In this document: piece after piece, positions 1 to 64,000 of the stretch
Layout of the letters: each line of letters begins with the position of its first letter
Position numbering within the stretch: position 1 is the first letter of the stretch
From: Actinopolyspora halophila DSM 43834
GTDB taxonomy: Bacteria > Actinomycetota > Actinomycetes > Mycobacteriales > Pseudonocardiaceae
Reading direction: 5' to 3'
NCBI RefSeq assembly: GCF_000371785.1
Contig: NZ_AQUI01000002.1
Span: 1,591,276-1,655,275 of the forward strand
DNA length: 64,000 bases
Translations under genes and position numbers: made by a program
Notes under the pieces: generated by a model
Database searches by the model: none
What the model saw: only the letters and a program-made list of their open reading frames with translations
What the model was told of the DNA's origin: nothing

Positions 1-2652
1 GGCCACCACCGTCGACTCCGCGTCGACCCGGAAGACCCGTCGTGCGGCGGGCCTGGTGTCGGAGAACCCGAACCCGTCCGTGCCCAGGGTGGTCATGTCC
101 GTGGGGACCCACGGCCGGATGAGGTCCGGTACGGCGCGCATCCAGTCGCTGACCGCGACCACCGGTCCGGGCTCGTCGCTCAGCACGCGGGTGACGTGCG
201 ATTGCCGGTCCCGTTCCTCCGTGGAGGTCAGGTTGTCCTGGTCGGCGCGTTCGGCCTCGCGCCGGAGCTCGGTCCAGGAGGTGGCCGACCAGACGTCGGC
301 GGCCACCCCCCACTCGTCGCGCAGCAACTCCTGGGCACGCAGCGCCTCGGGCATGGTCACCCCCGAGACCAGGATCTGCGCCCGTGGCCCGGAGTCCTGA
401 TCCGCCCGCCGGTAGCGGTACAGCCCGCGCAGCAGCCCCTCCACGTCGAGACCCTCCGGTTCCGAGGGCTGCTGGTACGGCTCGTTGTAGACGGTGAGGT
501 AGTAGAAGACGTTCTCGGGGTCCTCGCCGTACATCCTGCGCAGGCCGTCCTTGACGATGTGGGCCAGTTCGAACGCCCAGGCGGGGTCGTAGGAGATCAC
601 GGCCGGGTTGGTCGCCGCGATCAGCAACGAGTGCCCGTCCGCGTGCTGCAGGCCCTCACCCACGAGCGTGGTGCGGCCCGCCGTGGCCCCGAGCAGGAAA
701 CCCCGCGTCATCTGGTCTCCCGCCGCCCAGAGCCCGTCCCCGGTGCGCTGGAAGCCGAACATCGAGTAGAAGACGTAGACCGGGATCATGGGCTCGCCGT
801 GCGTGGCGTAGCTCGTCCCGGCCGCGGTGAACGAGGCCACCGAGCCCGCCTCGTTGATGCCCTCGTGCAGGATCTGCCCCTGGTCGCTCTCCCGGTAGGC
901 GAGCATCAGCTGGTAGTCCACCGGTGTGTAGTTCTGGCCGGCGGGGTTGTAGATCTTCTGGGACGGGAACATCGAGTCCATCCCGAAGGTGCGGGCCTCG
1001 TCCGGGATGATCGGGACCAGCCGGGGCCCCACCTCGGAGTCCTTGGCGAGCTCCTTCAGCAGGCGGACGAACGCCATGGTCGTGGCGACTTCCTGCTTTC
1101 CGGAGCCCTGCCGCACGACGTCGTAGACCTTGTCGCCGGGAAGCACCAGGGGTTTGGCCCGAGTGCGGCGTTCCGGCAGGTAACCGCCGAGCTTCTCGCG
1201 GCGTTGCCGCAGGTACTGGATCTCGGGGGCCTCCGAGCCGGGGTGGTAGTAGGGCGGGAGGTAGGGGTTCTCGTCCAGCTGGGCGTCCGGGATCGGGATG
1301 CGCAGGCTGTCGCGGAACAGTTTGAGGTCGTCCAGCGCGAGCTTCTTCATCTGGTGGGTGGCGTTGCGGCCCTCGAAGTGCGCCCCGAGCCCGTAGCCCT
1401 TGATGGTCTTGGCCAGGATGACCGTCGGCTGGCCGTGGTGCTCCATCGCGGCCTTGTAGGCGGCGTAGATCTTGCGGTAGTCGTGTCCGCCTCTGCGCAG
1501 CCCCCAGATCTGGTCGTCGGTGTAGTCCTTGACCATGTCCTTGGTGCGCGGGTCCCGTCCGAAGAAGTGCTCGCGCACGAACGCGCCGTCGTTGGCCTTG
1601 TAGGTCTGGTAGTCCCCGTCCGGGGTGCTGTTCATCAGGTTGATCAGCGCGCCGTCCCGGTCCGCGTGCAGCAGCGGGTCCCACTCACGTCCCCAGACGG
1701 TCTTGATTACGTTCCAGCCCGCTCCGCGGAAGAACGCCTCCAGCTCCTGGATGATCTTCCCGTTGCCCCGGACGGGGCCGTCCAGCTGCTGCAGGTTGCA
1801 GTTGATCACGAAAGTGAGGTTGTCCAGTCCCTCGTTCGCGGCCACCTGGAGCATGCCGCGGGACTCCGGCTCGTTCATCTCCCCGTCGCCGAGGAACGCC
1901 CAGACGTGCTGCCTGCTGGTGTCCTTGATCCCCCGGTCCCGCAGGTACCGGTTGAACCGGGCCTGGGCGATCGCGTTCATCGGGGAGAGCCCCATCGAGA
2001 CGGTGGGGAACTCCCAGAACTCCGGCATCGACCTGGGGTGCGGATAGGAGGGCAGTCCGCCGCCCGGTCCCGCGTGCGAGTACTCCTGGCGGAAACCGTC
2101 GAGCTGTCCCTCCGAGAGCCGGCCCTCGAGGAAGGCGCGGGCGTATATGCCGGGGGAGGCGTGTCCCTGGATGTAGAGGTGGTCCCCGCCGCCCGGGTCG
2201 TCCTTGCCGCGGAAGAACCAGTTGAATCCGACCTCGTAGAGGCTGGCCGAGGAGGCGAAGGACGAGATGTGACCGCCCACGCCGATCCCGGGGCGTTGCG
2301 CCCGGTGCACCATCACGGCCGCGTTCCACCGCATCCAGGCCCGGTAGCGACGTTCGGTCTCCTCGTCTCCGGGGAACCACGGTTCGAGCTCGGTCGGGAT
2401 GGTGTTGACGTAGTCGGTGCTGGTCAGTGAGGGAACTCCGACTCCCTGCTCACCGGCTCGCTGGAGCAGCCGCAGCATCAGATAGCGGGCACGTTGCTTG
2501 CCCGCCGTGGACAACGCCGAGTCGAAGGATTCGAGCCACTCGTCGGTCTCCTCCGGGTCGATGTCCGGAAGTTGCGTCGCCAGCCCGTTGCGGATGACCC
2601 GCACCCGTTGGGGGGAGTTCGCGCCACCGTTGTCACTGCCGTGCGGGGACAA
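1..2652 (-). CDS. aceE: Pyruvate dehydrogenase E1 component (homodimeric type), 3' end outside window
   Basis: Thiamine-diphosphate enzyme that decarboxylates pyruvate and passes the acetyl group to E2, feeding acetyl-CoA to the TCA cycle. The 884 codons present follow the actinobacterial single-chain AceE closely: an N-terminal [20 protein letters not shown] segment, then [20 protein letters not shown], the ThDP-site motif [12 protein letters not shown], and [14 protein letters not shown]. About 30-40 C-terminal residues lie beyond the edge. The frame has no ATG or GTG before an upstream in-frame stop. The start chosen is the TTG at 2652, seven bases after GAGGAG, giving [20 protein letters not shown]; an upstream start is excluded by the stop near 2740. 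Divergent from the DUF3052 gene, as in mycobacteria. Confidence 0.96.
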
Positions 2653-3109
2653 AGGAATCTCCTCGAGGACGTCGTGCGCGTTTTCGGTCGAGGGTTCGGC
2701 CTCGTCGGTCCATCGTCTCCCATACTGCGCGTCAGGCGCGAACCGTCACAGTTACCACTCGGTATGTCCCGGACCGGGTTGTGTGTTGCCCGGACTGCCG
2801 TCAGTCTCGTGGCGTGAGCCGTGACCAGCAGCGTGGTGTTGCCCCGGGTTCGGGGGAAAGCCCGCGTAGCCTCCGTGGAGTGATCCTCGGCCCCCCGATG
2901 GTGGGGAGTTCGGTCCGTACACCCGCTCGTGACAGGGGGCGGGTGTCGGGTTCTCGCGGCTCACTGGGAATGTTGTCGTGCGATGTCATGCGATCCTCAG
3001 TTGCGCTCACGGGCGTTTACGGTGTTCGCTGTCGACGAGATCGTGCAAACTTGTCTCGTGCGTGGGGCATCCGTTCCACGCACATGGGAATTGGAGGAGT
3101 GAGAAAGCC
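2653..3109. promoter_or_regulatory. Divergent intergenic region between aceE and the DUF3052 gene
   Basis: About 460 bases lie between two divergent starts. No convincing ORF is seen; the short frames here are antisense or shadow frames. Promoters for both genes must be here. The segment AACTTGTCTCGTG near 3050 and the GGAGGAG at 3093-3099 belong to the rightward gene. No hairpin or repeat stands out. Confidence 0.4.
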
Positions 3110-3547
3110 GTGGTCGCCGCGGAAGACGCCGGCAGGAACGAAACCGACGTCGCCGAAAAGCTCGATATCGAGCCAGACATGGTGGTACAGGAAATCGGCT
3201 GGGACGAGGATGTCGATGACACCGTCCGAGAAGCGATCGAGCAGCGTTGCGGAGGCGAGCTGCTCGATGAGGATGCCGACGAAGTGGTCGATGTCGTCTT
3301 GCTGTGGTGGCGTGACGAAGACGGCGACCTGACGGACACACTTCTCGACATCATGACGCCGCTGGCCGAGGAGGGTGTCATCTGGGTGTTTACTCCCAAG
3401 ACGGGGCGTGAGGGACACGTGGAACCCAGTGACATCGCCGAGGCAGCCTCCACGTCCAATCTTGCCCAGACTTCCAACCTCAGCCTCGGCGAGGAGTGGA
3501 CCGCAACCAGGTTGGCTTACCGCAAACCGGCGAAGACCAAGAAGTGA
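3110..3547 (+). CDS. DUF3052 family protein
   Basis: Acidic 145-residue protein of a family found throughout actinobacteria; its function is unknown to me. The core VVQEIGWDEDVDDTVREAIE is followed by DEVVDVVLLWWRDEDGDLTD and a segment ending TGREGHVEPSDIAEAA, then a short basic tail. The GTG at 3110 is preferred because GGAGGAG lies ten bases upstream and the protein then starts at the family-like VAAEDAG. In M. tuberculosis the orthologue sits in the same place between ahpE and aceE, so it marks the conserved backbone. Confidence 0.85.
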   Translation: MVAAEDAGRNETDVAEKLDIEPDMVVQEIGWDEDVDDTVREAIEQRCGGELLDEDADEVVDVVLLWWRDEDGDLTDTLLDIMTPLAEEGVIWVFTPKTGREGHVEPSDIAEAASTSNLAQTSNLSLGEEWTATRLAYRKPAKTKK

Positions 3548-3652
3548 CGGGGTCGGACGCGCCGGTGGTCGCTCGACTGTCGGTGCGTCCTTCCCCTCGA
3601 TCGGTGTAGGTTCGACGGCGGAAAAGCCGCCATCGAACGGAAGGATGGGCGC

Positions 3653-4117
3653 ATGACGCTAGAGGTCGGTGCCACAGCGCCGGACTTCACGCTGCCGGAT
3701 TACAACAAGGAGAAGGTGTCGCTGTCCGACTTCCGGGGCGACAAGAACGTTCTCCTGGTCTTCTACCCGTTCGCCTTCAGTGGTGTGTGCCAGGGTGAGC
3801 TCTGCCAGGTCCGCGACGAGCTCAGCGACTTCCAGAACGACCGGGTGCAGGTCGTCGGGGTTTCGGTCGACTCCTCGTTCGCGCTCAAGGCGTGGGCGGA
3901 GCAGGAGGGCTACACCTTCCCGCTGCTCTCCGACTTCTGGCCGCACGGCGAGGTCTCCAAGGCCTACGGCGTGTTCAACGAGCAGGCCGGGATGGCCAAC
4001 CGGGGGACCTTCCTCGTCGACACCGAGGGCAAGGTCCGGTTCGCCGAGATGAACCAGCCCGGCGAGCCTCGTGACCAGGACGCTTGGAAGAAGGCGCTCG
4101 CGGAGCTGTCCGCGTGA
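3653..4117 (+). CDS. ahpE: Peroxiredoxin, AhpE type
   Basis: Thiol peroxidase of 154 residues that reduces hydroperoxides and peroxynitrite in the cytoplasm. The peroxidatic Cys46 lies in PFAFSGVCQGELCQVRD; the active-site Pro and Thr/Ser are replaced by the AhpE-type arrangement. FPLLSDFWPHGEVSKAYGVF and NRGTFLVDTEGKVRFAEM are almost identical to mycobacterial AhpE. A second Cys five residues on (Cys51) could act as a resolving residue, which is not standard in the 1-Cys AhpE group. A TAGGTT hexamer at 3607-3612 is a possible -10 element. The gene is followed 46 bases later by tRNA-Val. Confidence 0.93.
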   Translation: MTLEVGATAPDFTLPDYNKEKVSLSDFRGDKNVLLVFYPFAFSGVCQGELCQVRDELSDFQNDRVQVVGVSVDSSFALKAWAEQEGYTFPLLSDFWPHGEVSKAYGVFNEQAGMANRGTFLVDTEGKVRFAEMNQPGEPRDQDAWKKALAELSA

Positions 4118-4163
4118 AGCCGCGCGGTGGCCGACCTGTACGATGTTGGTCGGCCACCGCCGA

Positions 4164-4238
4164 GGGCGCATAGCTCAGCGGAAGAGCACCTGCCTTACAA
4201 GCAGGGGGTCGCTGGTTCGAGCCCAGCTGCGCCCACCA
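4164..4238 (+). tRNA. tRNA-Val(TAC)
   Basis: A complete cloverleaf: acceptor GGGCGCA at 4164-4170 pairs with TGCGCCC at 4228-4234. The anticodon stem CCTGC/GCAGG encloses loop CTTACAA with anticodon TAC, and the T-loop is GGTTCGAGCC. The discriminator A is followed by an encoded CCA at 4236-4238. Conserved backbone genes lie to its left and the accessory stretch to its right. Confidence 0.96.
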
Positions 4239-4389
4239 CACCCACTCCGACCAGCGAAAAAGCCAGCGAAAAAGACCGCCGGATCAGAGTCCGTGTCGAT
4301 TGCGCGGCGCGCAGCGAGACGATAACTTCGCCCGCTCTCGGGAGCCCGCCGGGCCATCGTGGACGAAGGAGTCCGCTGCCCGACCGCTG

Positions 4390-5103
4390 TCACGCGAACC
4401 AGCCACCGCAGACCTTGGCCTTCTTGCGCGGGTCGGTGGTGCGCAACTTCGCGACTATACGTTCGGCCTGCCGCTCGGCGGGTTCCTTCCTCACGGGAAA
4501 CCGCATGCGGAACTGGGTGTATTCCTGGGGGAAGTCGCCGTGCGTCCGCAGGTTGTCCCTGACGACATCCCGGGGTGGCGAGGTGAACGTCATCTCAACC
4601 CGGTTGGGCGTCCGGATCGAGGACCCGGTTCGACCCAGGCTGCTGTTCCACCGGCCCAGTGCAGTCGGTTCCGCGCGAAGCCGGGTACGTAACAGCCGCG
4701 CCACGGTCCGTCCGGGCCACTCCCAGGAGCGCTCGGCGTGAGCACGGGCGAGTTCGGCTTCGTACTGCTCCGAGTCGAACCGGACCTCCGCCGAGGAGAA
4801 GTCGTCATCGTCGGGGTTGTGCCACCGGTCCCAGACGACCTGGTCCCCGTCGCGGCGAACACGAACGCAGACCGCGCCGCAGCAGCCCCACGTGCACTCG
4901 GCTTCGGCGAGCATCACCTCCCGGGGGTGGTCGGTGGGCAGCAGCGGACCGTCCGGTCCCAACAGCATGTCGGGCTCCAGGCACGGTCCGGTGTCGAACT
5001 CGGGTTCGATCACGTCCCGTCCGTCGATCAGGAACTTGGTCTCGACCTCGTTCCAGGTGGAGTCCTCCGGCAGGACCACGGAGATGTTCAGGTGGCTCGG
5101 CAC
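4390..5103 (-). CDS. Hypothetical protein, 237 aa
   Basis: I do not recognise this protein. It begins MPSHLNISVVLPEDSTWNEV and carries a central cysteine cluster (AEAECTWGCCGAVCVRVRRDG) that might bind a metal. A tryptophan-rich acidic stretch follows (DQVVWDRWHNPDDDDFSSAEVRFD), and the C-terminal half is rich in arginine. No signal peptide or membrane segment is seen. Codon use has the strong third-position GC of a real gene. It stands alone, convergent to tRNA-Val, with a 150-base gap to the tRNA. Confidence 0.75.
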   Translation of the reverse strand: MPSHLNISVVLPEDSTWNEVETKFLIDGRDVIEPEFDTGPCLEPDMLLGPDGPLLPTDHPREVMLAEAECTWGCCGAVCVRVRRDGDQVVWDRWHNPDDDDFSSAEVRFDSEQYEAELARAHAERSWEWPGRTVARLLRTRLRAEPTALGRWNSSLGRTGSSIRTPNRVEMTFTSPPRDVVRDNLRTHGDFPQEYTQFRMRFPVRKEPAERQAERIVAKLRTTDPRKKAKVCGGWFA

Positions 5104-5112
5104 GTTGCCAGG

Positions 5113-5400
5113 TTAGCCACGGCGTCCACGGGATTTCGCCCGACATCCGGATGCCGCGCAGCACGTCGTCCGGTGTCCCGATCCGGTTCGCGGCGGCGAG
5201 TGCCCGACGTGGTCGGCCGCGTTCGGCGTGCTGGCCTCGGACATCGGGATTCCCCATTCGTGGGTGGCGAGTACGTGGGGCGTGCGGATGCCGGTGATGG
5301 TGCAGTCCGCCGTCTCGCCGCTCCTCCACATTCGCGGCGTGTGCTCGCGGACACGGAAGTCACCGCCGTGTTCACCGGCCACCGCCGCCGTGTCCCACTC
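5113..5400 (-). pseudogene. Possible frameshifted gene remnant
   Basis: On the minus strand, the frame read from 5403 gives plausible protein after an in-frame TAG (FEWDTAAVAGEHGGDF, then ADCTITGIRTPHVLATHEWG). It degenerates to low-complexity Arg/Cys after about 5215. A second minus frame becomes plausible from there (ALAAANRIGTPDDVLRGIRM). This looks like one short gene broken by a frameshift near 5200-5220 and missing its 5' end. Its family is not recognised. It could instead be non-coding. Confidence 0.3.
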
Positions 5401-5428
5401 GAACCCGGTCCGCTATGAACGGTTCCGG

Positions 5429-6130
5429 TCAGAGGCCGGTGTCTGCGTTGCAGGTGACCATCGTGTGCGGGCCGTCGGCGGTGTTCCTGGCGAGTACCTC
5501 GCCGTCGAGCGTGATCTCGCAGGTTACCTCCCCGCCGTTCTGGCCGTTCCGGGCACTCAGGCTGTACGACTCGGCTCCGCCTGTGATCCGTTGCTCCTCG
5601 GCCCAGGGGAGCTCCGCGCCCGTGGCCCGGCTCGTCGCACCATCCCTGCCGTAGGTGATCGTGCCCACCCCTTCCGAGCCCGTGACCTCGTAGACCACCC
5701 TGCCCGCGGAGGCGTCCCGGCCCTCCTCGGGAGACGTGCTCGTCGGTCGCGCAGGTTGCGCCGATCCGGACGTCGTCCCAGCGGACTGCTCGGTCGCTGC
5801 GATGGTGAACAGTCCGAACACGAGCATGGGAACGACGAGTGCGAGCACTCCGAGCCCGATACCGACGTAGCTCACGACCGTGTTGGTCGCCGAGCCCGTG
5901 TGGACCCGCACGGCGGCGATGATCCCGAAGACGATCGCCAGTATTCCCAGGACGGAACCGAGGAACCCGATTACCGGGATCCAGGACGGTGCGACTCCGA
6001 TGATTCCCAGTACCAGAGCTGTGATCCCCGTACCGTTCTTCGGTGCCGTTGCCGGGTCCGGTAGCTGGTTCGAGTCTGCCAAGGTCTCTCCCGGTGCGAG
6101 GGCAACGTCCGATGGCTTTCCCCGTGACAT
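5429..6130 (-). CDS. DUF4190-type membrane protein with MmpS-like C-terminal domain
   Basis: A 233-residue membrane-anchored protein. A short cytoplasmic Pro-rich N-terminus is followed by two hydrophobic segments of the DUF4190 kind (about residues 28-62, GITALVLGIIGVAPSWIP, and 70-105, GIGLGVLALVVPMLVFGLF). A Ser/Thr/Pro linker leads to an extracellular domain with an MmpS-like pattern (VVYEVTGSEGVGTITYGRDG and EVTCEITLDGEVLARNTADG). MmpS proteins assist RND lipid transporters, but no MmpL gene is nearby, so the role is open. Start ATG at 6130; the frame stays open upstream through the TetR remnant, which I do not include. Confidence 0.75.
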   Translation of the reverse strand: MSRGKPSDVALAPGETLADSNQLPDPATAPKNGTGITALVLGIIGVAPSWIPVIGFLGSVLGILAIVFGIIAAVRVHTGSATNTVVSYVGIGLGVLALVVPMLVFGLFTIAATEQSAGTTSGSAQPARPTSTSPEEGRDASAGRVVYEVTGSEGVGTITYGRDGATSRATGAELPWAEEQRITGGAESYSLSARNGQNGGEVTCEITLDGEVLARNTADGPHTMVTCNADTGL

Positions 6131-6249
6131 CGGCTCGTTGACCGGTCCCGTTTCGGATGCGCCGGTTACGAATCGGACACGACCGAGAACGCTCCCGAGG
6201 AACCGGTTCGGCATCCGGTCCCGTCCGTGGACCCGTGATCGGGGGCGTA

Positions 6250-6681
6250 CCCCGCCTCGGCCCCTTCCGTGCCGCACCGCCTCGGCGACGAGGGGTTCCG
6301 CCACGTCCCGCGCGTACTCGGCGGGGTGGGTGAGCCCGCATCGCGGCGTTGGTGATGGCTCCGTCGGCCGGCAGCAGTAATCGGTCGGCGAGGGTGTCGG
6401 GCTCCTCGGCCGCTGCTTGACGGGCGAGTTCGAGCAGCTGTTCGCGCAGCGCGCTCTTGTGCTCGGCGGCCACGCGGGCGACCCGGGGATCTGGTCGCGG
6501 CCAGCCCCCCGAACGAGTTGATGAAGGCACATCCCCGGAACCCCGGCTCGGAGAACCAGGGCCCCAGCCAGTCGAACACGGCGGGCAGCTGCTCCGCGGC
6601 GCCGCTCGCGTGCCGCACCGGGTACTCCGCCAACGCGCCGCGCCGCCTGCCCGTGAGTCGAGGACGATCGTTGTCCGACAT
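6250..6681 (-). pseudogene. Broken TetR-family regulator lacking its DNA-binding domain
   Basis: A TetR C-terminal ligand domain is spread over three minus-strand frames. Frame 1 reads [15 protein letters not shown] and then jumps directly to [18 protein letters not shown] and [14 protein letters not shown]; the helix-turn-helix region is missing. Near 6495 one extra base shifts into frame 2 ([33 protein letters not shown]). At 6326-6333 a four-base tandem duplication shifts into frame 3 (PAEYARDVAEPLVAEAVRHG). TetR regulators of this type usually lie divergent from a DUF1348 gene, which is intact here from 6736. The 3' limit is approximate. Confidence 0.75.
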
Positions 6682-6735
6682 ACCGATGCGTGGAGAACGC
6701 CCGTTCTCCACGTGCACAGGAGAGGAGACGCAGCG

Positions 6736-7194
6736 ATGTCCGAACCACCTCCCCGCCCGCCGTTCGACGGGCAAGCGGCGCTGCGGAAGGTCCGGGCCGC
6801 AGAGGACGCCTGGAACACCCGCGACCCCGAAAGGGTGGCGCTGGCCTACACCGCGGACTCGGTGTGGCGCAATCGGGATCGGTTCCTCGTCGGGCGGGAG
6901 CAGATCGTGGATTTCCTGCGCGAGAAATGGAACCGGGAGCTGGACTACGCCCTGCGCAAGGAATTGTGGACGTACTGTGAGAGCAGGATCGCGGTGCGTT
7001 TCCAGTACGAGTGCCGGGACCACTCGGGGCAGTGGTGGCGCAGCTACGGCAACGAGATGTGGGAATTCGCCGACGACGGACTCATGAGTCGTCGCGAGGC
7101 CAGCATCAACGACGTGCCGATCGAGTTCGGGCAGCGTCGTGTCTTCGGTGCGCGCGGCGAGGACGAGTCGGAGGACGTGCTGCCACTCCGTTGA
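6736..7194 (+). CDS. DUF1348 (NTF2-like) family protein
   Basis: A 152-residue small alpha+beta barrel of the nuclear-transport-factor-2 fold. Recognisable segments are [20 protein letters not shown], then [20 protein letters not shown], and [38 protein letters not shown]. The family is near full length here. Its activity is not established; it often accompanies a divergent TetR repressor, and the remnant of one lies at 6250-6681. The repressor is dead, so this gene is probably no longer controlled by it. The ATG at 6736 follows GGAGACG. Confidence 0.88.
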
Positions 7195-7207
7195 GTCCCA
7201 CGCGCGA

Positions 7208-7237
7208 GTGTGGCCGGGTGCGCGTGCCCGGCCACAC
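7208..7237 (+). terminator. Rho-independent-like hairpin after the DUF1348 gene
   Basis: A perfect 11-bp stem: GTGTGGCCGGG at 7208-7218 pairs with CCCGGCCACAC at 7227-7237 around an 8-base loop. It lies 14 bases after the stop codon. There is no T-tract, as is common in GC-rich actinomycetes. Confidence 0.7.
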
Positions 7238-7570
7238 GTGAACGCGGAACGGATCGGGGCGATTCTCGCGGTGTACGGTGCCTCGCGGCGAGATCGGTGA
7301 TTCCTTTTTCGGAAAAACGGGTTTCGTGGGGCCGAAAAAATTTTTTGGCCCCGCGTCCCGAATGATTTTGCCGTGCCTTTTTCGCGAGTTCTGTTTGTCT
7401 TTCGGGCGTGAATAGGTAATCTCCGTGGGGCGGTGACTTCCGAACCTGCTTTCTTTCGGGGTTCCGCTCGGGCCGATTCAAGAGGACTCGGAGCGCAAAA
7501 GGGCTGTCGAAGCCCCCTGTGCGCTCCCGGTTCCCGGTCACACCCGTGAGCGCGGAAAGGTGGACAAGAC
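7238..7570 (+). promoter_or_regulatory. Long structured leader of the GDT1-family gene
   Basis: This gene-free stretch is unusually AT-rich for the window. It holds a hairpin GGGGCC/GGCCCC (7328-7333, 7347-7352) whose loop carries six A followed by six T. Further on, GGAGCGCA pairs with TGCGCTCC and encloses an inner stem GGGCT/AGCCC (about 7490-7528). The following Gram-positive-type exporter gene starts at 7571. Mn2+ riboswitches (yybP-ykoY) often precede genes of this family, but I cannot find that riboswitch's conserved GGGGAGUAGC or its second internal loop. A different cis-regulatory RNA is possible. Confidence 0.4.
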
Positions 7571-8149
7571 GTGTTGGCGAGCTTCGCGGTGAGCTCGGTG
7601 GCCATTTTCCTGGCCGAATTGGGCGACAAATCGCAGTTACTGGCGATGAGTTTCGCCACGCGTTACCGGACCTGGCACGTGCTGCTGGGAATCACGCTGG
7701 CCACCGCGGTGGTGCACGCGGCTTCGGTGGCGCTGGGAATCGGACTCGGTTCCGCGCTGCCCACGGACTGGATCGGGGTTTTCGTCGGTGTGGCGTTCCT
7801 CGGCTTCGCCGCCTGGACGCTGCGCGGGGACGAACTCGGCGATTCGGACCGGAACAGGGTCCGGCGCGCGAAGGGCTCGGCGCTGATCACGGTTGCCCTG
7901 GCCTTCACGCTCGCCGAACTGGGCGACAAGACCATGCTGGCCACGGTCACCCTGGCCACGCAGCACGAGTGGTTCGGCACCTGGGTCGGCTCGACCGTGG
8001 GCATGGTGCTGGCCGACGCGCTCGCGGTCGTGGCCGGCCTGGCACTGGGCAGGTACCTACCGCAGCACGTCGTCCGCTACGGCGCGGCGGCCCTGTTCGC
8101 GGTCTTCGGAGCCTGGTTGATCATTTCCGGTCTCAACAACGTGGGATAA
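7571..8149 (+). CDS. GDT1/TMEM165 (UPF0016) family cation exporter
   Basis: A 192-residue inner-membrane protein with about six transmembrane helices in two homologous halves. Each half carries the family signature E-x-G-D-(K/R)-(S/T): AELGDKSQL near residue 16 and AELGDKTML near residue 116. These acidic residues bind the transported Mn2+ or Ca2+. Bacterial members export Mn2+ and help oxidative-stress balance. A charged loop (DELGDSDRNRVRRAKGS) joins the halves. The GTG start at 7571 follows GGAAAGG. The long leader (7238-7570) suggests regulation in the RNA. Confidence 0.9.
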   Translation: MLASFAVSSVAIFLAELGDKSQLLAMSFATRYRTWHVLLGITLATAVVHAASVALGIGLGSALPTDWIGVFVGVAFLGFAAWTLRGDELGDSDRNRVRRAKGSALITVALAFTLAELGDKTMLATVTLATQHEWFGTWVGSTVGMVLADALAVVAGLALGRYLPQHVVRYGAAALFAVFGAWLIISGLNNVG

Positions 8150-8253
8150 GTTGGGCGCCACTCGGGACGATCGTCGAGACGGGCCTTCGTGATGTCCGCA
8201 CCCGCCCGTCGGGGCGAGATCCCGGGCAACCACGTCGTTCGGAAAGGTGCCTC

Positions 8254-9309
8254 ATGGTCTGGATGCTCTACGGAGCCACCGGTTACACCGGCAGGCTGAT
8301 CGCCGAGCTGGCTGTTCGGCGCGGACACGAGCCCGTGCTGGCCGGGCGCGACGCGCGGAAGCTGGCCGACATCGCGATCCCGCTCGGCCTGGAGTACCGG
8401 ACGCTCGACCTGCGGGACTCCGGCGGGCTCGAGCGCGGACTGCGCGACGTCGACGCCGTGGCGCACTGCGCGGGGCCCTTCTCCCGCACCGCCGCGCCCG
8501 TGGTGGAGGCCTGCCTGCGGACCGGAACCCACTACCTGGACATCACGGGCGAGATCGAGGTGTTCGAGGCGATCTTCGGACGCGACGAGCGAGCCGCGTC
8601 CGAGGGAGTGACCCTGCTTCCCGGGGCCGGCTTCGACGTGGTGCCCACCGACTGCCTGGCGGCCATGGTGGCCGCCGAACTGCCCGGCGCCACCGATCTG
8701 GACCTGGCCTTCCGCCCCGTGGGCGGGGTGAGTCCGGGGACGGTCAAGAGCGCCCTGGAAGGCGTCGGACTGGGCGGCCGGGTGCGCGTGGACGGCATGC
8801 TGCGCACCGTGCCGGTGGGCTGGCGCAGGCGCAGCGTCGAGTTCCCATCGGGGACGCGGACGGTGAGCTCGCTGCCCTGGGGCGACGTGGCTACGGCCTA
8901 CCGCAGCACCGGCATAGGCACGATCACCGCTTTCGCCGCGCTGCCCGGCCTGAACCGGGTGGGAAGGCGCTCTGAAGGCGTGATCGGCCGGCTGCTCGCC
9001 ACTCCCGCGGTGCGCCGGAGTGCCGAGACCGCGGTTGACCTCCTCGTGCGCGGTCCGGCGAGCAGCACCAGGGCCAACGGCAGAGTCGAGGTCTACGCCG
9101 AGGCCGGTGATCAGCAGGGCAATGGTGTCCGTGCCGCGCTCGTCGGGCCGGACACCTACGAGCTGACCGCGGAATCCGTGCTGCGGATCGTCCGTGCGCT
9201 GGAGCGGGGTGAGCCCGCGGCCGGAGTGCGGACGCCGGCCACCGCGTTCGGGGCCGACTTCGTGCGGGAGCTGCCCGGAGTACGGGTGGTGGAACCCGAG
9301 CACTTCTGA
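8254..9309 (+). CDS. Saccharopine dehydrogenase-like NAD(P)-binding protein (trans-acting enoyl reductase family)
   Basis: A 351-residue soluble oxidoreductase. The N-terminal Rossmann motif GATGYTGRLIAE lies at about residues 6-17, and LAGRDARKLADIA follows in the position that usually senses NADP. Family segments DAVAHCAGPFSRTAAPVVEA and GTHYLDITGEIEVFEAIF follow, with GAGFDVVPTDCLAA in the middle. In mycobacteria this family includes the trans-acting enoyl reductase of phenolic glycolipid synthesis; no polyketide synthase is near here, so the substrate is unknown. It lies 104 bases after the GDT1 gene; the ATG follows GGAAAGG. Confidence 0.85.
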   Translation: MVWMLYGATGYTGRLIAELAVRRGHEPVLAGRDARKLADIAIPLGLEYRTLDLRDSGGLERGLRDVDAVAHCAGPFSRTAAPVVEACLRTGTHYLDITGEIEVFEAIFGRDERAASEGVTLLPGAGFDVVPTDCLAAMVAAELPGATDLDLAFRPVGGVSPGTVKSALEGVGLGGRVRVDGMLRTVPVGWRRRSVEFPSGTRTVSSLPWGDVATAYRSTGIGTITAFAALPGLNRVGRRSEGVIGRLLATPAVRRSAETAVDLLVRGPASSTRANGRVEVYAEAGDQQGNGVRAALVGPDTYELTAESVLRIVRALERGEPAAGVRTPATAFGADFVRELPGVRVVEPEHF

Positions 9310-9516
9310 GGACGGGCCCTCGGTGCGGCAGGGAGTCGACCCCGGTGCTCCGCCGGGAGGTCGGGAGGGCACGTGGTCTCGTGAGCGGCCGATGCTCCGA
9401 ACGGATGATCTTTGTGCTCTTTCCCCCAGCGGCGCGTTCGGATTCAGTACTCTCGAGCTCGATGTCGTCACGACGAGTGGCGTGAATTCGAACAGCCGAA
9501 CATAGCTGGAAAACCC

Positions 9517-9918
9517 ATGACCGAGTACGCCACCGATTCGATCGAGCTCACACTGGTTCCGGTCGACGGTACCGACAGTGTGGCGCTGGACCGTCTCACC
9601 GGTGCGTTGGCGTGCGAACTCCGCTCGCTGCGTCTCGATTCGGTGGAACGGTGGTTCCCCTCGCGAAGCGGGCCGGGAGCCGAAGGAGGCTCCGCGGTCC
9701 TGACCGATGTCGGGAAACTCTCCGTCGGAGGTCTGCTGCCCGGGTCGGGAGTCAAGGCGATGGTGGGATTGGTGCAGTCTTGGCTGCGCCGGAACGAACA
9801 GGACAGCGTGATCCTCCGGATGGGGGGCGACCACGTGGAGATCACCGGTTCTCCGACGCGCCGCTCCCACCAGCTGTTGAAGGACTTCTACCGCAGACAC
9901 GGCGGAGACGGGTGCTAG
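9517..9918 (+). CDS. Orphan EACC1 (effector-associated constant component 1) domain protein
   Basis: A 133-residue cytoplasmic protein with the pattern of EACC1 domains. Its N-terminus is a beta-rich segment (IELTLVPVDGTDSVALDRLT, LRSLRLDSVERWF). The centre is Gly/Leu-rich and hydrophobic (VGGLLPGSGVKAMVGLVQSW, LRRN). The C-terminus reads SVILRMGGDHVEITGSPTRR. In counter-invader systems EACC1 proteins are normally encoded beside an effector such as a caspase-like or trypsin-like protease; no such gene follows here. Instead it converges on the Wadjet operon 139 bases away. Start ATG at 9517 by similarity of length; the ribosome site (GCTGGAAAA) is weak. Confidence 0.7.
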   Translation: MTEYATDSIELTLVPVDGTDSVALDRLTGALACELRSLRLDSVERWFPSRSGPGAEGGSAVLTDVGKLSVGGLLPGSGVKAMVGLVQSWLRRNEQDSVILRMGGDHVEITGSPTRRSHQLLKDFYRRHGGDGC

Positions 9919-10057
9919 AACTTTCCGCTTCTGTTGACCTGGTGGGGTGTTTCGGCGCTGCCTGCCCGCGCCGAGAGAAGCCCCGATCCGGCCGGAGAAC
10001 ATCAGCGAGTCTTCCCGCCCGTCCTCCCGCGGAGGCGCTCCCGTCCGGGAACGGTGT

Positions 10058-11323
10058 TCAGAGCCCGGCGCGCAGTTCCGCGAGCAGCTCGGCGAGCACC
10101 GTCTCCTCCTCGACCGCCCGACCGGCCGTCGACATGAGCTCGGCCAGATCCGGATCCCACGGAGTGTCCACGGGAGTCCCATCCAGAATGGGCAGGTCGG
10201 TCCGTTCCGCCGAGGCGCGGTCCACCGCGGTGCGGTAGTCGGCGGCCGACATGCGCCACGGTGTGATCGTCCGGTGCGTCCACAGGGAGCGCATGGTCGA
10301 CAGCCCGGCCCAGTCGAAGTCCCCGTGGTAGTGCAGCACGGCACCGTCCGCGTTCAACCGGTCGAGCAGTTCCACGGCCGTGGTGGAGGGCCTTCCGGAG
10401 AGACAGACCAGCGGATGCCGGATCCCGCTGTCGACGGCAGCCTCCAGCACGCGCGGGTTCTCGCAGACCGCCACCACGGTGCCCGGAGCCACCAGTCTCT
10501 CCGGTGCGGCGCGCAGATCGAGCCCGGTCAGGTGCACGGGCAACCCCAGCTCCGTGCGCTCCCGCACCGCCGTGGCCCAGCCGCTCCCGCCGAGCAGCGG
10601 AAGTGCCCAGCACAGCACGGTGGCCGAAACGGCGTCCAGCGAAACCCCGCAGGCCTCCCACAGCGCGCGCCGGTCGCGCTCGTTGTTCGGGGGCTCGACC
10701 TCGTGCGCGATGGCGACGGCCCGCAGCACCACCCGGCTCAACGTGGTGCCGTTGTCCAGCAGGTGAGCCCCACCGGCCGCCGTGGCCAGCTCCGCGCGGG
10801 AGTGCCACTTCCGCGGAGCGGCACCCGCCGTGAGCACCAACCGGGAGAGCACCGCAGCGGCTCCACCGGCCACCGGCTCCAGATCCTGTTCGGCGACCCT
10901 GCCGTAATGGCGGATCCAGCGGATCCAGGGCTCGGCCCAGGGGCTGTCGGCCAGGCCCCGCGCGGCCAACGCGGAGGTGAACACCTCGGAGACCCGGTCG
11001 TGGCTCTCGGCGCGTGTTCCGGAGGAGGACTCACGCGAGTTCACCGGCCTGCCGTGCAGGATCTCGAGCGCCTCCTCCAGGCCGACCCCGAACCGACTCC
11101 CGCGCAGTGCCTTGTCCAGTTTGGACACATTGATCCTGGTGCCCTGTCCCCACATCGGACGACCGTAGAGCTCTCCCACGGTCCCGCGCGTCTCCTCGTC
11201 GGGCAGTTCCAGCCGGAAAGTGGGCGGGCGCCCGGAGGCCTCCAGCGCCTGCCTCGCCTGCTCCCACAGTCCGCGCAGCTCCGGAATGTCCCAGGCCGCG
11301 CGTATCTCCTCGACGTCGCTCAA
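10058..11323 (-). CDS. jetD: Wadjet nuclease subunit JetD (TIGR02679/DUF2399)
   Basis: A 421-residue protein, the Toprim-type nuclease of a Wadjet system that cleaves circular DNA once the JetABC motor has recognised it. The C-terminal DUF2399 (Toprim-like) domain shows the conserved acidic residues: Glu in VVAVCENPRVLEAA at about 288 and Asp-x-Asp in HYHGDFDWAGLSTM at about 335. The N-terminal part contains the DNA-contacting region (RGTVGELYGRPMWGQGTRI). The start is TTG at 11323, which overlaps the TGA of jetC as TTGA. Last gene of the operon, convergent with the EACC1 gene. Confidence 0.87.
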   Translation of the reverse strand: MSDVEEIRAAWDIPELRGLWEQARQALEASGRPPTFRLELPDEETRGTVGELYGRPMWGQGTRINVSKLDKALRGSRFGVGLEEALEILHGRPVNSRESSSGTRAESHDRVSEVFTSALAARGLADSPWAEPWIRWIRHYGRVAEQDLEPVAGGAAAVLSRLVLTAGAAPRKWHSRAELATAAGGAHLLDNGTTLSRVVLRAVAIAHEVEPPNNERDRRALWEACGVSLDAVSATVLCWALPLLGGSGWATAVRERTELGLPVHLTGLDLRAAPERLVAPGTVVAVCENPRVLEAAVDSGIRHPLVCLSGRPSTTAVELLDRLNADGAVLHYHGDFDWAGLSTMRSLWTHRTITPWRMSAADYRTAVDRASAERTDLPILDGTPVDTPWDPDLAELMSTAGRAVEEETVLAELLAELRAGL

Positions 11324-14300
11324 TGTTCCGCCCGTTCCAGGCCGCGGCCGTTCCACATCGTGTGGGTGCAGGCGATCCCGTGCCCACTTCGCGGTCGCAG
11401 CACGTCGTAGATGTGCATCGTCGGGATCTTGGGAGAGACGCCCCAACCGCTCGGCCAGGTGATCATCCAGTCCATGTCCAGATCCACGAGCAGGCCGAGC
11501 ATGCGCGCCACCGTCGGATCGTCGAGCCGCTCGAACGCCTCGTCCAGCAGCACCAGGCGCAGTGGCTGGTGCCGCTGGGCCGCCGACTCGATCGCATCGT
11601 AGAACGAAGCCGCCGCGGCGAACAGCGTCACGTAGGACACGAGTCGTGTCTCACCGGAGGAGAGCTGCCGCAACCGCCGGACCCGCGCGGCTCCGTCCGG
11701 GCCGGTGTCGCGCACCCGGACGGTGAACTCGTACCACTGCCGGTAGTCCAGCGCGTCGGCGAGGATCTCGGTGTAACCGCCGGAAACGCTCTCCCGCTGC
11801 GACTCGATCAGCTCGGTGAACACCCTGCGCAGCAGCGCGTCCTGGTCCTCGGTTCGGTCGGCGAACGGGGTGCGGATCACCTCGATGGCCTGCCGCATGT
11901 CCTCGCCGAGCGCGGTGGCCGGTTGCCAGTCCAACTGCACGTGGACCCCCTGGCTCGAGCGCGCTCCCTCCAGCACGCGGTTCATCCGCGCGCACAGGTC
12001 CTCGGCCGTGGCCATCTGGTCGCGCAGCCGCTCCGCCAGGTCGCGGATCAGGTAGTCGGCGAAGATCGTCCGGTACCGCTCGTTGAGGTACTCGCGCTGC
12101 TCGGCGAGGCGTTCGGCGATCTGCCGGGCGGCCTCGGCGACGGGCAGCGGGCCCTCCTCACCGATCACCGTCACGGCCAGCGCACCGGCACGTTCCTCGG
12201 TGGTGATGTCGTAGTGGCCGCTCAGCGACTGCTTCAACGGGTGCAGCTTGTCGTGCACCGCCTTGGTCCCCGGCGTGGCCGAACCGCTCGCCGGGACGGA
12301 CAGCAGCGCCTCGGCGGCCTCCGCGGTGTCGGCGGGTCTGCCGGGCAGCTCGTCCCCGGCGGCTTCCGCGGCGGCGGCCCAGAACGCGGGCAGCTCCGAC
12401 AGCTCCCGGAAGGAGGACGCGGCCTCGTCCGCCGCGGACTCCCGCCGGGAGAGCCGCTCCCGCGCGGAGGTCAGCTTCTCGGTGAGCTTGCCCACCTCCT
12501 CCCGTGCGGCCGAGGCCCGTTCCCGGAGGGCGGGCAGCTCCGTCCGCAACCTTTCGCGCTGTCCCTCGAGCTCGGCGACCTGCTCGGCCACCTGCCGCCC
12601 CTCGTCACCGACCGAGGCGGTCAGCTCGGACAGGGCGGCGGCCTGCTCCGCGTGGTGCTCGCAGTGCTGCTCGGCCACCGACTCGGCCGCCATCCGATCG
12701 GCCACCGTGGCGTCGTGGTGCAGCGCGGTCGCCCGGAGCTGCTCGAGCGTTCCCAGACAGCGCTTCTCGATGGCCTCGCGCAGCGACTCCAGCACGTCGC
12801 GCGCCTCGGTGGCGGCGGTGTTGGCGGCCCGGAGCACCTCGCTGTCCGCCTGCAACCCGGCCTGACCCGCAGCCCTCGTCAGCTCGGAGTGGGCCGCCTG
12901 CCAGCGTTGCTCGGCCTGCTCGTAAGCGCCGCGCAGCTTCGTCGCGGTCCGGTGGGAGTCGTCGGCGTCGTCCACCGCGCTGGCCAGCCTGGCGTGCGCG
13001 CTGAACAGCTCCCCGTCGTCCGGGTAGGACTCCAGCTCCCGCTCCAGCGTCTCCGCGTGCCGCACCGCCTCGGCGTGGTGCCGTTCGGCCCCGTCGAGCT
13101 CCGAGCGCAGTTCTGCCAGCTCGTTCTCCAACTCGGAGACGCGCCTGTCCCGTGCGGCCCGGCGCGCCCCGGCACCCACGTACTCAGCCGTGCCCTTGGC
13201 CCACGTTCCGGAGAGCACACCGCAGCGCCAGTGCCCCGCGGTGTCGACGCTCGGAGAACCGTCGTCCGCTCCCGCGGCCACGGCCCGGAGCAGCGCCGCG
13301 ACGCGTTCCGGGGAGACGGGGCAGTCCGGTTCCGGAGCGGGGACCAGCAGTTCCTCCAGACTCCTCCCCGGGACCGGTTCGCCGGGGGTGGCGATCAACT
13401 CGGCCGTGTCCGGGGCCACGGCCACCCCGTCGCCGGTCACCCACGCGTTCAGCAGGCCGCTCGCCTGCAACGCCCCCTCCAGACGGGCACACTCCACGGC
13501 GGAGAGCGACTCCGCGAAGTCGACCGTCCTGTGGAACGCCGCCCCCTCGGAGGGGAATCGTCCCGCCGTCGCCCAGCAAGGCCCGATCGGTTCGGGATCC
13601 ACCCCGGAACGCGACTCGGCCAGTTCGGCATCGCGGTCGGCGATCCTCGATCGGGTCTCGGAAACGGTCCGTTCGGCCGCGGCCACCCGTGCCCGCGCGT
13701 GGTGCAGCAACGGCCGGGCCCACTCGCGGACCCGTTCCCGGCCGCCCCTGGCGGCGAATCTGTCCGCCACGAGCTCCTCGACGGTGGGAAAGGCCGGTGG
13801 TTCGCCGAACTCCGCCGACTCGGCCGCGAGGGCGCTCCCGTGCCACCAGGTGTTCAGCCTGCGCACCAGATCCATGGCCGTGTCCGTCAGGTCCTGGCGC
13901 ACCTGGTTGCGCCGGGCGGCCGCCTCCGTGGCCGTGACCCTGGCCTGCTCGGCCTGCCTGCGGGTGTCGTCGACCTCGGCCTTCTGCCGATCGGAATCCG
14001 ACGCCTGCTGGTGCAGCGCCAGCGTCAGCGCGGCGCGTTCCCGCGCGGTCTCGGCCGCGTGCTCGGCCCGCTCGTCCACCTCGCGCAGCTGTGCGGCGAA
14101 TTCCTCGGTGTCCGGCTGCGGTGGTGTGTGCCGCTCGACGGTCAGCCACTCGGAGTCCGAGTCGGTGGTCGCACGCACGTACTCCGAGTGCACGGCCGCT
14201 TCCGCAGGCGGAACGGTGGGAACGGCGGGGACCAGCGACCGGTCCAGCCCGGAGGCGGCCAGTCGCTCGGCGCCCCGCTCACAGTGCTGGCCCACCGCGT

Positions 14301-15528
14301 CGACGTCCGAACTCAGCCTGCCCAGCGTGCCGAGCACCGTGGAAACGGACCGCTGCTCCTGATCACGGTGGTTGCCTGCAGTGCGCAGCGCGTTCTCGGC
14401 CGCCGAGCGCGCGCTTTCGACCAGGGCCCTGCGGTCGTGCAGGTTCTGCAGTTGAGTGTAGGCCGGGCTCTGCTGCAGTGCCTGCAGCGAGGACTCCAGC
14501 TCCCGGTCCCTGCGTTCCAGCGCGGAGATCCGTTCCTCGGAATCGGCCCGCGCGGACTGCTCGGAGCCGCATCGCTCGTCCAGCTCCTCGATGGTGGAAC
14601 GCAGCTCCCGACACTGCTGCCGCGTCGTCCGCACCGCCTCGGCCCCGGAACGCAGCAGGCCGAAGGCGTACTCGGAATAGGTCGACATGAACGTGGTCAG
14701 CGCGGTGTCGGCCGTGGTGAGCCGCAGGATGTTCTCCCGGATCGACTCCAGGTCCTCGAAGGAGGTGGCCAGCCGCTGCACCAGCGTCGAGTCCAGCGGG
14801 GGCAGCGCATCGGACAGGATCTGCTCGAGCTGCCCCTCCTGGACCTTCAGCCCCACGTCCGGATTGCGCAGCGTGCGTTGCAGATGCAGCAGATCGCCGT
14901 AGCGCTCGGCGCTTATCCCGTAGACGAGCTCGGCGATCCTGCCGCGGAAGGACTGCTCGTCGAAAACGTGCTCGGTCCCGAGCTCGTCACGCAGCTGGGT
15001 GGGGCCGAGCGGAACCTCGCCCGGCCCGATCAGCCGCAGATCGTGTTCCACCCTACGGTCGGTGATGAACCGCCACGAGTCGCTGATCTGGTTCGAGGAC
15101 GCGGCTGCCTTGACCCCGACCCCGCAGGTCAGGAACTGCTCGGTTCCGTCGTCGAGCCGTCTGCTCAGCTCGATCCAGGCATAGCCGATGCGATTGCCGC
15201 CGCCCTCGCGCTCCTCCAGCATGAGCCTTCTCATGCTGACCGTGTCGAAGCCCTTCGAACCGATCTGACGCAGGTCCCCGTCCAGACAGAGCGGCAGCAG
15301 CAGCTCCAGGGTGCGGGACTTCCCCGAACCGTTGGTTCCCTGGAAGATCGCGCGGCCGCCGTGCAGATCGAACGTCTGGTTCGTGTACTGCCAGATGTTG
15401 AGCACACCGCCCCTGCGCAGCCGCCAACGGTCCCCGTGGCCGGTGTTCTCGGCGCCGTCGACACCGGAAGCGGCGCGGCGGTGCCTGCCGCCCGCGCCGT
15501 CGAGCTGTGTCACCGCTTCGGTGCTCAA
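11320..15528 (-). CDS. jetC: Wadjet SMC-like ATPase JetC (TIGR02680)
   Basis: A 1402-residue SMC-like ATPase, the motor of the complex. Walker A GTNGSGKS lies at about residues 64-71 after NIWQYTNQTFDLHGGRAIFQ. Two long coiled-coil arms follow (about 330-600 and 830-1130, Glu/Arg/Ala-rich), with a hinge-like insert between. The C-terminal head has the ABC signature LRQLSSGETRLVSY and Walker B LRLVLLDEAFERLDD. JetC resembles MukB and is thought to extrude DNA loops. The TTG start at 15528 overlaps the jetB stop as TTGA, with GGAG ten bases upstream. An antisense frame of 1525 codons is a GC-bias shadow. Confidence 0.92.
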   Translation of the reverse strand: MSTEAVTQLDGAGGRHRRAASGVDGAENTGHGDRWRLRRGGVLNIWQYTNQTFDLHGGRAIFQGTNGSGKSRTLELLLPLCLDGDLRQIGSKGFDTVSMRRLMLEEREGGGNRIGYAWIELSRRLDDGTEQFLTCGVGVKAAASSNQISDSWRFITDRRVEHDLRLIGPGEVPLGPTQLRDELGTEHVFDEQSFRGRIAELVYGISAERYGDLLHLQRTLRNPDVGLKVQEGQLEQILSDALPPLDSTLVQRLATSFEDLESIRENILRLTTADTALTTFMSTYSEYAFGLLRSGAEAVRTTRQQCRELRSTIEELDERCGSEQSARADSEERISALERRDRELESSLQALQQSPAYTQLQNLHDRRALVESARSAAENALRTAGNHRDQEQRSVSTVLGTLGRLSSDVDAVGQHCERGAERLAASGLDRSLVPAVPTVPPAEAAVHSEYVRATTDSDSEWLTVERHTPPQPDTEEFAAQLREVDERAEHAAETARERAALTLALHQQASDSDRQKAEVDDTRRQAEQARVTATEAAARRNQVRQDLTDTAMDLVRRLNTWWHGSALAAESAEFGEPPAFPTVEELVADRFAARGGRERVREWARPLLHHARARVAAAERTVSETRSRIADRDAELAESRSGVDPEPIGPCWATAGRFPSEGAAFHRTVDFAESLSAVECARLEGALQASGLLNAWVTGDGVAVAPDTAELIATPGEPVPGRSLEELLVPAPEPDCPVSPERVAALLRAVAAGADDGSPSVDTAGHWRCGVLSGTWAKGTAEYVGAGARRAARDRRVSELENELAELRSELDGAERHHAEAVRHAETLERELESYPDDGELFSAHARLASAVDDADDSHRTATKLRGAYEQAEQRWQAAHSELTRAAGQAGLQADSEVLRAANTAATEARDVLESLREAIEKRCLGTLEQLRATALHHDATVADRMAAESVAEQHCEHHAEQAAALSELTASVGDEGRQVAEQVAELEGQRERLRTELPALRERASAAREEVGKLTEKLTSARERLSRRESAADEAASSFRELSELPAFWAAAAEAAGDELPGRPADTAEAAEALLSVPASGSATPGTKAVHDKLHPLKQSLSGHYDITTEERAGALAVTVIGEEGPLPVAEAARQIAERLAEQREYLNERYRTIFADYLIRDLAERLRDQMATAEDLCARMNRVLEGARSSQGVHVQLDWQPATALGEDMRQAIEVIRTPFADRTEDQDALLRRVFTELIESQRESVSGGYTEILADALDYRQWYEFTVRVRDTGPDGAARVRRLRQLSSGETRLVSYVTLFAAAASFYDAIESAAQRHQPLRLVLLDEAFERLDDPTVARMLGLLVDLDMDWMITWPSGWGVSPKIPTMHIYDVLRPRSGHGIACTHTMWNGRGLERAEH

Positions 15529-16778
15529 TACGGGGATTCTCCTTCCGGAAAGTCGAACAGGGCCGGGGCGGGTGGCTCCGGTGCGGGGAGGGGTTCCGGT
15601 TCGGCGGCGGGACCGGGATCCCCCTCGGGGACCGGAAGCCAACGGTGCGCGCTCGGGCTGAGCAGCCAGCCGTTCGGATCGCCGAGATCGTCCGGCGCCA
15701 GCACGCCCACCCGACGCAGCAGGTCCACCACCATCCGAATCAGCGAGTCCGGATCCTCGGTGGCGCGCCGCGACCACGTCGAGGGGTGGTTCTCCAGCAG
15801 TTCGGTGCAGACCCGCGTGAAATCCTGCCATGTCACCGGATGCCGGTGGTCCCCGGCGCGGGGGGTCGTCGAGTCCAGCAGTTTCGGCAGGGCGAGCTGA
15901 GCGATGCGGGCGACCGTCGACGTGCCGGGGAACGGGGTGTCGGTGAGGTAGTCCTGCGGATCCGCCGTGGCGATTCCCTCCGAACGTGACTCGGCGACGA
16001 TGCCGAAGTACCGCTCCAGCATCCGAGCCTCCCTGGCGCGATGCCTGCGCAGCCAGTTCGCCTGGCTCACCGGCAGGTCCTCGTAGTGCACCACGGGGTC
16101 CTCGACGAGTCTGCGGCGCACAGCCTGCTCGACCGTGGCCACGTGCGACCCTGCCGCGCCGGAGGACAGCGCCACCAGGTGCTCGGGCCCGGTCGCCTCG
16201 GCCAGCGGGCCGCTCAGCAGTTGACCGAGCAGATCGGTGTCGACCGTGATCAACGCTTCGGCCGCGGAGTCGTTCGCCGACGGTGCGACCGTGCCCTCGG
16301 TCTCGGTCAGCACCCCGAGGTCAACCAGGTGACGCAGCGCGGCGGTGAGGGCGCGACGGTCGGTGGGACCGTCGTCGACCACCAGTCCCGCCTCGGAGGC
16401 GTCCGAGTGGACGTCGGCGATCAGCCGGGAGAGCAGCACCTGCTTTCCGCTGCCGGTGAGCGTCGCGAGCGTCAGCGCCACGTACGCGTAACCCCGCGGG
16501 GACAGCGTGGGAACAGCCCGAGTCGGATCCGCACCGGGACCGGACTTGTACAGCCGCGCGTAGCGCCGGTGGATCACCAGCCGGTAGCCGAGCAGCGTGC
16601 TGAACATCTCCTGCAGCACGGCACGGTGCCGGTAGATCATCCCGAGCAGCTCGCCGTCCTGGCTCTCGGTGTGCAGCAGCGGTCTGCGCAGCAACGACCG
16701 CGCGCATCGGACCACGTTCGCCGCGTCGATGTCGCCGAGCCGGTCGAAACTCTCGATGCCGTGCTCCTCTCCGCTCAA
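15525..16778 (-). CDS. jetB: Wadjet subunit JetB (TIGR02678/DUF2398)
   Basis: A 417-residue protein of the DUF2398 family, proposed to act like the KITE protein MukE beside the SMC subunit. Family traits are the early VVRCARSLLRRPLLHTESQD and the central LGYRLVIHRRYARLYKSGPG, followed by PRGYAYVALTLATLTGSGKQ. The C-terminus is a Pro/Glu-rich tail (EGDPGPAAEPEPLPAPEPPA). The start is TTG at 16778, which overlaps the jetA TGA as TTGA with GGAG upstream; a later ATG would lose the conserved N-terminus. jetC follows with the same kind of overlap. Confidence 0.87.
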   Translation of the reverse strand: MSGEEHGIESFDRLGDIDAANVVRCARSLLRRPLLHTESQDGELLGMIYRHRAVLQEMFSTLLGYRLVIHRRYARLYKSGPGADPTRAVPTLSPRGYAYVALTLATLTGSGKQVLLSRLIADVHSDASEAGLVVDDGPTDRRALTAALRHLVDLGVLTETEGTVAPSANDSAAEALITVDTDLLGQLLSGPLAEATGPEHLVALSSGAAGSHVATVEQAVRRRLVEDPVVHYEDLPVSQANWLRRHRAREARMLERYFGIVAESRSEGIATADPQDYLTDTPFPGTSTVARIAQLALPKLLDSTTPRAGDHRHPVTWQDFTRVCTELLENHPSTWSRRATEDPDSLIRMVVDLLRRVGVLAPDDLGDPNGWLLSPSAHRWLPVPEGDPGPAAEPEPLPAPEPPAPALFDFPEGESPY

Positions 16779-18526
16779 CGGGCCGCTCCGCTGATCCTGT
16801 CCGAGGTCCCGCCGTGTTCGGCCGGGTGCTCGTATCCGGCGGTGACGTCCAGTTCCACCACGGTGTCCTCCAGGACCAGCTCGCCCGTGCTCCCCGTTAT
16901 CCGCGTCGTCCGCGCCGAATCGTGCCGAACGGTCAACCGCAGCCCGTGCACGGGCTCCGTGGCGGTGCCCGCATCCTCCGGGGAGTCGCGCCCGGCCATC
17001 GCCAGGCTCAACAGCTCGCACAGCATCTCCAGGGCGTCGGAGGAGACCCGGAGCTCGTCCGGCTCCGCCCGGGAAGCGGCCAGCTCGGCCGCGGCCCCGG
17101 CGCGGCGCTGCTGGTTGGCGCGTTCCTCGTCCAGCAGTTGTTGTTCGGTCATCGGGTCGTGCAGCACTCTGGACGTTCCCCCGCGCGTGCTCCGGTCGGA
17201 GCGGTTCCGCACGTTCACGGGGATCTCCGTGCGCCTGCCGTCCCTCCAACTGGTGGTGTGCTCGTCCGCGTCGTGCTCGGGAGCGGGTTGCACGCAGCGT
17301 GCCGAGTACAGCCCGAAGGCCGCGGCGTGCAGCTCGTGGGCCTCGTCCGGGGTGCAACGATCGAACCAACGTGCCAGCTTCAGCAGATCACCGCGATGCC
17401 CCGGAACCGGGCCGCTCCCGGAGGTGGCGTGTTTGACGCTGGCGAGCAGCGAGCCGATGGCCCGAGCGGTGGCCTCCCGCAACGCCGAGACCTGGCTCGG
17501 CCGTCCCGGTGAGTCCAGGAACCACTCGGTGAGCTCTTGCCAGTCGGCGGCGGTGCGCCCGCGTGCCCGCTCCACCTCGGCGCCGAGTTCCTCCTCGGTC
17601 CCGAGCGCGGTGAGCAACTCCTCCCTGCGGGCCGCGAGCGTTCGCAACGAGGCCGCCACGGGTTCGGTGTAGCGGATCACGTCCTCGACGACCGCTTGGA
17701 TGTACTCGACCAGCAGGTTGCGGAAACCGGAGATCTCCTTCGGGTCGAGCTGGTGCCTGGTGACCACCTGTCCCAGATAGGCGTAGAAGTCCCGAACCGT
17801 GGCGGCGAGCTCGGAGTGCTGCAGGAACACCGTCGTCACCTGCTCCGCGAGCCGCTCGCGGGCGCCTTCCTGGGCGGACCCGGCGGAAAACGCCGTGGGC
17901 AGGAGTTCGACGATCTCCTGGAGTCCCCGTTCGACGGCGGGCAGCAGCTCCCGCGAGACCTCCCGCGCTCCCTCGGGAACGCGCAGCAACGCGTCCACGT
18001 CCCGCTGAACTCGTACACCCAGTTTGCTGACCTGGAAACGAGCGCTGCCGTGCTGGAACTCGGCGATGCTCGATGCGACCGTCTCACGCCGCCCGAAGGT
18101 CAGGTTGCCCCATTCGCGGAGTTTCCGGAGCCGTTCGACCACGGTCGGCAGTTCGGACTCGCCCGCGGCGATCCTCCCCTCCCGCTCGGCCACGGCCAGC
18201 GCTCCGGACACCTCGGAGGCGGACAGATCGGCGAGCAGTGTCGAGGTGAACAACCGCATGATCGTCAGGTAGGTGCGGTGTCCGCTCACCTGGAGGTGGC
18301 GGTAGAGCAGCAACCTCCGCTCGTCCGACCGCTCGTCGGAGGCGAGCTCGTCCTCCCCGGCCCCCGATGTGCCCCGTTCCCCAGTCAGGAGCGGAGCCTC
18401 GGGGTACTCGCTCTCCCGAGTGGAATGCCCGGCGGAGTTCCGTTGCGTGACGGAAGGGCCGTTCGGATGGGCTGTGTCGGTCACGGTCTCGGTACGCGGC
18501 TCCACGGCTTCGCGATCGACGGTCAC
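16775..18526 (-). CDS. jetA: Wadjet subunit JetA (TIGR02677/DUF2397)
   Basis: A protein of about 583 residues of the DUF2397 family, probably the kleisin-like (MukF-like) subunit that bridges the JetC heads. The family core begins near residue 95 (RRLLLYRHLQVSGHRTYLTI, MRLFTSTLLADLSASEV) and continues through LRKLREWGNLTFGRRETVAS and GFRNLLVEYIQAVVEDVIRY. About 90 disordered, polar residues precede it, longer than usual. Two GTG starts are possible. GTG at 18526 follows a TATGGT hexamer by 8 bases and could be nearly leaderless; GTG at 18484 is the alternative. First gene of the operon, divergent from cobD. Confidence 0.85.
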   Translation of the reverse strand: MTVDREAVEPRTETVTDTAHPNGPSVTQRNSAGHSTRESEYPEAPLLTGERGTSGAGEDELASDERSDERRLLLYRHLQVSGHRTYLTIMRLFTSTLLADLSASEVSGALAVAEREGRIAAGESELPTVVERLRKLREWGNLTFGRRETVASSIAEFQHGSARFQVSKLGVRVQRDVDALLRVPEGAREVSRELLPAVERGLQEIVELLPTAFSAGSAQEGARERLAEQVTTVFLQHSELAATVRDFYAYLGQVVTRHQLDPKEISGFRNLLVEYIQAVVEDVIRYTEPVAASLRTLAARREELLTALGTEEELGAEVERARGRTAADWQELTEWFLDSPGRPSQVSALREATARAIGSLLASVKHATSGSGPVPGHRGDLLKLARWFDRCTPDEAHELHAAAFGLYSARCVQPAPEHDADEHTTSWRDGRRTEIPVNVRNRSDRSTRGGTSRVLHDPMTEQQLLDEERANQQRRAGAAAELAASRAEPDELRVSSDALEMLCELLSLAMAGRDSPEDAGTATEPVHGLRLTVRHDSARTTRITGSTGELVLEDTVVELDVTAGYEHPAEHGGTSDRISGAAR

Positions 18527-18663
18527 AGTCGGCCACCATAAACCCGGGCCGTCGGCGGGCCGAAAACACTCCGTTACCGGTGTCGGGGGAATGCCGGGGG
18601 AGTTCGTCGGAACGGTAGCGTTTCGCGACGGATCGGCGTCGAACTTTCCGAGGAGGGAACGCG

Positions 18664-19611
18664 GTGAACGCGGGGCGGGCGGTCGGACTGTTACTCGGGG
18701 TGGCCGCCGACGCGGTGCTGGGGGACCCCGAGCGTGGGCATCCGGTGGCCGCTTTCGGACGATTGGCCGAACGCGTCGAGCGGGTGGTTTACCGGCGGAG
18801 CCGTTCGGCCGGGGTGCTCTACGCGGGTGTCCTCGTGGGGGGAAGCGTCGCGCTGGGCTCGGTGCTGGAACGGTCCGCCCGCCGTGGTCCGGCGACCCAG
18901 GCGGCTCTGACCGCCGTGACCACCTGGACGGTGCTCGGTGGGGCCTCGCTCGGGCGCGAGGGGGCTGCGCTGGCCCGCCACCTCGAGTCCGGGGAGCTGG
19001 AGCAGGCACGTGCCCGGCTGCGTGGCCTGTGCGGCAGGCGCACGGACAAACTCGATCGACAGGGCTTGGCGCGCGCGACGGTGGAGTCCGTGGCGGAGAA
19101 CACCTCCGACGCCGTGATAGCTCCCCTGCTCTGGGGAGCGGTCGGCGGGATTCCCGGCCTGATCGGGTATCGGGCGGTCAACACCCTGGACGCCATGGTC
19201 GGGAACCCGAGCAGTCGCTACAGGGAATTCGGCTGGGCCGCTGCGCGGTCGGACGACGTGGCGAATCTGCTCCCCGCGCGTGCCACGGCCGTGCTGACGG
19301 TGCTCTGCGCTCCCGTCGTCGGTGGTTCGGCCGCGGGGGGGTGGCACACCAGGCGCAGGGACGCCGCGGCCCATCCCAGCCCGAACGCCGGGCAGGTGGA
19401 GGCCGCCTTCGCCGGGGCGCTGCGCATCAGGTTGGGCGGGCGCATCGACTACGGACACACGGCGCAGACCCGCCCCGTGCTGGGGGAGGGGCGCACGGCC
19501 GACGGTGGTGACGTCACCCGCAGCGTCGAGCTGTCCAGAGTGATCGGAACGGTCGGCGGGGTGCTGGCGGCCGGGGTCGCGTTGTTCACGGGGAAGTCCC
19601 CACGGCGGTGA
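18664..19611 (+). CDS. cobD: Adenosylcobinamide-phosphate synthase
   Basis: A membrane enzyme of 315 residues (CobD/CbiB) that attaches aminopropanol phosphate to adenosylcobyric acid in vitamin B12 synthesis. Family motifs are the N-terminal DAVLGDPERGHPVAAFG, the central DKLDRQGLARATVESVAENT followed by SDAVIAPLLWGAVGGIPGLI, and GYRAVNTLDAMVGNPSSRYREFG. The His/Pro-rich DAAAHPSPNAGQVEAAFAGA follows. About four hydrophobic segments are present. The GTG at 18664 follows GAGGGAAC. The conserved backbone resumes at this gene. Confidence 0.93.
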   Translation: MNAGRAVGLLLGVAADAVLGDPERGHPVAAFGRLAERVERVVYRRSRSAGVLYAGVLVGGSVALGSVLERSARRGPATQAALTAVTTWTVLGGASLGREGAALARHLESGELEQARARLRGLCGRRTDKLDRQGLARATVESVAENTSDAVIAPLLWGAVGGIPGLIGYRAVNTLDAMVGNPSSRYREFGWAAARSDDVANLLPARATAVLTVLCAPVVGGSAAGGWHTRRRDAAAHPSPNAGQVEAAFAGALRIRLGGRIDYGHTAQTRPVLGEGRTADGGDVTRSVELSRVIGTVGGVLAAGVALFTGKSPRR

Positions 19612-19623
19612 TCCCGCCCCGCC

Positions 19624-19810
19624 GGGCTCCGCCACGGAACCATCTACGACAACCGAGTCCCCGGGAGATCCGTCACTCCAACGAAAGTGCTTCGAACCCA
19701 CGCAATCGGCACCGCCGAGAAGCCTGTCGCTCCAACGCGGGTGCTTTGAGCCTGCGCACCCCAACCGACCGCGAGAGGTTCCGCCACGTAACCACCCACG
19801 CAAACCGAGC
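19624..19810. repeat. Two pairs of diverged direct repeats
   Basis: Between cobD and the SURF1 gene, a unit with CTCCAACG and GTGCTT and GCGCA-like ends occurs at about 19672 and again at 19726, 54 bases apart. An outer unit (CCGCCACGGAACC/CCGCCACGTAACC followed by AACCGAG) occurs near 19629 and 19781. In the minus strand the inner units encode the recurring peptide GSKHxRWSD. This looks like a small degenerate repeat element, not a gene. Confidence 0.5.
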
Positions 19811-19824
19811 TCACAACCCTGACA

Positions 19825-20667
19825 TCACCCGGTGTTCTCGCGCTCCTGCCGCTCCTCGGCGGCTATGGCCTCCGAGACGGAGGTGCGGGACTTCTTCTTC
19901 GGGACGGCTTCCCCGTCGCGGTTTTTCCCGGAACCGTCGCGCGGGGAGCGGACCTCGCTGTAGATCAGGTACACGACCGCGAGCGGGGCCATGATCCCGA
20001 AGATGATCCACTGCATGGCGTAGGAGAAGTAGGGGCCGGACTCCAGGCGGGGCAGCGGGATGGCCTCCAGGCCGCCCGGCTGGTTCTCGACGAGGGTGAA
20101 GTAGCCGGAGCGCAGCGGAACGTCGACACCGTTGCCCACGGTGTTCGAGTTGATCGCGTAGGTCCAGCGGTGTCCGTCGTGTCGGAAGAGGGACCGGTTC
20201 TCGCTGTCGTGCTCGTTCAGTCGGATGCGCGCGGTCAGGTGCACCGTGCCCGAGGGAGGTGCGGAGTAGTCGGGAGCCCTGGTCGACTGCACCGGGCGGA
20301 TGAAGCCGCGATCGACCAGCAGAGTTTCTCCGTTGCGCATCCGGAACGGTGTCAGCACCTCGAAAGCGGGTTCCCCGCGCACGCTGCGCTGCCAGGCGAG
20401 CGTCTCCCCCTCGGGCAGGTAGTGGCCGGTGAAGCTGACCCGTGTCCACTCGTCGGACTCCTTCGGAGGACTCCCGCGCTCGAGCACCTCGTTCAACGGC
20501 TGCGGATCGGCCCGCATCGACGCCCGAACGGCCTCGTTGCGCTCCTGGGTCTCGGTGTGCCTGCTGAACTGCCACGGGGCGAGCACCGTGAAACAGATCG
20601 TGGAGAAGACGCCGACGAGCAGGATCAGCCCGATCCAGCCGGGGCGCAGCAGAAACCCGAAACGCAC
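19825..20667 (-). CDS. SURF1 family cytochrome oxidase assembly protein
   Basis: A 280-residue membrane protein of the SURF1/Shy1 family that helps insert haem into aa3-type cytochrome c oxidase. It has the family's two-helix layout: an N-terminal helix at about residues 9-30 (WIGLILLVGVFSTICFTVLA) and a C-terminal helix near 215-237 (YAMQWIIFGIMAPLAVVYLI). Between them lies an extracytoplasmic domain with RVSFTGHYLPEGETLAWQRS and GETLLVDRGFIRPVQ. The GTG at 20667 is chosen because it places the first helix as in homologues. The orthologue next to cobD and ptpA in M. tuberculosis agrees. The 5' gap (20668-20797) holds a small GCCCCG/CGGGGC hairpin. Confidence 0.9.
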   Translation of the reverse strand: MRFGFLLRPGWIGLILLVGVFSTICFTVLAPWQFSRHTETQERNEAVRASMRADPQPLNEVLERGSPPKESDEWTRVSFTGHYLPEGETLAWQRSVRGEPAFEVLTPFRMRNGETLLVDRGFIRPVQSTRAPDYSAPPSGTVHLTARIRLNEHDSENRSLFRHDGHRWTYAINSNTVGNGVDVPLRSGYFTLVENQPGGLEAIPLPRLESGPYFSYAMQWIIFGIMAPLAVVYLIYSEVRSPRDGSGKNRDGEAVPKKKSRTSVSEAIAAEERQERENTG

Positions 20668-20797
20668 GTGTCCACGGTAGGCCGTGCGCCGACTCGCGCC
20701 GCACCGGGCCGGTCGATCGTGTGACGAAGGCCCCGAACGGGAGCCCGATCGAACGGGGCTCGAGCCGGTGGAGCGAGTGTCCCCCCGGTCCGGGGCC

Positions 20798-21700
20798 TCA
20801 GAGGCTCCGCAGCGCCTCCTGCGCGGCAGTGACGGCCCGCGTGGCGAAACCTCTGCCGAAGAGCACGCCGTGCACCAGCAGCGGGAACAGCTGGTGCAGC
20901 CCCACGCGCGAGCGCCACCCCTCGGCGAGGGGAGCCTCGCTCTCGTAGGCATCGAGCACGGTGTCCAGCTGGGGGCAACCGAACAGCCGCAGCATGGCCA
21001 GGTCCGTTTCGCGGTGCCCTCCGTGGGCGGCCGGGTCGATCGTCCACACCCGCGTGCCACCGTCTCGCGGGTCGCTTCCCCAGTGCACGTTTCCGCTCCA
21101 CAGGTCCCCGTGGAGCCGGGCGGGGGGTTCGTCGGCCCCGGGGAGGTCGTCGAGACGCTCGCAGACCTCCGTGATCGTCTCGGACTCGGACGGGCGCAGC
21201 GTCCCGGAGTCCACCAGGCTGCGCACGTAAGGCTCGACGCGGAGAGTGCGGTAGAACTCCGGCCAGTCGTGGCTCGCCTCGTCGCGCATCGGGGCGAGGC
21301 CGATCCACGCGTCCCGCGGGCCTCCCGGAGGGGGGCAACCGTGTGCCGCGGCACCGGAGGAGTGCAGCCGGGCGAGCTCGCGACCGAACTCGGCCGCCGC
21401 CTCACTGGTCGGGGCGGCCGATTCGACGTGTTCGGTGATCAACCACCGCTCGTCGGCGCCGTGCACCAGCGGGACCCGTACCGTGCGGGACTCGGCCAAC
21501 CAGCGCAGCGATGCGGCCTCCGCGTCCAGCGCCCTCGGCATGTTCTCGGGAGCGGCCTTGGCGAAGACGTTCTCGCCGTTGTCGAGGGTGACCTCGTAGG
21601 CGGCCGAGGCGTCCCCACCACCCAGTGGTCGCACCGTGTCCGGACGGGCACCGGTGAATCCCGCTACCGCTTCCGTCAGTCCCTCGGGCACGCGCTTCAA
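20798..21700 (-). CDS. Fructosamine kinase family protein
   Basis: A 300-residue kinase-like protein of the fructosamine/ketosamine-3-kinase family, which phosphorylates sugars attached to amines and so helps deglycate proteins. The nucleotide loop region reads RPLGGGDASAAYEV, and the lysine of FAKAAP follows. The catalytic loop is ARLHGDLWSGNVHW (HGDxxxxN, about residues 195-203), and the metal-binding Asp lies in VWTIDPAAHGGHRETDLAML. The start is TTG at 21700 preceded by AGAGGTGAG; no ATG is in range. It may be co-transcribed with ptpA upstream. Confidence 0.9.
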   Translation of the reverse strand: MKRVPEGLTEAVAGFTGARPDTVRPLGGGDASAAYEVTLDNGENVFAKAAPENMPRALDAEAASLRWLAESRTVRVPLVHGADERWLITEHVESAAPTSEAAAEFGRELARLHSSGAAAHGCPPPGGPRDAWIGLAPMRDEASHDWPEFYRTLRVEPYVRSLVDSGTLRPSESETITEVCERLDDLPGADEPPARLHGDLWSGNVHWGSDPRDGGTRVWTIDPAAHGGHRETDLAMLRLFGCPQLDTVLDAYESEAPLAEGWRSRVGLHQLFPLLVHGVLFGRGFATRAVTAAQEALRSL

Positions 21701-21823
21701 CGCTCACCTCTCGGTAGTGCCGTGCTTGTCGTTCGGTGCTTTACGGACATCGTGCCCGGCGCCGCGTCCTCGCGAGCGAGCAGGCCCACGTCGGTCCAGG
21801 GGTGCGGCCCGGGGTGCGGCGAA

Positions 21824-22348
21824 TCAGGTGGTGAGCCCGGAGGAGTCCGCGGAACGGTGCTCGCCCAGGTGCGCCCGCAGCCAGTCCAGCACACCGGGAA
21901 CGGAGGCCTCGATCATCTCCATGACCCGGTCGAAACCACGTTCCCCTCCGAAGTAGGGGTCCGGCACCTCGGCCCACTCGTCGGCTTTCGGGTCGAAGGA
22001 ACGCAGCAGTCGGACCCGGTTCGGATCGGCGACGGCGTCACGGACCACGCGCAGGTGTCCGGCATCCATGGCGAGCAGCAGATCGGCGCTCAGATGGTGC
22101 TCGTCGAGCTGGGCGGCGGTGTGCTCGGTCGGGTATCCGTGGTCGGCCAGTACGGCGCCGGTGCGCGGGTCGGCCGACTCGCCGACGTGCCACGGTCCGG
22201 TCCCCGCGCTGGAGACCTCCACCCGGTCGGACAGACCCGCGTTCCGCAGGTGCTCGCCGAACACGAGCGCGGCCATCGGCGAGCGGCAGATGTTGCCGGT
22301 GCACACGAACGACACGTGGAAGGGCTTCGTGGTGGAGTCGAATGTCAC
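21824..22348 (-). CDS. ptpA: Low-molecular-weight protein-tyrosine phosphatase
   Basis: A 174-residue phosphatase. The P-loop CTGNICRS (C-x5-R-S) lies at about residues 16-23 in VSFVCTGNICRSPMAALVFG, and the general acid Asp in EVPDPYFGGERGFDRVMEMI. LLLAMDAGHLRVVRD and VEVSSAGTGPWHVGE are also typical. In pathogenic mycobacteria PtpA is secreted; in a free-living actinomycete it probably acts on endogenous phosphotyrosine. The GTG at 22348 is preceded by GGAG. Divergent from cobC. Confidence 0.93.
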   Translation of the reverse strand: MTFDSTTKPFHVSFVCTGNICRSPMAALVFGEHLRNAGLSDRVEVSSAGTGPWHVGESADPRTGAVLADHGYPTEHTAAQLDEHHLSADLLLAMDAGHLRVVRDAVADPNRVRLLRSFDPKADEWAEVPDPYFGGERGFDRVMEMIEASVPGVLDWLRAHLGEHRSADSSGLTT

Positions 22349-22467
22349 GTGCTCCAGTGTCCCGTTCCGCGGCGGGCTCGAAAGCGCGGGTCCCGCCGGT
22401 GTCCCGGCCGATCCGCGGGCACCCGTGTGTGTCCGGAGCACGGTCGCGGGTGGCTAGACTGCCGGGG

Positions 22468-23562
22468 ATGAATAGCCGGGACGACCGAGACGCGCTGCGC
22501 CACCACGGTGACGTGGACGCCCTCTCCGGCCTGCTCGATTTCGCCGTCAACGTCAGGCTGCGCAGACCCCCCGACTGGCTGCACAAACGTCTGGTCGCGG
22601 CTCTGGAGCGTCTCGGCAGTTACCCGAGCGCCGAGGACGACCTGGCCGCGCGCCGAGCGGCCGCCGAGCGCCACGGACGTGCGGAGGACGAGGTGCTGCC
22701 ACTGGCCGGTGCCGCCGAGGGATTCGCACTGCTGCCCGCGCTGCGACCCCGTTCGGCTGCGCTGATCCACCCTTCCTTCACCGAGCCCGAGCTCGCGTTG
22801 CGCAACGCGGGGATCGAGGTGACCAGGGTTGCGCTGGATCCGGCCGAGGGGTATCGACTCCGTCCCGGAGCGGTTCCCGAGGAAGCCGATCTCGTCGTCC
22901 TGGGCAACCCCACCAACCCGACCTCGGTGCTGCATTCCGCGGAGACCATCCGTTCCCTGGCCCGTCCCGGGCGGGTGCTCGTGGTCGACGAGGCCTTCGC
23001 CGACGCGGTGCCGGGGGAGCGGGAATCGCTGGCCGCGGAACGGGTGCCGGGCCTGCTCGTGCTGCGCTCCCTGACCAAGATGTGGGGACTGCCCGGGCTG
23101 CGGGCCGGCTACGCGTTGGGCTCGCCGGAACTGCTGGAACGACTCACCCGACTTCGTCCGCACTGGCCCGTGGGTACGCTGGGGCTGGAAGCCCTGATCG
23201 GGTGCTGTGACTCCGCGGCGCTGCTGGAGTCGGAACGGGCCGCCGCGGAGATCGCCGGGCACCGCGACGAGCTGATCACGGCCCTCGACACGGTTTCCGG
23301 GGTGGAGGTGCTCCGTCCGGCGGCGGCCCCCTTCCTGCTGCTGCGCGTCCCCGAGGGGGAGCGGGTGCGTGAGCTGCTGCGTGAACGGGGCATAGCCGTG
23401 CGGCGGGCCGACACCTTTCCCGGACTCGACGGGCGGCACCTCCGCGTCGCGGTCCGGAAGCCGGAGGACAACGCCGAGTTGGTCGCCGCCCTGCGGGGGA
23501 TTCTCGGTTCGCGGGAGGCGACCGGAAGTGCAGTGACGACACGGGAAGCGACCACGGAATGA
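22468..23562 (+). CDS. cobC: CobC-type PLP aminotransferase (threonine-phosphate decarboxylase-like)
   Basis: A fold-type I PLP enzyme of 364 residues. In cobalamin synthesis this group makes (R)-1-amino-2-propanol phosphate, the substrate of CobD, from threonine phosphate, and cobD lies 4 kb away. Motifs are LGNPTNPTSVLHSAET, the Asp in RVLVVDEAFADAVPGE, the PLP lysine in LRSLTKMWGLPGLRAGYA, and the substrate Arg near the C-terminus (DGRHLRVAVRKPEDN). A TAGACT hexamer ends seven bases before the ATG at 22468, so the mRNA may be almost leaderless. The stop overlaps the next start by four bases (ATGA). Confidence 0.85.
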   Translation: MNSRDDRDALRHHGDVDALSGLLDFAVNVRLRRPPDWLHKRLVAALERLGSYPSAEDDLAARRAAAERHGRAEDEVLPLAGAAEGFALLPALRPRSAALIHPSFTEPELALRNAGIEVTRVALDPAEGYRLRPGAVPEEADLVVLGNPTNPTSVLHSAETIRSLARPGRVLVVDEAFADAVPGERESLAAERVPGLLVLRSLTKMWGLPGLRAGYALGSPELLERLTRLRPHWPVGTLGLEALIGCCDSAALLESERAAAEIAGHRDELITALDTVSGVEVLRPAAAPFLLLRVPEGERVRELLRERGIAVRRADTFPGLDGRHLRVAVRKPEDNAELVAALRGILGSREATGSAVTTREATTE

Positions 23563-24422
23563 CCGCACGGATCGAGGACGTCGTCGACGCGTTGGAGACC
23601 TCCTACCCGCCGGGACGGGCCGAGTCGTGGGACGCGGTCGGCCTGGTGTGCGGTGATCCGGCCGCCGAGGTGCGGCGCGTCGCGTTCTGCGTGGACCCCG
23701 TCGAGGAGACGGTCGAGGAGGCCCTCGACTTCGGGGCCCAGTTGCTCGTGGCGCACCATCCGCTCCTTTTGGGCGGCGTGCACGGTGTGCCCGCCGACGA
23801 CCACAAGGGCAGGCTCGTGCACCGGATGATCCGTTCCGGTCTCGGGCTGTACTGCGCGCACACCAACGCGGACACCGCCGACCCCGGGGTCTCCGACGCC
23901 CTCGCGGCCGCGCTCGGGATCACCGTCACGGGACCGCTGTGCCCGCACCGGGAGGGAGCCGACACCGGTCTGGGTCGGATCGGCACGCTCGCCGAGCCCG
24001 AACCGTTCGAGCGGTTCGTGCGACGTGTCGCCGAACGGCTGCCCGGCACGGCATGGGGAGCCAGGGGAGCGGGTGATCCCCGGCGCCCGATCGAGCGCGT
24101 GGCCGTGTGCGGCGGTTCGGGTGACTCGAATCTGGACGCGGCCGTCGCGGCCGGGGTCGACGCCTACGTCACGGCGGATCTGCGGCACCACCCCGCTGCC
24201 GAGCACCTGGCACGCCAGGAGGTGCCGGGGAACCGGGTCCCCAACCTCGTCGACGTGGCCCACTGGGCGAGTGAATGGCCGTGGTGTCACCAGGCGGCCG
24301 ATATCGTCGCGAGTGCGCTGCCCGACAGCGTCGAAGTGCTCGTCTCCACACGCCGCACCGACCCGTGGACGGTGCACGCGCACGGCACCGCCACCACCGA
24401 AACTGGGAGGATGCCCGAGTGA
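23559..24422 (+). CDS. Nif3/DUF34-type dinuclear metal-binding protein
   Basis: A 287-residue member of the DUF34 (NIF3-like) family, a proposed dinuclear metal hydrolase. Family landmarks: RAESWDAVGLVCGDP at the N-terminus; LLVAHHPLLLGGVHGV, where the two His bind metal; YCAHTNADTADPGVSDAL; and near the C-terminus VAVCGGSGDSNLDAAVAAGV with YVTADLRHHPAAEHLA. The biochemical role is unsettled (a GTP cyclohydrolase I-like or metal-insertion function has been suggested). It overlaps the cobC stop by four bases and the next gene by four, so the set is translated as an operon. Confidence 0.88.
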   Translation: MTARIEDVVDALETSYPPGRAESWDAVGLVCGDPAAEVRRVAFCVDPVEETVEEALDFGAQLLVAHHPLLLGGVHGVPADDHKGRLVHRMIRSGLGLYCAHTNADTADPGVSDALAAALGITVTGPLCPHREGADTGLGRIGTLAEPEPFERFVRRVAERLPGTAWGARGAGDPRRPIERVAVCGGSGDSNLDAAVAAGVDAYVTADLRHHPAAEHLARQEVPGNRVPNLVDVAHWASEWPWCHQAADIVASALPDSVEVLVSTRRTDPWTVHAHGTATTETGRMPE

Positions 24423-25153
24423 AAGCCGATCCCGCAGCACAGCGCAAACTGCTCGAACTCGCCAAGGTCGACGCCGAGCTCAACCGGATCAATCACCGCA
24501 GGCGGACGCTTCCGGAAATGGAACGGATCGGGACCGCCGAGCGCGAGGTGCGGGAAAAACGTGACGCCCTGGTCTCCGCGCAGACCTCGCTGGACGATCT
24601 GCAGCGCGAGGTCGACCGCCTGGAGGGCGAGGTGGACCAGGTGCGCTCACGGCAGCAACGGGATCGTCAGATGATGGATTCCACGGGATCCTCCAAGCAG
24701 CTCGAGGACCTCGAGCACGAGATGCAGTCGCTCAGCAGGCGGGAGGCCGAGCTGGAGGACGACATGCTGGAGGTCATGGAACGCCGTGAGGCGCAGGAGA
24801 CCGATGTCTCCCACGCGCGGGAAGCCGTGAACGCGGCGGAGTCGGAGCTCGCGGACGCCCAGCACAGCCGGGACGAGGCCGTCGCCGATCTGGACAGCGA
24901 CGAGGCCAAGCGATCCGCCGAGCGCGAGACGCTGGTGTCGGGGCTGCCCGAGGACCTGTTGAACCTGTACGAGCGGATCAGGGCCCAGCGGGGAACGGGC
25001 GCCGGGTTTTTCCAGGGCAGCCGGTGCGGATCCTGCAGGCTCGAGGTGGACCGTGCCGCGCTCGCCTCCATCCGGGAGGCAGCCGAGGACGAAGTGATCC
25101 GTTGCGAGGAGTGCGGCGCGATCATGGTGCGTACTAAGGAATCGGGGCTGTGA
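24419..25153 (+). CDS. Coiled-coil protein with C-terminal zinc ribbon
   Basis: A 244-residue protein of the actinobacterial family found just upstream of rnhA (the Rv2229c-like position). Residues about 5-190 form a long, highly charged coiled coil, with heptads such as LQREVDRLEGEVDQVRSRQQ. The C-terminal zinc ribbon has two CxxC pairs: SRCGSCRLEVDRAALA and EVIRCEECGAIMVRT. The function is unknown; nucleic-acid binding has been suggested for the family. Start GTG at 24419 overlaps the preceding stop (GTGA), and the following gene overlaps it in the same way. Confidence 0.88.
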   Translation: MKADPAAQRKLLELAKVDAELNRINHRRRTLPEMERIGTAEREVREKRDALVSAQTSLDDLQREVDRLEGEVDQVRSRQQRDRQMMDSTGSSKQLEDLEHEMQSLSRREAELEDDMLEVMERREAQETDVSHAREAVNAAESELADAQHSRDEAVADLDSDEAKRSAERETLVSGLPEDLLNLYERIRAQRGTGAGFFQGSRCGSCRLEVDRAALASIREAAEDEVIRCEECGAIMVRTKESGL

Positions 25154-26316
25154 GCACGCGAGTGATCATCGAGGCGGACGGTGGTTCGCGCGGAAATCCG
25201 GGGCCTGCCGGCTTCGGCGCCGTCGTGCGCCAGGCGGACGACGGGCAGGTGCTGACCGAACGTTCCGGTGGGCTCGGTCGGGCCACCAACAACTTCGCCG
25301 AGTACCGGGGGTTGATCGCCGGTCTGCAGGCGGCCAGGGAACTGGGGGCGACCGAGGCCGAGATACGCCTGGACTCCAAGCTGGTCGTCGAGCAGATGTC
25401 CGGCAGGTGGAAGATCAAGCACCCGGACCTGCAGCCGTTGGCCCGCGAGGCCACCCAGCTCGTGTTCGGGTTCGCGTCCGCGAACTTCCGGTGGATCGCT
25501 CGGGAGTACAACAAGCACGCCGACAGACTGGCCAACGAGGCGATGGACGCGCAGGAGCGCGGTGACGAGCCCGATCCCGACGCGGAGAGGGTCGTCGAGG
25601 AGGAGCTCTTCTCGGTCGAGTCCACGGCCCGACCCACTTCGGAGTGGAGTGAATCGGCGGTGCGCAGCTGGACCGGAGCCGTCGGTTCCCCCACGCGGTT
25701 GCTGTTGCTCCGGCACGGCCAGTCGGCGTTGTCGGTGGACAAGCGCTATTCCGGTCGCGGGGACGTGGCTTTGACCGAGCTGGGACAGCAGCAGGCCCAC
25801 GCCGCGGCCAAACGGCTGGTTTCGATGGAGGGTGTGACCAGTCCGGACGGTCCGGCCGTGGTGCTGAGCTCGCCGCTGGCGCGTGCTCGCGGTACGGCCG
25901 AGGCGGTGGTCGCGGCCACGGGCGGGGAACTCGTCGTGCACGAGGGCCTCGTCGAGACCGATTTCGGCTCCTGGGAGGGGCTCACCTTCACGGAGGCGTC
26001 CGAGCAGCACCCGAAGCTGCATCGCTCCTGGCTGGGCGACCCTTCCGTCGAACCCCCGGAGGGGGAGAGTCTGAACGCCGTGTTCGAACGGGTGCGGCGC
26101 GCGCTGGACGGGCTACTGCGCGACTACGCGGGCCGGACCGTCGTTCTCGTCACCCACGTGACTCCGATCAAGGCGGTGCTGCGCACGGCGCTCGCGGCGG
26201 GACCGGAGCTTTTCTACCGGTTGCACCTGGATCTGGCCTCGTTGTCCGTGGCCGAGTTCTACCCCGATGGCAACGCCTCGGTGCGGTTGGTCAACGACAC
26301 CGCGTACCTGGAGTGA
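25150..26316 (+). CDS. Ribonuclease HI fused to histidine phosphatase domain
   Basis: A bifunctional 388-residue protein (Rv2228c type). Residues about 1-140 are RNase HI, which removes RNA from RNA-DNA hybrids: DGGSRGNPGPAG, NNFAEYRGLIAGLQAA, RLDSKLVVEQMSGRW and NKHADRLANEAM carry the four acidic residues. After a linker, about residues 180-388 form a phosphoglycerate-mutase-like acid phosphatase: LLLLRHGQSALS (His nucleophile), SSPLARARGTAEAV, and VVLVTHVTPIKAVLRT. In mycobacteria that half can act as the alpha-ribazole phosphatase of B12 synthesis, fitting the upstream cobC. Start GTG at 25150 overlaps the preceding stop. Confidence 0.93.
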   Translation: MSTRVIIEADGGSRGNPGPAGFGAVVRQADDGQVLTERSGGLGRATNNFAEYRGLIAGLQAARELGATEAEIRLDSKLVVEQMSGRWKIKHPDLQPLAREATQLVFGFASANFRWIAREYNKHADRLANEAMDAQERGDEPDPDAERVVEEELFSVESTARPTSEWSESAVRSWTGAVGSPTRLLLLRHGQSALSVDKRYSGRGDVALTELGQQQAHAAAKRLVSMEGVTSPDGPAVVLSSPLARARGTAEAVVAATGGELVVHEGLVETDFGSWEGLTFTEASEQHPKLHRSWLGDPSVEPPEGESLNAVFERVRRALDGLLRDYAGRTVVLVTHVTPIKAVLRTALAAGPELFYRLHLDLASLSVAEFYPDGNASVRLVNDTAYLE

Positions 26317-26389
26317 TCCCGCGGGACGGCTCGAGACCGGGCGCTCCCGTTTTCCGGGGACGGGAATGTGGTCGTCGTGCCGCGTGTTC

Positions 26390-26395
26390 TAAGCT
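26390..26395 (+). promoter_or_regulatory. -10 box of rnpB
   Basis: TAAGCT ends six bases before the RNase P RNA begins at 26402, matching the actinobacterial TANNNT consensus and spacing. No good -35 hexamer is visible. Confidence 0.6.
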
Positions 26396-26401
26396 GGGGG
26401 T

Positions 26402-26804
26402 GCGGACGAGTCGACCGGGCGGCCGCGGCGGATTCGTCCGCCGAGGAAAGTCCGGACTCCACAGGGCGGGGTGGTTGCTAACGGCAACCAGGGGTAACCC
26501 TCGGGAAAGTGCCACAGAAAGCAGACCGCCCGGCCGATTCGGCCGGGTAAGGGTGAAAGGGTGGTGTAAGAGACCACCAGCACCCCTGGTGACAGGGGTG
26601 GCTCGGTAAACCCCACCCGGAGCAAGGTCAAGAGGACGCCTTCGGCGTCTGCGCAGGTGTTCGAGGGCGGCCCGTCCGATACCTGCGGGTAGACCGCTTG
26701 AGTCTGCCGGTGACGGCAGGCCCAGATGGATGGTCGCCACGCGGGAGGTTGCCGCCAGGTTCCCTTCCGCGAACAGGATCCGGCTTACAGGTCGGCTCGT
26801 CCGC
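26402..26804 (+). ncRNA. rnpB: RNase P RNA, bacterial class A
   Basis: The catalytic RNA of RNase P that trims tRNA 5' ends. GCGGACGAG at 26402-26410 pairs with CTCGTCCGC at 26796-26804 (P1). The conserved core includes GAGGAAAGTCCGGACTCC near the 5' end, AGGGTAAC-type P4 elements and CAGAAAGCAGACCGCC. Near the 3' end AGATGGATGG and GGAACAGGATCCGGCTTACAG-like CRIV/CRV sequence is present. The length of about 403 nt is normal for actinobacteria. Confidence 0.95.
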
Positions 26805-27552
26805 TTCCCGCCTCTTCGCGCTCCGTGTCGACGCGCGAGGAGCTTTTTCGAGAGCGCCACGCCAGGACGGACCGGACCGCCGGCGCGTGAGAAGCGAAGT
26901 ATTTTTCACTCAATCGCCTGATCGTGTTCCGATCGGCGGGAGTGCCAAGCTGCTCGATCGGCGGTGCTCCGTCACCGCGTTCGGCGAAGGTGCCGTGTCG
27001 AGCCGGTTCCCTCGTGATCGGCGGTGCGTGCCGCGCTCGTGTTCCGGGAAACGAGGAGGAGGCGTTCGAGCCGTTGTTCCCCCACGTCGCGCCCGTTTCG
27101 GAACCGGTTCTCGAAGTCGACACAGGTGTGCTCGCCCGGGACGCGTGAACGGAGTTCTCGATCATGGGAAGGTTTCACGAAAGTGTGATACCGGATCGGG
27201 CATCATGGATGATGAAGGACACGTGTCGACGGATGTCGAGCGAACCGTGACGAGTCGTGAAAGGACGGTCCTCGGTTGGTGAATCGGACGGCCCGGCTCA
27301 ACTCGACCCTCCGGACACACCGGACGGACTCGACGGAGTCGCTCTTACGGCGGAGGACTCGGAAAGTGGTTACTCCGCACGAGTGTTCCTCATCGTCGAC
27401 AGGCATGCTGTGGGTGTGACACGTTCCGCGCCACACCCGGTGGACGCTACCACTACCGCAGTTGGACGTGTCATGTTCTACACGACATCGTGTGCCGGGC
27501 TACCCGGTGAGCCGAGGAAAGCCGACACCCGCTCGTACACAGAGGTAATCCA
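26805..27552. other. Gene-poor region upstream of the secretion-like operon
   Basis: About 750 bases in which I find no protein with normal residue composition; the ORFs here are Arg/Ser-rich shadows. It contains the presumed promoter of the operon starting at 27553. A near-perfect palindrome lies at 27480-27493 (ACACGA-CA-TCGTGT) and could be an operator. The short frame at 27257-27556 reads poorly as a protein and is left out. Confidence 0.4.
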
Positions 27553-27873
27553 ATGACCGCCGTGCCACAGCAAGCACTCGAACAACTGGGTGCGTTCGCG
27601 GGAACGCACCCACTGGTCGGAACGCTGGCCCAGACCAACCTGGACACCGAGGGCATCCGGGGGTGGATCCTGAACAACCTGCTTCCGCTGCTGCTGCTGA
27701 CCGTGGCTCTGCTGTTGCTGTGGTTGGGCGGAGGCAAAGGGGACAACGCGGGAGTGATGCGCCGTGTGGGCGGCGTTTTCGTGGCCCTGGCCGTGATAGG
27801 TCTCGCCGTCAGCGGTACCGGTGTGGACATCGGAACCTTCATAGCCGGCCTGTTCAGCACCAGCAGCGGGTGA
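27553..27873 (+). CDS. Small two-helix membrane protein, VirB2/TrbC-like position
   Basis: A 106-residue protein with an amphipathic N-terminus followed by two hydrophobic segments: about residues 38-60 (ILNNLLPLLLLTVALLLLWL) and 72-92 (VGGVFVALAVIGLAVSGTGV). Size, topology and place as first gene before a PrgI/VirB3-like gene and a VirB4 ATPase resemble VirB2/TrbC pilin-like proteins, but no clear sequence signature confirms it. The ATG at 27553 follows AGAGGTAATCCA. Confidence 0.6.
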   Translation: MTAVPQQALEQLGAFAGTHPLVGTLAQTNLDTEGIRGWILNNLLPLLLLTVALLLLWLGGGKGDNAGVMRRVGGVFVALAVIGLAVSGTGVDIGTFIAGLFSTSSG

Positions 27874-27909
27874 CAACCGGCGCGCGGTCGATGGGCAGGT
27901 GGCAAGGAT

Positions 27910-28551
27910 ATGCAGGTACGTACCGACGACGAGGTTTACCGTGTGGACGCGGTATGGCTCGGCCCGCCGAAGGCGACGTTTCCCTGGCGCGCGCGTTACG
28001 TCGCGTGGGGAGTGGGCATTCTGGTGTTCCTGCTGGTGCTCGCGGCCGAACGCAGGATGAACATCGGCTTCGGATTCTTCTCCACGGGCTGGGCACTGGT
28101 CATCACGATCGCGCTTACACGTCTGATCTGTTCCCGAATAAGCCACGAACGGCCGCTGAGCGCGGTGCTCGTCATGTGGTTGCGTGAACTCACGGCTCCC
28201 CGCAGAGCGGCGTCCGGGAGAGGAGGCGCGGCCAGTGCCGCGAAACTCAGGGTGAGAGCACAACGTCCGCGCCCCAAGCAGTCCAAGCGCTCCGCGCGGA
28301 AGCGCCCTCCTTCTCCCGGTGCGCAGACACAACCCGACAGGACGGGCGGACCCGGACGAACGCAGGCCCGTTCCGGGAGTCCGTCCGCCGAGCGGGCAGG
28401 ACGTTCCGGCGAACCGCCGCCCCAGGGGCGGGAAGCCGCTCCGGCACGACGCAGGCAGCGCTCCGGAGCCTCCGCGGGACGGAACAGGAATTCCAACAGA
28501 CGTGTGCACAGCAAGGAGGTTCGCGGTGTTCGGTCGCGGACGAGGTCGTGA
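27910..28551 (+). CDS. Two-helix membrane protein with basic tail, VirB3/PrgI-like
   Basis: A 213-residue protein. The first 90 residues contain two transmembrane segments (GVGILVFLLVLAAERR and GWALVITIALTRLICS). The remaining 110 are strongly basic and disordered, rich in Arg, Pro, Gly and Ser. Two-helix proteins just upstream of VirB4 are typical of VirB3/PrgI/TcpE subunits of Gram-positive secretion systems. Its last 26 bases overlap the next gene, whose ribosome site AAGGAGG lies inside it. Confidence 0.6.
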   Translation: MQVRTDDEVYRVDAVWLGPPKATFPWRARYVAWGVGILVFLLVLAAERRMNIGFGFFSTGWALVITIALTRLICSRISHERPLSAVLVMWLRELTAPRRAASGRGGAASAAKLRVRAQRPRPKQSKRSARKRPPSPGAQTQPDRTGGPGRTQARSGSPSAERAGRSGEPPPQGREAAPARRRQRSGASAGRNRNSNRRVHSKEVRGVRSRTRS

Positions 28552-31456
28552 GCGCGATTCCCAGCAGGTCTCTGGCCAGCAGTACCGTGCCACGTCGAAA
28601 AAGGCGTCGAAGACCGCGCGCTCCGGCAAGAACAAGGACCGCAAGCTGAGCGGTGAGCAGTCACTGCCGAGCTACACGCCGACGATAGCGGCACGTTCCA
28701 TCGACGGACACCTGCTGCGGACGGGCCAGGACGTCTTCGCCTGGTACCGCCTCTCCCCGCAACGTTGGTCCTTCCGCTCCGACTCGCAGCGTCAGGACCT
28801 CATAGCCGCGATCGCGGGGCAGTACGCCGAGCTTCAGGGGCGTTGGCTGCACCTGCGCGTGACCAACCGGCCCTATCCGATCCGGATGTGGGCCGAAGCC
28901 CACGTGCGGAACGCGCAGAACGCGCTGCCCGACGTGCCCGGTGCGCTGAGCTTCGACGACTACATGGTCGGCGAGCAGCAGCAGCTCATGGGGCGCTCGA
29001 TGGCGGAGAAAGAGGTCTACCTCGGTGTTCAGGTGCAGACCCGCAATGTGATGGACCGGGCCGTCGAACGGGCCGCCCCCCTGCTGCGCAGGGTGTTTCC
29101 CGAAGCCGTCGACGCGGAACTGGTGGCATTGGACAGCGAGATCGAGCACCTCGACCAGGTGGTCGGCTCGGCAGGGCTGGACGGGCGTCCGGTCACGGCC
29201 GAAGAGATCTCCTGGTTGATGCACCGGTCGTGTTCCTTGGGGCTTCCTGCCCCGCGCAACATGCCGGCTACGCCGAGCAACACCTGGCAGCCGGAGGACC
29301 TGGCCTCGTTCACCGACGCCGCGGACATGCACCAGGAGCCGTACTCGCCGACCGTGACCGTGCGCGGCCGGACCGGCTCCAACGCCGGAGTGAGCCGGAA
29401 CGTGGCCGTGCTGACGCTCGGACAGACGCACGGACTGCAGATTCCCGAGGTCGACGATCCGTGGTTGCAGCACTCCGACCGGCTGCCCGCCCCCGTGGAG
29501 CTGTCGGCGCGTATCTACGTGCGCAAACCGGAGGACGTCGGCGGTGAGCTGCAACGCCAGATGAACAAGGTGCGTTCGCAGGTTCGCCACTACACCGAGG
29601 AACACGAGCTGGAGCCACCCACCTCGCTGGCGCGGCAGGCCGGACGTGTCCTGGAGATCGACGACGAGATGACCTCGGGGTTCACCGCGCTGGCCACCCG
29701 AGTCCGCTCGTGGTGGCGCATGGCGGTCTCCGGACCGACCGAGCGGGACGCGCTGCGCCTGGCCCAACAGCTGCTCGATCTGTACAAACCCAAGATCGCG
29801 ATCGAGCACCCCGAGGCGCAGTACGCCATGGCCCGCGAGTTCATCCCCGGTGAGCAGCTGGCCTCCGGCGCCTACCTGCGCCGCGGCTCGGTGGTGTGGG
29901 CGGCCTCCGCCGTTCCACAGGCCACCGCGGAGGTGGGCGACCGGCGCGGGGCGCTGCTGGGGGAGACCTGCACCGCCACCCGGCGCCCCGTGGCCTGGGA
30001 CCCGTGGATGGCCCAGGAGATCAGGGACGCATCGGGACTGACTGCGATGGTCGCCGGGCTCGGCGGTGGTAAGTCCTTCCTCGGCGGTGGACTCGTCTAC
30101 AAGACACTGCGCTCGGGGGCCTACTGGACCCTGCTGGATCCCTCCGGGCCGCTGGCCGAACTGTGCGAGCTTCCCGAGCTCCGCCCCTACGCGCGTCCGA
30201 TCAACCTGTTGAACGCGCAGCCCGGCATTCTCAACCCGTACCGGGTGGTCGCCGAACCGGAACTCGAACACTTCGTGGACGAGGACGACCCGGAACGGAG
30301 TTGGCGCCGGGAACGCGCGCTGGCCGCCGCGACCAGACGCCGCCTCGTGCTCGACGTGCTCACCGGGCTGCTGCCCTACGACATCGCGCGGATGCCGCAG
30401 ACGCGCATCGTGCTGTTGCGGGCGGTACGCGCTGTCGGCGGGAGACCGGATGCGCACCCGGGAATGGTGTTCGAGGCGCTCCGTCGGGACGCTAGCGAGC
30501 ACCACGAACACGCCGTGGTGGTCGCCGACTTCCTCGACGAGATCCGCGAACGCATGTCGCTGCTGATCCCCGAGGCCGATGCCGATCCCTACTCGCAGCG
30601 CAGGGAGGACCGGCTGACGGTGCTGACCATGGCCGGGTTGACCCTGCCCAAGGACGGTGTCGGCCGGGAGCACTGGACGGACAGCGAGGCCCTGGGAGTC
30701 CAGCTGCTCAACCTGGCCGCCTGGCTGACGCAGCGGACCGTCTACGAACGCCCGAAGGAGGAACGCAAGGGTGTGTGGATCGACGAGGCGTTCTTCCTCT
30801 CCGAGGTGCCCACCGGCCGTGTGCTGATGAACCGGTTCGCCAGGGACTCCCGCAAGTGGAACGTCCGCGTGCTGCTGTCCAGCCAGATACCGGCTGACTT
30901 CCTGCGCATCCAGGGTTTCGTCTCCCTGCTGGACTCGGTGTTCATCGGCAGGCTGGACGACGAGCAGGCACAGGCTGACGCGTTGCGACTGCTGAAGGTG
31001 CCGGTCGACGCGGGCTACGAACAGGTGGTGTCCGCGCTGGGCCGGCGCCCCGGACCGTCGCGGAACAACACCGAACGGGACCGCTCCCCGCGCCAGTTCA
31101 TCTTCGGCGACGGCGCGGGCGGGGTCGAACGTATCCGGATCGACTTCAGCGGACCCCACCTGCAGCATCTGCGCGAATCCCTGGACACGACTCCGGCCGC
31201 AGGAGGTTCGGAGCAGGAGGAACCCGGGGAGGAGACGAACCGGACCACGCCCAATTCGGACTCGATCGCCGAGATCGGAGGAGCACAGCCCGAAGGCGCG
31301 TCGGAAGAGGACCCCGAGATGCTCGAGGAGTTCGCCGAATGGGAGCTCACGGCGGCCGGTGTCGGCGGCAACGAGCAGTCGAACGCCGAGTCCGATGAAC
31401 AGCAGACGGGCGGCAACGGTCATCGGGGCGGGGAACGGACGCGAGGAGTCTCCTGA
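28526..31456 (+). CDS. VirB4-like type IV secretion ATPase
   Basis: A 976-residue cytoplasmic/membrane-associated ATPase. Walker A is GLGGGKSFLGGGLVYKT at about residue 512. Walker B lies in RKGVWIDEAFFLSEVPTG at about 750, and the downstream segment VRVLLSSQIPADFLRIQGFV is the usual sensor region of VirB4/TraC proteins. The N-terminal half (QRQDLIAAIAGQYAELQGRW) matches the VirB4 N-domain, and the last 90 residues are acidic and disordered. Start GTG at 28526 six bases after AAGGAGG. VirB6- and VirB1-like genes downstream support the assignment. Confidence 0.85.
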   Translation: MFGRGRGRERDSQQVSGQQYRATSKKASKTARSGKNKDRKLSGEQSLPSYTPTIAARSIDGHLLRTGQDVFAWYRLSPQRWSFRSDSQRQDLIAAIAGQYAELQGRWLHLRVTNRPYPIRMWAEAHVRNAQNALPDVPGALSFDDYMVGEQQQLMGRSMAEKEVYLGVQVQTRNVMDRAVERAAPLLRRVFPEAVDAELVALDSEIEHLDQVVGSAGLDGRPVTAEEISWLMHRSCSLGLPAPRNMPATPSNTWQPEDLASFTDAADMHQEPYSPTVTVRGRTGSNAGVSRNVAVLTLGQTHGLQIPEVDDPWLQHSDRLPAPVELSARIYVRKPEDVGGELQRQMNKVRSQVRHYTEEHELEPPTSLARQAGRVLEIDDEMTSGFTALATRVRSWWRMAVSGPTERDALRLAQQLLDLYKPKIAIEHPEAQYAMAREFIPGEQLASGAYLRRGSVVWAASAVPQATAEVGDRRGALLGETCTATRRPVAWDPWMAQEIRDASGLTAMVAGLGGGKSFLGGGLVYKTLRSGAYWTLLDPSGPLAELCELPELRPYARPINLLNAQPGILNPYRVVAEPELEHFVDEDDPERSWRRERALAAATRRRLVLDVLTGLLPYDIARMPQTRIVLLRAVRAVGGRPDAHPGMVFEALRRDASEHHEHAVVVADFLDEIRERMSLLIPEADADPYSQRREDRLTVLTMAGLTLPKDGVGREHWTDSEALGVQLLNLAAWLTQRTVYERPKEERKGVWIDEAFFLSEVPTGRVLMNRFARDSRKWNVRVLLSSQIPADFLRIQGFVSLLDSVFIGRLDDEQAQADALRLLKVPVDAGYEQVVSALGRRPGPSRNNTERDRSPRQFIFGDGAGGVERIRIDFSGPHLQHLRESLDTTPAAGGSEQEEPGEETNRTTPNSDSIAEIGGAQPEGASEEDPEMLEEFAEWELTAAGVGGNEQSNAESDEQQTGGNGHRGGERTRGVS

Positions 31457-31458
31457 TC

Positions 31459-33447
31459 GTGTGGGTGCTGTTGATTCCGGGAGTGATCACCGCGTGGGTG
31501 ATCCTCCGACGCCGAAGTTCCCGGCTGGAGACGACTCGTCCTCCCGGGAACCGCAGGGCCCGGCGCAGGGCCTTGGTCACGGTGGCGGCCCTGCTCGGGT
31601 TGCAGGCCCTGGCCGGCGCTCCCGCCTACGCCCAACCGTTCGACTGCACCGAACCACCGAATCCGGAACGTCCGGGAACCGGCATGGTCGGTGCGGTCGA
31701 CCCCGCCCACATCGGAGTGGGGCAGTCCGGCAGCGCCTACGACGAGTACGCCTATGCCGGGCAGGTCTGGCACACCTACGACCTGGGATGCGGTCCGCAG
31801 GGGGTCAACAACCCCAACGCGATGGTCGACACCTGGATCGGCAACCAACTGTTCAACGTGGCCAAGAACCTGGTCGGGATGACCAACGGGTTGCACTACT
31901 CGCTGCTCTCCGGCGACCTGATGGCCCCGTTGGACGAGATGATCACGACCGGAACGGTCGCGCTGTACGACAGCGTGTTCACCCCGTGGTTCGGGGTGGT
32001 GGCCGTGGTACTGGCCGTGCTGCTCTTCCGGTACATATGGCAGGGCGACCTGGCCACGATCGGGAAACGGACGACGTGGGCGCTGGCCGCCCTGTGGTTC
32101 GCCTCGGCCACTTACCTGACGCCGCTGGTCTACACGCACGCCCTGGACGACGTCGTCATCACGGGGACTTCGGCAGTTCAGGGCGGTTTCCTGCGTGAGG
32201 TCGGTGTCGACGAGCGTGACGCCCTGCCCACGTTGCTGCACAACGAGATCGTCTACCGCGGTTGGTTGCGCGGGGAGTTCGGCTCGCCGGACTCGCCCAA
32301 GGCCGAGGAACTCGGAATGCGGTTGCTGGACGCACAGGCCTGGAGCAAACGCGAGGTGCTCTCCGGGGAAGCCGACGGTTCGGTGGACGAGAAGAAGCAG
32401 GCCTTCGAGGAAGTCGCAGCGCAGATGGGCGGTGCCTACGGTTACTTCCAGGGAGTGGACGGAAGCAGGATAGGGGCGGGCATGCTCAGCATGCTCCAGG
32501 GGCTCTCCTACACCACTTTCCAGCTGCTCGCCAAGGCCGCGATCCTGCTGGCCCAGGTGCTGCTGCGCGTGCTGATACTCGCGGGGCCGTTGATAGGCCT
32601 CGTCGCGATGCTCTACCACGAGGTGTTGCGCAGCGTCGGGCGTATAGCGGGGGCCGCGCTGCTCAACGTGGTGCTCATCTCGGCGATGGCCGGACTGCAC
32701 ACCCTGGTGCTGAACTGGGTGTTCGATCCGACCCGCGGTTTCGAGCTGCTCACCCAGATGTTGCTCGCCGCGCTGCTGACGATCGTTTTCCTGATGATCG
32801 GCAAACCCCTGCGGCGAATGGGGCAGATGGTCGAGCTGTCGGCAGGTGCCGCGGGTGGCGCTGTCCCACGGGTCCCTCCCGGGTTCTTCTCCCGAGCGCG
32901 GCGCGGATCCTCCGGTGGCGGAAGCGGTCCCCAGGACGACTTCTGGGACCAGGTGCGTGCCTCGGGGTCCGGGGACGAGTCGGGGCAGGGGCCGTCCGGT
33001 GGCGGTCTCGGGCGCGGGCGTCCCGAGAACGAGGGGCCGACCGTGGCAGCCACCGCGGAACGAACGGACCGCCCCGCGGGCCCATCGTCCGGGGGGAACG
33101 CCGGTTCGCGCACCGAGATACCGGCGGCAGGTGCGGCCGGAAGCGGCTCGCGGGCGGGCGCGAGCGCGATCGAGCAGCAGCGTCCGGGGACCAGGCAGCC
33201 CCCCGGATCCCTCCCGGAGGGGGAGGGGCGAAGCAGTCGCACGGTCGACACCGCTCCGATCACGGAGGGGTTCTGGAACGAACGCGACGACGACCCCGTG
33301 GTGGTGCCTTCCCGCGTCGGGAACTCGAATCCGTTGCGTGGAACGGAGAACGGTTCCCGGAATCCGTCCGAATCGGAGACGCTGGCGGGGCGCCCGGTCA
33401 ACGTGGTGTATCGACCGTCCCGTGGGTTGGAGGTCTCCGATGAATGA
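31459..33447 (+). CDS. Polytopic VirB6/TrbL-like membrane protein
   Basis: A 662-residue protein. A short N-terminal helix (WVLLIPGVITAWVI) is followed by a second hydrophobic segment ending in a possible signal cleavage site (LAGAPAYAQPF). Five or more further membrane segments lie between residues 170 and 450 (e.g. VVAVVLAVLLFRYIW, LLRVLILAGPLIGLVAML, MLLAALLTIVFLMIGK). The C-terminal 190 residues are Gly/Ser/Arg-rich and disordered. The helix layout and position after VirB4 fit a VirB6/TrbL channel subunit. The GTG at 31459 follows the VirB4 stop by two bases. Confidence 0.75.
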   Translation: MWVLLIPGVITAWVILRRRSSRLETTRPPGNRRARRRALVTVAALLGLQALAGAPAYAQPFDCTEPPNPERPGTGMVGAVDPAHIGVGQSGSAYDEYAYAGQVWHTYDLGCGPQGVNNPNAMVDTWIGNQLFNVAKNLVGMTNGLHYSLLSGDLMAPLDEMITTGTVALYDSVFTPWFGVVAVVLAVLLFRYIWQGDLATIGKRTTWALAALWFASATYLTPLVYTHALDDVVITGTSAVQGGFLREVGVDERDALPTLLHNEIVYRGWLRGEFGSPDSPKAEELGMRLLDAQAWSKREVLSGEADGSVDEKKQAFEEVAAQMGGAYGYFQGVDGSRIGAGMLSMLQGLSYTTFQLLAKAAILLAQVLLRVLILAGPLIGLVAMLYHEVLRSVGRIAGAALLNVVLISAMAGLHTLVLNWVFDPTRGFELLTQMLLAALLTIVFLMIGKPLRRMGQMVELSAGAAGGAVPRVPPGFFSRARRGSSGGGSGPQDDFWDQVRASGSGDESGQGPSGGGLGRGRPENEGPTVAATAERTDRPAGPSSGGNAGSRTEIPAAGAAGSGSRAGASAIEQQRPGTRQPPGSLPEGEGRSSRTVDTAPITEGFWNERDDDPVVVPSRVGNSNPLRGTENGSRNPSESETLAGRPVNVVYRPSRGLEVSDE

Positions 33448-33474
33448 TCGATCGGTCGAAGGGGGCCGGTTCTG

Positions 33475-34098
33475 ATGCCGATTCGGACGCACCGGGGGCG
33501 CACCGCGGTGTACCGGAGGTTGTGGGGGTGGCCACTGCGGTCGCCGAAGCATCTCGCGGGAGCCGTCGTGCTCGTCGTGGCCGTGGCGAGCGGGGTCGGC
33601 TTCCTGCTGCCGAACGTGCCTTCGGCCACTTCTGTGGGAAGTGCGAGCCGGGAAACCGACAGCGGCTACGAGAGTGACCCGCGGGAAGGTCTCTCGGGAG
33701 GGAGCACCGGATCCCGGTCCGAGGACGCATGGGAGGGGTCCCCTCCGTCCATCTCGGTGCCGAACGTCGAGCCCAGTTCCGTCCAGCCCGATTCGGCCGG
33801 GCTGGACGTGGTGCGTGAGTGGGTCTCGGAGTGGACGCGTCCTTCCGAGGACACGACGCGTGAGCAGTGGATCGAGGGGCTGCGCCCCTACACCACCCCG
33901 GAGTTCATCGGCGTGATGAACACCGTCGACCCGGCGAACGTGCCCGCCACCGAGATAACCGGACAGCTGCAGGTCGACGAGTCCACGAAGACTTCGATGC
34001 GGGTGCGAGTTCCCACGGACGGCCCCACCGTGCGGGTGCACGTGGTCCGTTCTTCTGCGGAGGGTTGGCGCGTGTCCGGCTACGACAGGGTGGACTGA
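33475..34098 (+). CDS. VirB8-like single-pass protein
   Basis: A 207-residue protein with a basic cytoplasmic start, one transmembrane helix (about 29-47, LAGAVVLVVAVASGVGFLL), a Ser/Gly-rich linker and a C-terminal extracellular domain (about 110-207; LDVVREWVSEWTRPSEDTTR, YTTPEFIGVMNTVDPANVPA). Topology and domain size fit the VirB8/TcpC group of NTF2-like T4SS proteins; direct similarity is not obvious to me. Confidence 0.55.
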   Translation: MPIRTHRGRTAVYRRLWGWPLRSPKHLAGAVVLVVAVASGVGFLLPNVPSATSVGSASRETDSGYESDPREGLSGGSTGSRSEDAWEGSPPSISVPNVEPSSVQPDSAGLDVVREWVSEWTRPSEDTTREQWIEGLRPYTTPEFIGVMNTVDPANVPATEITGQLQVDESTKTSMRVRVPTDGPTVRVHVVRSSAEGWRVSGYDRVD

Positions 34099-34113
34099 AC
34101 AGGGTGGACTGAG

Positions 34114-35097
34114 ATGCGGAAGATCGCCGTTGTACTGGTGCTGCTCACGGGATTCGGTGGACTGATCGGCGTGGGCGCGGTAACCGGCCTGTTGGCCGGG
34201 ATGGGCGGTGGAGAGCGGACGAGCGGGGCGAGATGCGGTGCCGCGCTGGGTGCCTCCGGAACGGCGGATTCGCGCGGCAGGCGAATGGCGCAGGGGCTCG
34301 GTGGCGAGCAGCAGCGGGTCGTCGAGCGGATCATCGAGGTGGGCAAGCGACGCGAGTTACCTCCGCGCGCGTGGCAGATCGCGATCCAGGCGGGCAAGAC
34401 CGAGTCGGACCTGCGCAACCTGAACTACGGCCATGCGGACTCGCTGGGGGTGTTCCAGATGCGTCCGTCGATGAACTGGGGGTCGCCCCAGCAGGTGACC
34501 GACCTGGGATACGCGATCAACAAGTTCTACGACGAGTTGTTGGAGGTCGACGACTGGAAGGACATGCGCCCCGGAACGGCCGCACAGGCCGTGGAACGCT
34601 CGGCCTTCCCCACCCGTTACCACGAGGTCGAGTCGATGGCCGCGCATCTGGTCGGTGACGAGGGCGATACGCGGGTGTCCAACGACTGCTCCGGAACTCC
34701 GGACGCCGGTGAACTCACCACGAAGGTGGTCGACTACGCCAGGGATCAGCTCGGCTCCCCCTACGTCTGGGGAGCGGAGGGTCCGAACCGGTTCGACTGC
34801 TCGGGTCTGACGCAACGTGCGTGGGCGGCGGCGGGGGTGGAGATCCCCCGGGTGTCGCAGGATCAGTACCACTCCGGCGGGGCCATGGTTCCGCTGAGCA
34901 AAGCCCGCAACGGCGATCTGGTTTTCTGGGGTCACGGGCGCGACTCCGACTCGGTGCACCACGTGGCGCTCTACATCGGGGACAACAAGGTGCTGCACGC
35001 GCCGCAGCCCGGTGAGAAGGTGGAGATCACCGAGCTCTGGGACGGCGGGGAACTGCTTCCCACGGCGGTACGCCCGTCCAGGGCCCGGGCGAGTTGA
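34114..35097 (+). CDS. VirB1-like peptidoglycan hydrolase with NlpC/P60 domain
   Basis: A 327-residue exported enzyme. A hydrophobic signal anchor (VVLVLLTGFGGLIGVGAVTG) is followed by a transglycosylase-like region (residues about 70-160, with SDLRNLNYGHADSLGVFQMR) and a C-terminal NlpC/P60 domain. The nucleophile is Cys in RFDCSGLTQRAW at about 229. The His lies in HHVALYIG and the third polar residue in VLHAPQPGEKV. Such enzymes open the wall for secretion assemblies, and the two-domain design matches VirB1 homologues of Gram-positive T4SS. Last gene of the operon, 15 bases after its neighbour. Confidence 0.85.
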   Translation: MRKIAVVLVLLTGFGGLIGVGAVTGLLAGMGGGERTSGARCGAALGASGTADSRGRRMAQGLGGEQQRVVERIIEVGKRRELPPRAWQIAIQAGKTESDLRNLNYGHADSLGVFQMRPSMNWGSPQQVTDLGYAINKFYDELLEVDDWKDMRPGTAAQAVERSAFPTRYHEVESMAAHLVGDEGDTRVSNDCSGTPDAGELTTKVVDYARDQLGSPYVWGAEGPNRFDCSGLTQRAWAAAGVEIPRVSQDQYHSGGAMVPLSKARNGDLVFWGHGRDSDSVHHVALYIGDNKVLHAPQPGEKVEITELWDGGELLPTAVRPSRARAS

Positions 35098-35220
35098 ACG
35101 CCCCCGGGGCGCCGCGAGGAGGACGTGGGAACACCGGCGTTCACCGCTTGCGCGTGTGAGCGTCCCGGTCACTCGAACGGTGGTCCGACGGTTCTGCCGT
35201 CTTCTCCTAGGAGGACGAAC

Positions 35221-35676
35221 ATGTTCACCCCTGATCCGATCCCCCGGCCGAGCGGCCCACCGGCGTCGAGCACCCCGCTCGCCGACTACCTGTCGTGGAC
35301 GCGGTACGGAACCGACGACGACTACGCCGTCCTGCCGCGCTCCTTGGCCGAGTCGATGCCGCTGCCGTGGCAACAGCACATGCGCGACCTGCTCGCGGAG
35401 TTCCACCAGGCGTTCGGGCATCTACAGTGGCCGGTTTACCGCGTCCTCCCGAGTGGCTACGAACGCCTGACCGAGCTCGACGAGCAGCAGCTCTCCGAGA
35501 TCGGTTGCACCATGGAGCTCGGTGACAACGGAGAACCGGAGTACCGGTTGCGGGACGGAAGCAGGGTCGAGAACCCGGAGGAGCGGCGGGTCCTCGTTCC
35601 CCGCCCGGACCCGATCCCGAATCGGCACACGGGGGTCGAGGGGACTTCCGCAGGCCCCGCCCCGCCGAACCGGTGA
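35221..35676 (+). CDS. Hypothetical protein, 151 aa
   Basis: No recognised family. The protein starts MFTPDPIPRPSGPP; its central part (DYLSWTRYGTDDDYAVLPRS, LPWQQHMRDLLAEFHQAFG) is amphipathic helical and its C-terminal third is Pro/Arg-rich. The ATG at 35221 is preceded by an excellent AGGAGG ribosome site. It may be linked to the secretion operon (gap 123 bases). No signal peptide. Confidence 0.75.
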   Translation: MFTPDPIPRPSGPPASSTPLADYLSWTRYGTDDDYAVLPRSLAESMPLPWQQHMRDLLAEFHQAFGHLQWPVYRVLPSGYERLTELDEQQLSEIGCTMELGDNGEPEYRLRDGSRVENPEERRVLVPRPDPIPNRHTGVEGTSAGPAPPNR

Positions 35677-35814
35677 GCGGGAAACGACGAGCGGGGAGCG
35701 CTCGTGGTGACGTTCGAGCCGGTACGCGACACCGGGACCACGACACCGGGGTGGTGGAGTGCTCGGCGGGACGCGGAACGTGACATCGTGGCCCGCGCGT
35801 GCGAGGCTCGGGTC

Positions 35815-36018
35815 ATGGCCACGAACGGCTGGTACTTCTGCTTGAAGCACCGACGAGTCGAAGCACCGGGTGAAGTGTGTCGGGCGCTCAATCGTCTCGG
35901 ACCGTACAGCGACCGTGCCTCGGCCGAGAACGCGCTGGATCTCGCCCATCGGCGGACCGAGCAGGCCGACGAGTCCGATCGGCGCTGGAACGAGCCTTCG
36001 GAGGGCGGGGAGCTCTGA
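35815..36018 (+). CDS. Small conserved actinobacterial protein, 67 aa
   Basis: A short soluble protein: MATNGWYFCLKHRRVE, then CRALNRLGPYSDRASAENAL, with one aromatic N-terminal motif (WYFCLKH) and an acidic C-terminal helix. Similar proteins of about 65-70 residues occur in many actinobacteria; the function is unknown. The ATG at 35815 fits that size. An earlier ATG at 35704 would add a non-matching N-terminus. It ends just before the RNB gene and is probably in the same transcript. Confidence 0.7.
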   Translation: MATNGWYFCLKHRRVEAPGEVCRALNRLGPYSDRASAENALDLAHRRTEQADESDRRWNEPSEGGEL

Positions 36019-36025
36019 CTTTCCG

Positions 36026-37558
36026 ATGGTGGCGCGGGATTCGAGACAGGTGGACTCCCACTCCCGCGCCGCCGCCCGTGCGGATGTCGCCGCCGACCCC
36101 GCCGGACCGGTCGATACGGATCCCGTGCCTTCCGAGGGGACGGACTTCACGGGTATCCGCCGCGAGTTCGGCTTGCCGTTCGAGTTTCCCGTGCCCGCGT
36201 TGACGGAGGCCGAGCAGACCGCCGTCGCCTTCGAGTCGTGCCCCGCGCGAAGCGAGGCCACCGGGCTTCCGCTGGTGACCGTCGATCCGCCCGGTGCGAA
36301 GGACCTGGACCAGGCGGTACTGCTCGAGAGGACAGGGCGGGGCGGGTTCCGCGTCCGCTACGCCGTCGCGGACATGGCCGTCTTCGTCCCACCCGGTGGT
36401 GAACTGGAACGGGAAACCCTGCGCAGAGGGCAGAGTCTCTACCTGCCGGACGGGGTGGTGCCGTTACACCCCACCCTGCTCTCCGAGAGCGCCGCGAGTC
36501 TGCTGCCCGAGCAGGTGCGGCCCGCGATGCTCTGGACGATCGAGTTGGACGACACGGGAACCGTGGTTCGGGTGGACCTGCGCCGCGCCACCGTCAGATC
36601 GGTGGCCGCGCTCGACTACGAGAGCGTGCTCCGTTCCTTCGAAGCGGGTGCCCCGCACCCCTCCCTGGCTCCGCTTCCCGAGGTGGGGGAACTCCTCCGG
36701 GAACGGACGATGCACCGTGGGGCGATCGAACTCGGGCTGCCGGAACAGCGGGTCGAGCTCTCCCGGGAGCAGGGGTGGAGGCTCGGGCTGCGCAGCCGAA
36801 CCTGGCCGGAGGTGTTCAACGCGGAGCTCTCGTTGCTGACCGGTATGTGCGCGGCCGAGATCATGCTCTCCGCCGGGGTCGGGGTGTTGCGCACCGTTCC
36901 GGAACCGGAGGAAGCGGCCGTGGCCCGGCTGCGTCGCTCGGCGGAGCGGCTGGGAATCCACTGGACCGCGGAACAGGGACCGGCGGAATTCCTGGCCGGG
37001 CTCGATCCACGACGTCCCGAATCGCTGGCGCTGCACGTGGCCGGCACCGGACTGCTGCGCGGGGCCGGATACACAGCTTTCAGCGGCGACATCCCCTCCA
37101 GTCCCTCCCACGCCGGGATCGGAGCCGCCTACGCCCATGTGACGGCACCGCTGCGGCGGCTGGTGGACAGGTTCTGCGCGGAGATGTGCCTGGCCGTCGT
37201 CACGGGGAGCTCGATCCCCGGTTGGGTGAGCGAGCGCATCGAGGAGCTCCCCTCGGTGATGGGGAACTCGGACAGGCTGGCCACCAGGGTGGAACGGGCT
37301 TGTGTCGCGCAGGTCCAGTCCTGGGAACTGACCGGACGTGTCGGCGAGTCGTTCACGGCCACGGTGCTGCGCACGGAGCCGGGCGGGCAGGCGGGGGAAG
37401 TGTTCGTCGGGGAACCACCGGTGATCGCCCGTTGCGTCGGCACCGGATTGGTGGAGGGGAGCCGCGTTCCCGTGCGGCTCGCGGAGGTCGATCCCGCGCG
37501 ACGGCGGGTTCTGTTCGAAGTCGCCAACCACACACCCGCCCTGTCTGGCGCGCACTGA
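36026..37558 (+). CDS. RNB-domain ribonuclease
   Basis: A 510-residue exoribonuclease-like protein. The RNB catalytic motif LVTVDPPGAKDLDQAVLLER (about residues 85-105) carries the metal-binding Asp residues. Usual followers are RYAVADMAVFVPPGG, RRGQSLYLPDGVVPLHPTLL, and the C-terminal YAHVTAPLRRLVDRFCAEM. It lacks the cold-shock and S1 domains of RNase II/R and is shorter, as is usual for the actinobacterial form. The ATG at 36026 overlaps no gene and has no strong ribosome site; GTG at 36029 is possible. Confidence 0.85.
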   Translation: MVARDSRQVDSHSRAAARADVAADPAGPVDTDPVPSEGTDFTGIRREFGLPFEFPVPALTEAEQTAVAFESCPARSEATGLPLVTVDPPGAKDLDQAVLLERTGRGGFRVRYAVADMAVFVPPGGELERETLRRGQSLYLPDGVVPLHPTLLSESAASLLPEQVRPAMLWTIELDDTGTVVRVDLRRATVRSVAALDYESVLRSFEAGAPHPSLAPLPEVGELLRERTMHRGAIELGLPEQRVELSREQGWRLGLRSRTWPEVFNAELSLLTGMCAAEIMLSAGVGVLRTVPEPEEAAVARLRRSAERLGIHWTAEQGPAEFLAGLDPRRPESLALHVAGTGLLRGAGYTAFSGDIPSSPSHAGIGAAYAHVTAPLRRLVDRFCAEMCLAVVTGSSIPGWVSERIEELPSVMGNSDRLATRVERACVAQVQSWELTGRVGESFTATVLRTEPGGQAGEVFVGEPPVIARCVGTGLVEGSRVPVRLAEVDPARRRVLFEVANHTPALSGAH

Positions 37559-37613
37559 TCGTGGGCGTGAGAGTGGGGGCGACAGGTGATCCGGTTTACG
37601 AGAAGGAGCCACG

Positions 37614-38279
37614 GTGGTTGATGTTCGGAACCTGACCGTCGGAGTGCTGGGTGGCACGGGCGCTCAGGGCAAGGGACTGGCGATCCGTTGGGCCCAGGCC
37701 GGGCTGAACGTGCTGATCGGTTCGCGTTCCGCGGAACGTGCCGAGCAGGCCGCGGAGGAGATCGCCGAAGCCGGTGGTGGCTCTGTCCGGGGGTGCGACA
37801 ATTCGGAGTGCGCGGCTCGGGCCGACGTGGTGTTGGCCGCGTTGCCCTGGGAGGCACACGCGGACACGTTGAGCGAGCTGCGCTCGGAGTTGGCGGAAAA
37901 GATCGTGATCGACTGCGTCAATCCGCTCGGCTTCGACAAGAAGGGGCCGTACGCGCTCGAGGTCGAGGAGGGCAGTGCCGCCCAGCAGGCGGAGGCTCTG
38001 TTGCCGGACTCCAGGGTGACGGCGGCGTTCCATCACGTCTCGGCCGTCAAGCTGGCGGACACGTCCGTGCGGCACGTGGATCTGGACGTGCTGGTGCTCG
38101 GGGACGACAGGGAGGCCACGGACCTGGTCAGGGCGTTGGCCGACGTCATCCCCGGGGTGCGGGGCATCTACGGAGGCAGGCTGCGCAACGCCCACCAGGT
38201 GGAAGCGCTCACGGCGAACGTCATCGCGATCAACCGGCGCTACAAGGCTCACGCCGGGCTCCGCATCACCGACGTGTGA
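37614..38279 (+). CDS. npdG: NADPH-dependent F420 reductase
   Basis: A 221-residue oxidoreductase (Fno/NpdG type) that exchanges hydride between NADPH and deazaflavin cofactor F420. The Rossmann motif reads TVGVLGGTGAQGKGLAIRWA, then LIGSRSAERAEQAAEE senses NADP phosphate. DVVLAALPWEAHADTL and KIVIDCVNPLGFDKKG follow, and the C-terminal ALTANVIAINRRYKAHAGLRI closes the domain. The GTG at 37614 follows GAAGGAGCC. F420 use is typical of actinomycetes. Confidence 0.92.
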   Translation: MVDVRNLTVGVLGGTGAQGKGLAIRWAQAGLNVLIGSRSAERAEQAAEEIAEAGGGSVRGCDNSECAARADVVLAALPWEAHADTLSELRSELAEKIVIDCVNPLGFDKKGPYALEVEEGSAAQQAEALLPDSRVTAAFHHVSAVKLADTSVRHVDLDVLVLGDDREATDLVRALADVIPGVRGIYGGRLRNAHQVEALTANVIAINRRYKAHAGLRITDV

Positions 38280-38388
38280 CGGCCTCTCCGTCGCGGAAGG
38301 AGAGCGCACCCCTCTCTCGTGCCGAGGAGGGTTCGCGGTGCGTCGCACGGAGTGCTCGGCCCCCGGGATCCGGGTGATCTTCGGGGCG

Positions 38389-38418
38389 CGGGGGCGGACG
38401 ATTTTCGGTCCGCCCCCG
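38389..38418. terminator. Hairpin between convergent npdG and panB
   Basis: A perfect 11-bp stem CGGGGGCGGAC/GTCCGCCCCCG (38389-38399, 38408-38418) with an eight-base loop, followed on the plus strand by GTTT. It is suitable to stop transcription from both sides. Confidence 0.75.
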
Positions 38419-38481
38419 TTTCCCGGCAGAACGGAAGCGCTCCGCTCCTCACGGAGACCCGCTACCGGGAGCCGGCGCCGC

Positions 38482-39366
38482 TCAATCGAAACTGTGCTCG
38501 GGCGCGGGGAACCTGCCGTCGCGCACTTCCGTGGCGAAGCTGTCCGCCGCTTGGGAGAGGATGTTGCCCAGCTCCGCGTAGCGCTTGACGAAGCGCGCCG
38601 TGTGGCCGGTGTTGAGCCCGGCCATATCGGTCCAGACCAGCACCTGGCCGTCGCACTCCGGGCCGGCGCCGATTCCGACCGTGGGGATGGTGAGTTCCGC
38701 GGTCACCCGTTTCGCCGCCGCCGCGGAAACCATCTCGAGCACCACCGCGAAGGCGCCCGCGTCCTGCAACGCTCGGGCGTCGGTGAGCAGCTCCTCGGCG
38801 CGGTCCCCCCGGGCCTGCACCCGGTATCCTCCCAAGCCGTGCTCGCTCTGCGGAGTGAAGCCGATGTGGCCCATCACAGGGATCCCGGCGGCCACCAGCG
38901 CGTCCACGTGTGCCGCGTAACGAGCGCCGCCTTCCAGCTTGACGGCGTGGGCCCCCGCCTTCATGAACCGCACGGCGGTGTGCATGGCCTCCTCGGGGGA
39001 GGCCTGATACGACCCGAACGGCAGGTCGACCACGACGAGCGCGTGCTCGACCGCCCCGACCACGGCACGTACCAGCGGGAGCATCTCCTCCACAGTGATC
39101 GGAAGCGAGGACTCGTAGCCGTACACATTGTTCGCGGCCGAATCGCCGACCAGCAGCACCGGTATCCCGGCCTGGTCGAATATGCGTGCCGTGTACGTGT
39201 CGTAGGAGGTCAGCATCGGCCACGGTTCGCCGCGCTGCTTGTACTCCCTCAGATGGTGGGTACGCACCCTGCGACGCTGTGGTGTCGAACCGTAGGGTGC
39301 TCCGGTCTCGGCAGCGCTGGAGCCGTTCGGCGTGCCCCGCGTGCTCTCGTTCTCGGTTCCGGACAT
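38482..39366 (-). CDS. panB: 3-methyl-2-oxobutanoate hydroxymethyltransferase
   Basis: Makes ketopantoate from 2-oxoisovalerate and methylene-tetrahydrofolate, the first step of pantothenate and CoA synthesis. The 294 residues include [40 protein letters not shown] (metal-binding Asp), [40 protein letters not shown], and [20 protein letters not shown] with the catalytic Glu. About 35 polar residues precede the core. Two ATGs six bases apart (39366, 39372) share the ribosome site GAGGAAGAGG; I choose the second. Confidence 0.95.
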
Positions 39367-39556
39367 GTTCATCCTCTTCCTCGCGGCCCTTCGGCGGGTC
39401 CACGGGTTCAGTCGCGGATGTCTGCACCCCAAGACTGGCACCGGGACGAGCAGAACTCGACACTTTCCGGCCTACGTCACAGGGAGTCCGCGCGGGAACC
39501 CCGTGGTCCCGGCTTCGGTTGACTTCGAGTGCGCTCGAAGTGGGAGCTTGTCCGAC

Positions 39557-40390
39557 ATGACCGAGATCGGACAGCGACAGCACGCGGCGACCGAGGAGTG
39601 GAGGACCGATTCCGTCGACGTCGTGAGATATCTGGAACGGATCGGGGTCCCGTGGCCGTTCCCGTCGGTGGAAGCCCTGTACAGGCTCCATCGCGCCCAT
39701 GTCGGCACGATCCCCTTCGAGAACATCGACGTGGTGCTCGAAGCGCATCCCGGTCTGGGACTGAACGCCATCGAGTCGAAGTTGGTCGGCAGCAGGAGGG
39801 GAGGGTACTGCTACGAGCACGCGCTGCTGTTCGCCGCCGTTCTCGAACGACTAGGTTTCACGGTGTCCAGGCACATAGCCCGGGTTCAGCCCGATCACCC
39901 CGGCCCGTACACCCACATGATGTTGGTTGTCTCCGTCGAGGGGGACGACTACCTGGCCGACGTGGGATTCGGAGCCGGAGTGCTGGATCCGATCCCCCTG
40001 CGTGACGGTGAGGTGGTCGACCAGGCCGGGTGGCCGCACCGGCTCCGCCGGGACGGCGCCGGCTGGACGCTGGAAAAGCACGCCCGGAAGGGCTGGGAGG
40101 CGCTGCACACCTTCGACAGGGCTCCGGCGCGACCGGTGGACTACGAGGTGGCGCACCACTACACGGCCACCCACCCGGACTCGCCGTTCGTCGGAAAGCC
40201 GGTGGTCATGCGCATCGAGCAGGGCAGGGTACGCAAACTGGTCGGCACGGAGCTCGTCGTCGAGTCCCCGGAGGGCGAACTCGCTCGGGAGACGGTTTCC
40301 GGCGCTCGGTTGGGCGAGACGCTGCGCGAGCTCGGCGTCGAGCTCACGGAGGAGGAGCTGCGGTCGCTGCACACCAGGACCGGGATGTGA
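39557..40390 (+). CDS. nat: Arylamine N-acetyltransferase
   Basis: A 277-residue acetyl-CoA-dependent enzyme that N-acetylates arylamines and hydrazines. The catalytic triad is visible: Cys in SRRGGYCYEHALLFAAVLE (about residue 80), His in PYTHMMLVVSVEG (about 118) and Asp in DDYLADVGFGAGVLDPIPL (about 133). RAHVGTIPFENIDVVL at the N-terminus is also typical. In mycobacteria NAT influences mycolate metabolism; here the natural substrate is unknown. The ATG at 39557 matches homologue length. Divergent from panB. Confidence 0.92.
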   Translation: MTEIGQRQHAATEEWRTDSVDVVRYLERIGVPWPFPSVEALYRLHRAHVGTIPFENIDVVLEAHPGLGLNAIESKLVGSRRGGYCYEHALLFAAVLERLGFTVSRHIARVQPDHPGPYTHMMLVVSVEGDDYLADVGFGAGVLDPIPLRDGEVVDQAGWPHRLRRDGAGWTLEKHARKGWEALHTFDRAPARPVDYEVAHHYTATHPDSPFVGKPVVMRIEQGRVRKLVGTELVVESPEGELARETVSGARLGETLRELGVELTEEELRSLHTRTGM

Positions 40391-40477
40391 CCCCGCCCCC
40401 GCGCTGACCGCGCACGCGCGCCGCGCGGCGGCCCCCTTCCCGGGGCGCCGTCCTCACGAGCGTGCCGGTGCGAGCGC

Positions 40478-41101
40478 TCAGCTCAGGTGGGTCCTGCCTG
40501 CCTCACGGATGCCGCCGTGGACCCGCGGATGGAAGCGCCGAACCGCTTCGTCCAGCAGCGGGGCCGCGTTCTTGTCCGCGCCGACCGCAAGTCGGTACCC
40601 ACCGTGCGTCTCCTCCCGCGCCCGGAGGAGCTCCATCTCCGGGTGGCGCGGCCGGAACTCCCCGTCGGCGGGGAACAGGTCGAGCCGGACCACGGCCGCG
40701 GGGCGTCCGAAGCTGCGAGCGACCCACTTCCGGGAGATCTCGACGTTCGCCAACTCCTCCCAGCGGACCGTGAACGGCTTGCCGCGCGGATCGTGCCAGC
40801 GAACTCCGGACGGTTCGAGGAAGAGCTGCTGGGTGCGGGAGAACACCGGCCAGAAGAGGAGCAAGAGCAGCGCCGTGGCGAGCAGGACACCGCCGAACAG
40901 CCCGGTGAACACGCGCGCTCCTGTCCCACCGTCCACGCTGCCCCGGAACGCGCCGATCAGCAGGAGCAGCCCGAACGGACCGAGTACCACTCCACCGATC
41001 AGGACGTTACGCCGAAGTCTTCTGCCCACGTCGTAGACGACCGGTTGCGCGGCGTCCGGGTTCGATGGCGGGCCTGCCTGCGGGGGTTGTGGGAGGGTCA
41101 C
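40478..41101 (-). CDS. Two-helix membrane protein, PH-like cytoplasmic domain
   Basis: A 207-residue protein. A Pro-rich N-terminus is followed by two transmembrane segments (about 33-50, LIGGVVLGPFGLLLLIG, and 65-87, VFTGLFGGVLLATALLLLLF). The remaining part (FLEPSGVRWHDPRGKPFTVR, WEELANVEISRKW) resembles the bacterial PH-like domains that follow such helix pairs. The function is unknown. Its stop converges with nat. Confidence 0.7.
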   Translation of the reverse strand: MTLPQPPQAGPPSNPDAAQPVVYDVGRRLRRNVLIGGVVLGPFGLLLLIGAFRGSVDGGTGARVFTGLFGGVLLATALLLLLFWPVFSRTQQLFLEPSGVRWHDPRGKPFTVRWEELANVEISRKWVARSFGRPAAVVRLDLFPADGEFRPRHPEMELLRAREETHGGYRLAVGADKNAAPLLDEAVRRFHPRVHGGIREAGRTHLS

Positions 41102-41209
41102 GGGCGGGACCGTAGCGCACCCGGGCCGGTTCCATCAGGCGTTCGGGGCGAGGACCGGACCGAAGGGACCACTCGGCCGAAACCCGAGGCCCGGCCAGGA
41201 AGAATCCGG

Positions 41210-42985
41210 TCAGGGACGTGCCTCGTGCCAACGATTGGTCACCGGGAGTCTGCGATCCCTGCCGAAGGCCTTCAGGGTGATCTTGGTGCCCGGCGGGTAC
41301 TGCCTGCGCTTGTGCTCCGCCCGGTCCACCATCCGCAGCACCCGTTCGACGAGCTGGGCGTCGAAGCCCTGCCCGATGAGCTCCGCGTAGCTCCGGTCGC
41401 CCTCCACGTAGCCGTCGAGGATCTCGTCGAGCACCTCGTACGGTGGCAGCGAGTCGGTGTCCACCTGCCCGGGACGCAGTTCGGCCGAGGGAGCCTTCGT
41501 GATCGACCCCTCCGGGATCGGCGGGGTCGCCCCGCGCTTCTCCGCCTCGTCGTTGCGCCAGCGGGCCAATCGCCACACCAGGGTCTTGGGCACGTCCTTG
41601 ATCGGGGCGAACCCTCCGACGGCGTCGCCGTAGAGGGTCGAATAACCCACCGCGAGCTCGGTCTTGTTCCCCGGAGCCAGCACCAACCGTCCGTGCTGGT
41701 TGGACAACGCCATCAGGGTCATGCCCCTGCAACGCGCCTGTATGTTCTCCTCGGCCAGTCCGGACAGCCCCAGCTGATCGACGAAGACCCGCACCATGTC
41801 CTCGATCGCGTGGGTCTCGAAGTGACAGCCGAGTCGTTCCGCCAGCTCGGCGGCATCGGAACGGGAGTGCTCCGAGGAGTAGTGCGAAGGCAGCGACACC
41901 CCGTACAGTGCCCCCGGCCCCAGCGCGTCGACGGCCAGGGCCGCGCACACCGAGGAGTCGATCCCTCCCGAGAACCCGAAGGTCACCGCCGCGAAGCCGT
42001 TCTTGCGTACATAGTCCCGCAGCCCGGTGACCAGGGCCGACCAGATCTCGGCCTCTTCCGACAGCGCCTCGACGACCGGGCTGTCCGGCTGCAGCGGTTC
42101 GTACTCCGGCACCGGATCGGGGGACAGCGTGATCCTGCTGACGTGGAAGGCGGGCAGTGCCTTCGGCCGGAAGTGCAGCGGTACGTCCTGCTCCACGGGC
42201 TCCGGAGCGACCTCGGTCGAGGTGTACCCACCCGCGGTCAGGTCCAGATCGTGCAGCAGCAGGCACTCGGAGAACCGCGGAGCACGCGCCAGGATCTCGC
42301 CGTGGTTCGTCGCGATCATCGAATCGCCGTCGAAGACGAGCTCGTCCTGTGCGCCGACGAGGTTGACATAGGCCATCGGAGCGTCGGCCTCGGCCGCCCG
42401 ACGTACCACGAGAGAGGTGCGTTCCTCGTTCTTGGAGCGTTGATACGGAGAACCGTTGACGCAGACCACCGCGTCCACCCCGACCCGGCCGAGCGCCGCG
42501 ACCGGACCGCCGTTCTGCCAGATGTCCTCGCAGATGACCACCCCGACGTCCAGACCGTGCATCCGCACGATCGGCAGGTCGTACCCGGGGGCGAAGTAGC
42601 GCGCCTCGTCGAAGACGCCGTAGTTGGGCAGGTGGTGCTTGTGGTAGGTGTCGACCACCTCGCCGCCGTACAGCAGCGAAGCCGCGTTGCGGATCCCCTC
42701 GTCCTCGTGGTCCAGGTGCCCCACGATCACGAGCGAGTCGCCGCATCCCTCCTCCCGGAGCCGCTCCGCCAGCGACTCGATCCCGGAGCGGTTGGCCGCT
42801 GCGAACGACTTCCGCAGCGCCAGGTCCTCCACGGGATATCCGGCCAGCGCCATCTCCGGAAACGCCACGACGTGGGCACCCTGTTCGACGGCCTCCTTGG
42901 CGCGTTCCACGATCATCGAGCTGTTACCGGTGATGTCGCCGACGCGGGCGTTTACCTGAGCCAGGGCGATGCGCAACTGCGGCAT
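41210..42985 (-). CDS. nadE: Glutamine-dependent NAD+ synthetase
   Basis: Converts nicotinic acid adenine dinucleotide to NAD+ with ammonia from glutamine; 591 residues. The N-terminal CN-hydrolase (glutaminase) domain shows the triad Glu in FPEMALAGYPVEDL (about 44), Lys in YHKHHLPNYGVFDEA (about 115) and Cys in VGVVICEDIWQNGG (about 151). The synthetase domain has the PP-loop GFSGGIDSSVCAALAV (about 337) and later KAPSAELRPGQVDTDSLPPY. The C-terminus reads RQYPPGTKITLKAFGRDRRL. Length and domains match the long actinobacterial form. Start ATG at 42985. Confidence 0.95.
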   Translation of the reverse strand: MPQLRIALAQVNARVGDITGNSSMIVERAKEAVEQGAHVVAFPEMALAGYPVEDLALRKSFAAANRSGIESLAERLREEGCGDSLVIVGHLDHEDEGIRNAASLLYGGEVVDTYHKHHLPNYGVFDEARYFAPGYDLPIVRMHGLDVGVVICEDIWQNGGPVAALGRVGVDAVVCVNGSPYQRSKNEERTSLVVRRAAEADAPMAYVNLVGAQDELVFDGDSMIATNHGEILARAPRFSECLLLHDLDLTAGGYTSTEVAPEPVEQDVPLHFRPKALPAFHVSRITLSPDPVPEYEPLQPDSPVVEALSEEAEIWSALVTGLRDYVRKNGFAAVTFGFSGGIDSSVCAALAVDALGPGALYGVSLPSHYSSEHSRSDAAELAERLGCHFETHAIEDMVRVFVDQLGLSGLAEENIQARCRGMTLMALSNQHGRLVLAPGNKTELAVGYSTLYGDAVGGFAPIKDVPKTLVWRLARWRNDEAEKRGATPPIPEGSITKAPSAELRPGQVDTDSLPPYEVLDEILDGYVEGDRSYAELIGQGFDAQLVERVLRMVDRAEHKRRQYPPGTKITLKAFGRDRRLPVTNRWHEARP

Positions 42986-43183
42986 GGCTCCATCTTCGCG
43001 CAGACCGGCGGTGCACGTTCGTCGGGGCGGCTCGTGTCGGTGTGTCGGCGAGAGGTCCAAGGGCCGGCGCGGAGTCGGGGATCCCGGTGAGGGTCCGCGC
43101 GGTTCGGACAGCTGGAAGGCCGGACACGCTGTCGTAGCGCATCCGTGACCGAGCGGGTGCGGCACGCGTGCGGGAGGAGGACT

Positions 43184-43189
43184 TAGGCT
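43184..43189 (+). promoter_or_regulatory. -10 box of the glutamine synthetase gene, leaderless arrangement
   Basis: TAGGCT ends exactly six bases before the ATG at 43196, so transcription would start at or next to the start codon. A GGAGGAGG lies further upstream (43172-43179) and would not be transcribed in that case. Confidence 0.45.
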
Positions 43190-43195
43190 GCGGGC

Positions 43196-44539
43196 ATGGA
43201 CCGTCAGCAGGAGTTCGTGCTCCGCACTCTGGAAGAACGCGACATCCGCTTCGTGCGGCTGTGGTTTACCGATGTCCTGGGCATCCTGAAATCGGTGGCC
43301 ATCTCACCCGCCGAACTCGAGGGGGCCTTCGCGGAGGGAATCGGTTTCGACGGCTCGGCGATTGAAGGATTCTCACGTATCTACGAGTCGGACATGGTCG
43401 CCAAACCCGATCCGACAACCTTTCAAGTGCTGCCCTGGGAAACCGCCGACGGGCAGCACTATTCCGCGCGGATGTACTGCGACATCACCATGCCGGACGG
43501 TTCGCCCTGCTGGTCCGATCCGCGGCACGTCCTGCGCAGAACCCTCTCCAGGGCGACGGAGGCGGGGTTCACCTGCTACGTACACCCCGAGATCGAGTTC
43601 TTCCTCCTCAAGGAGCTCCCCACCGACGGGAGCGAACCCACACCCGCCGACTCCGGGGGCTACTTCGACCAGGCCAGTCACGACACCGCCCCGCACTTCC
43701 GGCGCAACGCCATCGAAGCGCTGGAAGCCATGGGAATATCCGTCGAGTTCAGCCACCACGAGGGCGCCCCGGGGCAGCAGGAGATCGACCTGCGCTACGC
43801 CGACGCGCTCACCATGGCCGACAACGTGATGACCTTCAGGTACGTGGTCAAGGAGGTCGCGCTTACCCAGAACGTGCGGGCCTCGTTCATGCCCAAGCCG
43901 TTCAGCACTCAGCCGGGCTCCGGTATGCACACCCACGTGAGCCTGTTCGAGGGCGACCAGAACGCCTTCTACCACCCGGAGAACCCCTACGAGCTCTCGG
44001 ACACCGGGCGTGCGTTCGTGGCGGGCCTGTTGTACCACGCCCGTGAGATCAGCGCGGTGACCAACCAGTGGGTGAACTCCTACAAGCGACTCGTCGTCGG
44101 CGGTGAGGCACCCACCGCGGTCTGCTGGGGACACGCCAACCGGTCCGCCCTGGTGCGGGTCCCGATGTATTCCCCGGGGAAGTCCTCCTCCCGCCGAGTG
44201 GAAGTGCGCAATCTGGACTCGGCCTGCAACCCGTACCTGGCCTACGCCGCGATCCTCGCTGCCGGACTGCGCGGAGTGGAGCACGGCTACGAGCTGCCGC
44301 CGGCGGCGGAGGACGACGTCTGGTCCCTGACCGAGAGCGAGCGCAAGGCCGCGGGGTACCCGAACCTGCCGCAGAACCTCAACGAGGCACTGTCCGAGAT
44401 GGAGAACTCCGAGCTGATGGCGGAGACGCTCGGGGAGCACGTCTTCGACTTCTTCCTGCGCAACAAGCGCGACGAGTGGAACTCCTACCGCAGCCACGTG
44501 ACACCGTACGAGCTGCGCACGCTGATGCCGATGCTGTGA
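43196..44539 (+). CDS. glnA2: Glutamine synthetase, GlnA2 type
   Basis: Type I glutamine synthetase of 447 residues, shorter than the housekeeping GlnA1 (about 475). Motifs: FTDVLGILKSVAISP, EGIGFDGSAIEGFSRIYESD, metal-site VHPEIEFFLLKE, SHHEGAPGQQEIDLRYADAL, GSGMHTHVSLF and NSYKRLVVGGEAPTAVCWGH with NRSALVRVP. The region that carries the adenylylated tyrosine in GlnA1 (NLYDLPPEE-like) is here HPENPYELSDTGRAF with no matching loop, so GlnE control is unlikely. The panB and nadE neighbourhood agrees with the mycobacterial position. Confidence 0.92.
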   Translation: MDRQQEFVLRTLEERDIRFVRLWFTDVLGILKSVAISPAELEGAFAEGIGFDGSAIEGFSRIYESDMVAKPDPTTFQVLPWETADGQHYSARMYCDITMPDGSPCWSDPRHVLRRTLSRATEAGFTCYVHPEIEFFLLKELPTDGSEPTPADSGGYFDQASHDTAPHFRRNAIEALEAMGISVEFSHHEGAPGQQEIDLRYADALTMADNVMTFRYVVKEVALTQNVRASFMPKPFSTQPGSGMHTHVSLFEGDQNAFYHPENPYELSDTGRAFVAGLLYHAREISAVTNQWVNSYKRLVVGGEAPTAVCWGHANRSALVRVPMYSPGKSSSRRVEVRNLDSACNPYLAYAAILAAGLRGVEHGYELPPAAEDDVWSLTESERKAAGYPNLPQNLNEALSEMENSELMAETLGEHVFDFFLRNKRDEWNSYRSHVTPYELRTLMPML

Positions 44540-44589
44540 ACCGGTCGGGGCGTGTGAGCACGTGAGCGTCGACGGTAAGTTCAGGACTC

Positions 44590-47500
44590 GTGAGTGATCC
44601 CCTGGACCATTCCGAATCGACCCGATGGCCGTCCCCCGATCCGGAGGGAGCCGATTCGCCGGATGAATTCGTCGACGAACCGGCGTGGCCCGTGGAACTC
44701 CCCGAGGAGTCCGAGCAGCAAGTGATCGGACGGGAACGGGAGTCCACGGGCCCCACGCCGCACGGCTGCACGGTCGCGCGGCACGGACAGCTCGCGGGAG
44801 CGCGTGTGCTGCGTGACTCGTTCCTGCACAACCACCCGGACGGGCGCTTCACGATCCTGTTGCTGGATTTCGGGGAGGAACTCGACGAAGCGCTGCGCGC
44901 CGAAGTGCGTACCCCCGCCGACATCGGCATCGGCGACGTCGAGTTCGCCCGGTTGGCCATGGCGTGCGGGGAGGAATCGCTCAACGCGGTGGTACTTCCC
45001 CGGCTGCTGGCCCACCTGCTGCGTTCCGAATCGCTCCTGCTCTATCTCTCCCCCGTCGTTCAGGTGTTCGGTCCGTTCGGCGACTCGCTTGCCGTGCTGA
45101 GCCGCGCGGAACCGCTCGGACTGGCTCCCAGGGTGCTACGTCCGCTACCGGCCGACGGCCTGCGCCCCGGTCCGAAGGACCTGGTCAGGGCGGGATCCTT
45201 CGACGCGAATCTGCTCGCCGTGCACAGCGGGGCCGAGGAGGTTCTCGAGGAGTGGGCCGCTCAGGCGCGTGCCGATCCGAGCTCCGCCGAGGGGCTGCTC
45301 GAAGGGCTGCCCGCCATGGTCGACCACCGGGTGTTGCGGGACCCGGGGATCGGCCTCTCCGTGTTCAACGCGAGTCAGCGGAGAATCGAGACCTCACACG
45401 GACAGCAGATCGTGGACGGTGAACCGCTGCGCAGTGTCCACTTCGAGGGGTTCGAAGCGCAACGTCCCTGGCTCTTCTCGGCGGAGTACGCGGACCGTCC
45501 GCGCGTGCTGCTGTCGGACTTTCCCGAACTGGCCGGGTTGTGCGCGGGGTACCGCAACGCTCTCGTGTCCGAGGGACTACCCGCCGAACGGACGCATCCG
45601 TTCGATCACCTGCCCGACGGGACCCTGGTCACCCCGAGCATGCGTGCCGCGTACCGCGCGCGGTGGCTGAGTGGGGAACAGGACGGTGGGGACCCGCTTC
45701 CCAGCCCGTTCGAGCGGGAGAACGCCGCGAAGGACCCGCAGGCGGAGTTCCTCGAGTGGGCGGCGGAACCGGAGGACGAGCGACAACGGGCCGCGGGGTG
45801 CTCGCGCTGGGCGATCGCCGTGTGGCGGGACGACCCGCAGTTGCGGCGGGACTACCCCGAACCGCTCGGGCAGGACGCCGCTGCCTTCGGGGAGTGGTGC
45901 GCCGGGGTCGGTGTCGCCAGCGGCAGGGTCCCCCCGCAGTCGGTGCGTGGCCACGGCCCCGAGCGGTCCGACATGACGGACCAGCTGGGGGTGGCCGTCA
46001 TCGGTTCGGGACGGCTGGCGGAACTGGTACGGCTGGCCGTGCGTTCCTCCGGCGTGCCGAACTCGGACGAGCCGCACTACCCCGTCGTGCTCCGCTGCGA
46101 TCCCGCGGTCCCGGTTCCGGCGGGGCATCACCTCATCGACGTGCGACCGGACGGCGGAGCCGATCCGGTGGACACGGGGGCGGCCGGCGGAGAACCGGCG
46201 GAGGTGTGGGCGCTCTCCCAGGCGGGCAGACACGCGGCACGGCACGCGGGAGTACAGGCCCGGGTGCTGGCGCTTCCCTTCCCCGAAAGCGAGCCCTCCG
46301 GGGAGGAGGAGCGCAAGGAGGCGCGTGCTCGGGTCGGGGTGTCCGAGGAGTTCGTGTTCGTCGCCTTCGCCGATCACGCAGATGAGTACCGCGCCAACGT
46401 GCTCGGGCTGGTGACGGCTTTCGGAGCCACTTTCGGGAAACGCACGGACGTGCGCCTGTTCGTGGCGGTCAGCGGCGCAACCGACCACCCGGAGGCGGCC
46501 GAGCGACTGCGACTGGCCACGGCCACCGATCCCCGCATCGTTCTCCGGGAGGAGCGCGACGCCGTGGAGCTCGGCGTCGCGATCGCCGACTGCGTCGTTT
46601 CACTGCACCGCGCGGAAAGCGGGGTCGGCGGTGATCGGTACTCGCTGCGGCTGCTGGACACGGCGGCCCGTGGCATCCCCGTGATCACGGTGGAACACGG
46701 CTCGGTGGCGGAACTGCTCGGCTCCTCCGGAGCCGTGCTCGTCCGCTGCCAGGGCAGTGGTGAGCCCGATCCGGAAGCCGCCGCGGCAGCGCTGACCGAT
46801 GCCGTCGAGGATCCGGAGGCGACGGCTCGCTCCGGAGCGGCCGCCCGTGAGTTCCTGTCCCGGCACCACGCCGCGGGGCGGGCCGGAGAGCAGCTGCGTG
46901 AGCGGGTGGAGGCCGCCTACCGGAACTGGCGGGCCAAGTGGGCTCGGGACCAGCAGGATCCCGAGGAGGACCCGTTGCGTCCGTTGCTGGTGGCGCGGCA
47001 CGCACTGCACCGCCCCCCCGAAGTGGGGATGGGCGGCCGGAACGCGGTCGCCCCCGCGCTGCGCAAGGCCGTGCTCAAGGCGCTCGGCCACTACGACGAG
47101 CACATCCGCGACATCATCCGCTCCCTGCTCGACGGCGTGGAGAAGACGGCAGCGGAGCTGCTGCGTCGTCAGGAAGGACGGGCGGACGATCTCGACGTCA
47201 ACGCCGTGCGCGCGGAGCTGACTCAGCTCTCCCAGCGTCAGGAGCAGTTGGGGTCCCGGGTGGCCGGGGCGGACGACGGAGCCGTGCAGGCCCGTTCCGA
47301 TCTGGCCGAACACGAGCGCAGGCTGCGGGCCCTCGAGGAACGGGGGCAGGCAGCGAGCGAGAACCAGCTCTCCGAACTCGCCGAACGTGTCGACAGCCTC
47401 ACCGGTGCCGTGGAGCGGACCCTGGACCGGGTGGACCGGCTGGAACAGCGGGTGGAGAACTCGGAGAGGCAGCAGCAGGAACAGCTGGACTCGGGGTTGC

Positions 47501-48411
47501 GCCGAACGGCTCTCGACATCGACAACGCCCTGCGCGGAACGGACGCGCTACGGCGGATCGTGTTGCGCGAGCACGAGCGCAAGGGAGGAACCGATCACGT
47601 TCCCGGCACTCCCGTGGTGTGCGAGGCGGGGTTGTTGAGGCTGCCCGCGGAGGACACCGTCATGCTTCCCTGGTTGTCCTCGCACCACCGTTGGGACACC
47701 GAGGTCTCGGCTCTGATCGACTCGCTGCTGGAACCGGGTGGCGTGTTCCTCGACATCGGCGCCTACGTCGGATATCAGGCCGTGCGCGTCCTGGGACGGC
47801 TGAACCACACCGGTCGAGTGATCGCGGTCGAGCCCGATCCGGCGGCACGTCAGCTGCTGGAGCACAACGCCGAGGTCAACGTGACCGAGCGGGTGCGCGA
47901 GCGGTTGACGGTACTGGGGGAAGCGGCGTGGGACTCCGACCGGGAACTGGTCGGGGAACCGGTGGACACCGGAGGTGTGCAGGTTCGGGATCCCGCCGAT
48001 GCCTCGCAGCGCCCCGGTCAGGATGCCCGGCCTCAGGACGTCTCGCTGCGCGGCGTGCGTCTGGATCACGAGCTGGACAGCACGCACGGGGTCGGGGAGC
48101 GGAACCTCTCGGTGGTCCACGTGGATGTGGGGGGCGGATTGCACCGGGTGCTCGCCGGGCTCGGTGAGTTGTTGCGTGGTCATCGCCCCTCGGTGGTTTG
48201 TTCGTTCACCCCGTCGGCCGTCGAATCGATCGGCGATGATCCGAGGGCCGTGCTGCGGGAGTTCGCCGAATGGGAGTACGAGATCGTGCTGGTCGGCAGG
48301 AACGAGCCCGTATCCGCCGAGCAGTTGATGCAGGCGATCGGGGCTTCGGAGACGAGCACGGTGAAGCTGTGGTTGAGGCCCCGTGCGGAAGCCGCGGACG
48401 AGGAGGAGTGA
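44590..48411 (+). CDS. Giant glycosyltransferase / coiled-coil / FkbM-type methyltransferase protein
   Basis: A 1273-residue multidomain protein. Residues about 1-60 are acidic and disordered. About 60-440 resemble a GT-A nucleotide-sugar domain (HNHPDGRFTILLLDFGEEL, VLRDPGIGLSVFNASQRRIE). About 462-780 resemble a GT-B glycosyltransferase (DQLGVAVIGSGRLAELVRLA, then TAARGIPVITVEHGSVAELL). About 850-990 is coiled coil (LDRVDRLEQRVENSERQQQE). About 1020-1270 is an FkbM-like SAM methyltransferase: motif I VFLDIGAYVGYQAVRV at about 1052 and GRVIAVEPDPAARQLLEHNA. It probably builds or caps a surface glycan. The start is GTG at 44590. No other glycan genes are visible in the window. Confidence 0.75.
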   Translation: MSDPLDHSESTRWPSPDPEGADSPDEFVDEPAWPVELPEESEQQVIGRERESTGPTPHGCTVARHGQLAGARVLRDSFLHNHPDGRFTILLLDFGEELDEALRAEVRTPADIGIGDVEFARLAMACGEESLNAVVLPRLLAHLLRSESLLLYLSPVVQVFGPFGDSLAVLSRAEPLGLAPRVLRPLPADGLRPGPKDLVRAGSFDANLLAVHSGAEEVLEEWAAQARADPSSAEGLLEGLPAMVDHRVLRDPGIGLSVFNASQRRIETSHGQQIVDGEPLRSVHFEGFEAQRPWLFSAEYADRPRVLLSDFPELAGLCAGYRNALVSEGLPAERTHPFDHLPDGTLVTPSMRAAYRARWLSGEQDGGDPLPSPFERENAAKDPQAEFLEWAAEPEDERQRAAGCSRWAIAVWRDDPQLRRDYPEPLGQDAAAFGEWCAGVGVASGRVPPQSVRGHGPERSDMTDQLGVAVIGSGRLAELVRLAVRSSGVPNSDEPHYPVVLRCDPAVPVPAGHHLIDVRPDGGADPVDTGAAGGEPAEVWALSQAGRHAARHAGVQARVLALPFPESEPSGEEERKEARARVGVSEEFVFVAFADHADEYRANVLGLVTAFGATFGKRTDVRLFVAVSGATDHPEAAERLRLATATDPRIVLREERDAVELGVAIADCVVSLHRAESGVGGDRYSLRLLDTAARGIPVITVEHGSVAELLGSSGAVLVRCQGSGEPDPEAAAAALTDAVEDPEATARSGAAAREFLSRHHAAGRAGEQLRERVEAAYRNWRAKWARDQQDPEEDPLRPLLVARHALHRPPEVGMGGRNAVAPALRKAVLKALGHYDEHIRDIIRSLLDGVEKTAAELLRRQEGRADDLDVNAVRAELTQLSQRQEQLGSRVAGADDGAVQARSDLAEHERRLRALEERGQAASENQLSELAERVDSLTGAVERTLDRVDRLEQRVENSERQQQEQLDSGLRRTALDIDNALRGTDALRRIVLREHERKGGTDHVPGTPVVCEAGLLRLPAEDTVMLPWLSSHHRWDTEVSALIDSLLEPGGVFLDIGAYVGYQAVRVLGRLNHTGRVIAVEPDPAARQLLEHNAEVNVTERVRERLTVLGEAAWDSDRELVGEPVDTGGVQVRDPADASQRPGQDARPQDVSLRGVRLDHELDSTHGVGERNLSVVHVDVGGGLHRVLAGLGELLRGHRPSVVCSFTPSAVESIGDDPRAVLREFAEWEYEIVLVGRNEPVSAEQLMQAIGASETSTVKLWLRPRAEAADEEE

Positions 48412-48610
48412 TCGCTGGGCCGGAGCGGTGGTGTGGTGGAGGTTCCTCCGCCTCGACCGTCCGGGTGATCCGCGAGCTCCTCCACGTTCGGTGGTGCGCT
48501 GTCCGGGGAGTTCGGATCTCCGACCCCCCGGTCAGCGGCACTCCGGGGCGGTGTGTAGACTGTGTGATGAACAGAGACCGAACGGGTCTTGAACGGACCG
48601 AGACGAGCGG
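48412..48610 (+). other. Upstream part of the rrn promoter region
   Basis: No gene is seen. TAGACT at 48556-48561 is a second possible -10 element without an obvious -35 partner. The stretch links the giant glycosyltransferase gene to the rRNA promoter. Confidence 0.35.
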
Positions 48611-48639
48611 TTGACGCCGCGAATCGGATCGGGTAAGTT
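48611..48639 (+). promoter_or_regulatory. rrn promoter
   Basis: TTGACG at 48611-48616 and TAAGTT at 48634-48639 are separated by 17 bases, the best sigma-70-like promoter in the window. About 320 nt of leader separates it from the 16S gene. Weaker -10-like hexamers occur at 48556 (TAGACT) and near 48789 (TAGGGT), so tandem promoters are likely. Confidence 0.7.
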
Positions 48640-48868
48640 CGTTGAAGCTCAAGGTGGTCTGACCATCTGGGTGTTTGATAAGTTCATTCTGGTGCTCTTT
48701 CTGGGTGCTGCTGCGTGGCGCGCGTGTGTGTGTTGTGTGGTGGTGCTTGGGGGTGCCCCCGGGTGTGGGGGTGCTGGGTTGGGGTGCTAGGGTGAATGTG
48801 CACTGAACGCGGGGTGCTCTCGGTTTTCGGGGGTGTCTTGTGGGTGGTGTGCCCGCTGGTTGTGGGTG

Positions 48869-48881
48869 TGTTCTTTGAGAA
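48869..48881 (+). promoter_or_regulatory. boxA-like antitermination element
   Basis: TGTTCTTTGAGAA resembles the rRNA boxA consensus (TGCTCTTTGAAAA-type) bound by NusB/NusE. It is followed immediately by the 5' strand of the 16S processing stem. Confidence 0.6.
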
Positions 48882-48961
48882 TTCAACAGTGCCTTGACGC
48901 GTGTGTGGCTTCTTGTTTTTTTGTTTTTTTGTGTTTTTGCTGGGGTTTTTTCTCTGGTTCA

Positions 48962-53800
<4,839 letters not shown>

Positions 53801-53933
53801 ACACAACGGCCACACCACGGCCCGCGGTCAGCACACAACGATGCCCGCCACCAACTCCCCACCACCACCAGCCAACACCACAAACAGAAAACAGCCCACC
53901 CAACACACGCAGGACACACGCGTCCCCACCGTG
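53801..53933 (+). other. 23S-5S spacer
   Basis: AC-rich sequence holding the 3' strand of the 23S processing stem (CACACAACGATGCCCGCC at 53832-53849 and the CCA-rich continuation to about 53880). No tRNA. Confidence 0.6.
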
Positions 53934-54060
53934 TTTGGGTCGGTGGCCACAGCGGAGCGGGACACGCCCGGCATCCATCCCGAACCCGGAAGCTAAGCCC
54001 TCCAGCGCCCAAGGTACTGCACCCCCACGGGTGTGGGAGACTCGGACACCGCCGACCCAA
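53934..54060 (+). rRNA. rrf: 5S ribosomal RNA
   Basis: The 5' TTGGGTCGGTGG pairs with 3' CCGCCGACCCAA. Conserved loop sequences CCCGAACCCGGAAGCTAAGC and GGTACTGCACC are present. Ends are set by the terminal helix. Confidence 0.93.
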
Positions 54061-54069
54061 CCCCCCACC

Positions 54070-54101
54070 GTGCCCGGCCCCCCACACACGGGGCCGGGCA
54101 C
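54070..54101 (+). terminator. rrn operon terminator
   Basis: A perfect 12-bp stem, GTGCCCGGCCCC at 54070-54081 with GGGGCCGGGCAC at 54090-54101, and an eight-base loop. It lies ten bases after 5S. Confidence 0.85.
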
Positions 54102-54165
54102 ACTCACATCCCACACCCCCCGGTACCACCACCGGGCCTCTCACGCACACCACCACGGTGCGGAT

Positions 54166-54171
54166 TATCCT
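54166..54171 (+). promoter_or_regulatory. -10 box of ilvD, leaderless arrangement
   Basis: TATCCT ends six bases before the GTG at 54178 in a context (TATCCTCGGGTCGTG) almost identical to the ligA start (TAGTCTCGGGATGTG). This indicates a leaderless mRNA. Confidence 0.55.
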
Positions 54172-54177
54172 CGGGTC

Positions 54178-55917
54178 GTGAGTGAAGACATCACTTCGAA
54201 CGCTTCGAAGACAGCTACGACGTCCTCCTCCCCAGGGGAGCGGGGCTCCACACCTCTCAAACCACGTAGTTACGAGGTCACGGACGGACTCGAGCGCGCT
54301 GCCGCACGAGGCATGTTGCGTGCCGTCGGTATGCAGGACGACGATTTCGCGAAGCCGCAGATCGGTGTCGCCTCTTCCTGGAACGAAATCACTCCCTGCA
54401 ACCTTTCGCTGCAGCGACTGGCAGGCAGTGCGAAGGAGGGTGTGCACGCCGCGAGCGGTTATCCGCTGGAATTCGGCACCATCTCCGTTTCCGACGGAAT
54501 TTCCATGGGGCACGAGGGAATGCACTACTCGCTAGTGTCCCGGGAGATGATCGCGGACTCGGTGGAGACCGTGATGCAGGCCGAGCGACTCGACGGTTCC
54601 CTGCTGCTCGCGGGCTGTGACAAGAGCCTACCGGGCATGTTGATGGCGGCTGCCAGGCTGGATCTCGCTTCGGTGTTCATCTACGCGGGGTCGATCCTCC
54701 CCGGCAAGGTGGACGGCAAGGAAGTCACCATCATCGATGCCTTCGAGGCGGTGGGTGCCTGTTCGCGAGGTCTGATCCCGCGCTCGGAAGTGGACCGCAT
54801 CGAACGCGCGATATGTCCGGGTGAGGGCGCGTGCGGCGGCATGTACACCGCGAACACGATGGCTTGCGCGGCCGAGGCACTGGGCATGTCCCTGCCGGGT
54901 TCGGCCAGTCCGCCCTCGGTGGACCGGCGACGCGACGCCGGAGCTCGTACGGCGGGTCAGGCCGTCGTCGGGATGATCGAGCAGGGCATCACCGCACGGG
55001 ACGTTCTGACGAAGAAGGCCTTCGAGAACGCCATCGCCGTTGTGATGGCCTTCGGGGGATCGACCAACGCCGTGCTGCATCTGTTGGCCATCGCTTACGA
55101 AGCGGGCGTCGACCTGACCCTCGAAGATTTCAACCGGGTCGGTGACCGTACTCCGCACCTGGCCGATGTGAAGCCGTTCGGCCAGTACGTGATGACGGAG
55201 GTGGACCGCATCGGCGGGGTTCCGGTCGTGATGAAGGCCCTGCTGGACGCGGGACTCATTCACGGGGACTGCCTCACGGTCACGGGACGCACCGTTGCCG
55301 AGAACCTGGCCGAACTGGACCCGCCGGAACTGGACGGTTCGGTGCTGCACCAGTTGTCCGAGCCGATCCATCCGACCGGGGGAGTCACCGTGCTGCGTGG
55401 CTCGCTGGCCCCGGAGGGGGCCGTTGTGAAAAGCGCCGGATTCGACGCGGACTCCTTCGAAGGCACCGCGAGGGTGTTCGACGGGGAACAGGCGGCCATG
55501 GACGCGGTGGAGCAGAATTCGTTGCAGGCAGGCGACGTCGTCGTCATCCGCTACGAGGGTCCACGTGGTGGTCCGGGGATGCGCGAGATGCTGGCGGTGA
55601 CGGGAGCCATCAAGGGCGCGGGCCTGGGCAAGGATGTACTGCTGCTCACCGACGGTCGCTTCTCCGGCGGAACCACGGGGCTGTGTATCGGGCACGTCGC
55701 TCCGGAAGCCACCGATGGGGGGCCGATCGGCCTGGTGGAGGACGGTGATCCGATTCGGCTCGACCTACAGGGCAAAACACTGGATCTGCTGGTCTCGGAC
55801 GAGGAGATGCAACGGCGTCGTGCCGAGTGGCGTGAGCCGGAGCTCCGGTATCGCCACGGGGTGCTCGGCAAGTACGCCAAGCTGGTCGGCTCGGCAGCAC
55901 AGGGTGCCGTCTGCTGA
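54178..55917 (+). CDS. ilvD: Dihydroxy-acid dehydratase
   Basis: An iron-sulfur enzyme of isoleucine/valine and CoA-precursor synthesis that dehydrates dihydroxy acids; 579 residues. Cluster ligands lie in [34 protein letters not shown] and [20 protein letters not shown]. The C-terminal domain has [20 protein letters not shown] and the [17 protein letters not shown] segment. The last GTG of the frame at 54178 gives the homologue-like N-terminus and has a -10 box directly upstream. The gene lies just behind the rrn terminator. Confidence 0.95.
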
Positions 55918-56040
55918 GAACCGGATCCGTTCCGGGACCTGCCCGATCGGGGGATGAGCACGTCGTTCGGAAGTTCCGCGGAACTCTTCCGGAGTTGGTT
56001 CCACGAACGTGTTGTCCCTCGGTCGGGCACGTCGGCCGGC

Positions 56041-56742
56041 TCACTCGGGAGAGGGTTCGGTCCCACCCTTGTGCGCGGGACTCCCGAGGAAGTCGGTGAC
56101 GAAGGTACGAACCAGGCTGTCCCACCGGTGGTGATGTCGCAGCATCGCGTGGCCGCAACCGGTTAAAGCGCGAAAACGTACCTCGTGCCCGGCGAGACCG
56201 GCGTTGTGGGCGTAGTCCTTCGAGGCCGTCGCCGAAGTGGTGCGGTCACGGTCTCCGTGCGCGAGCAGCACCTCGGTGTTCTCGGGGTGTTCCCGGAAAT
56301 CGGACTCCGCTATCCACGGAGCCAGTGCGCAGACACCGCTGACTTCCGGTTCGGCCGCGAGCAGCAGTGCGGCTCGTCCGCCCATGGAGTGTCCGATCAG
56401 CACCACGTTCGCTTCCGGGTGCCGAGCTCGGATCTCCGCCAGCGCCCAGTGCGCGTCCACGAGTGGGTCGCGTGTGGGTTCGTTCCAGCCACGGACCCGG
56501 TTGCGGAGCAGCCACACGCCCACGTCGGGGTCCGCACGTACTGTCCGGCGAATCCGCAGTGCCAGCCACCACATTCTCAGATAAGCCAGTCGCCACGGCT
56601 TCATCGGTTCGACACTGCGGGAACGGCCTCCGTGCAGGACCAGAATCACGGTGGGCCCACCCGTTCGGGTGAGGCACCGGAGAAGAGCGGAAGTTTCTCC
56701 ACGGCCTGTGTTTGCCGGTTTTGCTCGGTGAGCACGCATCAC
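56041..56742 (-). CDS. Alpha/beta hydrolase
   Basis: A 233-residue hydrolase. The strand before the oxyanion site is TVILVLHGGRSRSVEPM. The nucleophile elbow is VVLIGHSMGGRAALLLAA (G-x-S-x-G, Ser about 120). The acid lies near EVLLAHGDRDRTTSATASK and the His in ALTGCGHAMLRHHHRW. Substrate unknown; a dienelactone-hydrolase-like fold is likely. The GTG at 56742 overlaps the stop of the PAP2 gene (GTGA), so the two are translationally coupled. Confidence 0.85.
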   Translation of the reverse strand: MMRAHRAKPANTGRGETSALLRCLTRTGGPTVILVLHGGRSRSVEPMKPWRLAYLRMWWLALRIRRTVRADPDVGVWLLRNRVRGWNEPTRDPLVDAHWALAEIRARHPEANVVLIGHSMGGRAALLLAAEPEVSGVCALAPWIAESDFREHPENTEVLLAHGDRDRTTSATASKDYAHNAGLAGHEVRFRALTGCGHAMLRHHHRWDSLVRTFVTDFLGSPAHKGGTEPSPE

Positions 56743-57611
56743 GGTGTCCGGTGGTCGGAGTACGGAGGTTCATTCCTCGGTTCGTCTCGTGTCCGTTCCC
56801 GGGGAGCGGGGGTCGAATCCGCACGCTTCTCGCGGGTTCGGGCACGTTCGACGAGGCGTGTCCGCAGCGGAGCGAGCCGCGCGGACAGTGTTTGCAGGCT
56901 GATGAGTACGAGGGTGAAGACGGCGCCGAGCAGCCATCCTGCCACGACGTCGGAGGGTGAGTGCACTCCCAGTACCAGACGGGAGAACCCGGTGATCAGC
57001 ACGAGCAGTACCGCACCGATCACCGCGCTCACCCGCGCCCACCGCCCACGCAGCAGCTTGCTCAGGAGGAAGGCGAGCATGAGATACACGGCCGCGGAGT
57101 GCGCGGAATGCCCGGAGGGGAAGGCGAAGCTGTCCTCCGTGGCGGCGTTGGGCGCGGGGACCGGTCGCGGACGGGCTATGGTGAGCTTGATCAGGAATAC
57201 GGTCAGTCCGGTTCCCACCGAAGTGACGAGCAGTAGTGCCGGCGGGGTCCAGCTACGGGCTTTGGCGCCGAGCCACACCGCCGCCGCGAGCACGACGGCG
57301 GCCACGATGATTCCATCACCCAGGTAAGTGATGACGTTGAACGCGGTGATCACGGCCGGGCCCCGCAGGGGTTCGATCGTTTCCAGCAGCCTGTGGTCCA
57401 GGGCCGGAACCGCGCTGTGTTCGTAGACCTGTTCCGTGATGGTGGCGAACAGTCGGATTCCCAGCGCGGCGACCACCAGCCCCAGGACGGGAACAACCCA
57501 CGGGTACCAGACCGCCAGCTCACGCCAGCTCGCGTGCCGGGATTCGGTGTGCTCGCCGTTCTCGTTCCGGTCCGTCGCTCGGTGGTCGTCTCCGGATGAG
57601 GCCATCGTCAT
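56739..57611 (-). CDS. PAP2 superfamily membrane phosphatase
   Basis: A 290-residue membrane phosphatase of the PAP2 (lipid phosphatase) family. Motif KLTIARPRPVPAP (K-x6-RP) lies at about residue 143, PSGHSAHSAAVYL follows, and SRLVLGVHSPSDVVAGWLLG gives the third motif. About six membrane helices are seen, with an acidic N-terminus and a basic C-terminal tail. Such enzymes dephosphorylate phosphatidic acid or undecaprenyl diphosphate; substrate choice cannot be told from this sequence. The start is ATG at 57611, or 57605. Confidence 0.9.
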   Translation of the reverse strand: MTMASSGDDHRATDRNENGEHTESRHASWRELAVWYPWVVPVLGLVVAALGIRLFATITEQVYEHSAVPALDHRLLETIEPLRGPAVITAFNVITYLGDGIIVAAVVLAAAVWLGAKARSWTPPALLLVTSVGTGLTVFLIKLTIARPRPVPAPNAATEDSFAFPSGHSAHSAAVYLMLAFLLSKLLRGRWARVSAVIGAVLLVLITGFSRLVLGVHSPSDVVAGWLLGAVFTLVLISLQTLSARLAPLRTRLVERARTREKRADSTPAPRERTRDEPRNEPPYSDHRTP

Positions 57612-57786
57612 GGATATTACTCCGGGAGAGCTTCGTGCTGCCGTTCACCGAGTTTCGAGTCTACTTGCGCATGGGAGCGGATGAGTTCGGAACGGGAACG
57701 TTCGTGTGACCTCCGATACGCTGAAACCAGCGGGAGTCTCACCAACCGAGCGTCCGGGGGTGACCTGAACGGAAAAGCTCCAACAA

Positions 57787-57816
57787 AAAGCCCCAGACCA
57801 TCCGGCCTGGGGCTTT
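57787..57816 (-). terminator. Terminator after tRNA-Lys
   Basis: AAAGCCCCAG at 57787-57796 pairs with CTGGGGCTTT at 57807-57816. Read on the minus strand, the stem is followed by a CTTTTTGTTGG T-tract, a classic rho-independent form rarely so complete in this window. Confidence 0.85.
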
Positions 57817-57891
57817 GGTGCGCCAACAGGGACTCGAACCCCAAACCCACTGATTAAGAGTCAGTTGCTCTGCCGCTTGAGCTATTGGCGC
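57816..57891 (-). tRNA. tRNA-Lys(CTT)
   Basis: On the minus strand the acceptor GCGCCAA pairs with TTGGCGC. The anticodon stem ACTGA/TCAGT encloses loop CTCTTAA with anticodon CTT, the T-loop is GGGTTCGAGTCCC, and A-CCA is encoded at the 3' end. Confidence 0.95.
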
Positions 57892-58381
57892 TTTGCTTTT
57901 CTGTTTTCCTCGCCGCCCGGCTGTTTTCTCTCTCGCCTTGGCGACAAATAAAACAATAGCACGGGGTTCGGGGTCCCGTTTCGAGGGGGGTGGGTCTTGT
58001 TGTCCCTCGGCCGGATACATGCGTCCTGCGCTGCGGTTTCCGGCTCTTCCCGAGTCGTTCCCCGTCGTCCCGAGTGTGCCACGGCCGCGTGAGTGCTGAC
58101 CACCTTTCGCGTGGAGCCCGTGTTCGGGAGCGCGTCCCGCGCGGTGTCCCCGCTCCGGGGCGTGGATCTCCGGGTGTCTCCCGGGAGTGTTGGTGAGATT
58201 ACGGAAAGGCTACGGAGCGGTCGCCGGGACAACCCGCGTTGGAGTGGCGGCGTCAACCGGATAACAGTCGTGCGGGTTTCACGCTTTGTGGGCCTTTGGT
58301 CGGGTAGCGTCGTGGACGTCATCCTTTTGGGTAGTTGTGATCACCGTGCGGCTGGGAGGACTGCCGGCCCGATTGAACGGA
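57892..58381. other. Intergenic region between tRNA-Lys and the L,D-transpeptidase gene
   Basis: Nearly 490 bases without a credible gene. An AT-rich patch with CAAATAAAACAATAGCA (57944-57960) fits the promoter of tRNA-Lys on the minus strand. On the plus strand, TAGCGT at 58306-58311 could be the -10 of the transpeptidase gene. No repeat was seen. Confidence 0.4.
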
Positions 58382-59608
58382 ATGTCACTGATGAAGTCTT
58401 TACGTCACTCTTCCGGAGAGAGTTCCTTTTCCTTCGGTCGTGGATTCCGCTTCGCGGTGCTCGGCCTCGTCGCGCTGTTGACGGTGGGATGCGGGGCGGC
58501 CGCGGATCAGCGGGAAGCGGGACGGCACGATGCCGGGGGAACCGAGTCGAGCGGGCCGCCGTCCGTCGAGTTCAGCCCCGAAGGAGGAGCCACGGACGTC
58601 TCCCCCGTGGGCGAGATCGGGGTCGAAGCGCACAACGCAGAACTGACCCGGGTGAACATGACCAACTCGGCCGGGGAGAAGGTCGCGGGAAGCATCGGGG
58701 AGGACGGGAACGGCTGGACCCTCGGTGAATCCCTCGGATACGGCAAGACCTACGAGTTCTCGGTCACGGCGAAGGGCACCGACGGCCGAACGGTGACCGA
58801 GAGCTCCCGGTTCACCACCGTGAATCCCGAGAGCCTCACCTACGTGTCCATGAACCCCCTGGACGGGCAGACCGTCGGGGTCGGGCAACCGCTGGCCTTC
58901 TACTTCAGCGAGGACGCCCCCGCTCCGAACAAGCAGCGCGCGGAGCAGGCCATCGACATCAGCACCGACCCACACGTTGAGGGAGCCTTCTACTGGTTCA
59001 ACGATCGCGAGGTGCACTGGCGCCCCGAGAACTACTGGAAGTCGGACACCGAGATCACGATCGACGTGAACGTCTACGGCAAGGACCTGGGCAACGGCGT
59101 TTACGGCGAGGAGGACCGCAGCGCCACGGTGCGGATCGGCGAACGGGTCGTCCTCAGCGCGGACGGGCAGAGCCACCGAATGAGGGTCGAGGTCGGTGGA
59201 GAGGTGAAACGGACCATCCCGGTTTCGCTCGGCAAACCGTCGTTCCCCTCGCACAACGGCACGCACGTCGTGATGCGCAAGCACGAGAGCTACCTCATGG
59301 ACTCGAGCACCTTCGGGCTCAGCATGGAGGAGGGCGGTTACCGCACGGAGGTCAAGTGGGCGGTGCGCATCTCCAACGGCGGTGAGTTCCTGCACGGGGC
59401 TCCCTGGTCGGTGGGAGATCAGGGCGAACGCAACGTCAGTCACGGGTGTATCAACATGAGCCTTTCCGACGCCAAGTGGGTCTACGACCTGGTGAAGAAG
59501 GGTGACGTGGTGAACATAACCAACTCCGGTGGCCAGCAGTTGTCCTCCTGGGACGGATTCGGCGACTGGCAGGTTCCGTGGAGCGAGTGGGTCGAGGGCA
59601 ACAAGTGA
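58382..59608 (+). CDS. L,D-transpeptidase lipoprotein
   Basis: An exported cell-wall enzyme of about 408 residues that forms 3-3 peptidoglycan cross-links. It has a lipobox VALLTVGC with the Cys at about 37. Two immunoglobulin-like domains follow (about 60-150, 150-255), as in mycobacterial LdtMt2. The YkuD domain has catalytic His in GGEFLHGAPWS and the S-H-G-C signature RNVSHGCINMSLSDAKWVYD, Cys about 365. L,D-transpeptidases resist most beta-lactams except carbapenems. ATGs at 58382 and 58391 are both possible. Confidence 0.92.
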   Translation: MSLMKSLRHSSGESSFSFGRGFRFAVLGLVALLTVGCGAAADQREAGRHDAGGTESSGPPSVEFSPEGGATDVSPVGEIGVEAHNAELTRVNMTNSAGEKVAGSIGEDGNGWTLGESLGYGKTYEFSVTAKGTDGRTVTESSRFTTVNPESLTYVSMNPLDGQTVGVGQPLAFYFSEDAPAPNKQRAEQAIDISTDPHVEGAFYWFNDREVHWRPENYWKSDTEITIDVNVYGKDLGNGVYGEEDRSATVRIGERVVLSADGQSHRMRVEVGGEVKRTIPVSLGKPSFPSHNGTHVVMRKHESYLMDSSTFGLSMEEGGYRTEVKWAVRISNGGEFLHGAPWSVGDQGERNVSHGCINMSLSDAKWVYDLVKKGDVVNITNSGGQQLSSWDGFGDWQVPWSEWVEGNK

Positions 59609-59674
59609 TCATCGGCCCGACCGATTTCCGGGAAACACCACGAGAGCGAAGCCGGGGTTGATAGGAAGTCACGT

Positions 59675-60337
59675 GTGGGCAGCGCCAGTGCGGAAGTCAG
59701 TCGTTACGGTTGGATCATCCGTAGTCCGATAAGGGACGCCGCGTGTTTGACCTTGGTGCGTGAGGCGGACGCCGCTCTCGTGGCCCGGTCCTTCGGAGCC
59801 GATCCGGAGCAGGGCAGGAACTGGAGCTTCGAGGAGTTCTGCGAAGAGGCCTTCGCCTGTGCGGACAGGCAGTCCCTGATCGGTCTGCGCACCGTCGGGG
59901 CGTGGACGTTGGTCGCGGAGGAGAGTCGTTTCGAGGGCGTTCGACACGATGTGCTGGAGAGCACCAGCGCGACGACCGAGGCGGTCTCGATCTACTGGGA
60001 CCTCGACCGTGCCACCACGTTCAGCCACGCCGTGCACGGTGAGGTGCGCACCTCCTTCGAAGCCGTTCTTCCCGAGTACAGGACCGGGACACGGCCCGAC
60101 GATCTCGAGGTGGTGCGGGCGGGGCTACCCTGGCACGAATCCGATGAGGTCCCGCTCATGCTCGCCTTGGCGGCCCGGGTCGCGGGGTGCGAGCTGATGC
60201 CGCACTGGTTCACCGGGCAGTTCCTCACCTGCCCGGTGAATTCGTGTGAGGGACTGACCACAACCGGGTACCCGGGGGCAACCGGGGATTCCGGACGTGC
60301 CCGACCAACGGGGGATCCGAGAGGATGGAGAGCATGA
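59675..60337 (+). CDS. DUF6461-like actinobacterial protein
   Basis: A 220-residue soluble protein of a family found in many actinobacteria, often close to phage- or conflict-related genes. Typical parts are YGWIIRSPIRDAACLTLVRE, the RSFGADPEQGRNWSFEE region, and GLRTVGAWTLVAEESRFEGV followed by SIYWDLDRATTFSHAVHGEV. The last third is Gly-rich. The function is unknown. GTG at 59675 is chosen; the preceding GTG at 59673 is not in frame. It overlaps the next gene by 13 bases. Confidence 0.7.
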   Translation: MGSASAEVSRYGWIIRSPIRDAACLTLVREADAALVARSFGADPEQGRNWSFEEFCEEAFACADRQSLIGLRTVGAWTLVAEESRFEGVRHDVLESTSATTEAVSIYWDLDRATTFSHAVHGEVRTSFEAVLPEYRTGTRPDDLEVVRAGLPWHESDEVPLMLALAARVAGCELMPHWFTGQFLTCPVNSCEGLTTTGYPGATGDSGRARPTGDPRGWRA

Positions 60338-61041
60338 TGCGGTTTCTGCGTCGCCTGTTCGGCCGGGATCGTGCTTCCGGGGGGAAGCGCGAGCAGCAGG
60401 AGGTCTCCACGGCCGAAGCGACTCGGCGGGCCGCGGACTTCTGGCGGCGCTGGGAGGAGCTGCTGCCCGAGGTGGGGGCGGCCCTGGGGGATGGGGAACC
60501 GCAACGGATGGACCACCGGTTGGCCGAGGCGGTCGCCCTGCTGCATCCGAGCCTGAACTTTTCCATCGAGCGTGGACGCGATGCCGTCTACGCGTTGGTC
60601 GTCACTTCCCAGGCGGATCCGGAGCTGCGTCCCTACACCGACGCGTGGAAGGCGGCGGCACCCGAGCCGGACTCGCTCTGGGAATACCACGACGCGGTTC
60701 CGCCGGTGCCCGATCCCACGGAAGTGACGGTCAATCTGCACGGCAAGCGTTATCCGCTCGACGAGGTGCGGGTGGCCGCGCAGTTCGACGAGAACAGGAG
60801 TCTGGTCGACGTCGCGGTGTATCATCCCGGTTTCGCCGAGTTGGACCACGCCGAGCGGGAGGCGCTGACCTTTCTTCCGCTGCACGCCACTCTCGGGGAG
60901 AAACTGGCCGCGGACCGGATCGGTCGGGTGGAAACAGCCGAGTCGTTGCCGGAGAACGCGGTCGATCTGCTGAGCTTCCGGGAACACGTCCGTGCCATCG
61001 CCGAGCAGGACGGTTCCTCCGGCGGTGCCGCGGAGAGCTGA
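60325..61041 (+). CDS. Hypothetical protein, 238 aa
   Basis: A conserved-looking soluble protein: a basic start (MMRFLRRLFGRDRASG), an amphipathic middle (AADFWRRWEELLPEVGAALG, NFSIERGRDAVYALVVTSQA) and a beta-rich C-terminal half (EVTVNLHGKRYPLDEVRVAA, FLPLHATLGEKLAADRI). I do not recognise the family. Starts at 60325, 60334 and 60337 all fit. It overlaps the preceding gene by 13 bases and is probably co-transcribed with it. Confidence 0.7.
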   Translation: MESMMRFLRRLFGRDRASGGKREQQEVSTAEATRRAADFWRRWEELLPEVGAALGDGEPQRMDHRLAEAVALLHPSLNFSIERGRDAVYALVVTSQADPELRPYTDAWKAAAPEPDSLWEYHDAVPPVPDPTEVTVNLHGKRYPLDEVRVAAQFDENRSLVDVAVYHPGFAELDHAEREALTFLPLHATLGEKLAADRIGRVETAESLPENAVDLLSFREHVRAIAEQDGSSGGAAES

Positions 61042-61158
61042 CCGGGGAGAACGCGGAGTGCTCGCCTGCTGACGCACGGGGTCGTCAGTCGACGACCCGG
61101 GCGCAACGGGCGGGGAGGAGTTCGAAGGGGACCGCGCGCCGTTGTCGGTGGTGCTGGT

Positions 61159-63378
<2,220 letters not shown>

Positions 63379-63388
63379 CCGGTGCCGC

Positions 63389-63412
63389 CGCCCGGCCGTA
63401 CCGGGCCGGGCG
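63389..63412. terminator. Hairpin between convergent ligA and the ACT gene
   Basis: CGCCCGGCC at 63389-63397 pairs with GGCCGGGCG at 63404-63412 around a six-base loop, eleven bases after the ligA stop. No T-tract. Confidence 0.65.
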
Positions 63413-63444
63413 CGTTCGGGGCTGCCGGAGCCGTCCTTCGGAAC

Positions 63445-64000
63445 TCACTCCTCCAGGACGACCGCGACGATGCCCGCCAGGTGCGCGAGGCGGGCGACTT
63501 CCGAAGTGCGGAACATCGGACCACCGGGGCGGCCTGCCAGCAGCACGCGGTCCGACTTCCCGATGGGGGAGGCGGCCAGTTCGGTGCCCAGCTCCCGCCA
63601 TGTTTCCGGCACCCACGAGTCGTCCGCGTCGAGGATCGTCGCCCTGTCGAGAGGGAGCCAGGGCAGGCGGAGGTGGTCGATCTCCGGGGCGGAAGTGCTG
63701 GCGGCGAGGTGTTCGACCTCGCCCGCACGGTGCCCGAAGATCATCGCCCAGCCCGAGCGGATGATCCGGGGGACCCCTTCGGCGAACAGCTCCAGCCCTC
63801 TGCTCGGCTCCGCCGCGATCTCCTCGACCAGCTCCAGCTCACGGTGCGTGTCCAGCACTCCGGCGTAGGGGCGTACGGCGTCCACCCGGACTCCGTCCAC
63901 CGACTCGGCCGCGGTGATCAGCACGTCCGGAAGTCTGCCCGAGGGCAGTTCGACCACCAGGTCGTCCACGGCGGCTTCACTGCTTCTCTCGACCACGTCC
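63445..64000 (-). CDS. ACT-domain amino-acid-binding protein, 5' end outside window
   Basis: The 185 codons present read from the middle of an N-terminal ACT domain (DVVERSSEAAVDDLVVELPS, VDAVRPYAGVLDTHRELELV). They are followed by a GAF-like C-terminal part (LPLDRATILDADDSWVPETW, SEVARLAHLAGIVAVVLEE). The frame is open to the window edge and the usual ACT start (a RVLLPDRPGSLG-like strand) is missing, so the gene continues beyond 64000. Such proteins often sit next to ligA and gatC in actinobacteria. Confidence 0.8.
   Translation of the reverse strand, partial: DVVERSSEAAVDDLVVELPSGRLPDVLITAAESVDGVRVDAVRPYAGVLDTHRELELVEEIAAEPSRGLELFAEGVPRIIRSGWAMIFGHRAGEVEHLAASTSAPEIDHLRLPWLPLDRATILDADDSWVPETWRELGTELAASPIGKSDRVLLAGRPGGPMFRTSEVARLAHLAGIVAVVLEE

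Follow-up and report, generated by a model that had tools for sequence, protein, structure and literature searches.

A complete cobD-linked type II Wadjet operon in Actinopolyspora halophila and the varied state of its nuclease subunit among relatives

The window analysed here (64,000 nucleotides of Actinopolyspora halophila DSM 43834, contig NZ_AQUI01000002.1, positions 1,591,276 to 1,655,275) contains a complete, sequence-intact type II Wadjet operon from a lineage that is linked to cobD and passed on vertically in the Pseudonocardiaceae sensu lato. By itself the operon is an ordinary member of its family; its state in relatives hints that the JetABC core may have a role that does not depend on JetD. 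Our preferred reading joins an intact cobD-linked Wadjet in this genome, a second, JetD-independent role of JetABC and a JetD position that would be an evolvable effector slot, and we give it a probability of roughly 0.6.

Gene content and motifs of the operon

The minus strand carries four ORFs in a row (10058-18526), identified as jetA, jetB, jetC and jetD. jetA (16775..18526; 583 residues, GTG start) encodes the kleisin-like subunit of type II (DUF2397), jetB (15525..16778; 417 residues) the KITE-like subunit (DUF2398), jetC (11320..15528; 1402 residues) the SMC ATPase, and jetD (10058..11323; 421 residues) a DUF3323 arm followed by a DUF2399 Toprim nuclease. The last three genes each start with a TTG that overlaps the stop codon of the gene before, giving a 4-base TTGA overlap at all three junctions (jetA-jetB, jetB-jetC and jetC-jetD).

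All four proteins matched the PADLOC models for type II, JetA2 (PDLC00541) with 591 bits, JetB2 with 381, JetC2 with 1218 and JetD2 with 372, and in Pfam DUF2397 (362 bits), DUF2398, SbcC_Walker_B and DUF3323 plus DUF2399 were all above cut-off. The initial annotation had matched the genes to TIGR02677, TIGR02678, TIGR02680 and TIGR02679; three of these NCBIfam assignments were above cut-off, TIGR02678 for jetB, TIGR02680 for jetC (736 bits) and TIGR02679 for jetD, but TIGR02677 reached only 135.1 bits against JetA, under its cut-off of 165.85. The catalytic elements described in that annotation were all found in place. In JetC, the Walker A motif GTNGSGKS (15316..15339, minus strand), the signature motif LSSGE (11650..11664, minus strand) and the Walker B motif LVLLDEAF (11533..11556, minus strand) fall in invariant columns of the JetC alignment. 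In JetD, alignment to the Toprim motif places the putative catalytic glutamate at residue 288 (VAVCENP; 10460..10462, minus strand) and the DxD motif at residues 335-337 (DFD, with D335 and D337; 10313..10321, minus strand), both intact in the window copy. Thus the features that mark a type II Wadjet, namely JetA2, JetB2, a JetC2 with its ATPase motifs and a JetD2 with Glu and DxD in one co-directional four-gene operon, are present together, as the initial annotation had proposed.

The operon has the same four families and motifs as known type II systems (JetABCD-II, e.g. of Neobacillus vireti; PDB 9qe0/9qe1), and three of its subunits match solved chains by sequence: the JetC alignment profile matches chain A (JetC) of 9qe0, probably the N. 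vireti complex, with an E-value of 8.5e-95, JetB matches chain D (JetB) with 0.0014 and JetA matches chain E (JetA) with 3.9e-12. A search of PDB sequences with the JetD profile gave no related solved structure, only chance ferredoxin matches. Upstream of jetA, alignment of eight upstream DNA regions from the genus revealed a probable promoter of the operon (18532..18577, minus strand). Its block GTAACGGAGTGTTTTCGG (18577-18560) is identical in seven of the eight sequences, with one mismatch in the eighth, and a second block, TTAT(G/C)GTGGC (18541-18532), is shared by all eight and ends 5 bases ahead of the jetA GTG; the jetA transcript may be leaderless.

In related complexes, a dimeric SMC motor extrudes DNA loops and JetD cleaves at the end of small-circle extrusion. 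By analogy, JetA, JetB and JetC of the window would together make up a motor of this kind, loading on DNA and enlarging loops, and JetD would cut once a small circle is fully extruded. The window copy probably still cuts plasmids, as its JetD sequence is intact.

Linkage to cobD and vertical inheritance

The operon has as its divergent neighbour a plus-strand gene (18664..19611), which we take to be cobD/cbiB, and tblastn synteny analysis showed that this gene marks a conserved locus. In each of the ten genomes searched from the genus, and at loci representing 16 other genera, the operon adjoins cobD, and CobD lies next to it in 75 of the 79 named loci (from the best 80 of 242 relatives, a sample that favours close relatives). 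The locus sets L032-L057 and L079-L157 partly overlap (L032, for example, is L079). The JetC tree mostly follows genera, and JetC distances correlate with those of the flanking genes (Mantel r of 0.87 for CobD, 0.86 for SURF1, 0.90 for Nif3 and 0.82 for FN3K). Thus the operon forms a vertically inherited, cobD-linked lineage. The family is taken here in the wide sense, with Actinopolyspora included; NCBI places the genus in Actinopolysporaceae.

A recent island or mobile insertion is ruled out by the constant place of the operon across the genus and 16 further genera, and instead of the patchy occurrence at varying places among close relatives that would mark a mobile defence island, the JetC tree and distances track the flanking genes. 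The statement in the initial annotation that the operon interrupts an otherwise conserved gene order therefore does not hold within the genus or in the other genera with the same arrangement, but has some truth at family distance: this JetB is absent from 20 of the 46 family genera sampled, and of 16 CobD regions taken from genomes that lack it, eight retain CobD-SURF1 with the operon absent. The former count indicates a core operon at the level of a clade, not of the family; with the latter, a single gain and later losses are indistinguishable. The same annotation would have given up the defence assignment if related genomes always carried these genes here as core genes unrelated to defence; of this, the constant place was found, and that part only. 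JetB of the cobD type (at least 54% identity) occurs in 129 of 249 family genomes, picked by JetB identity (151 matches less 22 weak ones) and not by the place of each, and DUF2399 occurs in nine of 149 genomes of the phylum, the window's own counted.

Loss and replacement of the JetD nuclease at the cobD locus

We then compared JetD across the 79 named loci (best 80 of 242 relatives). Glu and DxD are kept in 19, and 26 have another residue (Q, A, T, S, M, R or H) in place of the Glu of a full-length JetD, i.e. 26 of the 45 full-length proteins; five are truncated and one is a fusion of the JetD arm to a TIR domain. JetD was not detected nearby in the remaining 28 loci when ~10 kb downstream were sought, with shorter downstream sequence at two loci, 2.3 kb for L136 (among the 28) and 4.4 kb for L143. 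Partial matches of an overlong JetD query (L043) within jetC were false and are excluded. In 26 of the 129 genomes with the cobD-type JetB, DUF2399 was found nowhere in the genome. All 43 distinct JetDs from outside the cobD locus that have the position retain the Glu, a count that excludes a fragment missing the position (L185) and a locus with no JetD match (L062). In the parts of PMC10123090 considered here, the type I MksG mutants E236A and D279A are reported to have lost most nuclease activity. With JetD missing, truncated or Glu-less, DNA cutting is not to be expected at the cobD locus in many relatives. Where this locus offers no usable JetD, some genomes have an additional Wadjet at an unlinked place that brings a JetD of its own.

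In the phylogeny of JetD, the active and the dead proteins belong to a single clade (100/100), in which the dead ones are nested. By parsimony, active JetD was lost 9-11 times if regain is disallowed, and five changes suffice in a two-state count if regain is allowed; for the Glu replacements, three changes on the JetD tree suffice. The loss count enters L149 as absent or truncated, although its JetD is full length with Met in place of the Glu; the split into active and inactive copies is the same either way.

The JetABC core is retained without JetD

JetA, JetB and JetC have 84-108% of the window lengths with intact ATPase motifs in all 79 named loci (best 80 of 242 relatives), whatever the state of JetD. 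In groups without JetD, their median pairwise dN/dS is 0.06-0.23, and hence JetABC without JetD remains under purifying selection; constraint is weaker in Actinokineospora (0.36 for JetB and 0.47 for the dead JetD). Per-column conservation is correlated (0.75-0.76) between sets that lack JetD and sets with an active one.

These results bear on the explanation that the operon is retained for plasmid restriction, with JetABC lacking JetD a decaying leftover. All four parts are intact in the window, and for the single pair of the window and A. biskrensis the dN/dS of JetD (0.17) is like that of JetA-C (0.13-0.20). Moreover, 12 of 13 second-copy jetA genes outside the cobD locus (26 genomes) have their own DUF2399 gene within 8 kb, where two copies of one genome (G016) share one DUF2399 gene and a 41-position jetA fragment of another (G019) is excluded. 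However, leftovers should break, and the near full-length core of JetD-less loci, its purifying selection and its similar column conservation all argue against decay, so we consider this explanation unlikely.

In an exploratory screen for a JetD-docking surface, JetB 312-323 was prominent among the relaxed columns (z 3.6), a signal that we distrust owing to phylogeny. Separately, the BLAST match runs past a stop by 2-22 residues for four JetAs and one JetB among the 79 loci (best 80 of 242 relatives), and one stop lies within the JetB match in three family genomes; in the loci inspected, these stops in JetA and JetB fall at the termini of proteins that are complete apart from that.

TIR fusion and the search for other effectors

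The fusion protein of Saccharothrix contains DUF3323 (1e-23) and TIR_2 (1.2e-24). Full-length fusions of this kind are present in three of 390 family genomes, in all three at cobD-linked JetABC, with a dN/dS of 0.17-0.24, and one of them starts 37 bases downstream of jetC. The arm groups within the cobD-linked JetD clade (100/100), on a long branch whose exact placement has support of 85/83. If it works with JetABC, the fusion would be an effector type new to Wadjet.

A reading that we regard as possible, if rather less than probable, is that JetABC is a modular immune sensor, which would detect circular or foreign DNA and drive varied effectors through the JetD arm as an adaptor, while the Toprim domain could be exchanged for another domain (TIR in Saccharothrix), turn into an inactive regulator (Lentzea) or be provided in trans. 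The TIR fusions at cobD-linked JetABC are consistent with this, as is the pseudonuclease JetD that all 15 named Lentzea loci (best 80 of 242 relatives) have, with a dN/dS of 0.19 in 14 of them. However, only one (G384) of the 26 genomes without any DUF2399 has the TIR fusion, and the plus-strand genes within ~4.5 kb downstream of jetC at the 28 loci revealed no replacement effector common to most of the genera without JetD. A single family there occurs in four genera and two others in two genera each; the scanned member of the four-genera family is an M14 peptidase, an unlikely partner.

That JetABC by itself silences circular DNA or compacts it uncut, so that defence outlives nuclease loss, would account for a core conserved without JetD. 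Such silencing has been proposed for Smc5/6, but restriction in Bacillus subtilis requires all four subunits, both according to the parts of the 2023 review considered here (PMC10586767), and we hold this explanation to be distinctly improbable.

A possible second role for JetABC

On the preferred joint reading, the second role of JetABC would most likely be a condensin-like organising of the chromosome or other replicons, as in MksBEF, and the JetD position would be a slot that can be empty or hold a working nuclease, a pseudonuclease or a TIR fusion. Against a second role, JetABC without JetD could still restrict plasmids without cutting, and in some genomes the JetD of an unlinked second Wadjet could act in trans. 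The stronger proposal, that a type II Wadjet of the Pseudonocardiaceae has turned into a resident SMC machine, with JetABC serving chromosomal or general DNA surveillance and the JetD arm as a swappable effector port, is tentative, and its chances seem to us slightly short of even. Replacement of the canonical SMC by JetABC is ruled out in the 19 genomes searched, all of which have an SMC above cut-off.

MksBEF of Pseudomonas aeruginosa is an SMC-kleisin-KITE core without a nuclease. The window, having JetD, is not of this kind, whereas relatives at the cobD locus are: the 28 JetD-less of 79 loci (best 80 of 242 relatives) and the 26 DUF2399-less of 129 genomes. The cobD lineage differs from MksBEF in belonging to the type II family, in that several stages of nuclease loss coexist in one bacterial family and in that canonical SMC is kept (19 genomes). 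From known type II Wadjet it differs in being fixed beside cobD, vertical and not sporadic, and in how often its nuclease has been inactivated, exchanged or lost. EptABCD of Mycobacterium smegmatis and MksBEFG of Corynebacterium glutamicum are, like the window operon, actinobacterial JetABCD systems, and restrict plasmids or plasmid copy number; in the parts of those reports considered here, neither is described as nuclease-less or cobD-linked, and the C. glutamicum system is called type I and adjoins adhA (PMC10123090, PMC12287153). Lamassu resembles the cobD lineage in combining an SMC-like sensor with varied effectors including TIR (PMC10586767, in part), but there the effector swap is on LmuA and here on the Wadjet JetD arm.

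In the portion of the 2023 review considered here, a Wadjet motor acting on the chromosome is undocumented, and how MksBEF came to lack a nuclease is a deduction and not an observation (PMC10586767). With orthologous complexes having active, dead, swapped and absent nucleases at one locus, the question of a chromosomal role becomes testable in related soil bacteria, and the family, if the proposal is true, would span, in natural gradations, the path from a defence nuclease to a condensin. The PADLOC JetD2 model also matches Glu-less JetDs (A. righensis, E 2.9e-100; Lentzea, E 2.8e-39), so profile matches alone may overstate active plasmid defence.

The window operon

In the window, the minus-strand genes jetA, jetB, jetC and jetD (18526 to 10058) overlap by TTGA at each junction, so that translation of the four is probably coupled. 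The complete four-gene Wadjet operon proposed in the initial annotation was confirmed by profile searches, as all four proteins matched PADLOC (JetA2 591, JetB2 381, JetC2 1218 and JetD2 372 bits) and Pfam families (DUF2397, DUF2398, SbcC_Walker_B and DUF3323 plus DUF2399), and three of the four scored over the NCBIfam cut-offs, TIGR02677 alone being beneath (135.1 compared with 165.85). The catalytic elements were also intact as claimed: JetC keeps GTNGSGKS, LSSGE and LVLLDEAF, and JetD keeps the Toprim glutamate (E288) and DFD. JetA, JetB and a JetC profile matched the solved complex 9qe0/9qe1 in a sequence search; 9qe0 is presumably the N. vireti type II structure (Structure 2025, cited in PMC12647877). 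By itself the window operon is of an already known kind.

In the type I and II systems, the JetABC motor extrudes DNA and activates the JetD nuclease when extrusion is complete, and circular DNA is cut (PMC10586767, PMC12647877). Since the checked residues are kept, the window's copy would probably cut circular DNA by extrusion followed by JetD activation.

Vertical descent beside CobD

The operon had also been thought to interrupt otherwise conserved gene order, which was not supported: in 10/10 Actinopolyspora genomes and at 16 loci from 16 other genera it is divergent from an adjoining CobD gene, with SURF1, and usually also FN3K and Nif3, beyond it. The genome is close to that of A. biskrensis, whose JetC is 94% identical, and DUF2397 was found in 10/10 genus genomes searched and 35/61 genomes of the first sample. 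Within the family as sampled (f1, Pseudonocardiaceae plus Actinopolyspora, the latter placed in Actinopolysporaceae by NCBI), the window JetB matched 151/249 genomes, 129 strongly (54–100% identity, 26/46 genera) and 22 weakly. Across the phylum, DUF2399 was present in 9/149 genomes, the window's own included, and DUF3323 in 26/396. Of 16 CobD regions fetched from genomes without window-type JetB, eight had CobD with SURF1 but no operon. The shared place beside CobD and this distribution show that one large clade has inherited the operon as part of its chromosome; a recent island was rejected, the CobD-linked place being the same across the genus and at the loci from 16 other genera.

Public genomes were scanned for relatives, the best 80 of 242 providing 79 named loci. 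CobD adjoins the operon in 75 of them, the remainder being four Actinophytocola loci. The JetC tree (91 rows) follows genera for the most part, and JetC distances correlated with those of CobD (r 0.87, 75 loci), SURF1 (r 0.86, 73 loci), Nif3 (r 0.90, 45 loci) and FN3K (r 0.82, 62 loci), each with p 0.001 (999 permutations).

State of JetABC and JetD at the locus

In all 79 loci (best 80 of 242 relatives), JetA, JetB and JetC were 84–108% of the window lengths and the ATPase motifs were intact; the three exact patterns matched in 74, four loci deviating just after Walker B and one having GANGAGKS. The window match extends 2–22 residues beyond the stop in four JetA and one JetB, thus these proteins end slightly earlier than the window's. 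One stop lies within the JetB match in three family genomes.

JetD was searched for with an HMM from eight cobD-linked JetDs. Among the same 79 loci, it was full length with Glu and DxD (active) in 19, namely three Actinopolyspora, one Halosaccharopolyspora, 14 Saccharopolyspora and Actinokineospora iranica; full length with Glu replaced (dead) in 26; truncated or a remnant in five (two Streptoalloteichus, Longimycelium and two Umezawaea); and a TIR fusion in one. No JetD was found in 28 within up to 10 kb either side of the locus (2.3 kb downstream for L136). The replacement was Gln in three Actinopolyspora (mzabensis, righensis and alba), and also in a fourth genome of the genus; Gln, Ala, Thr, Ser or Met in eight Actinokineospora; and Arg, with the second Asp changed to Thr, in 15/15 Lentzea. 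The Actinokineospora fastidiosa JetD (L149:13953-15785), in which Met replaces Glu, carries a ~200-residue low-complexity insertion ahead of the Toprim domain.

JetDs not at this locus, namely second copies within the family and phylum samples, served as the control. Glu was kept in 43/43 distinct proteins having that position, two of which have DxG instead of DxD. Replacement was seen in 26/45 full-length JetDs at the locus compared with 0/43 outside (Fisher p 2e-10, the sequences not being independent). In a study of type I MksG, the mutants E236A and D279A had drastically impaired nuclease activity (PMC10123090); by analogy, we infer that this would apply to type II JetD.

Dead and active alike, the cobD-linked JetDs tested formed a single clade (100/100). 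Within it, the active JetD of A. iranica lies among the dead Actinokineospora copies; the dead JetDs thus most likely died in place. The Glu replacements need three changes on this tree. On the JetC tree, active JetD was lost 11 times if regain is barred (nine with weak branches collapsed), and five changes are enough if regain is allowed. DUF2399 was absent genome-wide in 6/26 locus-bearing genomes of the first sample, and in 26/129 genomes with strong window-type JetB in the larger one.

Constraint on JetABC and the TIR fusion

Median pairwise dN/dS (Nei–Gojobori) of JetA/B/C without JetD was 0.19–0.23 in Saccharothrix (seven species, the one with the TIR fusion at L129 included), 0.08–0.10 in Kibdelosporangium (four species) and 0.06–0.12 in Allokutzneria and Crossiella (single pairs), similar to the 0.10–0.22 of groups with active JetD. 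Dead JetD of Lentzea gave 0.19 (14 species); Actinokineospora was less constrained (JetB 0.36, JetD 0.47). Per-position conservation in JetA/B/C correlated at 0.75–0.76 between the sets without JetD and those with an active one, suggesting that no large part of the JetABC machine has clearly been released from constraint. A canonical SMC was over the cut-off in 19/19 genomes searched.

In Saccharothrix sp. S26 (L129:16014-17120), the DUF3323 arm of JetD (1e-23) is joined to TIR_2 (1.2e-24) in place of Toprim. The full-length fusion was found in 3/390 family genomes (also L215 and L216), all of one genus and all at cobD-linked JetABC, and in one of the three it starts 37 bases past the jetC stop. 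Its arm sits on a long branch inside the cobD-linked JetD clade (100/100), with support of 85/83 for the exact placement, and its dN/dS was 0.17–0.24. None of 146 matching plasmid records covered 80% of the fusion. In most of the Lentzea loci among L103–L147 and in L129, the JetD or fusion, at 14.0–17.6 kb of the locus, lies 1–3 kb from jetC; other genes intervene, yet it is conserved.

The main rival explanation for the lineage is a modular sensor with swappable effectors, which is compatible with a cutting-free role of JetABC. Judged from sequence, the pattern is best explained by such an additional role, in which JetABC of this lineage would also have work for which cutting is not needed. 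TIR effectors are used by Lamassu, according to PMC10586767. Our literature search, with most subscription papers outside its scope, found no TIR effector for Wadjet, the co-mentions concerning Lamassu, a reference title and Thoeris; nor did it find a type II lineage with vertical descent and repeated nuclease death, loss or TIR replacement, or any match for Wadjet together with Pseudonocardiaceae or the paired domain names. Among the matches listed, 'loss of JetD' occurred in PMC10586767 only, and the word Wadjet was absent from those listed for four of the genus names. There is weak evidence that a vertically inherited type II lineage of this kind is new to print.

Other observations

The window's own genome carries an orphan JetD (G000:C2:5225645-5227024; L168:3646-5025) with Glu and DxD intact, whose arm clusters in the tree with a JetD from a sister species, where that JetD belongs to a second Wadjet copy. 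No second DUF2397 was found in this genome and no JetABC in the 10 kb around the orphan, whose neighbours we take to be an iron-sulfur oxidoreductase-like gene and two near-identical Uma2-like genes. The second contig, G000:C1 (94,790 bases; L170–L174), has a weak MobA/VirD2-like relaxase match, so it is perhaps a ~95 kb plasmid living beside an intact Wadjet; no match was found between its two ends. Its size is near the 50–100 kb limit quoted for Wadjet. Convergent with jetD, a plus-strand gene at 9517-9918 of the window encodes a 133-aa protein with no match in Pfam, NCBIfam or PADLOC; it is near the operon in 9/10 genus genomes (A. mortivallis being the exception), not always adjoining jetD.
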